Assembly (NCBI RefSeq): GCF_900113055.1
Contig: NZ_FONZ01000003.1
Coordinates: 62,001 to 126,000, forward strand
Reading direction: 5' to 3'
Length of the DNA: 64,000 bases
From: Flavimobilis marinus
GTDB taxonomy: Bacteria; Actinomycetota; Actinomycetes; Actinomycetales; Cellulomonadaceae
Shown: positions 1-64,000 of the stretch, piece after piece
Position numbering within the stretch: position 1 is the stretch's first letter
Layout of the letters: the number at the start of each line of letters is the position of its first letter
Made by a program: the position numbers and the translations under genes
Notes under the pieces: model-generated
The model's database searches: none
Seen by the model: the letters and a program-made list of their open reading frames with translations, nothing else
What the model was told of the DNA's origin: nothing

Positions 1-87
1 GCTGCCCTCGAGCTCGCGTGCCACCACCTGCAGGTCCGCGGCCAGGCGTGCGATGCGCCCGGTCGGGACCACGAGCCTGTCCCCCAT
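1..87 (-). CDS. N-terminus of an unidentified protein, cut by the window edge
   Basis: The 29 visible codons read MGDRLVVPTGRIARLAADLQ and then a short helical stretch ending in LEGS. A GGGGGTGGC purine-rich tract lies directly before the ATG. The amphipathic N-terminal helix resembles the start of small ESX/WXG100-like or other helical proteins, but too little is visible to assign a family. It lies downstream of the Ala/Lys-rich secreted gene on the same strand, separated from it by a strong hairpin. Confidence 0.45.
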   Translation of the reverse strand, partial: MGDRLVVPTGRIARLAADLQVVARELEGS

Positions 88-95
88 GCCACCCC

Positions 96-134
96 CGTCG
101 TCCGTGCACCCGTCGGTCGGATGCACGGACGACG
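96..134 (-). terminator. 13-bp perfect inverted repeat, probable terminator
   Basis: The arms cgtcgtccgtgca (96-108) and tgcacggacgacg (122-134) are perfectly complementary around a 13-base loop. The hairpin follows the Ala/Lys-rich gene (stop at 182) and ends about 8 bases before the next start codon. It could therefore be a terminator or a structure that limits access to the ribosome site of the next gene. No T-tract follows, as is common in high-GC actinobacteria. Confidence 0.55.
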
Positions 135-181
135 CTAGCCGCGTTCGCGGCAGCGGGGACGTTGTCCACAGGGACCGAGCG

Positions 182-856
182 TCAGAGCTCCGCGAGCTCG
201 ATCAGTCCTGTGTTGACGGCGATGACGCCGTCGAGGGCCCTCTTCGCGGACGACGCGTACTTCTCGGCACGCAGCGCGGACTTCTTGGTGCGCAGGGCGT
301 GCGCGCTGCGGGTCTTCTGCGTCTTCGCCCTCTTGGCCTTCGCGAACGAGGTCTTGGCCTTCTTGGCCTCGAGGGCAGCGGACTTCGCGTACTTCGCGGA
401 CTTCTTGGCCAGCACGCGGATCCGGGCGACCTCCTTGTCCACGGCCTCGACGAAAGCGACGACCTCCGCGTACTCCGGCGAACCGATCGTGAGCGCGGCA
501 GCGGCCTCGGCCAGCAGCTCGTCGGTGTTGGCGGTCCACTCGGTCGCCCAGATGTCCCGAACCGCGATCGCGGCCGCGGCGTCCTGCTTGGCGGCGCGGG
601 CAGCGGCGGTCGCGCGGCCGGACCACGCCTTCGCCTTCGCGACCGTGGCGCGCGCCTTCTTGCTGGCCTTGGTCTTCTTGGTCGACTTGGCCTTCGCCGA
701 CGTGGCCGGCTTCTCCTTCGCGACGGCGACGGAGCCCGCCGTGGCGACGGTGGCGGTGGGCGCGGCGGCCGCGGGGGCGACGGCGCCGCCCGCGACGAGG
801 GCGACGGCGAGCAGGGTGCCAGCGACGGCGTTCGCCGTACGGGTGCGGAGCGACAT
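182..856 (-). CDS. secreted Ala/Lys-rich helical protein of unknown function
   Basis: The protein has 224 residues from the ATG at 856, which has GAAGGAAG as ribosome site. The same frame stays open upstream to 1342, but that extension is arginine-rich out-of-frame composition and carries no ribosome site, so it was discarded. Residues 1-32 are a Sec signal peptide (arginines, a hydrophobic core, then a run of AAAAAP). Most of the mature part is built from Ala, Lys and Arg, with many Lys pairs, and is predicted to be long basic helices, with a more acidic patch around residues 105-145. It resembles histone-tail-like composition, but the signal peptide makes a surface or extracellular role more likely. 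A possible motility-sigma promoter lies at 925-952. No family was recognised. Confidence 0.75.
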   Translation of the reverse strand: MSLRTRTANAVAGTLLAVALVAGGAVAPAAAAPTATVATAGSVAVAKEKPATSAKAKSTKKTKASKKARATVAKAKAWSGRATAAARAAKQDAAAAIAVRDIWATEWTANTDELLAEAAAALTIGSPEYAEVVAFVEAVDKEVARIRVLAKKSAKYAKSAALEAKKAKTSFAKAKRAKTQKTRSAHALRTKKSALRAEKYASSAKRALDGVIAVNTGLIELAEL

Positions 857-924
857 GAGCGGTGCTTCCTTCAGGAGTCGCGCGGGCGAGGCCCGGCCGG
901 CGCAGAGGTGCACCGTCACCGGAG

Positions 925-952
925 ATATCGGTCTGCGACACCCGAGTCTTGA
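925..952 (-). promoter_or_regulatory. possible FliA/WhiG-type promoter
   Basis: On the minus strand TCAA (952-949), 16 bases and ACCGATAT (932-925) resemble the motility-sigma consensus TAAA-N15/16-GCCGATAA. The box lies about 70 bases before the Ala/Lys-rich gene. The match is partial, so this is a candidate only. Confidence 0.3.
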
Positions 953-969
953 GGCGTTCGCGCGGTGGC

Positions 970-1938
970 TCAGTGTTCGGGGTCGCCCTCCACCGCGCGC
1001 TTGGTGACCACCATGACCGGGCACTTGGCGTGGTGCAGCACCGCCTGGCTGGTCGAGCCGAGGAGCAGGCCGGCGAACCCGCCGCGCCCCCGGGACCCCA
1101 CGACCACCAGGTCGCTCGCCGTCGAGAACTCGGTGAGCAGCTCGGCGCCCGTGCCGTCCAGCACGATCCGGCGGACCTCGCGGCCGGGGAAGTCGGCCTG
1201 GACGCGATCGACGATCACCTTGAGTCCCTCGGCGACGTCGGCGAGCACGGCCTCGTGGTCGACGGCGGCCGGCAGCCACGCGAGCATCCCGACGCTCGAG
1301 CCCACGGGGACGCCCGCGACGGCCACGAGCTCGCAGTCCCACACGTCCGCCTGGGCGAGGGCCGCGCGCAGGGCGAGCTCCGCCGTCGGCGATCCGTCGA
1401 CGCCCACCACGATGCGCCGGATCGGCATGAGCGGGCGGTCGTTGACCGGGGTGAGCCCAGTCATGGTGACGACGGACGACGGGCCCACCCGCGCGCCGTC
1501 GGACCCCAGGAACGGCACCACCACGGTGGGGCAGTAGGAGTGCGCGGGCAGCGCGGAGGACACGGTGCCGAGCAGACGCCCGGTGAAGCCGCCCTGGCAG
1601 CTCGTGCCCACGACGACGAGGCGGAACTCCTTCGACATGTCGACCAGCACGCCCGCGGGGTCACCGGCCGTCACGGCGGTCGTCGCGGTCACGCCGGCGG
1701 CCGAGGCGCGCTGGTGCGCCTCCTCGAGGACCGCCTTCGCGCCCTCGAGCACGGCGGTGTCGTCGAGCGCGGCGTACCCGCCGTCCAGGCTGGCAGCCGT
1801 GAAGGACGGCATCGAGTAGGCACACACGATGTGCAGGTCCCAGCCGAGGCGAGCGGCCTCCGCGATCGCCCAGTCGAGGGCGTGCATGCTCGGGTCCGAC
1901 CCGTCCACACCTACCAGTACGACGTCGCGTGCAGTCAT
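970..1938 (-). CDS. tandem-domain universal stress protein (UspA family)
   Basis: The 322-residue protein contains two Usp domains, roughly residues 1-150 and 155-322. Each carries the ATP-binding signature G-x2-G-x9-G-(S/T): GTSCQGGFTGRLLGT in the first and GSRGRGGFAGLLLGS in the second. Each domain begins with a V-x-V-G-V-D-G-S strand. The start at 1938 was chosen because GAGAGG lies 8 bases upstream and the domain begins at once (MTARDVVLVGVDGSD); an open frame to 2166 has no such support. Tandem nucleotide-binding Usp proteins of this length are typical of actinobacteria and act in the cytoplasm under stress or dormancy. A TAAAGT hexamer at 1998-2003 may be its -10 box. Confidence 0.93.
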   Translation of the reverse strand: MTARDVVLVGVDGSDPSMHALDWAIAEAARLGWDLHIVCAYSMPSFTAASLDGGYAALDDTAVLEGAKAVLEEAHQRASAAGVTATTAVTAGDPAGVLVDMSKEFRLVVVGTSCQGGFTGRLLGTVSSALPAHSYCPTVVVPFLGSDGARVGPSSVVTMTGLTPVNDRPLMPIRRIVVGVDGSPTAELALRAALAQADVWDCELVAVAGVPVGSSVGMLAWLPAAVDHEAVLADVAEGLKVIVDRVQADFPGREVRRIVLDGTGAELLTEFSTASDLVVVGSRGRGGFAGLLLGSTSQAVLHHAKCPVMVVTKRAVEGDPEH

Positions 1939-1997
1939 GGCGTCATTCCTCTCACCGGGGGTCGGGCGCTTCGGTGCTGACCCAAGCCTTGAAGGAG

Positions 1998-2003
1998 ACT
2001 TTA
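1998..2003 (-). promoter_or_regulatory. possible -10 box of the universal stress protein gene
   Basis: TAAAGT on the minus strand lies about 60 bases before the start at 1938, in the 101-base gap after the protease gene. A TTGGCC lies 19 bases upstream, which is longer than the usual spacing. Confidence 0.3.
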
Positions 2004-2039
2004 CTCTTTCGACGCCGTCAGCGGCCAAACGACTCCCGG

Positions 2040-4082
2040 TCAGCGCACGCGCTTGCCCGTCGAGTACGCGCCCTTGGCCAGGTTCTTCTTGGCCGCCCCC
2101 GACGGCGCGTAGACGACACGGACGACGCCCTTGGGAAGTCGCGTCGTGCGCACGGTCGCGGTCCACGAGCCCTTGCGCTTCTTCAGCTTCACCGTCTTCG
2201 AGACGGTCTTCGAGCCGACCTTCACCTTGATCTTGCCCGTGGCCTTGGTCGCCGCGGTCCCGCTCACGCGCACCGTGAGCGTCGCCTTCTTGCCGCGCTT
2301 GAGGTTCTTCACCTTGATGAGCTTGACCTTGGGCTTCGCCTGAGCGACCCGGATCTTCTTGGTCGCCTTCGACGCACCGGCGGCAGCGGTGCCCGCGAAC
2401 GTCGCCGTCACCGAGTGGCGGCCGGCGGCGAGGCTGGCCGGGAGCGTGAACCGGGCAGTCCCGTCAGCCTTCACCTCCGCCGATCCGAGGCTCGTGGAGC
2501 CGACCTTTGCGGAGACGACGCCGCCCATCGGCCCGGCACCCTTGACCGTGACCGTGACACGAGCCTTCTTCCCGTGCGTCGACTTTGCCACCGCGACCGC
2601 GGTCGACGTCGACGCTGCGCCGGTGACCTGCACCGAGGCCGTGCCGCCGCTGATCGCCGGCACGGTGATCGTGCGCTTGCCGTCGAGGGTCTTGACCGAC
2701 ATCCCAGGCTTGAGGGTCGAGTGCCAGCGACCGCCGCTGAACGTCCCGAGCGTCTCGACGTCGAGGCCCGCCCAATAGCTCACCGCATAGACGCGGACGC
2801 CCGCCGACGGGTCGGCCTCCATCCACTCCCCCGCGTTGGGGAGCGCGTAGAACGCCTCCGCGTCCCGGTCGGTCCCGCTGCGGTACTCGACGTAATAGAG
2901 GGTGCCCTCGCTGTCCGTGAAAGCAAGGGCACGCTGGCCGGAGCCTGCGGTGACCGGGGCAAGCGTCGTGGTCCCGCCCGGGGTGCCGCGCGTCGTCGTC
3001 CCGCGCGGGGCGAGGTTGAGCGCGTCGAGGTAGGCGACGTCGAGAGCCGGCGGCGCGAAGAAGTCCTCGGCGTCCTTGGGCATCGTGAAGCCCTGGACGC
3101 TGTGCACGCCGTAGTACTCCTGCGACGGCCCGTCGAGGATCAGGTTGGAGTGGCCGAGCCCGAAGTTGTGCCCCAGCTCGTGCGCGACGGTGAGCGTGTC
3201 GTCATAGATGAACATCATCTGGCCGCCCGAGCCGAGGTCGGAGTTGATCCGCGCGAAACCGGTCCATGCGATGCCGAGGTCCGCGCAGCCCGCGGGAAGC
3301 ATGACCACCAGGTGTCGCGCGTTCGTCGCGGTGAACTGGACCCCGCCGTAGTACTTCGCCGCGACGTCGGCCCAGAGTCTCTCCATGCCCGCGTTCGTGC
3401 TCACGGACGTGCACACGTCGGTCGTCTTGTGCGTCACCGTCTGCTTGATGGCGAGGCCCGCCATGCGACCGCCTGACTCACGCTTCCAGTACTCGGCGCC
3501 CCGGGAGATCGCGTCGGTCGCGGTGGCCGTGGTGAACTCGCCGGTGGCGCGCGCGTCGTCGACGAGGACGACGTACGCCGCGTGCGTCTTCGCGGCGGCG
3601 AGCGCCGCTGCGCTGCCGGCCGCGGGGTCGGTGTCCGCAAGCCGCTCGCCGACGTCGGTGGTGGGACCGTCGAGGACGGCGGCGTCGAGCGCCCAGACGT
3701 CGTCCAGGTCTGCGAGGGCCTCGGCCACCTCCTCGGTGGCGGACCCGTCGGCCAGGGCGCCGGGGGCGACCTCGGCAAGCTCGTCCTGCACCGCAGCGGG
3801 CACCCGGACGACGACCTCGACCTCCGCGCCCGACGCCGCCGAGCCGATCTCGTCGGGCAGCGCGGCCGGGTCGAGCGCGACGATCGCGCCGTCGGCCGTC
3901 CGCACGGAGACGGAGAGCTCCTCGCCGCCCGCGGCGAGGTTGGCCGACGCGAGGAGCAGCTCGCCCTCGAGCGTCGCGCGGGTCGCGGTCGGCGGCGTGG
4001 GCCGCTCGGCGGCTCCTGCCGGGACGACGGCGAAGGTCAGTGTCGCCGCGCACACGGCGGCGATCCCCCGGGTGATGTGCAT
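2040..4082 (-). CDS. secreted zinc metalloprotease of metzincin type with Ig-like C-terminal domain
   Basis: The protein has 680 residues and a Sec signal peptide (basic start, hydrophobic core, AGAAERP cleavage region). Near residues 301-311 is HELGHNFGLGH, the complete metzincin zinc motif HExxHxxGxxH, as in gametolysin-type (M11-like) and related secreted proteases. Roughly residues 500-585 form an Ig-like module of the kind that spaces catalytic domains from the wall, and the tail is very Lys-rich. The ATG at 4082 has GAGGA 5 bases upstream; an in-frame ATG at 4118 has AGGAG only 3 bases away and would lengthen the basic N-region. No propeptide cysteine switch was identified. The exact peptidase family remains open. 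Confidence 0.85.
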   Translation of the reverse strand: MHITRGIAAVCAATLTFAVVPAGAAERPTPPTATRATLEGELLLASANLAAGGEELSVSVRTADGAIVALDPAALPDEIGSAASGAEVEVVVRVPAAVQDELAEVAPGALADGSATEEVAEALADLDDVWALDAAVLDGPTTDVGERLADTDPAAGSAAALAAAKTHAAYVVLVDDARATGEFTTATATDAISRGAEYWKRESGGRMAGLAIKQTVTHKTTDVCTSVSTNAGMERLWADVAAKYYGGVQFTATNARHLVVMLPAGCADLGIAWTGFARINSDLGSGGQMMFIYDDTLTVAHELGHNFGLGHSNLILDGPSQEYYGVHSVQGFTMPKDAEDFFAPPALDVAYLDALNLAPRGTTTRGTPGGTTTLAPVTAGSGQRALAFTDSEGTLYYVEYRSGTDRDAEAFYALPNAGEWMEADPSAGVRVYAVSYWAGLDVETLGTFSGGRWHSTLKPGMSVKTLDGKRTITVPAISGGTASVQVTGAASTSTAVAVAKSTHGKKARVTVTVKGAGPMGGVVSAKVGSTSLGSAEVKADGTARFTLPASLAAGRHSVTATFAGTAAAGASKATKKIRVAQAKPKVKLIKVKNLKRGKKATLTVRVSGTAATKATGKIKVKVGSKTVSKTVKLKKRKGSWTATVRTTRLPKGVVRVVYAPSGAAKKNLAKGAYSTGKRVR

Positions 4083-4241
4083 GATCGTCCTCGGGGGGCC
4101 CAGCGTCGCCAGACGCATCCGCTCCTGGTGACAGTCCCCCCACGGGCGCCAGGCCGGGTCGCACGACCCGCGCTGAATCTAGCGCGTGCCGTCCGCGTCG
4201 TGGACGTCTCGTCCATGGAGGCCCTGTGAAGGTTCTGCCGA

Positions 4242-4287
4242 CGCACGTCAGGCCCCGACCGACATATCGGTCAGGGCCTGACGTGTG
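4242..4287 (-). terminator. long GC-rich hairpin after the NlpC/P60 gene
   Basis: The arms cgtcaggccc (4246-4255) and gggcctgacg (4274-4283) pair perfectly, extend outward by a few pairs, and continue inward through cgaccga/tcggtca with one mismatch around a CATA loop. The hairpin begins about 27 bases past the stop codon at 4314 and precedes the protease start, so it probably separates the two units. No T-tract follows. Confidence 0.75.
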
Positions 4288-4313
4288 CAGAGGTACTGCG
4301 CGCGCCGGTCGTG

Positions 4314-5105
4314 TCAGCCGGTGACGCGGATGAACATCGGGTTCGACTGCCAGATCGAGCGGAACTGGATCGTCTTGCCGGGGACCGGGGAGTCGATCTG
4401 CTGGTTGCCACCGGCGTAGATCGAGATGTGCCCCGGGGTCCAGATCAGGTCGCCCGGCTTGGCGTCGGCGCGGGAGACGACCGTGCCGGCGTAGCGCTGC
4501 TGGCTGGACGTGCGCGGCAGGGAGATCCCGGCCTGGGCGTACACGTAGGACGTGAAGCCGGAGCAGTCGAAGCCACGCGGGGTGGAGCCACCGCTGACGT
4601 ACGGGACGCCCACGTAGCGGCTGGCGATCGCGATGATCTTGCTGCTGGAGGCCGCACCCTTGGGCGCCTTGGTGGCCTTCTGCTGCTTGGCGGGCGCCTC
4701 GGCCTGCGGAGCGGCGGTGCGCTCGACCGAGCGGGAGGCCGCCGGGGTGACGACGACGGGCTCGGGCTCCGGCTCGGGGGCCGGCTTGACCTTGACGACC
4801 TCGACGTCCTCGACGCTGACCGTCCAGCTGGCGTCCGCGACGGTCACGACCGGGGCGGCCTCGAGCTGGGCGCGAGCCTGCGAGGTCAGCGCGGTGACGT
4901 CGGCGGTGCCGAGCGCGACGTTGGAGTCGTTGGTCGCGGCGGAGGCCGGGTTGGCGATCATCGTCACGAGCAGCGACGACGACGCAGCCACGATGGCCGA
5001 ACGGCGACCGGCCTGGATCAGGTTGTCGCCTGCGGCGTCGGAGATGAGCTGACTGATGGGGCGACGCGCGGCGCGGTGCCTTGCGCGGATCGTGCTAGTG
5101 GACAC
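4314..5105 (-). CDS. secreted NlpC/P60 peptidoglycan endopeptidase
   Basis: The 263-residue protein starts at a GTG (5105) with GGAGAGG 6 bases upstream. It has an arginine-rich N-region, a hydrophobic segment near residues 37-50 and an ANPASA cleavage region. A Pro/Glu/Ala-rich linker (about 105-150) precedes the C-terminal NlpC/P60 domain (about 155-263). The catalytic Cys181 lies in FDCSGF, His226 in PGHISIY, and Gln235 is a candidate third polar residue. The domain cleaves peptide stems of peptidoglycan in the wall during growth or separation. No separate wall-binding LysM or SH3 domain is seen. The gene stands alone behind a c-di-AMP riboswitch, so expression probably follows the second messenger that tracks turgor and wall state. 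Confidence 0.95.
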   Translation of the reverse strand: MSTSTIRARHRAARRPISQLISDAAGDNLIQAGRRSAIVAASSSLLVTMIANPASAATNDSNVALGTADVTALTSQARAQLEAAPVVTVADASWTVSVEDVEVVKVKPAPEPEPEPVVVTPAASRSVERTAAPQAEAPAKQQKATKAPKGAASSSKIIAIASRYVGVPYVSGGSTPRGFDCSGFTSYVYAQAGISLPRTSSQQRYAGTVVSRADAKPGDLIWTPGHISIYAGGNQQIDSPVPGKTIQFRSIWQSNPMFIRVTG

Positions 5106-5117
5106 GTAGTACCTCTC

Positions 5118-5293
5118 CAGGACGCCTTCGAGGTTAGCTGTCGGGTTCGGATGGGAGATCACCCGGCCGTCCGGACACGAGGTCCGTCTGGCTTCACCCC
5201 AGGGCACTGTCACCAGTACCCGAATGTGGTTCCCCCGCCCCTGCCATGCGGATGTGTGGTTCCCACGCGCAGTGGCAGAGCTCGGCGTTCTGC
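5118..5293 (-). promoter_or_regulatory. c-di-AMP riboswitch (ydaO-yuaA class)
   Basis: The minus-strand leader of the NlpC/P60 gene holds the landmarks of the actinobacterial ydaO class in order: CGCCGAGCTC near 5288, GGGCGGGGGAACCACA near 5230, GGGGTGAAGCC near 5200, and the 3' block CCGACAGCTAACC followed by GAAGGCGTCC at 5119-5145. The known family switches wall hydrolase and resuscitation genes off when c-di-AMP is high. Its 3' end lies only about 13 bases from the start codon and touches the ribosome site, which fits control at or just before translation. The recognition is by eye; a covariance model search would settle it. Confidence 0.88.
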
Positions 5294-5359
5294 GTGTGGG
5301 CCTCACCCAGGGTTCCGGGTGAAGCAAGATGACGGTACCCCACCCGTCGACCGAATGTC

Positions 5360-5379
5360 ACGTTCCGATCACGGAACGT
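5360..5379. repeat. perfect 8-bp inverted repeat between ideR and the riboswitch
   Basis: ACGTTCCG and CGGAACGT flank ATCA. The repeat is about 60 bases past the ideR stop and about 70 bases before the riboswitch. It could be a weak terminator for ideR or an operator at the NlpC/P60 promoter. No T-tract is present. Confidence 0.5.
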
Positions 5380-5437
5380 TTCACGTGTTGTTCACCAACA
5401 CGGCCACAACGGTCGACAGGGGCGCAACCGTGCGGGA

Positions 5438-6139
5438 TTAGGCCTGCACGAAGATGTGCCGCGCGATCTCCTGGGGCAGCTCCAGCACCGTCTCTGCGCC
5501 CTCCGAGGTCACCGTGAGGACACCCTGCGGCTGCTCGACGAGGATCTCGGTCCCGGGGGTGATGCCGGCGCTCGCGAGCCGGGTCAGGAGCTCGACGTCG
5601 GTCTGCAGGGGCTCACCGAGGCGCGCCACGGTCGCCGTGCGGCGCTCGCCCGCACTCACCCCGGCCGCGAACAGCGGGAGGCCGACGACGCCCGCGAGGA
5701 AGTTGACCTCTTCCTCGTGCTCACCGAGCTCGACGAGGCCCGGGATGGGGTTGCCGTACGGCGAGAACGACGGGTGGTCCAGCAGCTCCACGAGCCGCTT
5801 CTCGACTCGGTCGCTCATCACGTGCTCCCAGCGGCACGCCTCCTCGTGGACGTACTCCCAGTCGAGGCCGATCACGTCCGTCAGCAGCCGCTCCGCGAGG
5901 CGGTGCTTGCGCATCACGCGGACGGCCTTGAGCTGGCCGAGCTCGGTGAGCTGCAGGTGCCGGTCGCCGCTGACGATCACGAGGCCGTCACGCTCCATCC
6001 GGGCGACCGTCTGGGAGACGGTTGGTCCCGAGTGGCCCAGGCGCTCGGCGATGCGCGCCCGCAGGGGCACGATGCCCTCCTCCGCCAACTCGTAGATGGT
6101 CCGCAGATACATCTCGGTGGTGTCGATCAGGTCGCTCAC
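5438..6139 (-). CDS. ideR: iron-dependent transcriptional repressor, DtxR/IdeR family
   Basis: The 233-residue protein matches the classic three-domain DtxR/IdeR layout: N-terminal winged helix (about 1-73, with the recognition helix near SGPTVSQTVARMERDG), metal-binding and dimer domain (about 74-140) and a C-terminal SH3-like domain. All ancillary and primary ligands visible in DtxR are in register: Met10, His79, Glu83, His98, Cys102, Glu105 and His106 (the last three in ACRWEHVMSD). The gene therefore encodes an Fe(II)-activated repressor of iron uptake rather than the Mn-selective MntR branch, which lacks that Cys. The start is a GTG at 6139, with GGAAGG 9 bases upstream; a TAGACT at 6173-6178 may be its -10 box. 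No iron genes or obvious IdeR boxes were seen nearby. Confidence 0.96.
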   Translation of the reverse strand: MSDLIDTTEMYLRTIYELAEEGIVPLRARIAERLGHSGPTVSQTVARMERDGLVIVSGDRHLQLTELGQLKAVRVMRKHRLAERLLTDVIGLDWEYVHEEACRWEHVMSDRVEKRLVELLDHPSFSPYGNPIPGLVELGEHEEEVNFLAGVVGLPLFAAGVSAGERRTATVARLGEPLQTDVELLTRLASAGITPGTEILVEQPQGVLTVTSEGAETVLELPQEIARHIFVQA

Positions 6140-6615
6140 GCCGCCCAGCCTTCCGTCGAGTGGTTCACGAGCAGTCTAGGCCGCCACGGTGACGGCGGGG
6201 TCAGACCCGGATCGCCGCTCTCCGTACTTGCTCAGGCGCCGTGATGCGTCGCACATGGCCTAGGTCCCGATTCACCCACTTCCGTCATGGGGGTCCGGCG
6301 TTCCGACGCCGAGAGCCACAGTGGCGCCCGCGACCGAGGCGAGTTATGCCTATCGTTGCCCGCCATACCCGCGCCCGGGTCGAGGCCCACATCCGCCTCC
6401 CACCACCGCTGGCGTGGCGCTGGCTCTGGCCCACGGGACCGCAGAGATCGCGCTGCCGGCCGCGAGCGCACCGGGCGCACCCGCGGTGCCGACGGTGTTC
6501 ATCTCGCAGATCATCAAGAGCACCGATCCCGAGTATCGGAGCGGCCCGGGCACGAGTCCGCGCACCGCAGCCCGGTCCCCTGCGGTCGGCTGGCATCGCC
6601 ACGGAGAAGCACGCC
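6140..6615. other. intergenic stretch and probable decayed 5' part of the surface-protein remnant
   Basis: The first 60 bases hold the ideR leader. From about 6240 on, open frames on the plus strand show no recognisable domain and no ribosome site. They include a short Pro/Ala-rich stretch near 6450 that could be a former signal or linker region. Nothing here is called as a functional gene. Confidence 0.4.
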
Positions 6616-7287
6616 GTGCAGGTCCTCGTGCCCGCCGGCGCCACCGTGCGGCTGGTCGACGAAGATGGCCGGCCAGTCGCGACCGCGACCCTTCCGAGCG
6701 AGGGGCGCTACAACCTCGACGCCGCCACGGGAGCCCTCACATTCACGCCGCGGCTCGGGTTCGCTGTTGCAGGCGGGGCGAATACGTCGTGACCGTCGCG
6801 TACGGACAGACCGCCTCGAGCACCTACACGGCCAGCGTCACCGCCCCGCACCGCCAGCACGGTCCCGGTCCCGGTCCCGGGCTGGGCACCTATGCCCTCG
6901 ATCCCCGCACCGGGGTGATCACCTTCACGTCGCTCGAGTAGTTCGCGGGCACGACGACACCGGTCGCCTACCAGGTCACCGACGCCTACGGCCAGATCGC
7001 CGTCGGTACCTACACGGTCACGGACGCCGCGGCACCCGAGGTGCCCGCCGACCGGACCATGCCACCGACGGCAGAGCCGCCCACCGAAGGGTCGTCGGAC
7101 GAGGCCCTTCACCGAGGCGACTAACGAACCGACGAGCGACGAGCCGATGACCGAGGCGACGGAGGACGAGCCGACCGACACGCTGCCGCGCACCGGTACC
7201 GACGCCCGGGTGCGCAGCGTCATCGCGGCCGCGCCACTGCTCGTCGGCGGAGGTCTCATGTGCCCGCGCCGCAGGCTGCAGCACTGA
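6616..7287 (+). pseudogene. remnant of an LPxTG-anchored cell-surface protein with CshA-type fibril repeats
   Basis: Coding traces run through this stretch but change frame and are interrupted. VLVPAGATVRLVDEDG, RYNLDAATGALTFTPRLGF, LGTYALDPRTGVITFT and PVAYQVTDAYGQIAVGTYT are pieces of CshA-type fibril repeats. The first two lie in a different frame from the others, an in-frame TAG occurs at 6939-6941, and a one-base slip near 7107 shifts the frame again. The last frame ends with TDTLPRTGTD, a hydrophobic stretch and an Arg-rich tail, which is a complete sortase signal. The 5' end cannot be placed: sequence from about 6300 has no recognisable domain. At least two frameshifts and one stop show decay, unless assembly errors are responsible. 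Confidence 0.8.
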
Positions 7288-7457
7288 GAACCCCAAGGGT
7301 GCAGTGGCACCAACACAGGTGCTGTCGCCCCCGTCCGCGTCTCGCTAGCAGGGGTCGTGCGCCGTCTGACAGCGCCGACGCCGTCCCGGACTTTGGCGGA
7401 TCCCGGAAGCCACGCCGGTTGGCGGCCACGGCGCTCAGCCACCTCTCGTTCACGGTC

Positions 7458-7469
7458 TAAACTGCAGCC

Positions 7470-7472
<3 letters not shown>
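7458..7472 (+). promoter_or_regulatory. TAAACT -10 box six bases before an ATG: leaderless start
   Basis: TAAACT (7458-7463) followed by six bases and the ATG at 7470 places the likely transcription start at or next to the start codon. No ribosome site is present. Confidence 0.55.
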
Positions 7473-11415
<3,943 letters not shown>

Positions 11416-11458
11416 GTTCTCCCTCTGCGGTATCGCGCGGCGCGGAGTCGCCGGGGAC

Positions 11459-11473
11459 TATTCTGACCTGATG
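11459..11473 (+). promoter_or_regulatory. TATTCT -10 box six bases before an ATG: leaderless start
   Basis: TATTCT (11459-11464) and six bases precede the ATG at 11471. This selects the GT2 start MRSVPRFTIVSAVHN over the open upstream frame from 11342, which overlaps the divergent acyltransferase gene. Confidence 0.55.
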
Positions 11474-14041
11474 CGCTCGGTACCTCGGTTCACGATTGTC
11501 TCTGCGGTCCACAACGTCGAGGCGTACCTCCCGGACTTCATCGCGTCGATCGAGGCGCAGACCTTCGACCTGGCGCGACTCGAGGTCATCCTGATCGACG
11601 ACGGGTCGACCGACTCCTCGGCGCAGCTCCTGGACACTTGGGCGCGACGGCGACCGGAGACTGTGCGGGTGATCCGGCAGGCGAACGCTGGCCAAGGCGC
11701 TGCGCGCAACGTCGGTCTGGAGTACGCGACGGGCGAGTGGGTGACGTTCACCGATCCCGACGACACGGTCTCAGCGAACTACCTCGCGGAAATTGATGCC
11801 TTCCTGACGGCGCATCCGGCAGCAGTCCTCGCCGGCACGTACCGCATCCTGCACATGGATGGGACGGGTGAGAAGCTCGACACCCACCCGCTGCGTAAGC
11901 ACTTCACCGCCCGCAACCGCCTGATCGACCTCGACAAGCACGACGACCTCTTCTACGGCAGCGCACCCTGCGCCTTCTTCCGGCTCGATCTGATCCGCGC
12001 GCAGGGCCGGACGTTTGACGACCGGATCCGCCCCAACTTCGAGGACGGGCACTTCACGGGCCGGTACCTGCTCGACTGCGAAGAACGCAAGATCGGGTTC
12101 GTGACGACGGCTCAGTACTACTACCGCAAGCGCTCCGACAAGTCCTCGACCTTGCAGACGAGCCTGACCCACCCGGGGCGCTACACCGACGTGCCGCGCT
12201 ACGGCTACCTCGACCTGCTTGAGGCCGCGGCGGAGCGCTACGGAGCCGCGCCCGCGTGGGTGCAGACGTTCCTGCTCTACGAGCTCTCCTGGTTCTTCAG
12301 CGCGGAGGACAAGCCGTCAGGCTCCGCCTCCGCCGCGAACGGCGACGTCGCCCGAGAGTTCCTCGGCCACCTCTCGAAGATCCGGGCTCACCTGTCCGAC
12401 GACGTGCTTCGGACGTTCGACCTGTGGCGCTTCTCGAGCACCTGGCGCGACGCGATGCTCGCGCTCGGCCAGGACTCCTGGCGGTCGTCCGTCGCGGTGC
12501 TCACCCGAGTCGACGTCGACCAGCGCCTGCTCTGCGTGAGCTACCGATATGCAGGTCAGCTTCCCACTGAAGAGTTCCGGGATCGTGGCCGGCCACTCGA
12601 GCCCGTCGTCACCAAGATCCAGGACCACACCTTCTTCGACCACGCCATGGTCCAGGAGCGGATCGTCTGGCTTCCGCTGACCAAGGACTTGACCATCAGG
12701 CTCGACGGGCAGCTCGTGCAGATCCGCGAAGATTGGCCGGCGCCGACCGACTACCGAGCGAAGCGGCTTCTCGCGGCCGCGCGAGCGGCTCAGCGCGCCA
12801 GGCCCCTCCCGCTCTCGACGGTCGCGAGGGGAACTCCGCTTTCGGCCCGGGACCGGTGGACGCTCCGCCTCGCGGATTCCAGCCTCGTCAAGCGCGTCTT
12901 CGGCAACGCATGGGTGCTCATGGATCGCGTGCACGACGCGGACGACAGCGCCGAGCTGCTGTTCCGGCACCTCCGACACAAGCACCGGGGCATCAACGCG
13001 TGGTTCGTGATCGAGGACAGCGCACCCGACCATGCCCGGCTGCGCGCCGATGGGTATCGTCGGGTGGTGCCCTACGGCTCCCTGCGCTGGAAGCTGCTCC
13101 TCCTCAATGCCGCGCACCTCGCAAGTTCGCACGCCGACGCTCCGGTCATCAACCCCCGAGAGGTCACGCGGCTTCGTCCACCGCGTTGGCGGTTCACGTT
13201 TCTGCAGCACGGTGTGATCAAGGACGACATCTCGCGGTGGCTCAACCCCAAGCCGATCGACCTCTTCGTCACCAGCACGCCGGCTGAGCTCGATTTCGTC
13301 GGCGGGGATCACTCTCCGTTCCGTTTCACCAGGCGCGAAGTAACGATGGCCGGCCTCCCGCGGTTCGACCGCCTCTACCGCGCCGGACATGAGGTTGCGA
13401 CTGAGGCTCAGGACCTGATCCTGGTGACGCCCACGTGGCGGTTCTGGCTCGCGCCCCGAACGGCCGAGGCGACCCAGCACCGTGAGATGGCCGACGACCT
13501 CCTTCAGTCCGACTACGTTCGCCAGTGGCGCGATCTGCTCGCCTCCGAAGAGCTCAAGCGCATCGCGGACGAGCGCGGGCTCACGATCGCGTTCATGCCG
13601 CACCCCAACATGGAGTTGCTGCTTGACGCCATGCGCCTGCCAGCGCACGTGAAGCTCATCCGGTACGTCGGTACGGACATCGCCCGAACGTTCGCGCGCG
13701 CCGGGGTGCTGGTGACCGATTACTCATCCGTCGCGTTCAACGCCGCCTACATGGACCGACCTGTCGTTTACTTCCAGTTTGATGCAAAAGCCTTCTTTGC
13801 TGGCGCGCACGTTGGCCGTGGCGGCTACTTCGAGTACGAGCGGGACGGGTTCGGCCCGGTCCGGGCCGACCTTGAGGGCGCGCTCTCGGCGATTGACGAG
13901 GTCACGCTCGCCGGGCGTCGTGCGGCGTCCCCTTACGCCGAGCGCATCGCAGCAGCCTTCCCCACGCGCGACGGGCGCTCGAGCGAGCGCGTGGTTGCGG
14001 CCATGAAGAAGCTCCGCTCACCGAGGCGTGGCGCGAGGTGA
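11471..14041 (+). CDS. GT2 glycosyltransferase fused to CDP-glycerol glycerophosphotransferase
   Basis: The 856-residue protein has two catalytic parts. Residues 1 to about 230 are a GT-A fold family 2 transferase: TIVSAVHNVEAYLPDFIASI, IDDGSTDSS, and the metal-binding DPDDT. Residues about 480-850 are a TagF/TarF-like poly(glycerol/ribitol phosphate) transferase with FLQHGVIKDD, the conserved TSTPAE and the nucleotide-binding end VLVTDYSSVAFNAAYMDRPVVYFQFD. Known enzymes with this pairing build sugar-substituted teichoic acid-like or phosphopolyol polymers at the cytoplasmic membrane face. The linker (about 230-480) has no recognised domain. A polyol-phosphate polymer or a phosphodiester-linked capsule is therefore likely. 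No CDP-glycerol or CDP-ribitol synthase is seen in the window. Confidence 0.9.
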   Translation: MRSVPRFTIVSAVHNVEAYLPDFIASIEAQTFDLARLEVILIDDGSTDSSAQLLDTWARRRPETVRVIRQANAGQGAARNVGLEYATGEWVTFTDPDDTVSANYLAEIDAFLTAHPAAVLAGTYRILHMDGTGEKLDTHPLRKHFTARNRLIDLDKHDDLFYGSAPCAFFRLDLIRAQGRTFDDRIRPNFEDGHFTGRYLLDCEERKIGFVTTAQYYYRKRSDKSSTLQTSLTHPGRYTDVPRYGYLDLLEAAAERYGAAPAWVQTFLLYELSWFFSAEDKPSGSASAANGDVAREFLGHLSKIRAHLSDDVLRTFDLWRFSSTWRDAMLALGQDSWRSSVAVLTRVDVDQRLLCVSYRYAGQLPTEEFRDRGRPLEPVVTKIQDHTFFDHAMVQERIVWLPLTKDLTIRLDGQLVQIREDWPAPTDYRAKRLLAAARAAQRARPLPLSTVARGTPLSARDRWTLRLADSSLVKRVFGNAWVLMDRVHDADDSAELLFRHLRHKHRGINAWFVIEDSAPDHARLRADGYRRVVPYGSLRWKLLLLNAAHLASSHADAPVINPREVTRLRPPRWRFTFLQHGVIKDDISRWLNPKPIDLFVTSTPAELDFVGGDHSPFRFTRREVTMAGLPRFDRLYRAGHEVATEAQDLILVTPTWRFWLAPRTAEATQHREMADDLLQSDYVRQWRDLLASEELKRIADERGLTIAFMPHPNMELLLDAMRLPAHVKLIRYVGTDIARTFARAGVLVTDYSSVAFNAAYMDRPVVYFQFDAKAFFAGAHVGRGGYFEYERDGFGPVRADLEGALSAIDEVTLAGRRAASPYAERIAAAFPTRDGRSSERVVAAMKKLRSPRRGAR

Positions 14042-14073
14042 TCCACTCAGCGGCCTGACCTGAGCGGCAAGTC

Positions 14074-15906
14074 TCAGCTTGCGGCCCGCTCTCCCAACGC
14101 CTCGCGGTAGATTCCCGGCCAGTGGTGCATCGCTAAGGGGAGGAAGTGCTCGTCATCCTTCACCCAGGTGTGGCCGCGTCCGTGCCTGACGTACATGAAG
14201 CCCGTCGGATGGGTCACATAGGTGAGGCCCCCCTCGCGCAACACGCGTTGGAAGAGAGCACGGTCAACGGCGCGGGGCACCGGGCGCCAGCCGCCGACGG
14301 AGTACAAGTCGGCCAGGGAGATCAGGAGCGTCCCGCCCGCGACCTGCTCCGAGTAGTACTCGCTGCGGAACTTGCGTTGGATCGTCGTATCCTGCGCTTC
14401 CAGGTAGACGAACTCGGCCTGCTTGCCGACGACCGTCGCACCGCTGTACATCCGTGCGAGCACCAGGTCCCAGACGTGCTCCGGGCCGTAAAGGTCGTCG
14501 TCGTCGATCTTGGTGAGGAGCGGGCCCGACGCACGCCGCGTGCCCTCCGCGAGTGCCTCCCCGAATGTCTCAGACGCGGGGACCTCGACGACGTTTGTGA
14601 GCAGATGCCCCAACTCGGCATCCTCGTCGTCGGTGAGGGCGAGCGGGCCGGTCCCGTGCAGGACCACGACGACGTCCAGCGATGGATAGGTCTGCGCTGC
14701 AATCTGTCGGAGCGCACTCACAACCAAATGCGGACGATTCGTCGTCAGGAGCACAGTGACGTGCGGCACGGAATCTGCGACGGGCACTAAGCGCGCCTCA
14801 CCGTCGACGATTCGGGGAATGACGACGCCGTTGTGCGCGCGCAGGGCCTGCCGACGCTGTGTCGCCCCACGAATCGTCCGCTCGGCTGCGAGCTCCGGCA
14901 GTCTTCCGGCGAACGAAGAGACCAGGACCGGGTCGACACCAGGTAGGGCACCGGCTAGGTGATCTCCATCGTGAAGGATGAGGCCAGACGCCGCGAGCTC
15001 GACGAGCCGCGCCGGGAGGTGAGGGCTGTCGGCGCGGACATCCGTGAGCGAGATCGATTCGACCTTGCGCAGGGCGTGCAGGTTGTCTGCAGAGATCGGC
15101 TCTCCAGGGCGCAAGAGCACGGCTGCCCCCGAGGCCGCGCTAATGCGCCACCCTTCCCCGTCAGCATGCAGACCTGCTCTGAGCGCCTTCGGATCACCGT
15201 TGCGCGGCGCGCGCCGGTTCACCGGATGATGCAAGTGAATGTCGATTGTCGGCTGCGGTGAGCGCAAGGCGCCTCCCCCGTCGGTCGGTAGGACCACCGT
15301 GGCGGCGGCCTGCCAACGCGCCTCGTCTTCTTCGCCGGTGGCGACGACATCCGACCCCAGCAGAACGTCCGGCAACGGCTCTTCATACGGTGGGTCTGCC
15401 CAGGGGGTGGCTAGCATTCCCAGCGCCGAAACGGGAGCGTACGGGCTTACCGTCAGCTGTGCGCTGACGGCGTCGGCCGGGCCGTAGCCCGGCCTGATCG
15501 CCCGGATAACGGCGCGCGCCACATTGGCGAGAGTCGTCTCAGTCCCGAGCGCGACTGCCACCGTCATCACGCCAAGCCGGCCCTCAGGCCACACGACTGA
15601 GACGTCCGCGCCAGGCAGATCGATCGTCGCCCGCCATCCAGCCCAGGGCAGCCGCGCCCTGCTGATCGCCAGCGTCATCGAGTCCGTCACGGACACCGTC
15701 TGGCCTGCGACGGTCAGAGCCCGAAGCAGGTCAGCACTCCTTACCCGAACGTCGACGCTCGCAACGACGGGTCCGAGCGCGTGCAGCGCTCGTCGGACGT
15801 CCTTACTCTCGCGGATGACAAGCCGCGGGCGCCCCTCGGCGACCTCCATCGCTGACCCAGCATTGGCCCTCCGGCGCCCCCTCCGCCACCTCAGCACGCC
15901 CAGCAC
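14074..15906 (-). CDS. family 2-like glycosyltransferase with long N-terminal region
   Basis: The 610-residue protein has a recognisable GT-A domain only in its C-terminal half (about 375-610). HVTVLLTTNRPHLVVSALRQ starts the nucleotide-binding strand, AQTYPSLDVVVVLHG follows, and TKIDDDDLYGPEHVWD holds the DxD metal site. The N-terminal 370 residues look like mixed alpha/beta sequence without a recognised family. The GTG at 15906 has AGAAGG just upstream and was chosen because no ATG, GTG or TTG lies between it and the upstream in-frame stop. It is the last gene of a four- or five-gene minus-strand operon and probably adds a sugar to the surface polymer. Confidence 0.82.
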   Translation of the reverse strand: MLGVLRWRRGRRRANAGSAMEVAEGRPRLVIRESKDVRRALHALGPVVASVDVRVRSADLLRALTVAGQTVSVTDSMTLAISRARLPWAGWRATIDLPGADVSVVWPEGRLGVMTVAVALGTETTLANVARAVIRAIRPGYGPADAVSAQLTVSPYAPVSALGMLATPWADPPYEEPLPDVLLGSDVVATGEEDEARWQAAATVVLPTDGGGALRSPQPTIDIHLHHPVNRRAPRNGDPKALRAGLHADGEGWRISAASGAAVLLRPGEPISADNLHALRKVESISLTDVRADSPHLPARLVELAASGLILHDGDHLAGALPGVDPVLVSSFAGRLPELAAERTIRGATQRRQALRAHNGVVIPRIVDGEARLVPVADSVPHVTVLLTTNRPHLVVSALRQIAAQTYPSLDVVVVLHGTGPLALTDDEDAELGHLLTNVVEVPASETFGEALAEGTRRASGPLLTKIDDDDLYGPEHVWDLVLARMYSGATVVGKQAEFVYLEAQDTTIQRKFRSEYYSEQVAGGTLLISLADLYSVGGWRPVPRAVDRALFQRVLREGGLTYVTHPTGFMYVRHGRGHTWVKDDEHFLPLAMHHWPGIYREALGERAAS

Positions 15907-15945
15907 TGCCCTTCTGATGATGACCGCCGCGGCATGCGCGATTCG

Positions 15946-16683
15946 TCACTCATTCGTGACAACCCCCGGTTCGATGCGTCGCGCAGGCACGTAGCGCATC
16001 TGGTATCGGTCCTCGACGCTCCAGGGGACCAGAGCCTCACTGAGGCCGAACCGTCCGGCGAACGCCGCGGCCTGGGTCCCCTTATCATCTCCCGTGAAAT
16101 GAACCAGGAAGTGCTCGTCAGGCTTGGACTGGAAGTGAAATGGCCGAGTATTAAAAGCGGTGTACGGCAGCCGACGCACAAATCCGGGACGCCGATAGAC
16201 GGGGTTCGTCAGGAGCTGATAGACCATCGCGTCCTGATCGCCTCGCGTGAAGTACCCGAGGCGATCGACGTCCCACCACGCCTCCACGACGTCCATCGGC
16301 GTGCGCGCGACGTCACGCAAGAAGCGTGACGTCCGGGCCGTTCGTCGGATCAAGAAGTTGCCCGAGCTGATCCACGTCTTCTTGCCCTTATTGATCGGGC
16401 TCTCGCAAAACACCAGTGCCGTACGCGGGTCTTTGGGCAGAAATTCGCGTAGAGCTCGGTCGTGTTGCATGAAGAAGGCGTCATCGTCGATCCAGAACGT
16501 CCAGTCAAACAGCGGCGTCAGCTTTTGGATCTTCTCGAGCTTGGCGCCGAACTTTCGCTCGACCGTCGGCGCGACGTCGAAGATGTACGTGTAACCGTGT
16601 CGCGACGCGTACGCCTGGTGGTTGATGTGCGCCCGAGTACGGAGGTGGTCGCAGTAGCTGATAATGCCGATGCTGCGACTCAT
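15946..16683 (-). CDS. GT34-like (GMA12/MNN10 type) glycosyltransferase
   Basis: The 245-residue protein starts SIGIISYCDHLRTRAHINHQ and continues with YASRHGYTYIF, the pattern of the galactosyltransferase GMA12/MNN10 family, which is best known from fungi and plants. FDWTFWIDDDAFFM contains the DxD metal-binding site. GNFLIRRT, RGDQDAMVYQLL and a late FLVHFTGDDKG fit the conserved blocks of that family. The start ATG overlaps the stop of the preceding GT2 gene by four bases (ATGA), so the two are translationally coupled. The donor and acceptor cannot be read from the sequence. Confidence 0.8.
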   Translation of the reverse strand: MSRSIGIISYCDHLRTRAHINHQAYASRHGYTYIFDVAPTVERKFGAKLEKIQKLTPLFDWTFWIDDDAFFMQHDRALREFLPKDPRTALVFCESPINKGKKTWISSGNFLIRRTARTSRFLRDVARTPMDVVEAWWDVDRLGYFTRGDQDAMVYQLLTNPVYRRPGFVRRLPYTAFNTRPFHFQSKPDEHFLVHFTGDDKGTQAAAFAGRFGLSEALVPWSVEDRYQMRYVPARRIEPGVVTNE

Positions 16684-18302
16684 GACGGCCCCGGCGCAAC
16701 TAGCGGCGCGACCCGGATCGGGAGGGGCCGCAGCCGTTGGTCGACAACCATCTCGACCGTCAAGCGATAGTCGTCCAGGTCCCTTGGCGCGACACCTTCT
16801 ACGATGTAGCGATCGCGCCGTTTCCATCCGTTGACGATCCGTGCTGCCGGCTTGGGGGAATCCCGCTTGACCGTCGCTGAGCGCCCCGCTTGGCCACGGG
16901 CGATCAGGCGACCAGTGTTCCACTCTGCCGAGAGCGACCCACTCGAACTCACCTCGACAACCACCCTGGTGCCACCTCCGACGTCCGCAGCTCGCCGCAG
17001 AACAGCAGACGTGCGCGCGCACTGCACACTCAAGAGCCGCGCTCCGTCCAAGTCTCCGGCTTCGAGGCGGCCCAGAATCATCCTCTCGGCGCGGGTCAGA
17101 TCGGTAAGAGATACGTAAGCCTCACGGAAAGCGACGGTATCGGCGGCGAGATCACGGTCCGTCGCGTTAGCCGCCCGACTGAACTGTCCAAGAAACTCTT
17201 CGCGCCAGACCTGGCGGAGGACCGTATCGCCCCCCGGCTCATGTCGAAGCAGCTTGGCTAGTTGCGTGGCGTCGTCGCGCCTATCCGCCGTGTGCGGCGG
17301 GTGGACGTCATCCCAGACGAGGTAAAGCAAGTCCGCGCGGGCGCTCGCGAGAAGCGCGTAGACCATGCGCTTGTCAAGCGGGATCTTGCGCCAGACCCAA
17401 TGAGGACACCGCTCGACTGCCGCTGCGATGACCCGGGCGAGCTCGGCAAAGGCCCCTGCATCGGCCCTCGATACCGTTCGGCCACTGAAGTAGCCCTTCA
17501 GCGCCGCCCAACCGTCGGTTTCGAACAACATGGTCAGGAAGTAGTGAACGACCGTGTGCTCACTTCGTTCCGCCAAGATTGTCAGGCACAGCGACTCTTG
17601 CTGGAAGTATGCGAGCAGCGCGTCCTCGCGCTTGGCCGCAGACGTCATGGACCCACCGCCGGGGCGCCGTCGGTACACGTAGGTCACTGAGGGGTCGAGA
17701 TCAATCGATGCCTCGGCCATAGCCTCTGTCATGGCGACCACGTCGTTGGCCCGCGGAGGGTTCCGGAAGTGCGCCCCAGAGCGTCGCCAATGGCGCATCG
17801 TGAAGATCTTGTTCCACACCACGCGGTCCCTGAGCAACCGCGGCTCGTCGCGCAGCCCGACGCCTGTGCGGCTCTCGCCGTAGATCGGCAGCCCTGACTG
17901 GCGCAGCCAGGACGTGGATGGGGCGAATGTCAGGTAGTTCCCCGCAATGATGTCTGAACCGGAGAGGCGCAACCGCTCGAGCAGCCGCGCGTAAACCCCG
18001 TCGGGCACGATATCGTCACCGTCCGCGAAGGCGAGGAACTCCCCACGTGCCCGCGCTACGCCCTCGTTGCGCGCCTCACCACCGCCCCGGACCGTCGCCC
18101 TGACGACCCGAAGGCGGGAGTCGCGTTGCGCGAGCATCTCGAGCACCTCGACCGTTCCGTCATCCGAATGATCGTCGACGACAATGACCTCGAGGTCGAC
18201 ACCTCTCTGCGTCAAAACAGACGTCACCGCCTCCTCGACCCACAGCGCCACATTCTTGGTCGGCATCACCACCGAGATCTCGGGGCCACGGTCAGCGCTC
18301 AC
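16680..18302 (-). CDS. family 2 glycosyltransferase with C-terminal beta-rich extension
   Basis: The 540-residue protein starts at the GTG at 18302, which has GGAGAGGAG about 6 bases upstream; the frame is open to 18536, but that part is arginine-rich and unsupported. The GT-A domain (about 1-220) has ISVVMPTKNVALWVEEAVTS, VIVVDDHSDDGT, ARNEGVARARGEFLAFADGDD (metal site) and DRVVWNKIFTMRHW, a block common in teichoic acid and capsule GT2 enzymes. The remaining 300 residues are mostly helical and then beta-rich, with no recognised domain. The gene overlaps the upstream GT2 gene by 11 bases and the downstream GT34-like gene by 4, so all three sit in one operon. Confidence 0.9.
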   Translation of the reverse strand: MSADRGPEISVVMPTKNVALWVEEAVTSVLTQRGVDLEVIVVDDHSDDGTVEVLEMLAQRDSRLRVVRATVRGGGEARNEGVARARGEFLAFADGDDIVPDGVYARLLERLRLSGSDIIAGNYLTFAPSTSWLRQSGLPIYGESRTGVGLRDEPRLLRDRVVWNKIFTMRHWRRSGAHFRNPPRANDVVAMTEAMAEASIDLDPSVTYVYRRRPGGGSMTSAAKREDALLAYFQQESLCLTILAERSEHTVVHYFLTMLFETDGWAALKGYFSGRTVSRADAGAFAELARVIAAAVERCPHWVWRKIPLDKRMVYALLASARADLLYLVWDDVHPPHTADRRDDATQLAKLLRHEPGGDTVLRQVWREEFLGQFSRAANATDRDLAADTVAFREAYVSLTDLTRAERMILGRLEAGDLDGARLLSVQCARTSAVLRRAADVGGGTRVVVEVSSSGSLSAEWNTGRLIARGQAGRSATVKRDSPKPAARIVNGWKRRDRYIVEGVAPRDLDDYRLTVEMVVDQRLRPLPIRVAPLVAPGPS

Positions 18303-20088
18303 GTCGCGCTCCTCTCCGCACGCGCTGTAGCACGCCGCGTACCGTCGATTTGCCGATGCTGTTGATCTGAGCGCGCCTAATCCGTCGCGCGGTGGGGGTC
18401 GCGCGCACGGGTGTGCGGCGCCAGGTCGCGACGCTTCCCTTCCCGGTCGGACGCAGCGCAACGGCTGAGCCGGGCGTGCCTGAGTCAAGCGGGCCATAGA
18501 TGCGCGCCGGCTCCCACCACTCCACGCCGTGGGCATTCAGGCAGATCTCGACGCGTCCCTTCCCATGAGGCTGGTTGCCGAGGTGGACAACCGCGCTAAC
18601 GTCGGTTCTTCCATCGTCGCCGAGCGCCACCGTGCTCACGCGTCCTTCGGGCATCATCTTGCCGAACGATGTCCGAGCACCCACGACCATGAGTTCCTCA
18701 TGGGTGAGGAAGTCGTTCGAGACGCTCAACTTCAGGATGAGCTCGTTCTCGCGAGAGCCGCCACTGGCGCTCTCGATCACCGCTTCGCTGAAACGCGCGA
18801 GCCGGAGCAGCGTCTTGAGGTCCTGATCGTGTCGTCCCTCGGACGCGAGCGTGAGCATCCCTACGACGCGGGGCGGTAGAGCAGCGCGTGCGCTGTCGTC
18901 GAAGTCCTCTGCGGCACGCGCAACCGTTGCGGCGGCTTCCTGTCCGTCGACGGCGTCGTCGAGCCACGGCTGGACGAAGACGCGAGCAAATCGCGGGAGG
19001 GAGTCCGCGGCCCCATCCACTCCAAGGGTTGCACCCGTCTTGGCCGCAGCGACGCCGTGGGCTCTGGCCGCGAGATGCACTGCGGTGGCCGGTAGGGGGT
19101 ACCCCAAGTAGTGCAGGAGGTGAGGGCGCCTCGTGACCAGCAGGTCCACGGCCCACCGCTCTTGTTGGTTGAGCGCGGCGATAGCCGAGCTCGGGGCAGC
19201 CAGGACCGCGCGCTCCGCCAACGCGCACACCTTCTCGAGAAGGATGACGTCGTCAAGAATGTGAAGGGACTTCACGCGAGAGATGACCTCGTTCTTCAAG
19301 AGTCGCGTGACGTAGACCGACTGAGCTTCGACCTGCCCAGCCGCCTCGAGCGCGTTGAGGACCGCATGCACCTGCTCGCACCAGTCGGTCAGCTTCCGGG
19401 CGTCGTTCAGGCTCGTAGTGATCGACCCGGGTCGTCGTCGATACTGGTAAACCACCGCATCGACGACGTCAACCGAGGCCGCGTGCAAATAGACCTGCGT
19501 CGACGGGACGACGTCCTCGCAAGTCGTGCCCTCAGGCCAACGAATACCGTTCTCGATCATGAACGCACGGTCGTACACCTTGTTCCATGCCGTGTGGTCG
19601 AGCACCAGCTCCGGCGTCGCGGTCAGATTCGTCGCCGTTCGTGCTTCGCGAAAGGCAGCATTGACTGTCGTCCAGTACTGGCGACGACCGAGGCCGCCAA
19701 ACTCCTGAGCGCGACCGGTGGCGACCACCGAACCCGACGCTGTCAGAGAGTCGACCAGGGTGCGGTAAGCGTCCACGGGAACAACGTCGTCGCTGTCCGG
19801 GAAGGTGACGTACTTGCCGGATGCAGCAAGGAGCCCTTCGTTCCGCGACGCGCCGAGCCCGATGTTGTGGGCGCGGTCGATGACCCTGACGCGCGAGTCC
19901 GTCGCTGCGACCGCATGAGCGATCTCTGCGGACCTGTCGGGCGAACCATCGATCACCACGATCACCTCGAGCGCACGATAGGTCTGGTTCACGACCGACT
20001 CCAGGCACGCCTCGAGCCACTCCTCGACGCCGTAGCAGGGGATGACGACACTGAGGAGCTCCGCATCCAAGCCGACCACGGTGCTCAC
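18292..20088 (-). CDS. family 2 glycosyltransferase with long C-terminal region
   Basis: The 598-residue protein opens with a GT-A domain (about 1-240): LLSVVIPCYGVEEWLEACLESV, VIVVIDGSPDRS, GASRNEGLLAASGKYVTFPD with the SDD metal site, and DHTAWNKVYDRAFM. About 300 helical residues follow, then a beta-rich tail of about 120 residues ending in a basic helix. The domain plan resembles the gene immediately downstream, so the two are probably old duplicates acting on successive linkages. The GTG start at 20088 overlaps the upstream pyruvyl transferase-like stop by four bases (GTGA). Confidence 0.9.
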   Translation of the reverse strand: MSTVVGLDAELLSVVIPCYGVEEWLEACLESVVNQTYRALEVIVVIDGSPDRSAEIAHAVAATDSRVRVIDRAHNIGLGASRNEGLLAASGKYVTFPDSDDVVPVDAYRTLVDSLTASGSVVATGRAQEFGGLGRRQYWTTVNAAFREARTATNLTATPELVLDHTAWNKVYDRAFMIENGIRWPEGTTCEDVVPSTQVYLHAASVDVVDAVVYQYRRRPGSITTSLNDARKLTDWCEQVHAVLNALEAAGQVEAQSVYVTRLLKNEVISRVKSLHILDDVILLEKVCALAERAVLAAPSSAIAALNQQERWAVDLLVTRRPHLLHYLGYPLPATAVHLAARAHGVAAAKTGATLGVDGAADSLPRFARVFVQPWLDDAVDGQEAAATVARAAEDFDDSARAALPPRVVGMLTLASEGRHDQDLKTLLRLARFSEAVIESASGGSRENELILKLSVSNDFLTHEELMVVGARTSFGKMMPEGRVSTVALGDDGRTDVSAVVHLGNQPHGKGRVEICLNAHGVEWWEPARIYGPLDSGTPGSAVALRPTGKGSVATWRRTPVRATPTARRIRRAQINSIGKSTVRGVLQRVRRGARRER

Positions 20089-20957
20089 GCCTCCACCTGC
20101 GCGGCCGCAAGGTCGGCAGGCTCTCGTCCGAAGAGCCCCCAGGGAAAAGCGCTCTCCAGGGCATCTAGGTCGACATCTGGCGCGCTGTGGCCGCCCATCT
20201 CCAAGGCCTCGTCGACCGACCTGGCGATCTCGGTGCCCGCGCGCCCTGTGCCTTCGAGGTAGTCCAGATACTTGAATGCAGGTTCTGACGCTGACGCGCA
20301 GAACCGGGCGGGGACGCCGAAAGCGTCGGCTACGACGATCGCGTGGAGCGAGGATCCCACGACGATCTCGCTCGCGACGAGGTGCCTGGCGACCGAGAGG
20401 AAGCTTGACCTCGGGTTGAGTACTCGCGGGTCGAAACGCGAACTCGGATAGTCGTTCAGGTTGGGCACGACCGCGGTGAGGCGGCGCTTCTGCTCACTCA
20501 ACCCGCTCAGTTGCGGAAAGTAGCGGCGGATCAGCAGGGCGGGATCCCCAAAGACTTCAGGGACTTCAAGATTTTGGTCACCGAGGAGCTCGGCCGTGCG
20601 GGGACCGCGTACCGCGTGCACAACGAGATTCAGGCCCCGCAGGTCCGGGAGCGGGACCTTCCCGTTCACACCGCTTCCCCAGACGTGGTCACCCGGGCGC
20701 GCGAAGTGCATGACAGACCCGACTGCGAGCAGTCGATGGGGCGCAGGCGCCACGGGTGAGTCGGCGGGCCTCGTGGCATTCGCGCCGACCATCGTGCGGA
20801 CCAAAGCCGGCCCCAAGACGTCTCCGAAGTTTGACACCGCTCTGGGCTGAAGCCCTCCCGGGACCGGCCGGACGGGGTTCCAGAAGGCAACGCGGACGTC
20901 ACGGATGGTCGTCTCGGCGAGGTCCTCCTCAGGTGGCACGGCTGTCATCTCGGTCAC
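20085..20957 (-). CDS. polysaccharide pyruvyl transferase-like protein
   Basis: The 290-residue protein (GTG at 20957; 287 residues if it starts at the ATG at 20948) has the layout of the polysaccharide pyruvyl transferase family (CsaB/WcaK type). SNFGDVLGPALV is the N-terminal glycine-rich block, LLAVGSVMHFARPGDHVWGSG follows, VVHAVRGPRTAELLG sits mid-protein, and EIVVGSSLHAIVVADAFGVPARF is the strongest C-terminal family signature. Members add a phosphoenolpyruvate-derived ketal to surface sugars, which makes the polymer acidic. A TACGAT -10 box six bases before the GTG favours that start and a leaderless mRNA. The gene heads the operon that runs down to 14074. Confidence 0.87.
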   Translation of the reverse strand: MTEMTAVPPEEDLAETTIRDVRVAFWNPVRPVPGGLQPRAVSNFGDVLGPALVRTMVGANATRPADSPVAPAPHRLLAVGSVMHFARPGDHVWGSGVNGKVPLPDLRGLNLVVHAVRGPRTAELLGDQNLEVPEVFGDPALLIRRYFPQLSGLSEQKRRLTAVVPNLNDYPSSRFDPRVLNPRSSFLSVARHLVASEIVVGSSLHAIVVADAFGVPARFCASASEPAFKYLDYLEGTGRAGTEIARSVDEALEMGGHSAPDVDLDALESAFPWGLFGREPADLAAAQVEA

Positions 20958-20969
20958 CCCAAGATCGTA
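20957..20969 (-). promoter_or_regulatory. TACGAT -10 box of the glycosyltransferase operon: leaderless start
   Basis: On the minus strand TACGAT (20969-20964) is followed by six bases and the GTG at 20957. It is preceded by TGTG, an extended -10-like feature. It drives the operon from the pyruvyl transferase-like gene through the GT at 14074. Confidence 0.6.
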
Positions 20970-21107
20970 CACACGGTAGTCGACGGGCCGGACGGGTCCT
21001 GGCGAAGGCACGGGTAGAGTGCGCTCGAGAGACCGCCCCAGCAGGCTCTCGAGCACGCAAGATACGGACGCCCGTTACGCGGGATCACGAGCGAAGGCAC
21101 AGCCATC

Positions 21108-23180
21108 ATCACGGACACCACGCCCGCGACCAAGGGCCGCGGCAGCACTCCCTCAGGCTTCCGACCGGAGATCCAGGCTCTGCGGGCGGCAGCAGTCATT
21201 GCCGTGGTGGTTTACCACATCTGGCCCACGCGCCTGCGCGGAGGCTATGTGGGCGTCGACGTCTTCTTCGTCATCAGCGGCTACTTGATCACCGGGCATC
21301 TGTGGCGTGAGCTGAGCCAGTCCTCGACTATCAGGCTCGGTCAGTTCTGGGCGCGGCGGGCGAGGCGCTTGCTGCCCGCGTCACTCCTCGTCCTCGCAGT
21401 CACTGGCATCGCGACCTTCCTCTGGGCCCCGCAAGCTCGTTGGGGCCAGTTCTTCCAGGAGCTCCTCGCGAGCGCCCTGTATGTGGAGAACTGGCGCCTT
21501 GCGTCCGACTCCGTGGACTATCTCGCTGCCGAGAACGCCGCATCACCCGTGCAGCACTACTGGACGCTGTCGCTCGAGGAGCAGTTTTACGTCATCTGGC
21601 CGCTGATGATGCTCGCTGCAGTGGGCATCGGGCGCTGGCGCGCACGCGGGCGGCCTCGAGCACGGACTGCCGTGGTCACACTGCTGGGCACGACCGCGAT
21701 CGCGAGCTTCGTCTACTGCCTATGGCTGACGAGCGTCAGCCCGGCTGCGTACTTCTCCACGCCAGCGCGGATGTGGCAGTTCGCCCTCGGCGGCCTCGTC
21801 GCGCTGCTGATCCCCGCCGGTGTGCGCGCAGCGCGTTGGGCGACGATCTGCAGACTCGTTGGCTGGGCCATGCTGCTCGTGTCCGTATACCTGTTCACCG
21901 AGGCGACGTCCTTTCCTGGGTACGCCGCCCTTCTGCCCACTCTCGGGGCCGTAGCAATCATCGTCGGTGGCACGACCACCTCCGGACTTGGCGATTCGTT
22001 CTATGGGCGGCTCATCAGCCTCAGGCCCGTGCAGTACGTCGGGGCGATCTCGTACTCGACGTACCTGTGGCACTGGCCGCTCGTCGTGATGCTGCCTCCC
22101 CTCCTCGGCATCGGGCGCCCTTTCGCTCTCAACGTTGGTCTCTTGTCCGCCAGCCTCGTGCTCGGCGCCCTCACGAAGACGTTCGTCGAGGATCCCTGCC
22201 GGCGCGCGAAGTTTCTCGTCGAGGCCCCTGCTGTCCGGACCCTCACGCTGACCCTAGGCGGCATGGCGGTGGTCGTGGCGGTGGCGGGTGCGGGAATCGT
22301 CGAGACCGACCGGCAAGAAGAAGCATCGAACGAACTCGTCGGGGCGTACCTCGAGAGCTCGGCGTGCCTCGGCGCCCTCGCCATTGCCGGTCCCGATGCG
22401 CCTTGCTCCGATCCTGCCCTCGACGGAAGGATCCTTCCCGCGCTAGCCGCGGTGAGTGACGACACCGGGCAGGCGTACTGGTGCTACGACACCGATCCGA
22501 GCGCTGACATCGAATCATGCACCTACGGTTCATCGACGCCGACAGCACGCCGCGTCGCTCTAGTGGGCGACTCGCACGCGGCGATGCTCCTGCCTGCGCT
22601 GTACGACCACCTCGCCGTCCTTGACTGGTCGGTCGACACCTACGTTGCACGGGGTTGCATGTGGCGCTCGGCACCGCCGACCGCCGACGACGCGTGCTCC
22701 GAGCGTCAACGCGCGCTTCAAGCCCGACTCATGAGTGGTGGCTACGATCTCGTGCTCTTGACCGCCCGCCGCAATCCTGACCTGTCGACTGCTGAGATCG
22801 ACTCGCTTGCAGTGAGCTATGCGGCCGCATGGGAGCCGCTGACGGCAGCTGGCGTCGAAGTGGTCCCCGTCATAGACAATCCCACTGTCACCACGTCGGA
22901 CCTCGACTGCGTCATCCTTGCGAGCTCGCCCGATGCCGCCGCCGCATGCTCCGTCCCGATGAGCGAAGCACTCGGCCCTGATCCGCTACAGATCGCGAGT
23001 CGACTCACTGACGGTAACGTCGAAGCCATCGATCTGTCGTCGATCTACTGCGACGAGCGCTGCCCGATGGTCATCGGGAACGTCGCTGTCTATCGCGACG
23101 AGCACCACATCACTGCCACATTCGCCCGTACGCTCGGGCCGATCCTGGTCCGAGAACTGAGCGCCCGCACTGGCCGCTGA
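21108..23180 (+). CDS. membrane acyltransferase of the OafA family with SGNH domain; apparent ATC start
   Basis: The protein is about 690 residues long. The acyltransferase-3 domain contains FRPEIQALRAAAVIAVVVYH, GGYVGVDVFFVISGYLIT, SPVQHYWTLSLEEQFYVIWP and SYSTYLWHWPLVV. The SGNH domain has ALVGDSHAAMLLPALY and YRDEHHITATFA. The conserved N-terminal block lies upstream of the first GTG (21204), and no in-frame ATG, GTG or TTG exists between it and the upstream stop at 21015. ATC codons at 21105 and 21108 lie 7 and 10 bases after GAAGG and give the natural-looking N-terminus TDTTPATKGRGS. Either ATC is used as start, or the start codon has mutated or was misread. It is a paralogue of the acyltransferase at 9304-11415. 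Confidence 0.88.
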   Translation: MTDTTPATKGRGSTPSGFRPEIQALRAAAVIAVVVYHIWPTRLRGGYVGVDVFFVISGYLITGHLWRELSQSSTIRLGQFWARRARRLLPASLLVLAVTGIATFLWAPQARWGQFFQELLASALYVENWRLASDSVDYLAAENAASPVQHYWTLSLEEQFYVIWPLMMLAAVGIGRWRARGRPRARTAVVTLLGTTAIASFVYCLWLTSVSPAAYFSTPARMWQFALGGLVALLIPAGVRAARWATICRLVGWAMLLVSVYLFTEATSFPGYAALLPTLGAVAIIVGGTTTSGLGDSFYGRLISLRPVQYVGAISYSTYLWHWPLVVMLPPLLGIGRPFALNVGLLSASLVLGALTKTFVEDPCRRAKFLVEAPAVRTLTLTLGGMAVVVAVAGAGIVETDRQEEASNELVGAYLESSACLGALAIAGPDAPCSDPALDGRILPALAAVSDDTGQAYWCYDTDPSADIESCTYGSSTPTARRVALVGDSHAAMLLPALYDHLAVLDWSVDTYVARGCMWRSAPPTADDACSERQRALQARLMSGGYDLVLLTARRNPDLSTAEIDSLAVSYAAAWEPLTAAGVEVVPVIDNPTVTTSDLDCVILASSPDAAAACSVPMSEALGPDPLQIASRLTDGNVEAIDLSSIYCDERCPMVIGNVAVYRDEHHITATFARTLGPILVRELSARTGR

Positions 23181-23190
23181 GGTGAACTAG

Positions 23191-24342
23191 ATGGAGACGA
23201 CGATGAAGACTTCCACGTTGCGGGAGAGACTCAGCGCAGTCAGCCGAGTGCTTGCGTACCCGGCGTGGCAGGACAATCCATACCTCAACATGCTCTACCT
23301 GGGTCTCCGGTCCCGCGGCGTTCCTGTCTCGTTCGTCTCCGGGTTCGAACGGCTCCTCCGGGAGATCTCCGCAACCAAGCGCGGGGACATCCTGCACGTC
23401 CACTGGACGCAGCAGATCTGCCAGGGTGCGTCAGACGAAGACACTGCGTGGCTAAACCTCGCTCGGTTCAAAGATCACGTCAACGGCGCAGTCGGACGTG
23501 GCGTCGTCGTCGTGTGGACCATCCACAACTTGATCCCGCACGAGACCCGCTTCCGCGAACCCGAGCTGGACCTCAGCCGTTACCTCGTCGGGGTTGCGAC
23601 GCGGCTCCACGTGATGTCTGAGGAGACGGCGACGGTGTTCCGAGCTGTTGCCGAGCTCCCGCATGAGAAGACGGTAATCGTCCCGCACTCGAGCTACTTC
23701 GGCATATACGAGCAGACCATGACCCGCGAGGCAGCTCGGGCATCCTTCGGCCTCAGCCCGAACCAGAAGAGTGTGCTGTTCTTCGGACAGATGCGGTCCT
23801 ACAAGGGACTCGACCTGTTAATCGAGGCGTGCGCCCAACTCCACGCCCGATCGGCCGACGTCGCGCTACTCATGGCGGGAAAGGCCAGACCGGAGGAGCT
23901 CAGCGCTATCGACGACATGTTCAAGCGCCCGTTCCCGAACATCCGCCGACACGGGTTCATCGATCACCCTGAGGTACCGACTTGGTTCGCCGCAGCTGAC
24001 GTCGTCGTCGTGCCGTACAAGGACTTCCTCAACTCGGGCACGATGTTCCTTGCGGCGACGTTTGGTGTCCCGGTGCTGCTCCCGGGTCTCCCCCACGTCC
24101 GCGAGCAGTTCAGTGGCCAAAGTTGGGTGCTGTTCTTCGATCCCGAGGGCGGGGCAAGCGAGGTAGCCGCCGCGATCGATGCGTTCGAGGACCCTGACGG
24201 TGAGATTGCCCGCGACGCGCTCAACTTCGCGCGTTCGTATCGGCCGTCCGACATGAGCGAGGACTTCGCCGCACTCATCGCCGACATCGCCGTCAGCGAA
24301 TCGGTAGACGCGACGGTGACTCCCGAGGTGTCCACCCCGTAG
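23191..24342 (+). CDS. GT4-like (GT-B fold) glycosyltransferase
   Basis: The 383-residue protein has a GT-B fold. The N-terminal domain includes DILHVHWTQQICQG and VVVVWTIHNLIPHE, as in beta-mannosyl or glucosyl transferases of exopolysaccharide pathways. The C-terminal domain begins near residue 190 with SVLFFGQMRSYKGLDLLIEA, then RRHGFIDHPEVPTWFAAADVVVVPYKDFLNSG, the donor-binding region of family 4. The ATG at 23191 has AGGTG about 7 bases upstream; a second ATG at 23203 is possible. It is 10 bases from the acyltransferase stop, so both share a transcript. Confidence 0.88.
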   Translation: METTMKTSTLRERLSAVSRVLAYPAWQDNPYLNMLYLGLRSRGVPVSFVSGFERLLREISATKRGDILHVHWTQQICQGASDEDTAWLNLARFKDHVNGAVGRGVVVVWTIHNLIPHETRFREPELDLSRYLVGVATRLHVMSEETATVFRAVAELPHEKTVIVPHSSYFGIYEQTMTREAARASFGLSPNQKSVLFFGQMRSYKGLDLLIEACAQLHARSADVALLMAGKARPEELSAIDDMFKRPFPNIRRHGFIDHPEVPTWFAAADVVVVPYKDFLNSGTMFLAATFGVPVLLPGLPHVREQFSGQSWVLFFDPEGGASEVAAAIDAFEDPDGEIARDALNFARSYRPSDMSEDFAALIADIAVSESVDATVTPEVSTP

Positions 24343-24345
24343 CAG

Positions 24346-24362
24346 TAGACTGCCTAACCATG
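24346..24362 (+). promoter_or_regulatory. TAGACT -10 box before ugd: leaderless start
   Basis: TAGACT (24346-24351) is followed by eight bases and the ATG at 24360. No ribosome site lies between them. Confidence 0.5.
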
Positions 24363-25682
24363 CGCATCTCAGTGATCGGTTGTGGGTATCTGGGCGCCGT
24401 GCATGCGGCCTGCATGGCGGAGGTGGGCCACGACGTCGTGGGCATCGACGTCGACGCCGCCAAGGTCGCACTGCTCTCGGCCGGGCAGGCACCCTTCCAC
24501 GAGCCCGGCTTCAACGAGGTGCTGGCGCGCAACGTCGCGGCCGGCCGGCTGCGGTTCTCCACCGACTTCGCTGACCTCGCCGACGCTCAGGTGCACTTCA
24601 TCGGCGTCGGCACCCCCCAGGCGCCCGGCTCGATCGCGGCGGACCTGACCTACGTCGACGCCGCGATCACCGCGCTGGTCCCCCACCTGGGCGAGCACCC
24701 CGACGGACCCACGCTCGTCGTCGGCAAGTCCACCGTGCCCGTGGGCACGGCCGCGCGGCTGGCCGAGGTCGTCGCCCCCACCGGCGCGCACCTGGTGTGG
24801 AACCCGGAGTTCCTGCGCGAGGGCTTCGCGGTCCAGGACACCCTGTCCCCGGACCGCATCGTCTACGGCCTGCCCACCGACCCCGCCCAGGCGACGGCGT
24901 CGCGCGACACGCTCGACGCCGTCTACCGGACGCTGCTCGACCAGGACATCCCCCGCCTGGTCACCGACTACGCCACGGCCGAGCTCGTCAAGGTCGCCGC
25001 CAACTCGTTCCTGGCCACGAAGATCTCCTTCATCAACGCGATGGCCGAGCTGTGCGAGGCCACCGGCGCCGACGTCACCCAGCTGGCCGAGGCGATCGGC
25101 CACGACGACCGCATCGGACCGAAGTTCCTCAAGGCGGGCATCGGGTTCGGCGGCGGCTGCCTGCCCAAGGACATCCGCGCGTTCATGGCCCGCGCCGGCG
25201 AGCTCGGCGTCGACCAGGCCCTGACGTTCCTGCGCGAGGTCGACAACATCAACGACCGCCGCCGCTCGCACGCCGTCGAGCTGGCCCGCACGGCCGTGGG
25301 CGGGGAGCTGTCCGGCAAGCGCATCGCCGTGCTCGGTGCGGCGTTCAAGCCCAACAGCGACGACATGCGCAACTCCCCCGCCCTCGACATCGCCAACGCG
25401 ATCGCAGGCCAGGGCGCCAGCGTCGTCATCACCGACCCCGCCGCAGGCCCCGTCCTTGCGCGCCAGCGACCCGACATGGAGGTCGCCCCCGACGCCGCCA
25501 CCGCCGTCGCCGGCGCGGACGTCGTGATGCTCCTGACCGAGTGGCAGGACTTCCGCGACCTCGACCCCGCCGAGCTCAAGGCCCACGTCGCCACGCCGTG
25601 GATCATCGACGGCCGCAACGCCCTCGACCCTGTCGCCTGGCGCGCCGCCGGCTGGACCTACCAGGGCATCGGACGCCCATAG
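24360..25682 (+). CDS. ugd: UDP-glucose 6-dehydrogenase
   Basis: The 440-residue protein has the N-terminal Rossmann motif [20 protein letters not shown] with the NAD-binding acidic residue in [16 protein letters not shown], the STVPVGT block, [13 protein letters not shown] and the catalytic cysteine in [14 protein letters not shown] follow, and the C-terminal [16 protein letters not shown] binds UDP. It oxidises UDP-glucose to UDP-glucuronate, a precursor for acidic surface polysaccharides or teichuronic acids. Its GC content is much higher than in the glycosyltransferase genes to the left, marking the edge of that region. Confidence 0.95.
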
Positions 25683-25722
25683 TTCAGCGGCACCTTCTTC
25701 CTGCTCACGAGAACGAGGTCCC

Positions 25723-26583
25723 ATGCGCGGAATCATCCTGGCCGGCGGGTCCGGCACACGCCTTCACCCCATCACGATGGGCGTGAGCAAGCAGCTCGTG
25801 CCGGTGTACGACAAGCCGATGATCTATTACCCCTTGTCGACCCTCATGCTGGCGGGAATCCGCGACGTTCTCGTGATCACGACGCCGCACGACGCGGATC
25901 AATTCCAGCGTCTCCTCGGTGACGGGTCGCAGTTCGGCGTCTCCATCAGCTACACGGTCCAGGCCGAGCCGAACGGTCTCGCGCAGGCCTTCGTGCTCGG
26001 AGCGGACTTCGTGGGAACTGAGTCCTCAGCCCTGGTGTTGGGCGACAACATCTTCTATGGCCCCGGCCTCGGGCAACAGCTGACGAAGTTCTCGGACATC
26101 GACGGCGGCGCGGTGTTCGCCTACCGGGTGGCTGATCCGACTGCCTATGGTGTCGTCGAGTTCGATGACGCCGGCCGGGCCCTCTCGCTCGAGGAGAAGC
26201 CTGCACAGCCCAAGAGCAGCTACGCGGTGCCTGGCCTTTACTTCTACGACAATGATGTCATCGAGATCGCACGCGACCTCAAGCCGTCAGCGCGCGGCGA
26301 GTACGAGATCACCGACGTCAACCGCGAGTACCTGAGCCAGGGCCGCCTTCAGGTCGAGGTGTTGCCGCGCGGCACCGCCTGGCTCGACACCGGCACATTC
26401 GACTCGCTGCTCGAGGCCTCCGACTTCGTCCGCACCATCGAGAACCGCCAGGGCCTCAAGATCGGCGCTCCTGAGGAGATCGCATGGCGCCAGGGGTTCC
26501 TCAGCGATACCGAGCTCGCGACGCGCGGAGAGGCCCTCGCCAAGTCGGGGTACGGGACCTACCTCCTGAGCTTGCTCGCCTGA
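25723..26583 (+). CDS. rmlA: glucose-1-phosphate thymidylyltransferase
   Basis: The 286-residue protein begins [20 protein letters not shown], the nucleotide-binding signature of RmlA, followed by [20 protein letters not shown]. It has [11 protein letters not shown] (metal site) and [12 protein letters not shown] near residue 195, all in the standard RmlA positions and length. It makes dTDP-glucose from glucose-1-phosphate and dTTP, the first step to dTDP-L-rhamnose. GAGG 6 bases before the ATG is the ribosome site. The next gene, rmlD, converges on it 15 bases away. Confidence 0.97.
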
Positions 26584-26597
26584 TGCCGCCGCGCTCC

Positions 26598-27464
26598 TCA
26601 GTCGCCCAACACCTCGCTGCGGAACCGGTCGTCGGACGCCGCTGCTGACCACCGCTCGTGCCACGGCGCGATCGGCTCCACGCCTGCCGCGACAAGCCGG
26701 TCGTGCCCGAGGACCGAGTACGCCGGGCGCGGCGCGGGCCGCGTGAACTCCGCGCTGGTGGTCGCCGAGACGATCGCCGGGTCCATGCCCGCGCTCTCGA
26801 CGGCCGCGCGAGCGAAGTCGTACCAGGACGCGACACCGCTCGAGGTGCCGTGGTAGATGCCGCCCGGCACCTCAGCGTCGACCATGCGCAGGATCAGGTC
26901 TGCGAGATCGGCGGTCCAGGTGGGCTGCCCCACCTGGTCGCTGACGACGCCCAGCGCGCCCCGCGCGCGGCCGGCGCGGACGATCGTCCGCGGGAAGCTC
27001 GCTCCGCCGGCCCCATACAGCCATGCCGTGCGGACGATGACGTGGTGGGCACCCGCGGCGAGCACACCCCACTCCCCCGCCGCCTTGGTCCGGCCGTACG
27101 CGGAGGCGGGCCGCACCGGCGCGTCCTCGGCGTAGGGACTGGTCGCGTCGCCAGCGAACACGTAGTCGGTCGAGACCTGCACCAGGCGCGCGTGGTGCTC
27201 TGACGCCGCCCGCGCCAGGTTGGCGGGGCCGACGGCGTTGACGTCGAACGCCGCGCCCTCGTTCGTCTCGGCGTCGTCGACGGCCGTCCAGGCCGCGCAG
27301 TTGACCACGACGTCGAACCCGGCGACCGCCTCACGGCAGGCTGCTGCATCCGTGATGTCGAGCTCGGCACGATCGCTCACCGTGATCGCGTGCCCCGCCT
27401 GCCGCGCGACGTCGACGACGTCCTGTCCGAGCATTCCCGCCCCACCTGCGACCAACCAGCGCAC
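26598..27464 (-). CDS. rmlD: dTDP-4-dehydrorhamnose reductase
   Basis: The 288-residue NAD(P)H-dependent reductase performs the last step to dTDP-L-rhamnose. It has VAGGAGMLGQDVVDVA (Rossmann GxxGxxG), DVVVNCAAWTAVDDAE, LVQVSTDYVFAG, the catalytic Y-x3-K in YGRTK and VRTAWLYG. Two GTG starts are possible: 27470 lies inside the ribosome site, whereas 27464 has AGAGGAG 5 bases upstream, so 27464 was chosen. It is divergent from rmlC, with about 90 bases between the starts. Confidence 0.95.
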   Translation of the reverse strand: MRWLVAGGAGMLGQDVVDVARQAGHAITVSDRAELDITDAAACREAVAGFDVVVNCAAWTAVDDAETNEGAAFDVNAVGPANLARAASEHHARLVQVSTDYVFAGDATSPYAEDAPVRPASAYGRTKAAGEWGVLAAGAHHVIVRTAWLYGAGGASFPRTIVRAGRARGALGVVSDQVGQPTWTADLADLILRMVDAEVPGGIYHGTSSGVASWYDFARAAVESAGMDPAIVSATTSAEFTRPAPRPAYSVLGHDRLVAAGVEPIAPWHERWSAAASDDRFRSEVLGD

Positions 27465-27552
27465 AACCACTCCTCTGACGACGACCGGGCCAAGTATCGG
27501 GTCGACACGCTACCTCGATAGAGTGACGGCCACCGTCCATCCGAGGAGAACC

Positions 27553-28179
27553 ATGCAGTATCGCGAGCTCAAGGTCCCCGGCGCGTGGGAGATCACGCCC
27601 CAGCAGTACGGCGACCCCCGGGGGGTCTTCCTCGAGTGGTTCAAGGGTTCGGTGTTCGCCGAGCACGTGGGTCATCCGCTGGACCTCGTGCAGGCGAACA
27701 TGTCGGTCTCCGCGGCCGGTGTGCTGCGGGGCATCCACTTCGCTGATGTCCCCCCGGGGCAGGCGAAGTACGTGGTGTGCCCCAAGGGCGCGGTGCTCGA
27801 CGTCGTCGTCGACATCCGGGTGGGCTCGCCCACCTTCGGCCAGTGGGACAGTGTCCTGCTCGACGACGTCGCCCGGCGGGGCATCTACCTCGGCGAGGGC
27901 CTGGGGCATGCCTTCCTCTCCCTCGAGGACGACTCGACCGTGATGTACCTCTGCTCGACCGGCTACAACCCGGGCGGCGAGCACGGCATCCACCCGCTCG
28001 ACCCCGAGGTCGGCATCGAGTGGCCCACGGTCGGTCGCGACGGGACGCCGCTGACGTACACGCTGTCGGACAAGGACACTGCGGCCCCGACGCTGTCCGA
28101 GGCGCGCGAGCAGGGGTTGCTCCCGACGCACGAGGCCGGCGCCGCCTACGTGGCTTCGCTCGGCGGCGCGACCCCCTGA
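27553..28179 (+). CDS. rmlC: dTDP-4-dehydrorhamnose 3,5-epimerase
   Basis: The 208-residue cupin enzyme has DPRGVFLEWFKG, QANMSVSAAGVLRGIHFAD with the catalytic His, GQAKYVVCPKGAVLDVVVD, and EGLGHAFLSLEDDSTVMYLCS. These are the RmlC landmarks in order. The ATG at 27553 has GAGGAG upstream, which rules out the open frame from 27220 that overlaps rmlD on the other strand. It epimerises the 4-keto-6-deoxyglucose made by RmlB. Confidence 0.96.
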   Translation: MQYRELKVPGAWEITPQQYGDPRGVFLEWFKGSVFAEHVGHPLDLVQANMSVSAAGVLRGIHFADVPPGQAKYVVCPKGAVLDVVVDIRVGSPTFGQWDSVLLDDVARRGIYLGEGLGHAFLSLEDDSTVMYLCSTGYNPGGEHGIHPLDPEVGIEWPTVGRDGTPLTYTLSDKDTAAPTLSEAREQGLLPTHEAGAAYVASLGGATP

Positions 28180-28194
28180 GGCCCGGCGGCCGCG

Positions 28195-31023
<2,829 letters not shown>

Positions 31024-31024
<1 letters not shown>

Positions 31025-31037
31025 TGTCGTTACCTTA
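31024..31037 (-). promoter_or_regulatory. TAAGGT -10 box of the marR-MFS operon: leaderless start
   Basis: On the minus strand TAAGGT (31037-31032) is followed by seven bases and the GTG at 31024. Confidence 0.55.
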
Positions 31038-31040
31038 GTT

Positions 31041-31057
31041 CATTACCTAGGGTAATG
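31041..31057. promoter_or_regulatory. MarR operator palindrome
   Basis: CATTACC-TAG-GGTAATG is a perfect 7-bp inverted repeat, the size and AT-rich style of MarR sites. It lies just upstream of the -10 box, inside the -35/-10 spacer, so binding would block RNA polymerase. Confidence 0.7.
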
Positions 31058-31096
31058 AAATGCCTCCGGTGTGGAGATGCCGTGAACGGGTGGCGC

Positions 31097-32296
31097 CTAC
31101 GGCACGAACGCCATCACCGCTTCACCCTCGCCACGCACCTCGAGGCGACCCTCGTCGTGCCGGACGAACACCGTCTCGCCCTTGGTGAGCGCGACCTCCG
31201 CGCCGCCGGCCGTGCGCAGGGCGACGGCTCCGGCGGTGCAGATGACGATCCGCGGCCCGTCCTGGGTCGCGTAGTGCACCCGGGAGCTGGCGGTGGGGCG
31301 GATGACCGCGAGGGCGAACTCGTCCGCAGGCGGGCGGACGACGTCGGGCTTGCCCTCGGCCCCGGGCACGACGCTCGGCCGGCTCGGGGCGCCGTCGTCG
31401 TATACGGTGCACGCGAGGAGAGCCTCGACGTCGACGTGCTTGGGGGTGATGCCGGCGCGCAGCACGTTGTCCGAGCTCGCCATGATCTCGAGGCCGAGCC
31501 CTCCGAGGTAGGCGTGCACGACGCCGGCCGGGACGTACATGGCCTCGCCCGGCGCGAGGGAGAACCTGTTGAGCAGGATCGAGGCGATCGCCCCGGGGTC
31601 GGTCGGGTACCAGTGGGCGAGGGCCACCAGGGTGCCGTACGCGCGAGCGCCCGGGCCGCCGTCCTCGAGGGCGTCGAGGCGCGCCTCGCACGAGCGTGCG
31701 GTCTCGTCGATCTCCTCGCGGCTCACCTCGCCGCGTCGGCAGACGGTGAGCTCGAAGGCGCGCTGGATGCCGGTGCGGGTGGGGTCGGCCACGAGGGTGT
31801 CGCGGATCTGCGCGGCCAGGGGGCCGACGATGCCGTCGAGCAGCTCGATCACGCGGCGCGGCTGGCGGAACCCGCTGAGGCCTTCGAACCGCGTGAGGGC
31901 GTAGAGCATCTCGGGCTTGTGCTGGTCGTCGTGGAAGCTGCGCTCGGGCGCGTGCCGGGCGACTCCGGCCGCTTCCTCGCGGGCGAAGCCCTCCCGCGCC
32001 TGGTCGGCGTTCGGGTGCACCTGGAGGGAAAGAGGCCGCGACGCAGCGAGAACCTTGAACAGGTAGGGCAGGCGATCGCCGAACCGCGCGGACACCCGCG
32101 GGCCCACGGTGCCGGCGGGGTCGTCGTCGATGACGTCGCGCAGGCTGCGGCCGCGCACCCGGGACGGACCGTCCGGGTGGGCGCCCATCCACACCTCGGC
32201 CACCGGGCGCCCGTCGGCCTCGGCGCCGAGGAAGGTCGGGATCGCCGTCATGGAACCCCAGTCGTAGTGCTTCACGACGTTGGTCAGGCGATACAC
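31097..32296 (-). CDS. manA: mannose-6-phosphate isomerase, class I
   Basis: The 399-residue cupin enzyme has YRLTNVVKHYDWGS at the start, KVLAASRPLSLQVHPN with zinc ligands Gln and His, HDDQHKPEMLYALT with Glu and His, and PGEAMYVPAGVVHAYLGGLGLEIMASSDN in the C-terminal cupin. It interconverts fructose-6-phosphate and mannose-6-phosphate and so feeds GDP-mannose. It starts at a GTG with GAGGAGG upstream; a TAAGGT at 32324-32329 may be the -10 box. It is transcribed alone. Confidence 0.96.
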   Translation of the reverse strand: MYRLTNVVKHYDWGSMTAIPTFLGAEADGRPVAEVWMGAHPDGPSRVRGRSLRDVIDDDPAGTVGPRVSARFGDRLPYLFKVLAASRPLSLQVHPNADQAREGFAREEAAGVARHAPERSFHDDQHKPEMLYALTRFEGLSGFRQPRRVIELLDGIVGPLAAQIRDTLVADPTRTGIQRAFELTVCRRGEVSREEIDETARSCEARLDALEDGGPGARAYGTLVALAHWYPTDPGAIASILLNRFSLAPGEAMYVPAGVVHAYLGGLGLEIMASSDNVLRAGITPKHVDVEALLACTVYDDGAPSRPSVVPGAEGKPDVVRPPADEFALAVIRPTASSRVHYATQDGPRIVICTAGAVALRTAGGAEVALTKGETVFVRHDEGRLEVRGEGEAVMAFVP

Positions 32297-32338
32297 GTGT
32301 CCTCCTCGGTGGCTGCCGAGGTCACCTTAGCGGAGGCG

Positions 32339-32377
32339 CCGTCGGCCCCACCTCCAAGCGGGAGGCGGGGCCGACGG
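32339..32377 (-). terminator. 17-bp hairpin after the purine permease gene
   Basis: The arms at 32339-32355 and 32361-32377 pair over 17 positions with a single mismatch and a 5-base loop. The hairpin begins 24 bases past the permease stop and before the manA promoter, so it is the terminator of the permease gene. Confidence 0.85.
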
Positions 32378-32400
32378 TGCTGAGGATCGTGCACCTCAGG

Positions 32401-33873
32401 TCAGAGCAGCAGCTCCTTGATCGGCTCGAGAGCGAAGTACGCGACGAACAGCACGGCCGCCAGCCACATCAGCGGGTGGATCCCCTTCACCTTGCCCATG
32501 GCCAGCTTGATGACGACGAACGCGATGAAGCCCGCACCGATGCCGGCGGTGATCGAGTACGTGAACGGCATCAGCACCATGGTGAGGAACGCCGGGATCG
32601 CGATCTCGTAGTTCTTCCAGTCGATCCCCGAGACCTGCATGACCATGAGGAAACCGACGACGACGAGCGCGGGCGCTGCGGCCTCGGACGGGACCATGTC
32701 GACCAACGGCGACAGGAACGTCGCGAGCAGGAACGCGACGCCGGTGACGACGGACGCGAGGCCCGTGCGGGCGCCGTCGCCGACGCCGGAGGCCGACTCG
32801 ATGAACGCCGTGTTCGACGACGTGGAGCCCGCGCCACCGGCGACGGCGGCGAGCGAGTCGACGATCAGGATCTGCTTGGAGCGCGGCGGGTTGCCCTCGT
32901 CGTCGAGCAGGTCGGCCTCGGCTCCGACGGCGACCATCGTGCCCATCGTGTCGAAGAAGTCCGCGAGGAGGATCGAGAACACCAGCAGCACGACGGCGAC
33001 GAAGCCGATCTTGCCGAACGCGCCGAACAGCGAGAACTGGCCGAGGAGCGAGAAGTCGGGCGCGGCGACCAGGGAGTCGGGCACCTCGGGCGAGTTCAGC
33101 ATCCAGCCGCGCGGGTTCTCGCCGGTGACCGAGTCGAACTTGCCGATCTTGCCGATCGCCTCCACGACCACCGCGACCACGGTCGTGGCGATGATCGCGA
33201 CGAGCAGCCCTCCGCGGACCTTGCGGACCATGAGGATCACTGCGAGCACGAGGCCGAACACGAACACCAGGGACGGCCAGCCAGCGAGCGAGCCGCCGAT
33301 CCCGAGCTCGATGACGGTCCCCGCTCCGGGACGGACGAACCCGGCGTCGACGAACCCGATCAGCGCGATGAACAGGCCGATGCCCACGGAGATCGCGACC
33401 TTGAGCTCGCGCGGGACGGCTCGGAAGACGGCCTCGCGGAACCCGGTCAGGACCAGGACGAGGATGACGAGGCCCTCGAGCACCACGATGCCCATCGCGT
33501 CCGCCCACGTCATGCCCGGCAGCGAGGCAATCGCATAGGCGACGACGGCGTTCAGGCCGAGCCCGGCCGCGAGCGCGATCGGGAAGTTCGCGATCGTTCC
33601 CATGAGGATGGAGAGCACGCCCGCGACGAGCGCGGTAGCTGCGGCGATCGTGCCGAGGTTCTCGCCCTGGCCGGAGCCACCGCCGAGGTACTGGCCGGTG
33701 CCGTCCTGCACGAACCCGAGGATCAGCGGGTTGAGGACGATGATGTAGCTCATGGTGAAGAAGGTCACCAGGCCACCGCGGATCTCGGTGCCGACGGTCG
33801 AGCCGCGCTGGGAGATCTTGAAGAACCGGTCGAGGGCGCCGCGCGGCCCCGACTGTGTTGCCGTAGAGGTCAT
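32401..33873 (-). CDS. NCS2-family purine permease, AzgA type
   Basis: The 490-residue membrane protein opens with LDRFFKISQRGSTVGTEIRGGLVTFFTMSYIIVLNP, the signature of the AzgA-like branch (adenine, guanine or hypoxanthine uptake). AAGLGLNAVVAY and the SSNTAFIESASGVGDGARTGLASVVTG block are substrate-pathway motifs of this family. Twelve or more hydrophobic segments follow. It is a proton symporter that salvages nucleobases. The ATG at 33873 has only a weak ribosome site (GAGCG). It is unrelated to its polysaccharide neighbours. Confidence 0.92.
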   Translation of the reverse strand: MTSTATQSGPRGALDRFFKISQRGSTVGTEIRGGLVTFFTMSYIIVLNPLILGFVQDGTGQYLGGGSGQGENLGTIAAATALVAGVLSILMGTIANFPIALAAGLGLNAVVAYAIASLPGMTWADAMGIVVLEGLVILVLVLTGFREAVFRAVPRELKVAISVGIGLFIALIGFVDAGFVRPGAGTVIELGIGGSLAGWPSLVFVFGLVLAVILMVRKVRGGLLVAIIATTVVAVVVEAIGKIGKFDSVTGENPRGWMLNSPEVPDSLVAAPDFSLLGQFSLFGAFGKIGFVAVVLLVFSILLADFFDTMGTMVAVGAEADLLDDEGNPPRSKQILIVDSLAAVAGGAGSTSSNTAFIESASGVGDGARTGLASVVTGVAFLLATFLSPLVDMVPSEAAAPALVVVGFLMVMQVSGIDWKNYEIAIPAFLTMVLMPFTYSITAGIGAGFIAFVVIKLAMGKVKGIHPLMWLAAVLFVAYFALEPIKELLL

Positions 33874-33941
33874 GGACGCTCATGGTGCCACGCCCTGCCC
33901 GAGCCTGACGCGCTGCCCACGCAGCGGACGCCGCCGTCGGC

Positions 33942-33956
33942 TAACATCACGAGGTG
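33942..33956 (+). promoter_or_regulatory. TAACAT -10 box six bases before a GTG: leaderless start
   Basis: TAACAT (33942-33947) is followed by CACGAG and the GTG at 33954. Confidence 0.55.
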
Positions 33957-35372
33957 TCAGACGCGACCGTTCCCGCCGACGCTAGGCCCGCCGGAAGCGG
34001 CCCCTGGCGCCGCCGCCGGCGCACCTTGGCGACATGGTCCGACAATGGCGTGTGGACCATCGCGATCGGCGTGGTCACCTACGCGATCTCCTATCCTCGC
34101 GCGCTCAGCATGTCGACGATGGAGCCGTTCCTCAAGCTTGCGCTGGCGACGCTCGCCATCGCGGGCGTGCTTTCGCTCGCACTCCGCCGTCGTGTGATCC
34201 GCCCGGCGTTCCTGCGACAGGGCAGCCTCGGGCACGGCGTTCCGTGGACGGCCGTGGCATTTCTCACCTTCGCGGCGAACTCGGTGCTGTGGACCGACCA
34301 GCGCAGGGTGACAGCCACCGCTGTGATCTTCTATACGGCGATCGCCGTGCTCGCCTACCTCGTCGCGAGCGCTGCGCCGGCTCGGGTCCTGGTGCGCGGG
34401 ATCGGTCTCGGGGCCGCGCTGGTCGTCGGCACGTCCTACCTGGCCGTAGGTCGCGGCACCTGGCAGACCTCGCGCGAGCTCGGCTGGGCAGAGGACACGA
34501 GGACGGTATTCCAGGGCCTTTACGGTCACTGGAACATCCTCGCGTTCACCATCTGCCTGCTGATCCCTGCCGTGCTGACCTACCGTCCGCAGACGCTCCT
34601 CGGCCGCGTACTCCAACTTCCCCTCGCAGTCGGGGCGATCGCCTTCACCGTCCCCGTCGGGTCGGCGACGGGGATGATCGCCGCTGCTGCCAGCTTCGGC
34701 GCCGCCATCGCCGTGGCTGCGGTCGGCTGGCTCGTGCGCACACACCGGCGTCCACGCACGGGGCGTCGCTGGCTCCGGCTTCTGATCACCTACGTCGGCG
34801 TCGTCGTGGCCACGACGCTCGCCACCGTCGCTGGTTACCTGGCGGTCACCCGCGTGCCCGCGATGCTCGACAAGGACGTGGAGACCCTCACCGAGCGGGT
34901 CCCGATGTGGCGGGTCATCAACGAGGTGTGGCGTGACGATCACACGTGGCACGGGTTCGGACTCGGCAACGTGTGGCCGTATCACTGGTTCCACACCGGC
35001 GGTGGCGACGCGCTCCAGACGATCAAGGATCGCTTCCCTCTTCCGGTCGGCCACGGCCACAACGGGTTCCTGGACCTCGCCATCCAGCTGGGCATCGTCG
35101 GAGCTTTCCTCTACCTCGTGATCCTCGTGCGCGCCGCGCTGCTCGCGCTTCACCAGCTCCTTGCCGGCGGCAGCCAGACGAGCTCCTGGGTCCTCGTCAC
35201 GATCGCAACCATCACCGTCCTGTCGGTGACCGAGCCGATCTGGATGACGCCGCTGGGCTGGTTCCTGGCGGTCGCCGCTGCCACCGCTGCGGAGCGGGAG
35301 CACGTCCGCCGTGGGCGACCAGGGCCGGCGCACCAACGTCGGCGCGAACCCGTCATCGCCTCAGCCGACTAG
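33954..35372 (+). CDS. O-antigen ligase/polymerase-like membrane protein
   Basis: The 472-residue protein has about eleven membrane segments. A large external loop (about 300-370) ends with GHGHNGFLDLAIQLGIVG, the hallmark of the Wzy_C/WaaL family, preceded by ERVPMWRVINEVW and GFGLGN, where the conserved Arg and Gly residues of this family lie. In Gram-positive bacteria such proteins polymerise repeat units or ligate polymer at the outer membrane face. It starts at a GTG with a -10 box six bases upstream. It converges with the LCP gene 28 bases away. No flippase accompanies it here. Confidence 0.87.
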   Translation: MSDATVPADARPAGSGPWRRRRRTLATWSDNGVWTIAIGVVTYAISYPRALSMSTMEPFLKLALATLAIAGVLSLALRRRVIRPAFLRQGSLGHGVPWTAVAFLTFAANSVLWTDQRRVTATAVIFYTAIAVLAYLVASAAPARVLVRGIGLGAALVVGTSYLAVGRGTWQTSRELGWAEDTRTVFQGLYGHWNILAFTICLLIPAVLTYRPQTLLGRVLQLPLAVGAIAFTVPVGSATGMIAAAASFGAAIAVAAVGWLVRTHRRPRTGRRWLRLLITYVGVVVATTLATVAGYLAVTRVPAMLDKDVETLTERVPMWRVINEVWRDDHTWHGFGLGNVWPYHWFHTGGGDALQTIKDRFPLPVGHGHNGFLDLAIQLGIVGAFLYLVILVRAALLALHQLLAGGSQTSSWVLVTIATITVLSVTEPIWMTPLGWFLAVAAATAAEREHVRRGRPGPAHQRRREPVIASAD

Positions 35373-35400
35373 CGACCTCACTCCCGGTACGCGCCGCCCG

Positions 35401-36477
35401 TCACCGCACCTCGTCCTGCAGGAAGTCGAGCTTCGTCAGGTTCTTCTTGAGGTACTTGGTGACGCGGTCGGTCGCGAACGCCTTGGCGAGGGGCTCGAGC
35501 CGCTCGTGGTCGACCACGACGATCGACTGCTTGCCGTCGGGGCTCCACCCGGTCCCGAGCGTCGGGATGGTCACGAACTCCATGTCCGGGGACGTCAGGT
35601 GGCTCGTACCGCGGGCTAGCAGGGTCATCTTGTCGCGGTCGAGGGCGTCGTCCACCGCGATCGACTCACCGAGGGCGTCCATCATCTCCGCACGCCGGAT
35701 CGGGTTGGTGAACGCGCCCATCTTGGACGCCTTCTTCACCACGGCGCGCAGCCAGTTCTGCTGGCGCTTGATGCGGTCGAAGTCGCCGCCCTCGAGGCCG
35801 TACCGCTGGCGCGTGTACGCCAAGGCCTCCTCGCCGTCCATCAGGTGCGTCCCGGCCGTGAAGAGAAGCTCTCCCTTCTGGTACGTGTCCTCGGGCACCT
35901 CGATCTCGACGCCGCCGAGCGCATTGGTGAGCGAGGTGAACGACTCGAAGTCGGCCACGGCGAAGTGGTCGATGCGGATGCCGGTCAGGTCTTCGACCGT
36001 CTCGATCATGAGCGTCGGTCCGCCGAGCGAGTACGCGGCGTTGATCTTCGCCTCGCCGTGCCCCGGGATCTCCACCCACGAGTCGCGCGGGATCGACATC
36101 ACGTAGGCGTTCTGCCGGTTGGCGTTGAGGTGGGCGATCATGATCGCGTCCGTGCGCTGGGCGCCCTGCTCCCAGCTGCCCGGGTCCCCGGCGGAGATCC
36201 GGCTGTCCGAGCCGAGGATCAGGATGTTGACGGCGGTGGTGCCTTCCTCGTCCTCGGGCGCGGGCGCCGGCTCCGGGCGCTTGGCCGGGTCGAGCGCCTC
36301 GAACGGGTCCCCGAACCGCTCGATCTGCCGGTCCGCCCACACGCCCATGGCGTAGATGCCCGCGACCGCGAGCCCGCCCAGCGCGAGCAGGGACACGACC
36401 GCGATGATCAGCGCCCGCCGCCACCCGTGCGGCTTGGCGGGACGGGTGCGTGCGCGGCGAGGCTGGGCGGAGGTCAC
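35401..36477 (-). CDS. LytR-CpsA-Psr (LCP) family wall polymer ligase
   Basis: The 358-residue protein has a basic N-terminus, a single membrane anchor (about 20-45) and an external LCP domain (about 80-330). NILILGSDSRISAG, QRTDAIMIAHLNANRQNAYVMSIPRDSWVEIPGHGEAKINAAYSLGG, GGVEIEVPEDTY and LAYTRQRYGLEGGDFDRIKRQQ contain the Asp and Arg residues that bind the polyprenyl-pyrophosphate head group. LCP enzymes attach teichoic acids or capsule to peptidoglycan, which fits the polymer genes to the left. The GTG at 36477 with TACGAT six bases upstream was chosen over the open frame to 36681. Confidence 0.94.
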   Translation of the reverse strand: MTSAQPRRARTRPAKPHGWRRALIIAVVSLLALGGLAVAGIYAMGVWADRQIERFGDPFEALDPAKRPEPAPAPEDEEGTTAVNILILGSDSRISAGDPGSWEQGAQRTDAIMIAHLNANRQNAYVMSIPRDSWVEIPGHGEAKINAAYSLGGPTLMIETVEDLTGIRIDHFAVADFESFTSLTNALGGVEIEVPEDTYQKGELLFTAGTHLMDGEEALAYTRQRYGLEGGDFDRIKRQQNWLRAVVKKASKMGAFTNPIRRAEMMDALGESIAVDDALDRDKMTLLARGTSHLTSPDMEFVTIPTLGTGWSPDGKQSIVVVDHERLEPLAKAFATDRVTKYLKKNLTKLDFLQDEVR

Positions 36478-36489
36478 CGCCAGATCGTA
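36477..36489 (-). promoter_or_regulatory. TACGAT -10 box before the LCP gene: leaderless start
   Basis: On the minus strand TACGAT (36489-36484), six bases and the GTG at 36477. The arrangement and hexamer match those at 20957-20969. Confidence 0.6.
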
Positions 36490-36593
36490 CGGCGCGCACG
36501 GGACGCGCTGGGGCCTCGCCACAGGACGACCACGACATCTCCACGCAGGCGCGGAGGCCACCGACCGCAGGCACGTGCCCTGGCCCTCGAGCC

Positions 36594-37079
36594 CTACAGG
36601 ACGATGACCGACATCGTCCCCTCGCCGTACCCGGCGACGGTCACCTCGAGGTCGAGGCGCGCCACGTACGCGGTGACCCACGGGGCCACGTCGCCGGGCA
36701 GCGCGGCGCCGGGCTCGTGGACCTTGGTGAGCTTGAGGTGGGGGGCGCCGTCGTGGTTGAACAGCGCGGCCATCACGTTGAGGATCTCGCTGACGTTCTC
36801 GAACTGAGGGATGCTCAGCTCGAGCGCCTCGATGGACTCGGAGACGCCGCGCGGGGGCAGCAGGGCGATCGCGCTGCCCATGCCGGCCGCGAGCGGCAGG
36901 TCCACGGTGATCAGCGCGGCGAGCTTCATCTCGTCGCTCACGTACTCGGCGACCACGGCGCCGCCCTCGGCGGCCGGGTTGACCATGGGCCCGCCGGTGA
37001 GCATCTCGAACTCGCGTCCGACGAGGCCCTCGAGCAGCTCGCGGACCTCCTGCGCGGAGGGAAGTGGTGTCGTCGTCAT
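36594..37079 (-). CDS. CheX-like chemotaxis phosphatase domain protein (first copy)
   Basis: The 161-residue cytoplasmic protein matches the CheC/CheX fold. The helix FENVSEILNVMAALFN carries the E-x2-N phosphatase pair (Glu and Asn in EILN). The second half repeats the alpha/beta pattern and ends EVTVAGYGEGTMSVIVL. Family members remove the phosphate from CheY. It follows a cheY gene by only four bases and is the last gene of the cheB operon, so it probably acts on that CheY. The residue four before the Glu is Glu, not the usual Asp or Ser. Confidence 0.82.
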   Translation of the reverse strand: MTTTPLPSAQEVRELLEGLVGREFEMLTGGPMVNPAAEGGAVVAEYVSDEMKLAALITVDLPLAAGMGSAIALLPPRGVSESIEALELSIPQFENVSEILNVMAALFNHDGAPHLKLTKVHEPGAALPGDVAPWVTAYVARLDLEVTVAGYGEGTMSVIVL

Positions 37080-37083
37080 GTTC

Positions 37084-37449
37084 CTAAGCCAAGAGGGGGT
37101 CGATGGCCTCGCGGAAGGCCTCAGGGGTGAAGGGCTTCGCGACGAGGAACAGCGCGCCGGCCGCTTCGGCCTGCTCGCGCATCTCGGTCGAGCCCTCGGA
37201 CGTCACGAACCCCAGCGGGGTGTCGTTGCCCTGCGCGCGCAAGGAGCGCAGGAGGTCGATGCCGGTCATGTTCGGCATGTTCCAGTCGGACAGGATGAGG
37301 TCCGGCTGCTGGGCGAGGGTCATGTCGAGGGCCTCCTGGCCGTCGGTCGCCTCGATGATCTCCCAGTCGTCGTACCCGGCCTGGCGCAGGGTGCGGATGA
37401 CGATCTGCCGCATCACGCGGCTGTCGTCGGCAATCAGTACAAAGAGCAC
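37084..37449 (-). CDS. cheY: single-domain response regulator, CheY type (first copy)
   Basis: The 121-residue receiver has the acidic pair in LIADDSRVMRQ, the phospho-acceptor Asp in LILSDWNMPNMTG, the Thr in FVTSEG and the Lys in VAKPFTPEAF. No output domain is present, so it acts by protein contact, either on the flagellar switch or as a phosphate sink. It starts at a GTG. It is paired with a CheX-like gene on each side. Its numbering follows map order; which copy binds FliM cannot be told. Confidence 0.95.
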   Translation of the reverse strand: MLFVLIADDSRVMRQIVIRTLRQAGYDDWEIIEATDGQEALDMTLAQQPDLILSDWNMPNMTGIDLLRSLRAQGNDTPLGFVTSEGSTEMREQAEAAGALFLVAKPFTPEAFREAIDPLLA

Positions 37450-37465
37450 GTCGGTCCCTTCCCGG

Positions 37466-37933
37466 TCAGGAGATCGTCCACAGACAGATGGTCAGCGCCG
37501 CGTCCCGCCAAGCGAGCCCGACCTGCGCGATGAGCTCGTCACCCATCGTAGGCGCGGTGGCCACGGTCGGGAGGCTGAGCACGGCGTGCTCAGGCAGCAG
37601 CGACTTGAGGTTGCCGCCCACGACGTTCGCGATCTCGCCGAACGCGTCGACGAGGTCGTCCTCGGTGACCTCCTCGCCCGGCGTCATGCGCAGCAGCGCA
37701 CGCACGACGGCGTAGGCGTCCTCGCGGGGCGCCCGCACCGAGGTACGGATACCGAACGGCGAGTCGGCGCGGGTCATGTCGACCCAGGCGACGACGACGT
37801 CGTCCACCGGACCGAGCGGCTCGGCCTCCATGAGGAGCACCTCGCCGTCGTCGATCAGGGCGGCGAACACCTCCTGAGCGACGGCGAGGATCTGCTCCGT
37901 GTCCGCGACCGTGGCGGTGTCGAGCGGGCTCAC
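37466..37933 (-). CDS. CheX/CheC-like chemotaxis phosphatase (second copy)
   Basis: The 155-residue protein contains DAFGEIANVVGGNLKSLLP, a full D-x3-E-x2-N motif with the trailing Pro, which is the active-site signature of the CheC/CheX/FliY phosphatases. The N-terminal half is an alpha/beta unit with no extra domain. It starts at a GTG that overlaps the stop of the preceding cheY by four bases (GTGA), so the two are made together and probably work together. Confidence 0.85.
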   Translation of the reverse strand: MSPLDTATVADTEQILAVAQEVFAALIDDGEVLLMEAEPLGPVDDVVVAWVDMTRADSPFGIRTSVRAPREDAYAVVRALLRMTPGEEVTEDDLVDAFGEIANVVGGNLKSLLPEHAVLSLPTVATAPTMGDELIAQVGLAWRDAALTICLWTIS

Positions 37934-38328
37934 AGGGCCTCCTCCTGCACGGGGAGCAGCCCGAGCAGCTCCAGCTTGTCCTTGAGCGCGTCCGGGGTGA
38001 ACGGCTTGATCAGGTACTCGTGCGCACCGGCGGCCAGCGCGCGGACGATCTGCCCGTGCTCGGACTCGGTCGTGACCATCATGAGCGTCACGCCGCGCCA
38101 GGTGCGCTGCTCGCGCACCTTCGTGACGAACGTGAGGCCGTCCATGACGGGCATGTTCCAGTCGATGCAGCACAGGTCGAACAGCTCGCCGTCGGCCGCG
38201 GCGGCGGCCATGGCATCGAGGGCCTCCTGGCCGTCGCCGGCCTCGACGATGTCGTACCCCACGCCGCGAAGGATGCCGGCGATGATCCGCCGCATCGTCC
38301 TCGAGTCGTCGATGACCAGGGCTCTCAT
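37930..38328 (-). CDS. cheY: single-domain response regulator, CheY type (second copy)
   Basis: The 132-residue receiver has LVIDDSRTMRRI, the phospho-acceptor in CCIDWNMPVMDG, VTTESEHG with the Thr, and LIKPFTPDALKDKL with the Lys. Its ATG overlaps the cheR stop by four bases. IDDSRTMRR with WNMP is the pattern of bona fide chemotaxis CheY, which makes it the better candidate for motor binding of the two copies. Confidence 0.95.
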   Translation of the reverse strand: MRALVIDDSRTMRRIIAGILRGVGYDIVEAGDGQEALDAMAAAAADGELFDLCCIDWNMPVMDGLTFVTKVREQRTWRGVTLMMVTTESEHGQIVRALAAGAHEYLIKPFTPDALKDKLELLGLLPVQEEAL

Positions 38329-39149
38329 GTCGTCCTCCCGGACTGCAGCTGGTAGACGGCGCTCCGGCCGACGGGGACGCGGGCCCATCCCGCGTCCACA
38401 CCCACGGTGGTCTCGGCGGCGCCGAGGACCAGGAAGCCCCCGGGCCGCACGACGGACCGGAGCTTGCGCAGGATCTCCTGCTTGACGGGCATCTCGAAGT
38501 AGATCAGCACGTTGCGGATGAACACGATGTCGAAAGGCCCAGGCATGGGCGCGTCCATCAGGTTGTGCTTGTGGAACGACACCCGCGAGCGCAGGTCGTC
38601 GCTGATCGCCCACTGGGTCCCGCGGCGCGTGAAGTGCTGCACCAGGTGCTTGGCGGCGAGGCCGCGGTTGACCTCGAGCTGCGTGAACAGCCCCGAGCGC
38701 GCGCGGTCGAGCACCTCGTTGGACAGGTCCGTCGCGGTGATGTCGAACCGGGGCCCCTGCGGGAACTCCTCGGCGAGGGTCATCGCGATCGAGTACGGCT
38801 CCTGGCCGGTCGAGCACGCCGCGGACCAGATGCGCAGGCTCGGCACGAACTTCCGCTCCGCGAGCAGCGTCGGCACGATGTGCTGCGTGAGCGCCTCGAA
38901 GGGCTGGATGTCCCGGAACCAGGACGTCTCGTTGGTCGTCATGGCCTCGACGATCATCTCGACCTCGAGGGTCGGGGCCACGCCCCGACGCAGGCCGACG
39001 ACGTACTCGTCGACGCTCTTGCCCACCCGTCGGGCGAGCGGCAGCAGCCGGGACTCGACGAGGTACTCCTTGCCGGGCGCGAGGCTGATCGCGCTGCGGC
39101 GGCGGACGAGGTCCGCGACGTAGGAGAAGTTCTCGGCTGTCAGTGTCAT
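38325..39149 (-). CDS. cheR: chemoreceptor glutamate methyltransferase CheR
   Basis: The 274-residue protein has an N-terminal all-alpha CheR domain (about 1-75, with RRRSAISLAPGKEYLVESRL) and a C-terminal SAM domain. NETSWFRDIQPFEAL and WSAACSTGQEPYSIAMTLAEE form the SAM-binding site, ITATDLSNEVLDRA follows, and FIRNVLIYFE is the conserved late motif. It methylates receptor glutamates for adaptation. It overlaps cheB and cheY by four bases each. The receptors here lack a C-terminal tether pentapeptide, so CheR probably docks without one. Confidence 0.97.
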   Translation of the reverse strand: MTLTAENFSYVADLVRRRSAISLAPGKEYLVESRLLPLARRVGKSVDEYVVGLRRGVAPTLEVEMIVEAMTTNETSWFRDIQPFEALTQHIVPTLLAERKFVPSLRIWSAACSTGQEPYSIAMTLAEEFPQGPRFDITATDLSNEVLDRARSGLFTQLEVNRGLAAKHLVQHFTRRGTQWAISDDLRSRVSFHKHNLMDAPMPGPFDIVFIRNVLIYFEMPVKQEILRKLRSVVRPGGFLVLGAAETTVGVDAGWARVPVGRSAVYQLQSGRTT

Positions 39150-40285
39150 GACCTTCCCCCCGTTCGGTAGTAGTCGGTGCGGGCCACGCGGCCTGCGATG
39201 GAGCTGGCGACCTCGGCGAGGGGCAGCGTCTTGTGGGCGAGGCCCGCGCCGACGACGGCGCCGGGCATGCCCCAGACCACCGAGGTCTGCTCGTCCTGGG
39301 CGATCACGGTGCCGCCGGCGGTCACGACCTGGCCGGCGCCGGTGCGACCGTCCGAGCCCATGCCGGTCAGCACGACGGCGAGCAGCTCGCCGCCGTAGTG
39401 CGCGACGGCCGACCGGAACATCACGTCCACCGACGGGCGGCAGAAGTTCACCGGGTCACCGTGGGTGATCGCGATCGTGGGGGCGCCGGGGCGGCCGGCG
39501 ATCTCCATGTGGGTGTCCCCCGGCGCGATGTACACCGTGCCGGGCACGACCCGCTGGCCGTGCTCGGCCTCGACCACCGTGGAAGGCCCGAGCCGGTCGA
39601 GCCGGTGGGCGAGCTGCGCGGTGAACAGCGGCGGCATGTGCTGGGTGATCAGCACGGGCACGGGCAGCGGCGAGGTGAGGCCGCGCAGCACGTGGGAGAG
39701 AGCCTCGGGCCCACCGGTCGAGGAGCCGACGACGACGGCCCGCACCGGGTGGGTGGGCGCCACCGGGGCGGGACCCGAGGGAGCCTTGTGCCCGACGCCG
39801 GGGCGCAGCGACGTCGTCGGCGCCCCCGGGCGGGACGGGGCGAAGGCCGGGGCTGCTGCGGCGGCCCGGCGCACAGGTCCGCGGCCCGCGAGCGCGAGGA
39901 GCTTGGGGCCGAGCTGCTCGCCGACCTGCGCGAGGGCGGCCTGGACCGAGCCGACGTTCGCGGGCTTGGTGACGTAGTCGGTGGCGCCGGCGGCGAGGGC
40001 GTCGAGCGTCGCGGTCGCGCCGCGGGCCGTCAGCGTGGAGAACATGATGATCGGGACGCGCACGCCGCGCTTGCGCAGCGCGCGGACGGCCTCGACGCCG
40101 TTCATCTCCGGCATCTCGATGTCCATCGTGATGGCGTCGGGCTTGAGCTGGTCGTACTTCGTCAGGGCGATCGCGCCGTTGGCGGCGGTGCCGACGATCT
40201 CGATCTCGGGGTTGGCCTCGAGCGCCTGCACGACGAGCCGGCGGATGACGACCGAGTCGTCGACCACGAGTACACGCACGCCCAT
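39146..40285 (-). CDS. cheB: receptor methylesterase/deamidase CheB
   Basis: The 379-residue protein joins a receiver domain (about 1-125: VLVVDDSVVIRRL, the phospho-Asp in ITMDIEMPEMNG, YVTKPANVG) through a linker to a methylesterase domain (about 190-379). The catalytic Ser lies in VVVGSSTGGPEAL, the His in ITQHMPPLFTAQLAHRLD and the Asp in LTGMGSDGRTGA. The ATG at 40285 has GGGGAGG 6 bases upstream. It heads the operon cheB-cheR-cheY-cheX-cheY-cheX. A possible motility-sigma promoter lies at 40345-40371. Confidence 0.97.
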   Translation of the reverse strand: MGVRVLVVDDSVVIRRLVVQALEANPEIEIVGTAANGAIALTKYDQLKPDAITMDIEMPEMNGVEAVRALRKRGVRVPIIMFSTLTARGATATLDALAAGATDYVTKPANVGSVQAALAQVGEQLGPKLLALAGRGPVRRAAAAAPAFAPSRPGAPTTSLRPGVGHKAPSGPAPVAPTHPVRAVVVGSSTGGPEALSHVLRGLTSPLPVPVLITQHMPPLFTAQLAHRLDRLGPSTVVEAEHGQRVVPGTVYIAPGDTHMEIAGRPGAPTIAITHGDPVNFCRPSVDVMFRSAVAHYGGELLAVVLTGMGSDGRTGAGQVVTAGGTVIAQDEQTSVVWGMPGAVVGAGLAHKTLPLAEVASSIAGRVARTDYYRTGGRS

Positions 40286-40309
40286 GGGCACCTCCCCTCC
40301 GAAGGACAC

Positions 40310-40340
40310 AGCCGAGGGGCCGCCGTCCGGCCCCTCGGCT
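40310..40340 (-). terminator. 11-bp hairpin closing the sialic acid operon
   Basis: The arms agccgaggggc (40310-40320) and gcccctcggct (40330-40340) are perfectly complementary. The hairpin lies 80 bases past the nagB stop and 25 bases before the cheB start. It would lie within the cheB leader if that is transcribed from 40345-40371. Confidence 0.75.
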
Positions 40341-40344
40341 CTAT

Positions 40345-40371
40345 CTATCGGCCCCGCTCAGCGACATGTGA
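40345..40371 (-). promoter_or_regulatory. possible FliA/WhiG-type promoter of the cheB operon
   Basis: On the minus strand TCAC (40371-40368), 15 bases and GCCGATAG (40352-40345) match the motility-sigma -10 consensus GCCGATAA at seven of eight positions; the -35 match is weak. It lies 60 bases before cheB. Confidence 0.4.
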
Positions 40372-40419
40372 GCGCTGTATCCGCCCGACCGCACCCGGGC
40401 TCTGGGGCACTCGGTCGGG

Positions 40420-41202
40420 CTAGGGGATCTGCCAGGCCGGCTTGTTGGCGTAGACCGTGCGGAAGTAGTCGCCCAGCTGCAGGCGGCTCGCGGCGGCGTC
40501 GTCGACCAGGACCGTGGCGTGCGGGTGGTGCTGCATGATCGTCGCCGGCCACAGGGCGCTCACCGGCCCCTCGACCAGCTGGTGCACGGCCTCGGCCTTC
40601 CCGGTGCCCGTCGCGATCAGCACCAGGTGCCGGGCGCTCATGATCGTGCCGAGCCCCTGGGTGAGGCAGTGCCGCGGCACGGCCTCGAGGTCGCCGTCGA
40701 AGAACCGCGCGTTGTCCGCCCGCGTCTGGTCCGTGAGGGTCTTGATGCGCGTCCGGGACGCGAGCGAGGACCCCGGCTCGTTGAAGGCGATGTGCCCGTC
40801 GGTGCCGATGCCGAGGATCTGCAGCTCCACTCCCCCGGCTGCGGCGATGGCCTCCTCGTACGCGGCGCACGCCGCCCGGAGGTCGTCCGCGGCGCCGTCG
40901 GGCCCCTGGACGGCGCCGGGCGCGAAGTCGACGCGGGAGACCAGCTCGCGGTCGATCACGGACCGGTAGCTCTCGGGGTGGTCCGCCGGCAGGCCGACGT
41001 ACTCGTCGAGCGTGAAGCCGCGCGCACGGGCGAAGGACAGGCCGCGGTCGGCATGCCGGCGCGCGAGCTCGTCGTAGATCGGCAGCGGGCTCGACCCGGT
41101 CGCGAGGCCGAGCACCGGCGTCGGCCGCTCCTGCAGCACGCGCTCGATCGCGTTCGCGGCCAGCTGTGCCAGCACCTCGACGGGCTGGATCACGACCTCC
41201 AT
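40420..41202 (-). CDS. nagB: glucosamine-6-phosphate deaminase
   Basis: The 260-residue cytoplasmic enzyme has VLGLATGSSPLPIYDEL, FTLDEYVGLPADHPESYR with the catalytic Asp, ILGIGTDGHIAFNEPGSS with Asp and His of the active site, and IMQHHPHATVLVDDAAASRL near the end. It converts glucosamine-6-phosphate to fructose-6-phosphate and ammonia, the final step of sialic acid and GlcNAc use. Its ATG shares one base with the nanE stop (TGATG). It is the last gene of the operon. Confidence 0.96.
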   Translation of the reverse strand: MEVVIQPVEVLAQLAANAIERVLQERPTPVLGLATGSSPLPIYDELARRHADRGLSFARARGFTLDEYVGLPADHPESYRSVIDRELVSRVDFAPGAVQGPDGAADDLRAACAAYEEAIAAAGGVELQILGIGTDGHIAFNEPGSSLASRTRIKTLTDQTRADNARFFDGDLEAVPRHCLTQGLGTIMSARHLVLIATGTGKAEAVHQLVEGPVSALWPATIMQHHPHATVLVDDAAASRLQLGDYFRTVYANKPAWQIP

Positions 41203-41927
41203 CAGGCCTCCTTCGTGGTGGGGGCGGCGGGGACGCCAGCGGTCGGCACCGCGTCCGCGAGCGCCGACGTGAACCACCCGGTGATGGTGCTCGGGTGGGT
41301 GATCGCGGTGCCGACGCAGACGGCGTACGCACCCGCCGCGCGTGCGGCCGCGGCCTGGGCGGGGGTGTGGATGCGACCCTCGGCGACGACCGGCCGGTCG
41401 CACGCGGCGACGATCTCGGCGATCAGCTCGAGGTCCGGTCCTGGAAGCTTCGGGCGCTCGCCCGAGTAGCCCGCGAGCGTGGTGCCGAGGATGTCCGCCC
41501 CGGCCTCCTGAGCGGCGACGGCGTCGGCGAGCGACCCGCAGTCCGCCATCACGAGGACGTCGTGCGTCTCGCGCAGCCCCGCGATCGTCTGGGCGAGGGT
41601 GAGCCCGTCGGGCCGCGGGCGGCGGGTGCCGTCGAGCGCGACGACGTGCGCGCCCGCGTCGGCGACCGACCGGGCGTGGGCGAGGGTCGGGGTGATGAAC
41701 ACGCCTTCGGCCCCGTCCTTCCAGAGCCCGACGACGGGGACGTCCACCGCGACGACCGTCGCGGCGACGTCGGCGATGCCCTGCACCCGCACCGCAGCCG
41801 CGCCCCCGACGACGGCGGCCTGGGCCACCTGCGCCATGGTCTCGGGGTGCCTCATGGCCTCGCCCGGGTAGGCCTGGCAAGAGACGATAAGCCGGCCGGC
41901 GATCGCGTCGAGGACGGGGTGGGTCAT
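41202..41927 (-). CDS. nanE: N-acetylmannosamine-6-phosphate 2-epimerase
   Basis: The 241-residue TIM-barrel enzyme has LIVSCQAYPGEAMRHPETMAQVA, GAAAVRVQGIADV, VPVVGLWKDG, VVALDGTRRPRP, VLVMADCGSLADAVAAQEAGADILGTTLAGYSG and PVVAEGRIHTPAQA. These are the NanE substrate and phosphate-binding blocks in order. It turns ManNAc-6-P into GlcNAc-6-P. The ATG overlaps the kinase stop by four bases. Confidence 0.96.
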   Translation of the reverse strand: MTHPVLDAIAGRLIVSCQAYPGEAMRHPETMAQVAQAAVVGGAAAVRVQGIADVAATVVAVDVPVVGLWKDGAEGVFITPTLAHARSVADAGAHVVALDGTRRPRPDGLTLAQTIAGLRETHDVLVMADCGSLADAVAAQEAGADILGTTLAGYSGERPKLPGPDLELIAEIVAACDRPVVAEGRIHTPAQAAAARAAGAYAVCVGTAITHPSTITGWFTSALADAVPTAGVPAAPTTKEA

Positions 41928-42907
41928 GGTGCTCCTTCGGTGTCGATCAGCTGGCGCACGGCCGCGGCCGCGCCCGCGAGGGGGGCCGTCCCGCCGAGCT
42001 TGCCCGACACGACCGGGACGTTCGCGAGGATGTCGATCAGCTGGCCGCGCAGCGCCTCGTCCATGGCAGACCACCAGGCGCTCCCCGCGGCGGGCACCCC
42101 GCCGGTGACGACGACGCGCCCAGGGTCGAGCACCGTCACCACCGCCGCGATGCCGCGCCCGACGGCTGCCGCCGAGTCCCGCAACGCACGACCGGCGAGG
42201 GGGTCCCCCGCCGCCGCGCGCTCGGCGACCCCACGGCCTCCGCCCACCTCGGGGTCGCCCCCAAGGGAGAGGTAGTGGCGGTACATGCCGACACCGGAGC
42301 CGATCGCCTCGAGGTGACCGGAGCGCCCGCACGGGCAGCGCAGGTGGTCGGCCCCGGCGACCGGCAGGTGCCCCATCTCGCCCGCGACGTGGTGGGCGCC
42401 GCGCAGCAGCTCCCCGCGCACGACGACGCCCGCACCGATCCCGGTGCCCACGCCGACGACGAGCGCGCTGGCGGCCCCCGCGGCGGCCCCGTGGCGGACC
42501 TCGCCGAGCGCGTGAGCGTCGACGTCGTTCAGCACGTGCACGGGCAGGCGCGCGCCGGTCAGTGCGGCGAGCGCGCGCTCCAGGTCGCCGCGCAACGGCG
42601 TCCCGGTCCAGCCCGCGAGGGTGTCGGTCGCCGAGACGATCGTGCCGGCGGCGACGTCGACGACGCCCGCCGTGCCCACGCCGAGGCCGCGCACGCGGTG
42701 CTCGCCCGCGGCCGCGGCGACCGGGCTGCCGTCCCAGCCCCGGGCGAGGACCTCGCCCAGGGCGCCGGTGGCGGCGGCGACGATCGCGGCGGGGCCGTCG
42801 AGCGCCGGGGTGGGCACCGCGACGACCTCGCCCACGCGGCCGTTCCGGTCGACCAGGGCGGCGGCGATCTTGGTGCCGCCCAGGTCGAGGGCAAGGACGA
42901 GGTCCAT
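41924..42907 (-). CDS. nanK: ROK-family kinase, probable N-acetylmannosamine kinase
   Basis: The 327-residue protein opens LVLALDLGGTKIAAALVDRNG (ATP site), has VHVLNDVDAHALGE with the catalytic Asp, VVGVGTGIGAGVVVRGELL, and GEMGHLPVAG followed by CPCGRSGHLE. In the usual ROK zinc motif C-x-C-G-x2-G-C-x-E the third Cys is replaced by His, which can still bind zinc. No N-terminal helix-turn-helix is present, so it is an enzyme rather than a ROK repressor. Its place between nanA and nanE makes ManNAc the likely substrate. Confidence 0.9.
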   Translation of the reverse strand: MDLVLALDLGGTKIAAALVDRNGRVGEVVAVPTPALDGPAAIVAAATGALGEVLARGWDGSPVAAAAGEHRVRGLGVGTAGVVDVAAGTIVSATDTLAGWTGTPLRGDLERALAALTGARLPVHVLNDVDAHALGEVRHGAAAGAASALVVGVGTGIGAGVVVRGELLRGAHHVAGEMGHLPVAGADHLRCPCGRSGHLEAIGSGVGMYRHYLSLGGDPEVGGGRGVAERAAAGDPLAGRALRDSAAAVGRGIAAVVTVLDPGRVVVTGGVPAAGSAWWSAMDEALRGQLIDILANVPVVSGKLGGTAPLAGAAAAVRQLIDTEGAP

Positions 42908-42951
42908 CGCGGTGGTCGCTCCTTCGGTGGTGCTGTCGGTCAGGCGGTCGG

Positions 42952-43902
42952 TCAGGCGCTCACGCCGGCGAGGCCGACGTTCGCGACGATCGCACGGATG
43001 CGCTCGACCGCCTCGCCCTCGAGCGCCTGCAGCGGGTACGCCATCGTGGCGCGCTCGATCAGGCCCTGCGCGACCATCGCGGCCTTGAAGGCGCCCACGC
43101 CCGCGGCGTCGCCGCTGCGGCCCGAGGTCTGGAACACGATCTCGAACAGCTCGTTGAGGCGCTCCTGCTCGCGGCGGGCCGTGGCCCAGTCGCCGGCCTG
43201 CGCGGCGTCCCACAGCCGGACGTACCCGGCGGCGTCGACGTTCGCGAGTCCCGGCACGGCGCCGTCGGCCCCGGCGAGCAGCATGGCGTCGACGACGACC
43301 TCGTGCCCGGTGAGCACCTGCAGCGGGTTGCCCGCCGCAGCGTTGGCGGCGAGCAGGCGGCGGAAGCCGACGTCGTCGCCCGAGGAGTCCTTGACGCCCG
43401 CGATCGTGCCCTCGGCGCCGAGCGCGACCAGGAGGTCCGCCGACAGCTTGGAGTGCACGCGCACGGGGACGTCGTACGCGTACAGCGGCACGTCGATGCC
43501 CGCCGCGATGCGCCGGAAGTGGTCGGCGGTCTCCGTCGCGTCGTTGATCGCGTACACGGCGGCCGTCGTGACGATCGCGTCCGCGCCGGCGGCGACGAGC
43601 CGCTGCGCGCCCGCGAGGATCCGCGCGCTCGTCAGGTCGATCGAGCCCGCGATGATCGGGACGCGACCGGCGTTCGCCGAGGCGATGGTGTGCACAACTG
43701 CGACGCGCTCGTCGTCCGTGAGGTAGGCCGTCTCGCCCGTGGAGCCCAGGGCGAACAGGCCGTGGACGCCCGCGGAGACGAGGTGCTCCACCAGACGCTC
43801 GAGCGAGGCGTGGTCGACCGTGCCGTCGGCGTTCAGCGGCGTGGCGACCGGCGGGATGATGCCGGTGAAGCGGGGTGCGAGGGCACCCGAGGGGGTGGTC
43901 AT
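42952..43902 (-). CDS. nanA: N-acetylneuraminate lyase or related DapA-family aldolase
   Basis: The 316-residue (beta/alpha)8 aldolase has GIIPPVATPLNADGTVD, the GSTGETAYL carboxylate-binding loop, YAYDVPVRV with the catalytic Tyr region, and the Schiff-base Lys in IAGVKDSSGD. The ATG at 43902 has GGAGAA 5 bases upstream; an ATG at 43917 lacks this. Neighbours nanK, nanE, nagB and a sialic acid-type transporter point to cleavage of Neu5Ac to ManNAc and pyruvate. The sequence alone cannot exclude another 2-keto acid aldolase. Confidence 0.88.
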   Translation of the reverse strand: MTTPSGALAPRFTGIIPPVATPLNADGTVDHASLERLVEHLVSAGVHGLFALGSTGETAYLTDDERVAVVHTIASANAGRVPIIAGSIDLTSARILAGAQRLVAAGADAIVTTAAVYAINDATETADHFRRIAAGIDVPLYAYDVPVRVHSKLSADLLVALGAEGTIAGVKDSSGDDVGFRRLLAANAAAGNPLQVLTGHEVVVDAMLLAGADGAVPGLANVDAAGYVRLWDAAQAGDWATARREQERLNELFEIVFQTSGRSGDAAGVGAFKAAMVAQGLIERATMAYPLQALEGEAVERIRAIVANVGLAGVSA

Positions 43903-43938
43903 GATTTCTCCGTCCAAAAGGGGGGTGTGGGTGCCGGC

Positions 43939-44780
43939 TCAGCCGGCAGGGGTGTGCTCGGCCATCAGCGACGGCGCGGCACCGAGGAGGGTGCGGGTGT
44001 AGGGGTGCTGGGGGTCGTCGAAGACCTGAGCCGCGGGGCCGAGCTCGACGACCTTCCCCTTGCTCATCACGGCGATCTCGTCCGAGACGTAGCGCACCGT
44101 CTGGATGTCGTGGGAGATGAAGACCATGCCCAGGCCGAGCTCGTTCTTGAGGTCGGTGAGCAGGTTGAGGATCTGCGCGCGCACGGAGACGTCGAGCGCC
44201 GACGTCGGCTCGTCCGCCACGATGATCTGCGGGTCCAGGGCGAGGGCCCGGGCGATCGCCACGCGCTGGCGCTGGCCACCGGAGAGCTGGCTCGGCAGCG
44301 CGTCGAGCGCGGAGGCCGGCAGGCCCACGAGCCCGATCAGCCGCTCGACCTTCGCCTCCCGCTCCGCCCGGGTGCCGATCTTGTGCACCTCGAGCGGGTC
44401 GATCAGCGCGTCCCGCACGAGCATGCGGGCGTTGAGCGCGGTCGCCGGGTCCTGGAACACGACGGACACGATGCGCCCGAGCCGCTTGCGCACCGAGCGC
44501 GTGAAGCTCGTGACCTCCTCCCCGCCGAACCAGATCTCCCCGGCGGTGGGCTTCTCCAGGCCGGTGAGGACCTTCGCGGTCGTGGACTTGCCCGAGCCGG
44601 ACTCGCCCACGATGCCGAGGGTCTGCCCGCGCCGCACGGTCATCGACACGTCGTCGACCGCCCGGACGAGCTGCGGATTGAACAGGGTCGACGAGCGCGC
44701 CTTGTAGGTGACCTCGATGTTGCGCAGCTCGACGACGGGGGCGCCGTCGTGCTTCGTGTGCCCGAGGGTGGGGGTCTGGC

Positions 44781-44784
<4 letters not shown>
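43939..44784 (-). CDS. ABC transporter ATPase, PepT (DppF/OppF) family
   Basis: The 281-residue ATPase has Walker A in GIVGESGSGKSTTAK, the signature LSGGQRQRVAIARAL, Walker B in IIVADEPTSALDVS and the switch His in VFISHDIQTVRYV. The C-terminal HPYTRTLLGAAP block is typical of peptide/opine/nickel-type ATPases. It pairs with the ATPase domain fused to the permease upstream. The ATG overlaps that gene's stop by four bases. Confidence 0.95.
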
Positions 44785-46856
<2,072 letters not shown>

Positions 46857-46857
46857 G

Positions 46858-47814
46858 TCACACCGACCTGATCCGTGGGTTGATGAGCACGTACAGGAGG
46901 TCGACCACGATGTTGATGACCACGAAGGCCAGCGCGACCGTCAGGGTGACTCCCTGCACGAGGTTGGGCTCGTTGTTGGTGATCCCGTTGAGGATGAGCG
47001 TGCCCATCCCGGGAAGGGCGAAGATGATCTCGATCACGACGGCGCCACCCATGAGGTAGCCGATCCGCAGGCCCAGGACGGTGACGGGCGTGATCAGCGC
47101 GTTGCGGAGAACGTTGCGGGCGACGACGACCGTGCGGGGGATGCCCGCACCGAGCGCGGTGCGCACGTAGTCGCGGTCGAGCTCTTCGACGACGGCGGCG
47201 CGGACCACGCGGGACAGCTGACCGACGACCGGCACGCCGAGCGCGAACGCCGGTAGTGCCATGCGTGCCAGCCAGCCGCCGGGATCGTTGCCGAACTCGG
47301 GTAGCTGCCCGGAGGCCGGGAGCAGTCCCAGGCCGAGCGTCACGCCCTGGATGAGCAGGACCGCGAGCCAGAACGACGGGGTCGACAGGGCGGTCACGGA
47401 GACGAGGCGGATCAGCTGGTCGGGCCAGCGGTCGCGGTAGACGGCGGCGATGATGCCCAGCAGGAGCGCGCCGACGACGGCGAAGGCGAGACCCAGGAAG
47501 GTCAGCTGGAGCGTGATGGGGAAGGCTCGCGCGACCTCGTCGACGACGGGCTGCTGGCGAGACGAGAAGGTGCCGAGGTCACCCTGGACGAGCCCGCCGA
47601 GGAACCGCACGTAGCGGAGCAGCAGGGGGTCGTCCAGACCGTTGGCCTCGCGGTAGGCCTGGCGGGCCTCGACGGAGGACCCCTCACCCAGCGCGTTGAA
47701 CGCGGCGTCGATCTTGGAGAAGGACATCACCACGAAGACGAGCAAGGTGATGCCGAGGACCATCAGGGGCAGCTGGAGCAGCCGGCGCCCGACCAGTCGG
47801 AGTGCCTTGGACAC
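46858..47814 (-). CDS. ABC transporter permease, PepT (DppB) family
   Basis: The 318-residue protein has six membrane segments: RRLLQLPLMVLGITLLVFVVM first, then STPSFWLAVLLIQ and the cytoplasmic EAA loop YVRTALGAGIPRTVVVARNVLRNAL, ending with ALAFVVINIVVDLLYVLINPRIR. It forms the membrane channel with the permease part of the fusion protein. The GTG start has GAGAGG 7 bases upstream. One base separates its stop from the next start. Confidence 0.95.
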   Translation of the reverse strand: MSKALRLVGRRLLQLPLMVLGITLLVFVVMSFSKIDAAFNALGEGSSVEARQAYREANGLDDPLLLRYVRFLGGLVQGDLGTFSSRQQPVVDEVARAFPITLQLTFLGLAFAVVGALLLGIIAAVYRDRWPDQLIRLVSVTALSTPSFWLAVLLIQGVTLGLGLLPASGQLPEFGNDPGGWLARMALPAFALGVPVVGQLSRVVRAAVVEELDRDYVRTALGAGIPRTVVVARNVLRNALITPVTVLGLRIGYLMGGAVVIEIIFALPGMGTLILNGITNNEPNLVQGVTLTVALAFVVINIVVDLLYVLINPRIRSV

Positions 47815-47877
47815 GTCGCGACCTCTCTTGAAGCAGACGGCTCACGCGTGCGGGTGCTCGCCGTCGAGCGGATAGGT

Positions 47878-47915
47878 TGGCGGGGCCCCGGGAGGGGGAG
47901 CCCGGGGCCCCGCCA
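47878..47915 (-). terminator. 15-bp perfect hairpin between the binding-protein and permease genes
   Basis: The arms tggcggggccccggg (47878-47892) and cccggggccccgcca (47901-47915) enclose an 8-base loop. The hairpin lies 17 bases past the binding-protein stop. As in many ABC operons it may terminate part of the transcripts or protect the 5' message, giving more binding protein than membrane subunits. Confidence 0.75.
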
Positions 47916-47931
47916 GTCTGTGTCGTCAGGA

Positions 47932-49551
47932 TCAGCTGTTCGCCACGCCGACGTCCAGGAAGGACAGGCCGGTCATCGCGACGGGCTTGAACCCGACGAG
48001 CTGGGTGTCGTCCCACGCGGTGGGCAGCTGGCGGTGGAAGAGCGGGTAGAGCGGCACTTCCTCCGAGAGGAGGTCGAACGCCTCGTTCCACTTCTCCTGC
48101 TGCGCGTCGTCGGTGAGACGGACGGCCTCGTCCATGATCGAGACGAGCTCCGCGTACTCCGGGGTGTCGCTCCAGCGGAAGCGGCTCTCCGGCCACACGT
48201 TGTCGCCGTACCACCAGCGCATCAGCAGGTCAGGGTCGTTACCGAAGACCGACGGGTCTCCGGGAGCGATCATGACCTCCATGTCGCCGGCGTCCACCTT
48301 GGTGTACTGCCCGGACGACTGCCCGATGTCCAGCGTGGTGTTGATGCCCACGCCGTCCAGGGACTCCTTGATCAGCGGAGCGACGGCCTGGACCCAGCCC
48401 GTGTCCGTGGTCATCAGCGTGATGTCGAGCGAGTCGTGCCCGGCCTCCTTGAGGAGCGCCTTCGCCTTCTCGGGGTCGTAGCTGTAGACCGTGGACGCCT
48501 CGTTGAAGTTCGGGTGCGTCTGCTGCAGGAACGACGTCGCAGCCTCGGCGTTGCCGAGCAAGCCCGTCTCGATGAGCTTGTCCATGTCGAGCGCGTAGAG
48601 GAACGCCTGGCGGACGCGGACGTCGTCGAACGGCGCCTTGTCCGTGTTGAACATGGCGAACAGCAGCCCGAACGACTGTGCGGACTCGACCTTCACCTGG
48701 CCCTCGAGGGAGGGGACGTCGATGTACGGGACGTCCTCCATCGCGTGGATCGTGCCGGAGCTCATCGCCGTGACGCGCGCGGCCGAGTCGCTCAGGAGGT
48801 TCCACTTCATGCCCGCGGCCTGGGCCGGACGGGTGCCCGTGTAGTCGTCGAAGCGCTCGAACGTCAGCGAGTCCTCAGCGACAGCCGAGGTGATCTTGTA
48901 CGGGCCCGAGCCGGTCGGCAGGGCGCCGAACGCCTCGGGGTCCGCCTCGACGATCGCCTGGGGCACGATCTTCACGGTCGAGAGACGCTCGTTGACGAGG
49001 GAGAACGGGAACTCGGTCGTGATGCGCACCGTGTCCTCGTCGACGGCCTCGACCGTGTCGATGAAGTCGACGAACGACGCGAACAGCGAACCCGTCTCGG
49101 GGTCCATCACGCGCTCGAAGCTGAACACGACGTCGTCGGCTGTGACGGCGCTGCCGTCGTGGAAAACGGCGCCGTCGCGCAGGTCCACCTCGAAGGTGGT
49201 CTCGTCGACCGCCGTGGGGAGCGCGGCGCCGAGGCCGGGGTAGACCTCGCGGGTGACGGGGTCGAGCTCCGTCAGCCCTTCCATGGTGTGCCAGTTTGCT
49301 GCGAGGGTCACGGCGCCGGAGGCGAGGGCCGGGTCGAAGCTGCCACCGAGCGAGTAGGAGATACCCGCCTCGATGATCGCGTTGGGGTCGACCTCACCGG
49401 AGGCAGCGGTGCCTCCGGGGGCCGTCGTGCTGGTGTCGGGGTCGGACGAACCGCCGCAGGCGGTCAGCGCGAGCGCGGTGACGGTGGTGCCGGCGACGAG
49501 CGCGCCGAGGCGGCGGCCCGTGCTTGTCTTCCGGGTGGTGCTGTTCATCAT
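47932..49551 (-). CDS. solute-binding lipoprotein, SBP_bac_5 (PepT) family
   Basis: The 539-residue precursor has a lipoprotein signal with lipobox LTACGG (Cys near residue 32). The mature protein has the family 5 landmarks: PALASGAVTLAANWHTMEGLTEL, VDLRDGAVFHDGSAVTADDVVFSFERV, TGSGPYKI, FDDVRVRQAFLYALD and EVPLYPLFHR. Given the downstream nan genes, the ligand is probably sialic acid rather than a peptide. Two adjacent ATG codons (49551 and 49548) follow GGAG; the second has the better spacing. A palindrome at 49570-49587 lies just upstream. Confidence 0.93.
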   Translation of the reverse strand: MMNSTTRKTSTGRRLGALVAGTTVTALALTACGGSSDPDTSTTAPGGTAASGEVDPNAIIEAGISYSLGGSFDPALASGAVTLAANWHTMEGLTELDPVTREVYPGLGAALPTAVDETTFEVDLRDGAVFHDGSAVTADDVVFSFERVMDPETGSLFASFVDFIDTVEAVDEDTVRITTEFPFSLVNERLSTVKIVPQAIVEADPEAFGALPTGSGPYKITSAVAEDSLTFERFDDYTGTRPAQAAGMKWNLLSDSAARVTAMSSGTIHAMEDVPYIDVPSLEGQVKVESAQSFGLLFAMFNTDKAPFDDVRVRQAFLYALDMDKLIETGLLGNAEAATSFLQQTHPNFNEASTVYSYDPEKAKALLKEAGHDSLDITLMTTDTGWVQAVAPLIKESLDGVGINTTLDIGQSSGQYTKVDAGDMEVMIAPGDPSVFGNDPDLLMRWWYGDNVWPESRFRWSDTPEYAELVSIMDEAVRLTDDAQQEKWNEAFDLLSEEVPLYPLFHRQLPTAWDDTQLVGFKPVAMTGLSFLDVGVANS

Positions 49552-49569
49552 TGGACTCCATCCCGTGGA

Positions 49570-49587
49570 ACATCAGATGTCTGATGT
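49570..49587. promoter_or_regulatory. GntR/FadR-type operator between divergent sialic acid units
   Basis: ACATCAGA-TG-TCTGATGT is a perfect palindrome 18 bases before the binding-protein ATG. AT-rich -10-like sequences for both directions lie next to it (49585-49595, around TAATATAA). This is the best candidate for control of both units by the divergent regulator. Confidence 0.72.
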
Positions 49588-49661
49588 AATATAACCCACA
49601 GACGCGTTGATGCAAAGACCCCGCCGTACCGATACGTTTCGACCGTGACTTGGAGAGCGAC

Positions 49662-50372
49662 ATGACCAGGACTGTCCCGACCTCACCCCCGATGCGCCGG
49701 TCGACGGTGGCGGACCAGATCCGTGAGCTGATCCTCTCCCGGGGTCTGCGGCCCGGCGACGCGCTCCCCACGGAGTCCGTCCTGTGCGAGACCCTCGGCG
49801 TCTCGCGCTCGTCGGTGCGCGAGGCCGTCCGCACGCTCGCGACCCTCGACATCGTCGAGGTGCGCCACGGCCACGGCACCTTCGTGGGGCAGATGTCCCT
49901 CGACCCGATGGTCCAGGCGCTCGTGTTCCGCGGCGTCCTGTCCCCCGGTGACAACCTGCGCGCGCTGCGCGAGGTCGTCGAGGTCCGCATGGCGCTCGAC
50001 CTCGCCGTCGCGGAGAAGGTGGTCGCCGCCGCCGCCGGCGAGACCCACCCCGAGCTGCGCGCGCTCGTCGACGAGATGCTCACGCACGCCGACCACGGCG
50101 AGACGTTCCTCGACGCCGACCGCCACTTCCACACCATGCTGCTCGAGTCGATCGACAACCAGCTCGCGGGCCAGCTAGTCGGAGCCTTCTGGGACATCCA
50201 CACCGCGGTGCTCCCCCGGCTCGGGCTCGCCCTCCCCGAGGACCTGCGCCAGACCTCCAAGGCGCACGGCGACATGCTCGCCGCGGCCGAGGGTGGCGAC
50301 GTCGCGGCCTACCGCGAAGCCGTCATCAAGCACTACGAGCCGCTGCAGCGCGCTCTGGATCACGCGAACTGA
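49662..50372 (+). CDS. GntR-family regulator, FadR subfamily, probable sialic acid regulator
   Basis: The 236-residue protein has an N-terminal winged helix (about 12-80: VADQIRELILSRGLRPGDALPTE, LGVSRSSVREAVRTL, VEVRHGHGTFVG) and an all-helical FCD ligand domain (about 95-230) with conserved Asp and His residues for metal binding, as in NanR. The ATG at 49662 has GGAGAG upstream; an ATG at 49650 lacks it. Its position between sialic acid import and breakdown genes and the palindrome beside it support a NanR-like role, but the effector is inferred. Confidence 0.92.
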   Translation: MTRTVPTSPPMRRSTVADQIRELILSRGLRPGDALPTESVLCETLGVSRSSVREAVRTLATLDIVEVRHGHGTFVGQMSLDPMVQALVFRGVLSPGDNLRALREVVEVRMALDLAVAEKVVAAAAGETHPELRALVDEMLTHADHGETFLDADRHFHTMLLESIDNQLAGQLVGAFWDIHTAVLPRLGLALPEDLRQTSKAHGDMLAAAEGGDVAAYREAVIKHYEPLQRALDHAN

Positions 50373-50373
50373 C

Positions 50374-51522
50374 ATGACACACAAGACTCTTGGTTACGGC
50401 ATCATCGGGGCCGGCTACTTCGGCGCCGAGCTCGCCCGGATCATCCACGCCCTGCCCACCGCGCACGTCGCCGCCGTGTGCTCGCCCGAGGACGCCCCGG
50501 CGCTCGCTGCCGAGGTCGGGTGCGACGTCGTCGGCTCCGTCGCGGAGCTCGTCGCACGCGACGACGTCGACGTCGTCGTCATCGCCTCGCCCAACGACGT
50601 CCACCTCGAGCCCGCGCTGCTCGCCGCGCGCCACGGCAAGCACGTGTTCTGCGAGAAGCCCGTCGCCCTGAGCTACGCGGACGCCGACGCCATGGTCACC
50701 GCGTGCGCCGAGGCCGGCGTGGTCTTCATGGCCGGCCACGTCATGCACTTCATGGACGGCGTGCGGCGGACGGCTGAGCTCATCGCCGCGGGCGGGATCG
50801 GCGACGTCCTGCTCGCGCGCGCCGCCCGCACCGGCTGGGTCGACGAGGAGCACGAGTCCCCCGGCACGCCGTCGTGGAAGCGCCAGCGCGCCCGCTCCGG
50901 CGGCCACCTGTTCCACCACATCCACGAGCTCGACGTCGTCCAGCTGCTCCTCGGGCCAGCCGAGCGCGTCGTGATGGCCGGCGGCAACGTCGCCCACCAG
51001 GGCACCGCCGCCGACGAGGACGACCTGCTGCTCGCCACGCTCGAGCACGGGCCGGGCCGGTTCTCCCACCTCGAGTGGGGCTCGGCGTACCGCCGCCCGG
51101 AGCACTACGTCGAGCTGTTCGGCACGCGGGGCACGGTCCGCATCGACTTCCAGGAGGTGGGCGTCGAGGTCCGCACGCCCGACGGCGTCACCCGGTTCCC
51201 CCTGCACCGCTCCGACGCCGAGGACGCCGAGCGCCGCGTCGAGTACGCGGCCTCCCGCTCGGGCGGCGGGGTGGACTACGGCAACCCCGCCATGCGCCCG
51301 CCGGGCTGGCTGATCGGCATCATGGAGCGCGAGGTCGCCTACCTGCACGCCCTGCTGCGCGGCGAGCGCGAGCCCGACCCCCTGCTCGCCGGACTGACCG
51401 ACGGGCACGCCGCCCGCGCCTCGATCGCCACGGCCGAGGCCCTCACCCGCTCGCTCGCCGAGGACCGCAAGGTCTCGGTCAGCGAGGTCCCCGACGCCGC
51501 ACCCCCCGCCCGAGAGGACTGA
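50374..51522 (+). CDS. Gfo/Idh/MocA-family oxidoreductase in the sialic acid locus
   Basis: The 382-residue protein has an N-terminal Rossmann domain: GYGIIGAGYFGAELARII, then VVIASPNDVHLEPALLAARHGKHVFCEKPVALS with the family EKP motif. The C-terminal alpha/beta substrate domain includes GGHLFHHIHELDVVQLLLG. It starts one base after the regulator's stop codon and precedes nagA. Sialic acid operons of other bacteria contain a Gfo/Idh/MocA oxidoreductase (YjhC/NanOx) that converts 2,7-anhydro- or unsaturated sialic acid to Neu5Ac. A similar role here is a reasonable inference, but another sugar oxidation is possible. Confidence 0.9.
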   Translation: MTHKTLGYGIIGAGYFGAELARIIHALPTAHVAAVCSPEDAPALAAEVGCDVVGSVAELVARDDVDVVVIASPNDVHLEPALLAARHGKHVFCEKPVALSYADADAMVTACAEAGVVFMAGHVMHFMDGVRRTAELIAAGGIGDVLLARAARTGWVDEEHESPGTPSWKRQRARSGGHLFHHIHELDVVQLLLGPAERVVMAGGNVAHQGTAADEDDLLLATLEHGPGRFSHLEWGSAYRRPEHYVELFGTRGTVRIDFQEVGVEVRTPDGVTRFPLHRSDAEDAERRVEYAASRSGGGVDYGNPAMRPPGWLIGIMEREVAYLHALLRGEREPDPLLAGLTDGHAARASIATAEALTRSLAEDRKVSVSEVPDAAPPARED

Positions 51523-51524
51523 CC

Positions 51525-52652
51525 ATGCTCGTCCAGGCCGACCGCATGCTGCACGACGACGGCACGCTCGCCCCCGGCTGGGTGCGCCTGGACGGGGAGC
51601 TGATCGCCGACGTCGGGCGCGGGGACGCTCCCGACGCGCCGGACGTGCTGGTGAGCGTGCTGTCGCCCGGGCTGGTCGACGTGCACTGCCACGGCGGGGG
51701 TGGCGGCTCCTTCGCGACCACGGACCCGGCCGAGGCCCGCCTCGCGCTCGACGCGCACCGCCGGCACGGGACGACGACGACGATCGCCAGCCTGGTCACC
51801 GCGCCCCACGAGGTGCTGCTCACCCAGGTGGCGTTCCTCGCGTCGCTCACCGACGCCGGCGAGATCGCCGGCACCCACCTCGAGGGCCCGTGGTTGAGCC
51901 CCGCGTTCTGCGGCGCGCACGACCCTGCGCTGCTTGAGGCCCCGCTCGCCGAGCGCACGGACCCGCTGATCGCGGCCGGCCGCGGGACGGTGCGGATGGT
52001 CACGCTCGCGCCCGAGCTCGAGGGCGGGATCGAGGCGGTCCGCCGCCTGACCGCCCAGGGGGTGCAGGCCGCCGTCGGGCACACGGACGCGGACGAGACC
52101 GTCGTGGCCGACGCCGTCGACGCCGGGTCCCGCATGGTCACGCACCTGTTCAACGCGATGCGCCCCATCCACCACCGCGCCCCCGGCCCCGTGCCGACCG
52201 TGCTGGACGACCCGCGCGTCACCGTCGAGCTCGTGGCCGACGGCGCGCACGTGCACCCGCTCGTGCTCGACCTGGCGTCCCGGGCCGCCGTCGGCGGGTT
52301 CGTGCTCGTGACCGACGCGATCGCCGCGGCGCTGGCCCCGGACGGGCAGTACCTGCTCGGTGAGCTCGAGGTCATCGTCACCGACGGGGTCCCGCGGCTC
52401 GCCTCGAACGGGTCCATCGCCGGCTCGACGCTGACGCTGCACCGGGCCGTGCAGGTGATGGTCGAGTCCGGCTGCCCGCTCGAGCACGCCCTCGTCGCGG
52501 CGACCGCGACGCCCGCCGACGTGTTCGACCTCGGCGGGCCGGGCGGCGTCGGACGGCTCACGCCGGGCCTGCGCGCGGACCTGCTGGCCCTCACGGACGA
52601 CCTGGCCGTCACGGCCGTCATGCGCGCCGGCACCTGGCTCCGCACCCCCTGA
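51525..52652 (+). CDS. nagA: N-acetylglucosamine-6-phosphate deacetylase
   Basis: The 375-residue amidohydrolase has SPGLVDVHCHGGGGGSF with the metal-site H-x-H, GTHLEGPWLSPAFCGAHDP with the metal Glu, AAVGHTDAD and MVTHLFNAMRPIHHR with metal His residues, and VLVTDAIAA with the catalytic Asp. It removes acetate from GlcNAc-6-P, the step between NanE and NagB. It starts two bases after the oxidoreductase stop. Keeping it on the opposite strand from nagB means both promoters must fire for complete use. Confidence 0.96.
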   Translation: MLVQADRMLHDDGTLAPGWVRLDGELIADVGRGDAPDAPDVLVSVLSPGLVDVHCHGGGGGSFATTDPAEARLALDAHRRHGTTTTIASLVTAPHEVLLTQVAFLASLTDAGEIAGTHLEGPWLSPAFCGAHDPALLEAPLAERTDPLIAAGRGTVRMVTLAPELEGGIEAVRRLTAQGVQAAVGHTDADETVVADAVDAGSRMVTHLFNAMRPIHHRAPGPVPTVLDDPRVTVELVADGAHVHPLVLDLASRAAVGGFVLVTDAIAAALAPDGQYLLGELEVIVTDGVPRLASNGSIAGSTLTLHRAVQVMVESGCPLEHALVAATATPADVFDLGGPGGVGRLTPGLRADLLALTDDLAVTAVMRAGTWLRTP

Positions 52653-52684
52653 CCCCGCGCCCGGCCGCGCCGGGCCGCACAACG

Positions 52685-52762
52685 CCGCCGAGTCCGATAG
52701 TCCGGACCCGACTCCGACAGGAGGTCCCGTCGGAGTGGGGGCAGAACTATCGGACTCGGCGG
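52685..52762. terminator. nested inverted repeats between nagA and a chemoreceptor gene
   Basis: A 17-bp perfect outer stem (52685-52701 with 52746-52762) encloses a second 8-bp perfect stem (52711-52718 with 52729-52736). It lies exactly between two convergent genes, so it probably terminates both. The repeated unit gccgagtccgatag within the outer stem is unusually regular for a simple terminator. Confidence 0.75.
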
Positions 52763-52789
52763 ACTCGGCGGGTGTGGCGGGGGGCCGGG

Positions 52790-54436
52790 TCAGTAGGTGA
52801 AGCGGGAGACGTCGGCGCGCAGGCGGGTCGCCATGGCCGCGAGGTCCGCGGTGCGCTCAGACATCTGGTGGATGACCGTGGTGGTCTCCTCCGACGTCTG
52901 GGCGACCGTCTGCACGCTGCCGGCGATGTCGCTCGAACCCGTCGCAGCCTCCGAGACCGAGCGGGACATCTCGTTGGTCGTGGCGGTCTGCTCCTCGACC
53001 GCGGAGGCGATCGTGAGCTGGTAGTCGTTGATCGAGGCGATGATCTGGCTGATCTCGTCGATCGCCGAGACCGCCCCGGCGGTGTCCGCCTGGATCGCCT
53101 CCACCCGGCGCGCGATGTCCTCGGTCGCCCGCGCGGTCTCCTGCGCGAGGTCCTTGACCTCGGACGCGACGACGGCGAAGCCCTTGCCCGCCTCGCCGGC
53201 CCGGGCGGCCTCGATCGTCGCGTTCAGAGCCAGCAGGTTCGTCTGCTCCGCGATGCTCGTGATCGCTTTGACCACGTCACCGATCTCCTGGCTCGACGTA
53301 CCCAACCGGGCAACCGTCTCGCTCGTGCTGTGCGCCACGCCGGTGGCCTGTGAGGCGACCCGGGCCGCCTCAGCCGCGTTCTGGGCGATCTCCCGGATCG
53401 AGGCACCCATCTGCTCCGCACCGGCGGCGGTCGTCTGCACGTTGCGCGACACCTGCTCCGCCGAGGCCGCGACCGACGCGATCTGCTCAGACTGCTCGCC
53501 GGTCGCTGCGGTCACCTGGCCGGCGCCGGCCATCATGTCCTGGCTCGTGGTGTCCAGCTCGGTCGCACGGTCGCCGAGGTCGGACAGGGTCGTGCGCAGC
53601 GCGGTCTGCGCCGTCGTGAGGTCGCGCGCCATCTGCCCGATCTCGTCGTTGCTCGCCACGGTCGCGGTGACGGTCAGGTCGCCGCCGGCCATCGCGCCGA
53701 GCGACGCGCGCACGGCGTCGACCGAGCGCCGGATGCCGCCCGCGACGACGAACCCGAGCCACGTCGCGACGAGCACGGCCGCCAGGAGCACCACGACGAG
53801 GGTGAGGAACGACTGCTCGCCCGACGCCTCGGCGTCCGCCGCGATCCCCTCCGAATACGCGTCCAGCAGCGCCTTCGTCGCGTCGAGCGCGTCGACGTAG
53901 GTGTCCTTGAGCGGCTCCGCCTGCTCGGTGAAGACCGACGCGTAGGTCGCGCGGTCGTCCGCGAGGATCGCAGGCACGAGCTGGTTGTCGCGCACGTCCT
54001 TCCAGGCGGTCCAGCCCTCGAGGAACACGTACCACTCCTGCGGGGTCAGCCCGGCGGCCGCCGCCTCCAGCGCGGTGATCGCCCCGTCGATCTCGGCGTC
54101 GTTCTCGACCTGGTCGGCGAGCCACGCCTCCTTGGCCGACGCGCTCGGGGCGGCCGCCGCCTGCCCGACGATCATGCGCGCCTTGAGCTGGCCCTGGTGC
54201 ACGGTCTGCAGCGGCGAGAGGACCGCCGTCTGCACGGTGGTGAGCGACCCGACGTCGTCGGTCAGGTTCTTGATGCCGGCACCCGCGACGACGCCGCTGC
54301 TGATCGCGGCGACGGCGAAGAGGGCGACGACGCCGAGGATCTTGGTGCGGACCCCGAGGTCGCGGAGCTTGCGCCGCGGGGCGGCCTGGGTGGTGTCGGC
54401 TGTGGTGACGGGTGTAGCAACGGCCGAGGTGCTCAT
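52790..54436 (-). CDS. methyl-accepting chemotaxis protein (receptor 5 of the operon)
   Basis: The 548-residue receptor has TM1 near 32-54, an external helical domain of about 145 residues (four-helix-bundle type) and TM2 near 200-222. A HAMP domain follows, then the signalling domain. The hairpin tip [30 protein letters not shown] is intact. The protein ends VSRFTY and has no CheR/CheB tether pentapeptide. The ATG has AAGGAGG 8 bases upstream. Its signalling half is nearly identical to that of receptors at 58884 and 60131; its sensor part is different. Confidence 0.95.
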
Positions 54437-54512
54437 GGTCGTCGCCTCCTTCCTGGTGCGAGTGGGCGGTGCGGTGGGTGGGTACGGTCGCGCGCCGACG
54501 GCGTCGGCGGGC

Positions 54513-56102
54513 TCAGATCGTGAAGGTCGAGACCTTCTGGCGCAGGCCGTCGGCCACGGCCACGAGCTCGGCGACGGCGTCGCTCATCTGCGTGACGGTG
54601 GCGCTCGAGGACTGGGCGGACTCGGCGACGCCGGTGATGTTGGTGGCGATGTCGCCCGAGCCGTCCGCGGCCTGGGCCACGGAGCGGGACATCTCGTTGG
54701 TGGTCGCCGTCTGCTCCTCGACCGCCGAGGCGATCGTCATCTGGAAGTCGTTGATCGAGGAGATGACCTCGGTGATCTGCTCGATCGCGTGCACGGCGGA
54801 CGCCGTCTGGGACTGCACGTCGGCGATCCGGCGAGCGATGTCCTCCGCGGCCCGGGCGGACTCACCCGCGAGGTCCTTGACCTCGGACGCGACGACCGCG
54901 AAGCCCTTGCCGGCCTCGCCGGCGCGCGCCGCCTCGATGGTCGCGTTCAGCGCCAGCAGGTTCGTCTGCTCGGCGATCGACGTGATCGCCTTGACGACGT
55001 TGCCGATCTCCTGGCTGGACGCCCCGAGCGCGCCGATCGTGACCGCCGTCGCCCCCGAGATCTGCACGGCCTGCGCCGCGACGCGGGCGGCCTCGGCCGC
55101 GTTCTGCGCGATCTCGCGGATCGACGCGCCCATCTCCTCCGCACCGGCGGCGGCGGACTGCACGTTGCGCGAGACCTCCTCCGCAGCCGCGGCGACGACG
55201 CCCGCCTGGGCGGAGGTCTCCTCGGCTACGGAGGACACGTGGGTGTTGGCGCCGGAGAGCTGCTCCGCCGACGCGGCAACCACGCGAGCGTTCTCGACGA
55301 CGTGGGTGAGCACGTCACGCAGCTGCTCCTGGGCCGTGTTGTACGCGTGCGCCATCTGGCCGAGCTCGTCCTCGCTGGACGCGGTGACGTCGTGCGTGAG
55401 GTCGCCGGTCGCGAGGACCTCGAGCGAGGTCCGGACGGCCGCGACGTCGCGGGTGATGCGGCGCACCACGAGCCCGGTCAGGGCGAGCGAGACCGCGGTG
55501 CCGACCACGAAGCCGACCGCCAGCACGACGATCATGGTGCGGATCTCCTGCTGGGCGGCGGCGAGCAGCTGGCCGACCTGCACGTCGATCTGCGCCTGGG
55601 CGAGCACGAGGGCCCGCCCGGTGCGGTCCGGGTCGGCCGCGACGTCCGCACCCATGGCAGCCTCGACGCCGACGGCGTCGCCCGCCTCGGCGAGCGGGCG
55701 CAGGACGGCGTCACGGTAGGTCGTCCAGGCGTTCCAGCGGGCGACGAAGTCACGCCACTGCTGGGTGTCCGACTGCCCGTAGCTGCTCACCGACTCGATC
55801 AGCCGGGCGACGTCGCGGTCGTTCCAGTCCGACGACGTCAGGTACTGCGCGCGCGCACCCTCGTCGGTCGCTCCCGCGGCGCGGCGCACCAGCAGGTTGC
55901 TGGTCTCGACGGCGGCGCGGAGGTCGCCGAGACTCGTCTTGAGTTCGCCCGTGAGGACGTTGAGCTCCTTCATGTTCGACTCGGCGCGCACCAGCGCGAC
56001 GGCACCCGACCCGCCGACGAGGGCGAAGACGCCGAGGAGCACGAAGGCCGCGGCCAGGATCTTCACGCCGACGGGGCGGTTCCAGAACCAGGAGGTGTTC
56101 AT
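54513..56102 (-). CDS. methyl-accepting chemotaxis protein (receptor 4), coupled to a sugar-binding lipoprotein
   Basis: The 529-residue receptor starts [19 protein letters not shown] with TM1 near 13-33. An external helical domain (about 34-190) precedes TM2 near 195-215. HAMP and signalling domains follow with the intact tip. It ends VSTFTI. Its ATG shares one base with the stop of the upstream sugar-binding lipoprotein gene (TGATG), so the two are translated together. This suggests that the receptor reads the loaded binding protein. The frame is open to 56390, but that is antisense to nothing useful and lies inside the lipoprotein gene. Confidence 0.95.
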
Positions 56103-57187
56103 CAGAGTTCCGCCTTGTCGAGGAAGCCCGAGTCGAGCAGCAGGGCCTCGTAGTTGTCCTGGGTGACGAGCACGGGCGGCAGCACGTAGGTCGCGACGAC
56201 CTTGGCGCCGTTGTCGTAGGTCACGACGTCGTTCGTCTCGGGCTCGTGGCCCTTGAGGAGCGCGTCGCCCATGGTCACGACGACCTCGGCGAGGAGCGCC
56301 GAGTCCTTGAAGATCGTGGAGGTCTGCGCGCCGTCGCGGATCAGGCGCGCGGCGCCGAGCTGGGCGTCCTGGCCGGTGACGACGGGCCACGGCTGGGCGT
56401 CGGTGCCGTACCCGGCGGCCTCGGCCTTGGCGAGGATGTTCTCGGCGAGCGTGTCGTTGGGAGAGAGCACGGCGTCGACCCGCGTGCCCGCACCGTAGTG
56501 CTTGCTCAGCAGCTCTTCCATGCGGGCGCCGGCGGTCTCGCCGTCCCAGCCGGGGGTGGCGACCGTCTCGAACGCCGTCTCACCCGAGCCGACGACGAGG
56601 GTCCCGTCGCTCAGGTACGGCTCCAGGACGCTCATCGCGCCCTCGAAGAACAGGGACGCGTTGTTGTCGTCCGGCGAGCCGGCGAAGACCTCGATCGAGA
56701 ACGGCCCGGCGACGCCTGTGGGCTGCCCGAGCTCGTCGAGCACCCCGAGCCCCTGCAGCAGGCTCGTGCCCTGCTGCAGCCCGACCTTCTGGTTGTCGAA
56801 GGTCGCGTAGTAGTCGATGTCCGCGGTGCCCGTGATGAGCCGGTCGTAGGCGATGACCGGCACGCCGTCGGCCGCGGCGGTCGCCAGCGGCGCCCCGAGC
56901 GCGGAGCCGTCGATCGAGCCGACGATGAGGAGGTCCGCGCCCGCGGCGAGCTCGGCGTCGAGCTGCGAGACCTGCGTGGCGACGTCGTCCTGCGCGAAGT
57001 ACAGCTCGACCTCGTGGTCGAGCAGCTCCAGCTGCGTCTTGAGCGCGTTGCCCCGCACCACCCACGCCTCTTCCGCGTCGGTCGGCATGAACACGCCCAC
57101 CCGGCTGGTGGGTGCGTCCGCGGTGCATGCCGCGAGCGGGAGCACGAGCGCTGCCGCCAGGGCAGCGCCGAGGTACGTGCGTCTCAT
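56102..57187 (-). CDS. periplasmic-type sugar-binding lipoprotein (XylF/ChvE-like), receptor partner
   Basis: The 361-residue precursor has a lipoprotein signal ending LPLAACTAD (Cys21). The mature part is a type I sugar-binding fold: [74 protein letters not shown]-like [37 protein letters not shown] and [11 protein letters not shown]. This resembles XylF and ChvE, which bind xylose, glucose or galactose. No permease or ATPase gene is nearby; a chemoreceptor overlaps its stop instead. It is probably a dedicated chemotaxis sensor anchored outside the membrane. Confidence 0.92.
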
Positions 57188-57231
57188 CGTTGGTCGTCCT
57201 GACGTGGTGAGGTGACATCCTGTCCCTCGTC

Positions 57232-57239
57232 CTATCGGC
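57232..57239 (-). promoter_or_regulatory. GCCGATAG box, possible motility-sigma -10
   Basis: On the minus strand GCCGATAG lies 45 bases before the sugar-binding lipoprotein start, in the 90-base gap after the receptor at 57278. The -35 region (TACT at N15) is a poor match, so this is tentative. Confidence 0.3.
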
Positions 57240-57277
57240 AGGATCCTGCGGTTCAGTAGGACTGCGGTCCCGGTCCG

Positions 57278-58882
57278 CTACACCCGGTAGGCATCGACCT
57301 CGTCACGCAGCTGCGTCGCCAGCCGAGCGAGGTCGGCCACCGTGCCGCCCATCGCGGCGACCGTCTCGTCCGAGCTGCCCGCGGCGGCGGCCACGCTCGA
57401 GATGCCGTGCGCGATCTCCCCCGAGCCGGACGCGGCGAGCGTCACCGAGCGGGACATCTCGCCCGTGGTCGCCGTCTGCTCCTCGACCGCCGCGGCGATC
57501 GTCGCCTGGAAGTCGCTGATCGAGCCGATGATGGTCGCGATCTCCGCGATCGCTGCGACGGCAGCCCCGGTCCGGGACTGCACCTCGGCGATCCGGACGG
57601 TGATCTCCTCGGCCGCCCGGCCCGACTCCGCGGCGAGCTCCTTGACCTCGGTCGCCACGACGGCGAACCCGCGGCCCGCCTCCCCCGCGCGCGCCGCCTC
57701 GATCGTCGCGTTGAGGGCGAGCAGGTTGGTCTGCGCGGAGATCGCGGTGATCACCTTCACGACGTCGCCGATCTCCTCGCTCGCCGCGCCGAGCGCCCGG
57801 ACCGTCTGCGCAGTCGTCTCGGAGAACTGCACGGCGGACTCGGCCACCCCGGACGCCTCCGCGGCGCTGCGGGAGATCTCTCGGATCGAGCTGCCCATCT
57901 CCTCGGCTCCCGCCGCGGCGGAGGCGACGTTGTGGGAGAGCTGCTCGGCGGCGTCGGCGACGACGACCGCCTGCTCGCTGGTGCCGCGGGCCGCCTGCGC
58001 CACGGACGCGTTGATCTCGCCCAGCTGGTCGGCAGACTCGCTCACCACCGCGGCCGAGCGCCGCACGGCGCCGACCAGCTCGCGCAGCGTCTGCGCGGCC
58101 TGGTCCACCGCGGCTCCCGTCCGCCCCAGCTCGTCGCGCGTCGTCATGCCGGTCTCCCTCGTGAGGTCGTGCGCGACGATCGCGTCAGCGACGTCGCGAA
58201 TCCTGGTGAGCGGGCGGACCACCGACCGCGTCACGGCGACGGCCAGCAGCGCGGCCGCGATCGTCGCCAGGACCGCGGCGACGAGCAGCATCACGCGCGC
58301 CGTGCCCTGGGCCTGCTCCTGCTCGGCCAGCAGGTCGAGCGACCGCTGCTCGGCCGAGTCCTGGAGCTGGTCGGCCAGGCTCGAGATCGTGCGGTACGCC
58401 TGGCTGGCCGGACCGCTGTTCAGCGACTCGAGCGCCTCGGCATACGAGCTGGCGGAGCCCAGCACGAGCCAGGCGACGACGCCGGAGTCCCACTTGTAGA
58501 AGTTGTCCCACTCGGCCTTCATCGTCGCGAACATCGCAGCCTCGTCGGCCGTCATCCGGGACATGTCCACCCCCTCGAGCCAGGCGAGCACCTCCTTCTT
58601 GCGCGCGACGAACGTCTTGCGGTTCTGCCCGTCGAGGGCCGCGTCCTTGCCGTTCACCGCGCCGTCGGCCACCACCAGCGACTGCCAGCGCGTCATGTCG
58701 GCAATCTGGAAGCGCGCGGCCTCCGCGTCACGCAGCACCCCGGACGTCAGGCGCACCTGGTCGGACAAGTGCGCCTGCTGCTGCACGGCGAGGATCCCGA
58801 TCCCGCCGGAGGCGAGCACCAGGACGTTCACGAGCGCGAACGCCAGGCCGAGGCGGACGCCGATGCTGCGGTGAGCGAGCAT
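57278..58882 (-). CDS. methyl-accepting chemotaxis protein (receptor 3)
   Basis: The 534-residue receptor has TM1 near 8-33, an external helical domain to about 190, TM2 near 193-217, HAMP ([21 protein letters not shown]) and a signalling domain with the tip [30 protein letters not shown]. It is the most divergent of the five: the tip starts ISAQ instead of IAEQ and the C-terminus is VDAYRV instead of the FT-aromatic or FTI end of the others. It begins one base after the stop of the receptor at 58884. Confidence 0.95.
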
Positions 58883-58883
58883 G

Positions 58884-60098
58884 TCAGATCGTGAACTGCG
58901 CGACGCGGACCCGCAGGTCCTCGGCGAGGCGGGACAGCTCGTGCACCGCGCCGCCCATCTGCGTCACCGTCTCGGTGGACTTGCTCGCGGCCTCGGCGAC
59001 GCCGGTGATGTTCGTGGCGATCTCGCCGGTGCCGGTCGCGGCCTCGGCCACGGAGCGCGACATCTCGTTGGTCGTGGCCGTCTGCTCCTCGACCGCCGAG
59101 GCGATCGTCAGCTGGTAGTCGTTGATCGAGGCGATGATCTCGCTGATCTCGCTGATCGCGGAGACGGCGCCCGCGGTGTCGGCCTGGATGGCCTCCACGC
59201 GGCGCGCGATGTCCTCCGTGGCCCGCGCGGTCTCCTGCGCGAGGTCCTTGACCTCCGAGGCGACGACGGCGAAGCCCTTGCCCGCCTCGCCGGCCCGGGC
59301 GGCCTCGATCGTGGCGTTCAGGGCCAGCAGGTTCGTCTGCTCCGCGATGCTCGTGATCGCCTTGACGACCGTGCCGATCTCCTGGCTGGAGGTCCCCAGG
59401 CGCGCCACCGTGTCGCTCGTGCTCTGCGCGACGCCCGTGGCCTGCGCGGCCACCCGGGCGGCCTCGGCCGCGTTCTGGGCGATCTCCCGGATCGAGGCGC
59501 CCATCTGCTCCGCGCCGGCGGCCGCCGTCTGCACGTTGCGCGACACCTGCTCCGCCGCGGCGGCCACCACGCCAGCCTGCGCGCTGGTCTCGTCCGCGCT
59601 CGCGCTGACCTCGCCGTTCGACCCGGCGAGCTCGCCGGCCGAGACGCTGATCGCGCCGGTCGTCGCGGTGAGCGCACCGAACATCTCGGCGAGCGCTCCG
59701 CGCGCCTTGTTCAGGTCGGCGGCCGCACGGCCGAGCTCGTCGCCGGAGTACACGGGCGCCTCGACCGAGAGGTCGGCACGCGACATCGCCTCGAGCGAGA
59801 CGTTGAGGGCGGTGATCGCGCGGCGCATCGCGTTGCCGTTGCGCTTGGCGATCACCAGGCCGATGAAGAACGCGACGACGATGAGGGCCGTCATGATCCA
59901 GATCATCGAGCGCGCGTCCGCGGCGACGTCGTCGGGCACGTCGGCCTTGGCGACGCCGGAGAGTGCGACCACACCCAGGATGTAGACGGCGAGCATCGCG
60001 AGCGACGGCGTCGCTACGTTCTGCCAGTTGCGGCCGGCGATGCTGGCCTTGCGCACGGTGGGCGCGGTGGCGGTGGTTGGGGTGGTCATGTGAGCCAT
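58884..60098 (-). CDS. short methyl-accepting chemotaxis protein without external sensor (receptor 2)
   Basis: The 404-residue receptor has two membrane segments (about 31-49 and 65-84) separated by only about 15 residues, so no external ligand domain is present. A cytoplasmic N-terminus of about 30 residues, a HAMP-like linker and a full signalling domain with the standard tip complete it. It ends VAQFTI. It may report membrane or energy state, or act within arrays of other receptors. GAGG 6 bases before the ATG supports the start; a second ATG lies nine bases on. Confidence 0.93.
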
Positions 60099-60130
60099 GG
60101 GATGCCTCGTTCTGCTAAGTGGTTCAGCTG

Positions 60131-61732
60131 CTAGAAGGTGAAGGCGTCGACCCGCGTGCGCAGGTCGGCGGACAGGCGTGCGAGCTCGGCGACGGAGTCG
60201 CCCATCTCGGCGACCGTGCGGCTGGACTGGGCGGCGACGCTCGCGACGCCCGTGATGTTGGTCGCGATCTCGTTGGAGCCCGTGGCGGCCTCGGCCACCG
60301 CGCGCGACATCTCGTTCGTGGTCGCGGTCTGCTCCTCGACCGCGGAGGCGATCGTCAGCTGGTAGTCGTTGATCGAGGCGATGATGGCGCTGATCTCGCT
60401 GATCGCGGTCACGGCCCCGGCGGTGTCGGCCTGGATGGCCTCCACGCGGCGCGCGATGTCCTCCGTGGCCCGCGCGGTCTCCTGCGCGAGGTCCTTGACC
60501 TCCGAGGCGACGACGGCGAAGCCCTTGCCCGCCTCGCCGGCGCGGGCGGCCTCGATCGTGGCGTTCAGGGCCAGCAGGTTCGTCTGCTCCGCGATCGACG
60601 TGATCGCCTTGACCACATCACCGATCTCCTGGCTCGACGTGCCCAACCGGGCGACCGTCTCGCTCGTGGACGCCGCGACACCGGTGGCCTGCGAGGCGAC
60701 CCGCGCGGCCTGCGCCGCGTTCTGCGCGATCTCGCGGATCGAGGCACCCATCTGCTCCGCGCCGGCGGCGGCCGTCTGCACGTTGCGCGAGACCTGCTCC
60801 GCGGCGGCGGCGACCACGCCCGCCTGGGCGCTGGTCTCCTCGGTGCCGGACGCGACCCGCTCCCCCGACGACGCCAGCTGGTCCGCGGTGCCGGCGACCG
60901 TCGTCGAGCTCGCCGAGACGCCCGCGAGCATCTCCGCGAGCGCGACACGCGCCGTGTTGAGGGCCTCGCCCGCCTGGGCGAGCTCGTCGCGCGAGTACAG
61001 CGGGGCGTCCTGCGTGAGGTCGCCGCCCGCCATGGCGTTGAGCGAGCCCTGCAGGCCCGCGACCGAACGCTTGATCCGGCGTGAGACCTGGGCGCCCAGG
61101 AGGACCGCGGCGGTGATGCCCGCGAGCAGCACGACCAGGGTGACGATCATGCCCTGGCGCGCGGCGGCGTCGGCCTCGTCGAGCGCCGAGGCCGCGTACG
61201 CCTGCGCATCGGCCTGCAGCGCGTCGATGTCCGCGAGGTACTGGTCGATCGCCGGCTGCAGCGTGCTCTTGAGGAAGAGCGAGTAGTTGGAGCCGTTGCC
61301 GGACTCCATCGCGATCGGGATCATCTTCTCGTCGCGCACGGAACGGTACGAGCCGGTGTTCATCACCAGCTGCTCGTACGGGATCAGCTGGCCGACGAAG
61401 GTCCCGACGTGTGCGAGCAGCGCGTCGACCTCGGCGTCGCTCTCCGCCAGCCGCCCCGCCCACATGTCCTTCGAGTTCTGGTCGGTCGCCGCAGCGATCT
61501 GGGCCACCGCGAGCCGGCCCTCGAGCTGCGCCTCGACGAGCTCGCCGAGCGGGAGCTGCAGGTCCTCCGAGACGTCGTGCACCACCCGCGCCTTGGCGCT
61601 CAGCTGGTTCATCAGGCCGACGGCAACACCGCCGACGAGCACGGCGGTCAGCGCGCCCACGCCGATCATCAGGGCCAGGCGCTTGCCGAGGGTGACGGTC
61701 CGGCCGCGCAGGACCGGGAGTCGCACAGCCAT
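60131..61732 (-). CDS. methyl-accepting chemotaxis protein (receptor 1)
   Basis: The 533-residue receptor has TM1 near 17-42, an external helical domain of about 160 residues and TM2 near 195-218. HAMP ([25 protein letters not shown]) and a signalling domain with tip [30 protein letters not shown] follow. It ends VDAFTF. AAGGAGA precedes the ATG. It follows cheW by 26 bases and is the first receptor of the operon. Confidence 0.95.
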
Positions 61733-61758
61733 CTGTCGTCTCCTTCGACGAGTACGGC

Positions 61759-62184
61759 TCAGACCGTGACCGCGGCCGCGGCCCGGATGTCGAGCGCGAG
61801 CAGGAGACCCTGCTCGAGCTTGTAGACGCCGACGATCAGGTCGCGCACCGCCGGGTCGAGGGTGTCGGGCACGCCCTCGAACTGCGCGTCGGCGACCTCG
61901 AGGACCTCGCCCACGGAGTCGACCAGAAGGCTGACGGCCTCCCCGTCGACCTCGACGACGACCATCATCGGCTCCGCCTCGGGCGGCAGGGCCGGCAGAC
62001 CCAGCCGGGGGCGCAGGTCGAGCGTCAGGACGACCTGGCCGCGCAGGTTCACGAGCCCGGCGACCCCGCGGGGCGCCTGCGGCACGAACGTGCGCGCCTG
62101 GTGTCCCAGGGTCTCCTGGACGTGCATCACGGGGACGCCGTAGGTGGCGTCGGCGATCTTGAAGGTCACGTACTGGCCAGCCAT
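61759..62184 (-). CDS. cheW: chemotaxis coupling protein CheW
   Basis: The 141-residue protein is a single CheW domain: [39 protein letters not shown] with the conserved N-x-R-G receptor- and CheA-binding block, and [22 protein letters not shown]. It joins receptors to CheA at the membrane. Its ATG shares one base with the cheA stop (TGATG). CheA itself carries a second CheW-like domain, so two coupling surfaces exist. Confidence 0.97.
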
Positions 62185-64000
62185 CAGGCGTGCACCATCC
62201 CTGCGTCGAAGGAGGCGAGGAAGGACTCGGAGTCGAAGTCCTCCTCGAAGTAGTCGGGGTCTGCCGACTGCAGGAGCGTGTGGAGGTCGACGACCTCGGT
62301 GACGCGACCGCCGAGGACCACGAGGCCCGTGCTGCCGTAGGCGTCGCTCGGGCGGCGCTCGGCGCCGCGGTCGTTGGCGATCTCGAGGATCTCCCCGACG
62401 ACCATCGCGACGTTGTGGTTGCCGCGGCTGAAGACGACCATCGGCAGCTCGGTGGCCGCGTGGTTGCCCATCGCCCCCAGGGCCTCGGGCAGCCGCATGA
62501 CCGGCAGGATCGCCCCGCGGTACTGGAGCACCTCGCGGTTGCCGAGGATCTCGATCCGGTCGGTGGAGATCTGCTCGAGGCGCGTGACGGCCTCGAGCGG
62601 GATCGCCGCCCGGCGCCCGTCGCCGATGCCCACGACGAGCAGGTCCTCGCCGTCGACCTCCTGGACCGCCTGCGCGCGGGCGGCGTCGGCCGCGACGTCG
62701 CCGATCTCGCCGACGAGCGACCGGCGCGCGATCGCCTGGACGTCCAGGATCAGCGCCACGCGGCCGTCTCCCATGAGGGTGGCGCCCGCGTACGTGCCCG
62801 TGCCCTTGAGCTGCGAGGCGAGCGGCTTGACGACGATCTCCTCGTTGTTCAGCACGCGGTCGACGACGAGGCCGAACCGCTGGTTGTCCGCCCGCAGCAC
62901 GGCGATGACCATCGAGCCGTCGCGGTCGCTCGTGGTGCCGAGGACGTCGGTGAGCCGGACGAGCGGCAGCAGGTCGCCGCGCAGGCGGTACACCTCGGCG
63001 GAGTTGATCAGCTCGATCGCCTCGGCGGTGCGCGTGGTGTCGAGCGCGACGAGCTCGAGGAGGTTCACCTGGGGGATCGCGTAGATCTCCTGGCCCGACG
63101 CCACGGTCAGCGCCGGCATGATCGCGAGGGTGAGCGGGATGCGCAGGCGCCAGACGGTGCCCGAGCCCTTCTCCGACTCGACCTCGACCTGGCCACCGAT
63201 CGACTCGATGTTGCTGCGGACGACGTCCATGCCCACGCCACGGCCGGACACGTTGGTGACCACAGCCGCCGTCGAGAAGCCGGGCAGGAAGACCATGTTG
63301 AGGATCTCGGCGGTCGACATCGCGTCGAGCTGCTCCGACGTGCGCAGGCCGCGCTCGAGCGCCTTGGCCGCGATCACGTCGGGGTCCATGCCCTTGCCGT
63401 TGTCGCGCACCTCGACGATGACCTGGCCACCGGCGTGGTAGGCACGCAGCGTCAGCGTGCCCGCCGGCGTCTTGCCCGCGGCCTCGCGGACGTCCGGCAT
63501 CTCGATGCCGTGGTCGACCGCGTTGCGCACCAGGTGCGTGAGCGGGTCCTTGACGGACTCCAGCAGGCTGCGGTCGAGCTCGGTGTCGCCACCGATCATC
63601 TCCAGCTCGACCTGCTTCTTGAACCCCGACGCGAGGTCGCGCACGATGCGCGGCATCTTGTTCCAGATGTGGTCGATCGGCTGCATGCGCGTCTTCATGA
63701 CGCCCTCCTGCAGCTCGGTCGCGATCAGGGACAGGCGCTGCGAGGACCGCGTGAGGTCCGGGTTCGCGTCAGGACCGGCGAGCTGGGCGATCTGGTTGCG
63801 GACGAGCACGAGCTCGCCCACCTGGCGCATCAGCTCGTCGAGCAGGTCGACGTCGACGCGGATCGAGGAGTCGCTCGACGACCGCACGGCCTGGGACTGC
63901 TCGGCCGCGGCCGGGGCTGCCGGGGCGCTCGCGGGCGTGGCCGTCGGCGCCGGCTGTGTTGCCGCGGGGGGCGCCGGGGCGACGGGCGCCGCCGGGGCGA
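62184..64000 (-). CDS. cheA: chemotaxis histidine kinase CheA, 3' part, with two CheW-like domains
   Basis: About 605 codons are visible; the phosphotransfer (HPt) and CheY-binding domains lie beyond 64000. A Pro/Ala-rich linker at 63890-64000 leads into the dimer domain [19 protein letters not shown]. The kinase domain has [13 protein letters not shown] (N box), [13 protein letters not shown] (G1) and [19 protein letters not shown] (G2). The first CheW-like domain (about 63140-62720) contains [20 protein letters not shown] second, CheW-like unit (about 62660-62240) contains [19 protein letters not shown] and [19 protein letters not shown]. It probably heads the receptor operon. Confidence 0.95.

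Follow-up and report, generated by a model that had tools for sequence, protein, structure and literature searches.

The gene for a ChvE-like solute-binding lipoprotein overlaps that for a methyl-accepting chemotaxis protein (MCP) in a chemotaxis cluster of Flavimobilis marinus, and our data are best read as a single recruitment, in which a binding protein of transport became a dedicated co-receptor anchored by lipid. We hold it probable that the two genes make a two-part chemoreceptor, in which the binding protein is dedicated, descends from a ChvE of transport and docks on its paired receptor. "The window" is the whole stretch of 64,000 nucleotides that was analysed, from a genome of 2.9 Mb in 11 contigs (99.8% complete). 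A relative of sugar-uptake proteins has seemingly been reassigned from feeding to steering in this flagellated actinobacterium.

The gene pair and its surroundings

The cluster (Table 1) runs in one direction: cheA and cheW are followed by three MCP genes, then, after 90 bases, by the genes for the binding protein and its receptor and, after another 76 bases, by one further MCP gene. The chemotaxis context of the pair is therefore plain. The binding-protein frame opens with the ATG at 57187 and closes with the TGA at 56104-56102; the receptor ATG lies at 56102-56100, base 56102 being common to the stop and the start, and the first-pass annotation had thus placed the pair and its one-base overlap correctly. 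A listed open reading frame of 625 aa (54513-56390) extends this receptor frame to a GTG further upstream; we favour the ATG at 56102 as the start, since stop and start overlap in the same way at 48 other intact junctions (see below). The receptor carries both domains that mark an MCP, MCPsignal (E 9.7e-30) and HAMP (E 1.3e-10). Among the neighbouring receptors, the MCP at 58884-60098 (minus strand) is much shorter than the others (404 aa) and, since its HAMP domain already lies at residues 92-136, apparently has an extracytoplasmic sensor domain that is very small or missing. On the opposite strand beside the cluster (49650-52652, plus) are genes for a GntR-type regulator, a Gfo/Idh/MocA-type dehydrogenase and an N-acetylglucosamine-6-phosphate deacetylase-like protein, the last scoring below that model's cut-off.

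Table 1. Positions, within the window, of the binding protein, its receptor and the chemotaxis genes around them.
Feature	Position	Strand	Basis
ChvE-like solute-binding lipoprotein, 361 aa	56102..57187	-	ORF, Pfam, PDB matches, AlphaFold2 model
Methyl-accepting chemotaxis protein (MCP), presumed cognate receptor, 529 aa	54513..56102	-	ORF and Pfam
TGATG stop/start junction, binding protein to receptor	56100..56104	-	read from sequence
Lipobox LAAC, predicted acylation site C21	57125..57136	-	read from sequence
Extracytoplasmic helical-bundle sensor domain of receptor, about residues 41-190 (limits by eye)	55533..55982	-	AlphaFold2 model and VIA-align
Codon of W93, candidate docking residue of receptor	55824..55826	-	sensor alignments
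HAMP domain of receptor, residues 211-263	55314..55472	-	Pfam
MCP signalling domain of receptor, residues 337-493	54624..55094	-	Pfam
Three more MCP genes upstream of pair	57278-58882, 58884-60098, 60131-61732	-	ORFs and Pfam
Additional MCP gene downstream of pair	52790..54436	-	ORF and Pfam
cheW	61759..62184	-	Pfam
cheA-like kinase gene, ORF from GTG start	62184..63887	-	H-kinase_dim, HATPase_c and CheW domains

The binding protein matched Pfam Peripla_BP_4 (E 3.5e-51), and its closest relatives of solved structure were an ABC-transporter binding protein (4wwh, E 1.1e-94) and ChvE (3urm, E 1.5e-92). The xylose-binding protein 3m9w gave a far weaker match (E 2.9e-34), so that the protein is ChvE-type and not XylF-type; of the earlier description as "XylF/ChvE-like" only the second half stands. 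The same held for structure: the AlphaFold2 model (pLDDT 90.5) superposed on ChvE 3urm with Z 47.4 and rmsd 1.4 over 328 aligned residues, and fold and full-length sequence similarity thus both place it in the ChvE family. Its score against the NCBIfam ChvE model NF040907 was 413 bits, below the curated cut-off of 460, as were those of its 94% identical relative (L011, 410) and a Georgenia protein (L051, 430); scores above it were obtained for the genome's own transport copy (L002, 478), for receptor-linked L016 (480) and L050 (483), and for L012 (560). Since those above the cut-off comprise the genome's other copy, a Micromonospora transporter copy and two of three receptor-linked proteins from other genera, the window's protein is regarded as a diverged member of the family; its homology to ChvE is certain, its status as an equivalog is not.

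The first 21 residues read as a signal peptide ending in a lipobox, LAAC, with C21 as its cysteine, which are the two marks of a lipoprotein, and a loose lipobox pattern was present at all 82 receptor-linked loci (some genomes represented by more than one locus). Judging from these letters, the protein is probably anchored to the membrane through lipid.

That no permease or ATPase accompanies the lipoprotein, as had been noted at first pass, was borne out: neither of the two genes that would flank a CUT2-type binding protein (ATPase and permease) is adjacent. The CUT2-type permease family PF02653 has 8 matches in the genome and none within the 64-kb window, and a gene scan from 44.8 to 63.9 kb found ABC genes of the peptide class (Opp/Dpp) only and no sugar-type permease. 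We considered an orphan permease next door, fed by a shared binding protein, and on the matches to PF02653 rejected it: 0 of the 8 fall in the window, and one belongs to the operon of a second ChvE-like protein. This second protein (46% identical) is encoded 119 kb away on the same contig, and downstream of its gene come a 519-aa gene, in which ABC-ATPase motifs were seen by eye, and the 390-aa PF02653 permease gene. Among the best 80 relatives of the binding protein in public genomes, 73 were followed by an ATPase related to the 519-aa one, 6 by a receptor like that of the window, and 1 had an MCP gene upstream; the six came from an uncultured Cellulomonadaceae bacterium (94% identical), two Actinotalea, Cellulomonas triticagri and two records of Georgenia satyanarayanai. 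Within the scanned region, the open reading frame at 44781-46856 (minus) encodes a fused Opp/Dpp-type permease (residues 26-278) and ATP-binding protein (about 375-653), and it lies beside separate genes for a permease and for a substrate-binding protein.

Conservation and descent of the pair

We surveyed 200 genomes of the family with the first 210 residues of the receptor as query (E 1e-8), matches of 156 bits or more being called strong. Sensor matches were obtained in 62 of the 200 genomes and strong matches in 54, the next match down scoring 102 bits. Directly upstream of the strong sensor was a ChvE-like gene in 52 of the 54 (51 intact, and one, in L152, split between two frames); in the other two (L157 and L168) another MCP gene stood there instead. 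The genes overlapped by 1 or 4 bases at 49 of the 51 intact junctions (the window's included) and were parted by a gap of 1 base at two, with TGA as the binding-protein stop codon at all 51; an overlap kept at 49 of 51 junctions exceeds chance by far. ChvE-like proteins as such were commoner, at least one (E 1e-60 or better) being present in 183 of the 200 genomes. The receptor frame of L152 is open, and the split in its binding-protein gene may represent a sequencing error or decay. One further locus (L106) was labelled "other" and excluded, no downstream gene being seen in the stretch examined.

An order-wide sample of 396 genomes gave strong matches in the window's own family (13) and in a second family (f77; 4), and an even sample of 396 genomes across the phylum matched only the window's own; because both searches scored a limited number of first-look candidates from each genome (7 in most rows), weak relatives could have escaped them. 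The pair was present in all four genomes of the second family, each with an in-frame ATGA overlap. That the pair is widespread in the phylum was rejected on these samples.

When the window's pair was compared with that of the 94% identical relative, dN/dS was 0.12 for the binding protein, 0.10 for the sensor and 0.03 for the rest of the receptor; the binding-protein gene is under purifying selection and is therefore kept. Flagellin was found in all 54 genomes with a strong sensor versus 47 of the 146 others (Fisher p 7e-21, kinship not corrected). Within the genus the receptor was present in four of five flagellated genomes, the fifth (G004) having MCPs without this receptor, and the sole genome without flagellin and MCPs was also without the receptor.

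In a FastTree tree of 140 binding proteins, a single branch (support 72) separated the 54 receptor-linked sequences from all others, and without the window's own pair of sequences the receptor-linked group had support 95. These 54 sequences are not the 54 strong-sensor genomes, since identical sequences were collapsed, named loci were added and G118 occurs twice; L152, L157 and L168 have no full binding-protein row. The sensor-domain tree, from which L119 was omitted, likewise grouped 54 linked receptors (SH-aLRT support 93), with the unlinked L157 and L168 outside, in a tree whose outgroup is not one clade and which has long branches. In the first locus set, 31 linked receptors scored 231-545 bits against the first 265 residues of the window's receptor (545 being itself), and the next MCP scored 81. 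As both linked partners group in the trees, a single recruitment fits, with the two unlinked receptors as the older state; L157 and L168 would then possibly preserve a receptor free of any binding protein. The proposal made at first pass, that the lipid-anchored binding protein is dedicated to its receptor, is well supported by the conserved pairing, the single branch, the association with flagellin and the separate transport copy.

Ligand, transport role and docking

Residues of the binding proteins were compared between 53 receptor-linked and 84 transporter-linked sequences, one of the two G118 rows (L155) being dropped. ChvE positions K13, R17 and D21 are D37, A41 and R45 in the window's protein. 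R17 and D21 were each found in all 84 transporter-linked and in 51 of the 53 receptor-linked proteins and were missing only from the window's protein and its nearest relative; a further departure from near-universal residues is A297 for R. Positions 13, 17 and 21 presumably belong to the loop and helix that follow the first strand and border the ligand cleft in this fold, and from its place R17 may touch the ligand in ChvE. Because of these three departures (A41, R45, A297) and the NF040907 score below the cut-off, sugar binding is not transferable from ChvE. The sugars proposed by the first-pass annotation are a guess from homology, and that part of the proposal needs trimming, since near-invariant residues near the presumed cleft have changed in the window's lineage.

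It is possible, if on the unlikely side, that the protein of this lineage has left sugars altogether and either binds another ligand or serves as a structural, ligand-free receptor subunit. This overlaps with the two-part chemoreceptor and changes only its ligand. The replacement of otherwise near-invariant R17 and D21, together with K13, in a gene nonetheless under purifying selection speaks for it; on the other hand, the motifs DRL, SPDDNNA, GQDA and FKD, which are thought to line the ligand pocket, are kept, other receptor-linked proteins keep R17, and contact of R17 with the ligand is itself read from position in ChvE. On a rather doubtful extension, which we offer as speculation, a single event converted the transport protein to a membrane-tethered, amount-matched chemoreceptor subunit and the window's lineage later changed its ligand; the compound that guides the cell would then be one which its own ChvE transporter does not import.

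Two residues mark the receptor-linked proteins, E301 (53 of 53, versus 16 of 84 transporter-linked) and D151 (52 of 53, versus 22 of 84), whereas three others (ChvE numbering) are relaxed among them: Q189 (83 of 84 transporter-linked versus at most 1 of 53), Y200 (84 of 84 versus 15 of 53) and G218 (83 of 84 versus 3 of 53). The former may face the receptor and the latter may be sites that face a permease in the transport proteins. These data bear on whether the binding protein is used as in E. coli, that is, whether it also feeds a sugar transporter encoded elsewhere and so serves both uptake and taxis. The ChvE fold and much of the ChvE motif set are indeed kept, and a ChvE-type ATPase and permease are present in the genome; but the transporter operon has its own binding protein, residues essentially fixed in the 84 transporter-linked proteins (Q189, Y200, G218) are lost or relaxed in the 53, and the receptor is found only in flagellated genomes of the sample. 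We consider such shared use improbable.

The Pfam model 4HB_MCP_1 matched the receptor at 24.1 bits, sub-threshold relative to its cut-off of 27, and a search of the PDB with the sensor sequence gave no match at E 10. In the AlphaFold2 model of the receptor (pLDDT 78.1, pTM 0.56, 7 sequences), the sensor matched four-helix-bundle (4HB) sensor domains in VIA-align with Z values up to 12.8, at which helical bundles can also match by chance. It resembled the Tar and Tsr sensor domains at Z values in that chance range, and the LytS sensor (5xsj, from the XylFII-LytS complex) at Z 11.2 and rmsd 2.7 over 118 aligned residues, where a chance bundle match is likewise possible. The resemblance to LytS, Tar and Tsr is weak evidence, by analogy, for the two-part chemoreceptor.

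A candidate docking residue, W93, came from the sensor alignments. Identical rows were collapsed, and the 55 linked rows hold the window's receptor twice (WIN and L119) and that of L152. W93 occurred in 55 of 55 linked rows (the window counted twice) and was replaced by S in both unlinked relatives; none of 3 distant sensors and 8 other MCPs (sets that share one row) has it. The sensors have 34 positions with conservation of 98% or more, and two of these, W93 and G162, differ in both unlinked receptors, a contrast that was noticed after looking and draws on two unlinked receptors. The model places W93 at a break in helix 2, not clearly at the membrane-distal tip; we suggest that it may be part of the docking site.

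That the two genes are plain neighbours, the receptor sensing small molecules directly and the binding protein being an unrelated passenger of the operon, is very improbable given 52 of 54 adjacencies, 49 of 51 overlaps, partner-specific similarity of the sensors and co-grouping in both trees, although some four-helix-bundle receptors do bind ligands directly, as described for two of the four in E. coli (PMC12415202).

Proposed mechanism and known systems

In the two-part chemoreceptor that we propose, the binding protein would be exported and held by lipid on the outside of the cytoplasmic membrane, where its two lobes would close on a small ligand, for which a monosaccharide or something akin to one is the likeliest candidate. 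It would dock on the receptor of the overlapping gene, at the helical-bundle sensor domain, and an altered contact would pass through the HAMP domain and the signalling hairpin to change the activity of CheA and hence the swimming bias. The overlapping stop and start would couple translation and keep the amounts of the partners matched. The binding protein would have arisen once from a transport ChvE in an ancestor of Cellulomonadaceae and Georgenia; it would no longer serve a transporter, uptake being left to the separate ChvE operon.

The pair looks, by analogy, built to work like known binding-protein systems. BasB and CosB of Halobacterium salinarum are lipoproteins whose genes adjoin a transducer gene, and they are not known to have a transporter. 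XylFII-LytS comes from a Gram-positive Clostridium. The binding proteins of E. coli are periplasmic and common to transporter and taxis, and Agrobacterium ChvE itself acts in both uptake and signalling. The literature describes BasB/BasT and CosB/CosT as binding proteins working with taxis transducers, as would be the case here, whereas those are archaeal and have other ligands, and the present pair is bacterial, of ChvE type, derived from a transporter copy and encoded by overlapping genes. Binding proteins that act in sensing, their partners being kinases or other proteins, are similarly described for XylFII-LytS, CuaD-CuaS (Ruminiclostridium cellulolyticum) and GlnH-GlnX (Corynebacterium glutamicum). 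XylFII contacts the LytS 4HB domain via helices 3 and 4; CuaD, a predicted lipoprotein, is a second binding protein encoded beside the sensor gene and binds CuaS, which the transporter's CuaA does not; and GlnH has been shown to be a lipoprotein. These are alike in using a binding protein for sensing through a partner; their outputs are kinases and the control of genes or enzymes, whereas the partner here is a chemoreceptor.

Binding-protein-mediated taxis is presented as established in E. coli, with subtilis and C. jejuni also named, and two reports have the E. coli binding proteins interact with the four-helix-bundle domain of the MCP (PMC12415202, PMC6321045). MglB is given as periplasmic and shared with the transporter (PMC4990184), and a further source states that receptor activation by binding proteins is widespread and that Gram-positive binding proteins are membrane-tethered (PMC9602780). 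By comparison with the periplasmic, transporter-shared proteins that serve the 4HB chemoreceptors of E. coli, the protein studied here is a lipoprotein gene-paired with one receptor. With ChvE and ChvE-type transporters it has family and fold in common, and it differs from the latter in having no transporter genes adjacent and in belonging to a receptor-linked group with its own conserved residues, e.g., E301.

What is new here is a Gram-positive, ChvE-derived, gene-paired binding protein with a chemoreceptor as its partner; the principle is already known elsewhere, and no paper on binding-protein-linked chemoreceptors of Cellulomonadaceae was among the matches listed in the open-access literature. 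The first-pass annotation had called a dedicated lipid-anchored sensor in a Gram-positive cell a separate design. The dedicated pair is well supported; the separateness is not complete, since binding proteins serve the Halobacterium transducers and the sensing by XylFII-LytS, CuaD-CuaS and GlnH-GlnX. The pair adds a Gram-positive chemoreceptor case to the dedicated sensory binding proteins of halobacteria and Gram-positive kinases. Dual use of a binding protein in E. coli blurs what the receptor needs of it; in a conserved one-to-one pair such as this, the transport copy and the receptor's unlinked relatives can serve as natural controls for telling receptor-facing from permease-facing residues.

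A reversed arrangement was seen in a Micromonosporaceae metagenome-assembled genome (L074, 1-2043), where an MCP gene is followed, after 48 bases, by a gene for a ChvE-like lipoprotein, with no ABC gene after it within the 4.1 kb examined. The locus was excluded from the pair counts, its MCP being upstream and its protein grouping elsewhere. As this protein does not group with the receptor-linked set, the locus may represent a second, independent pairing of an MCP with a ChvE.
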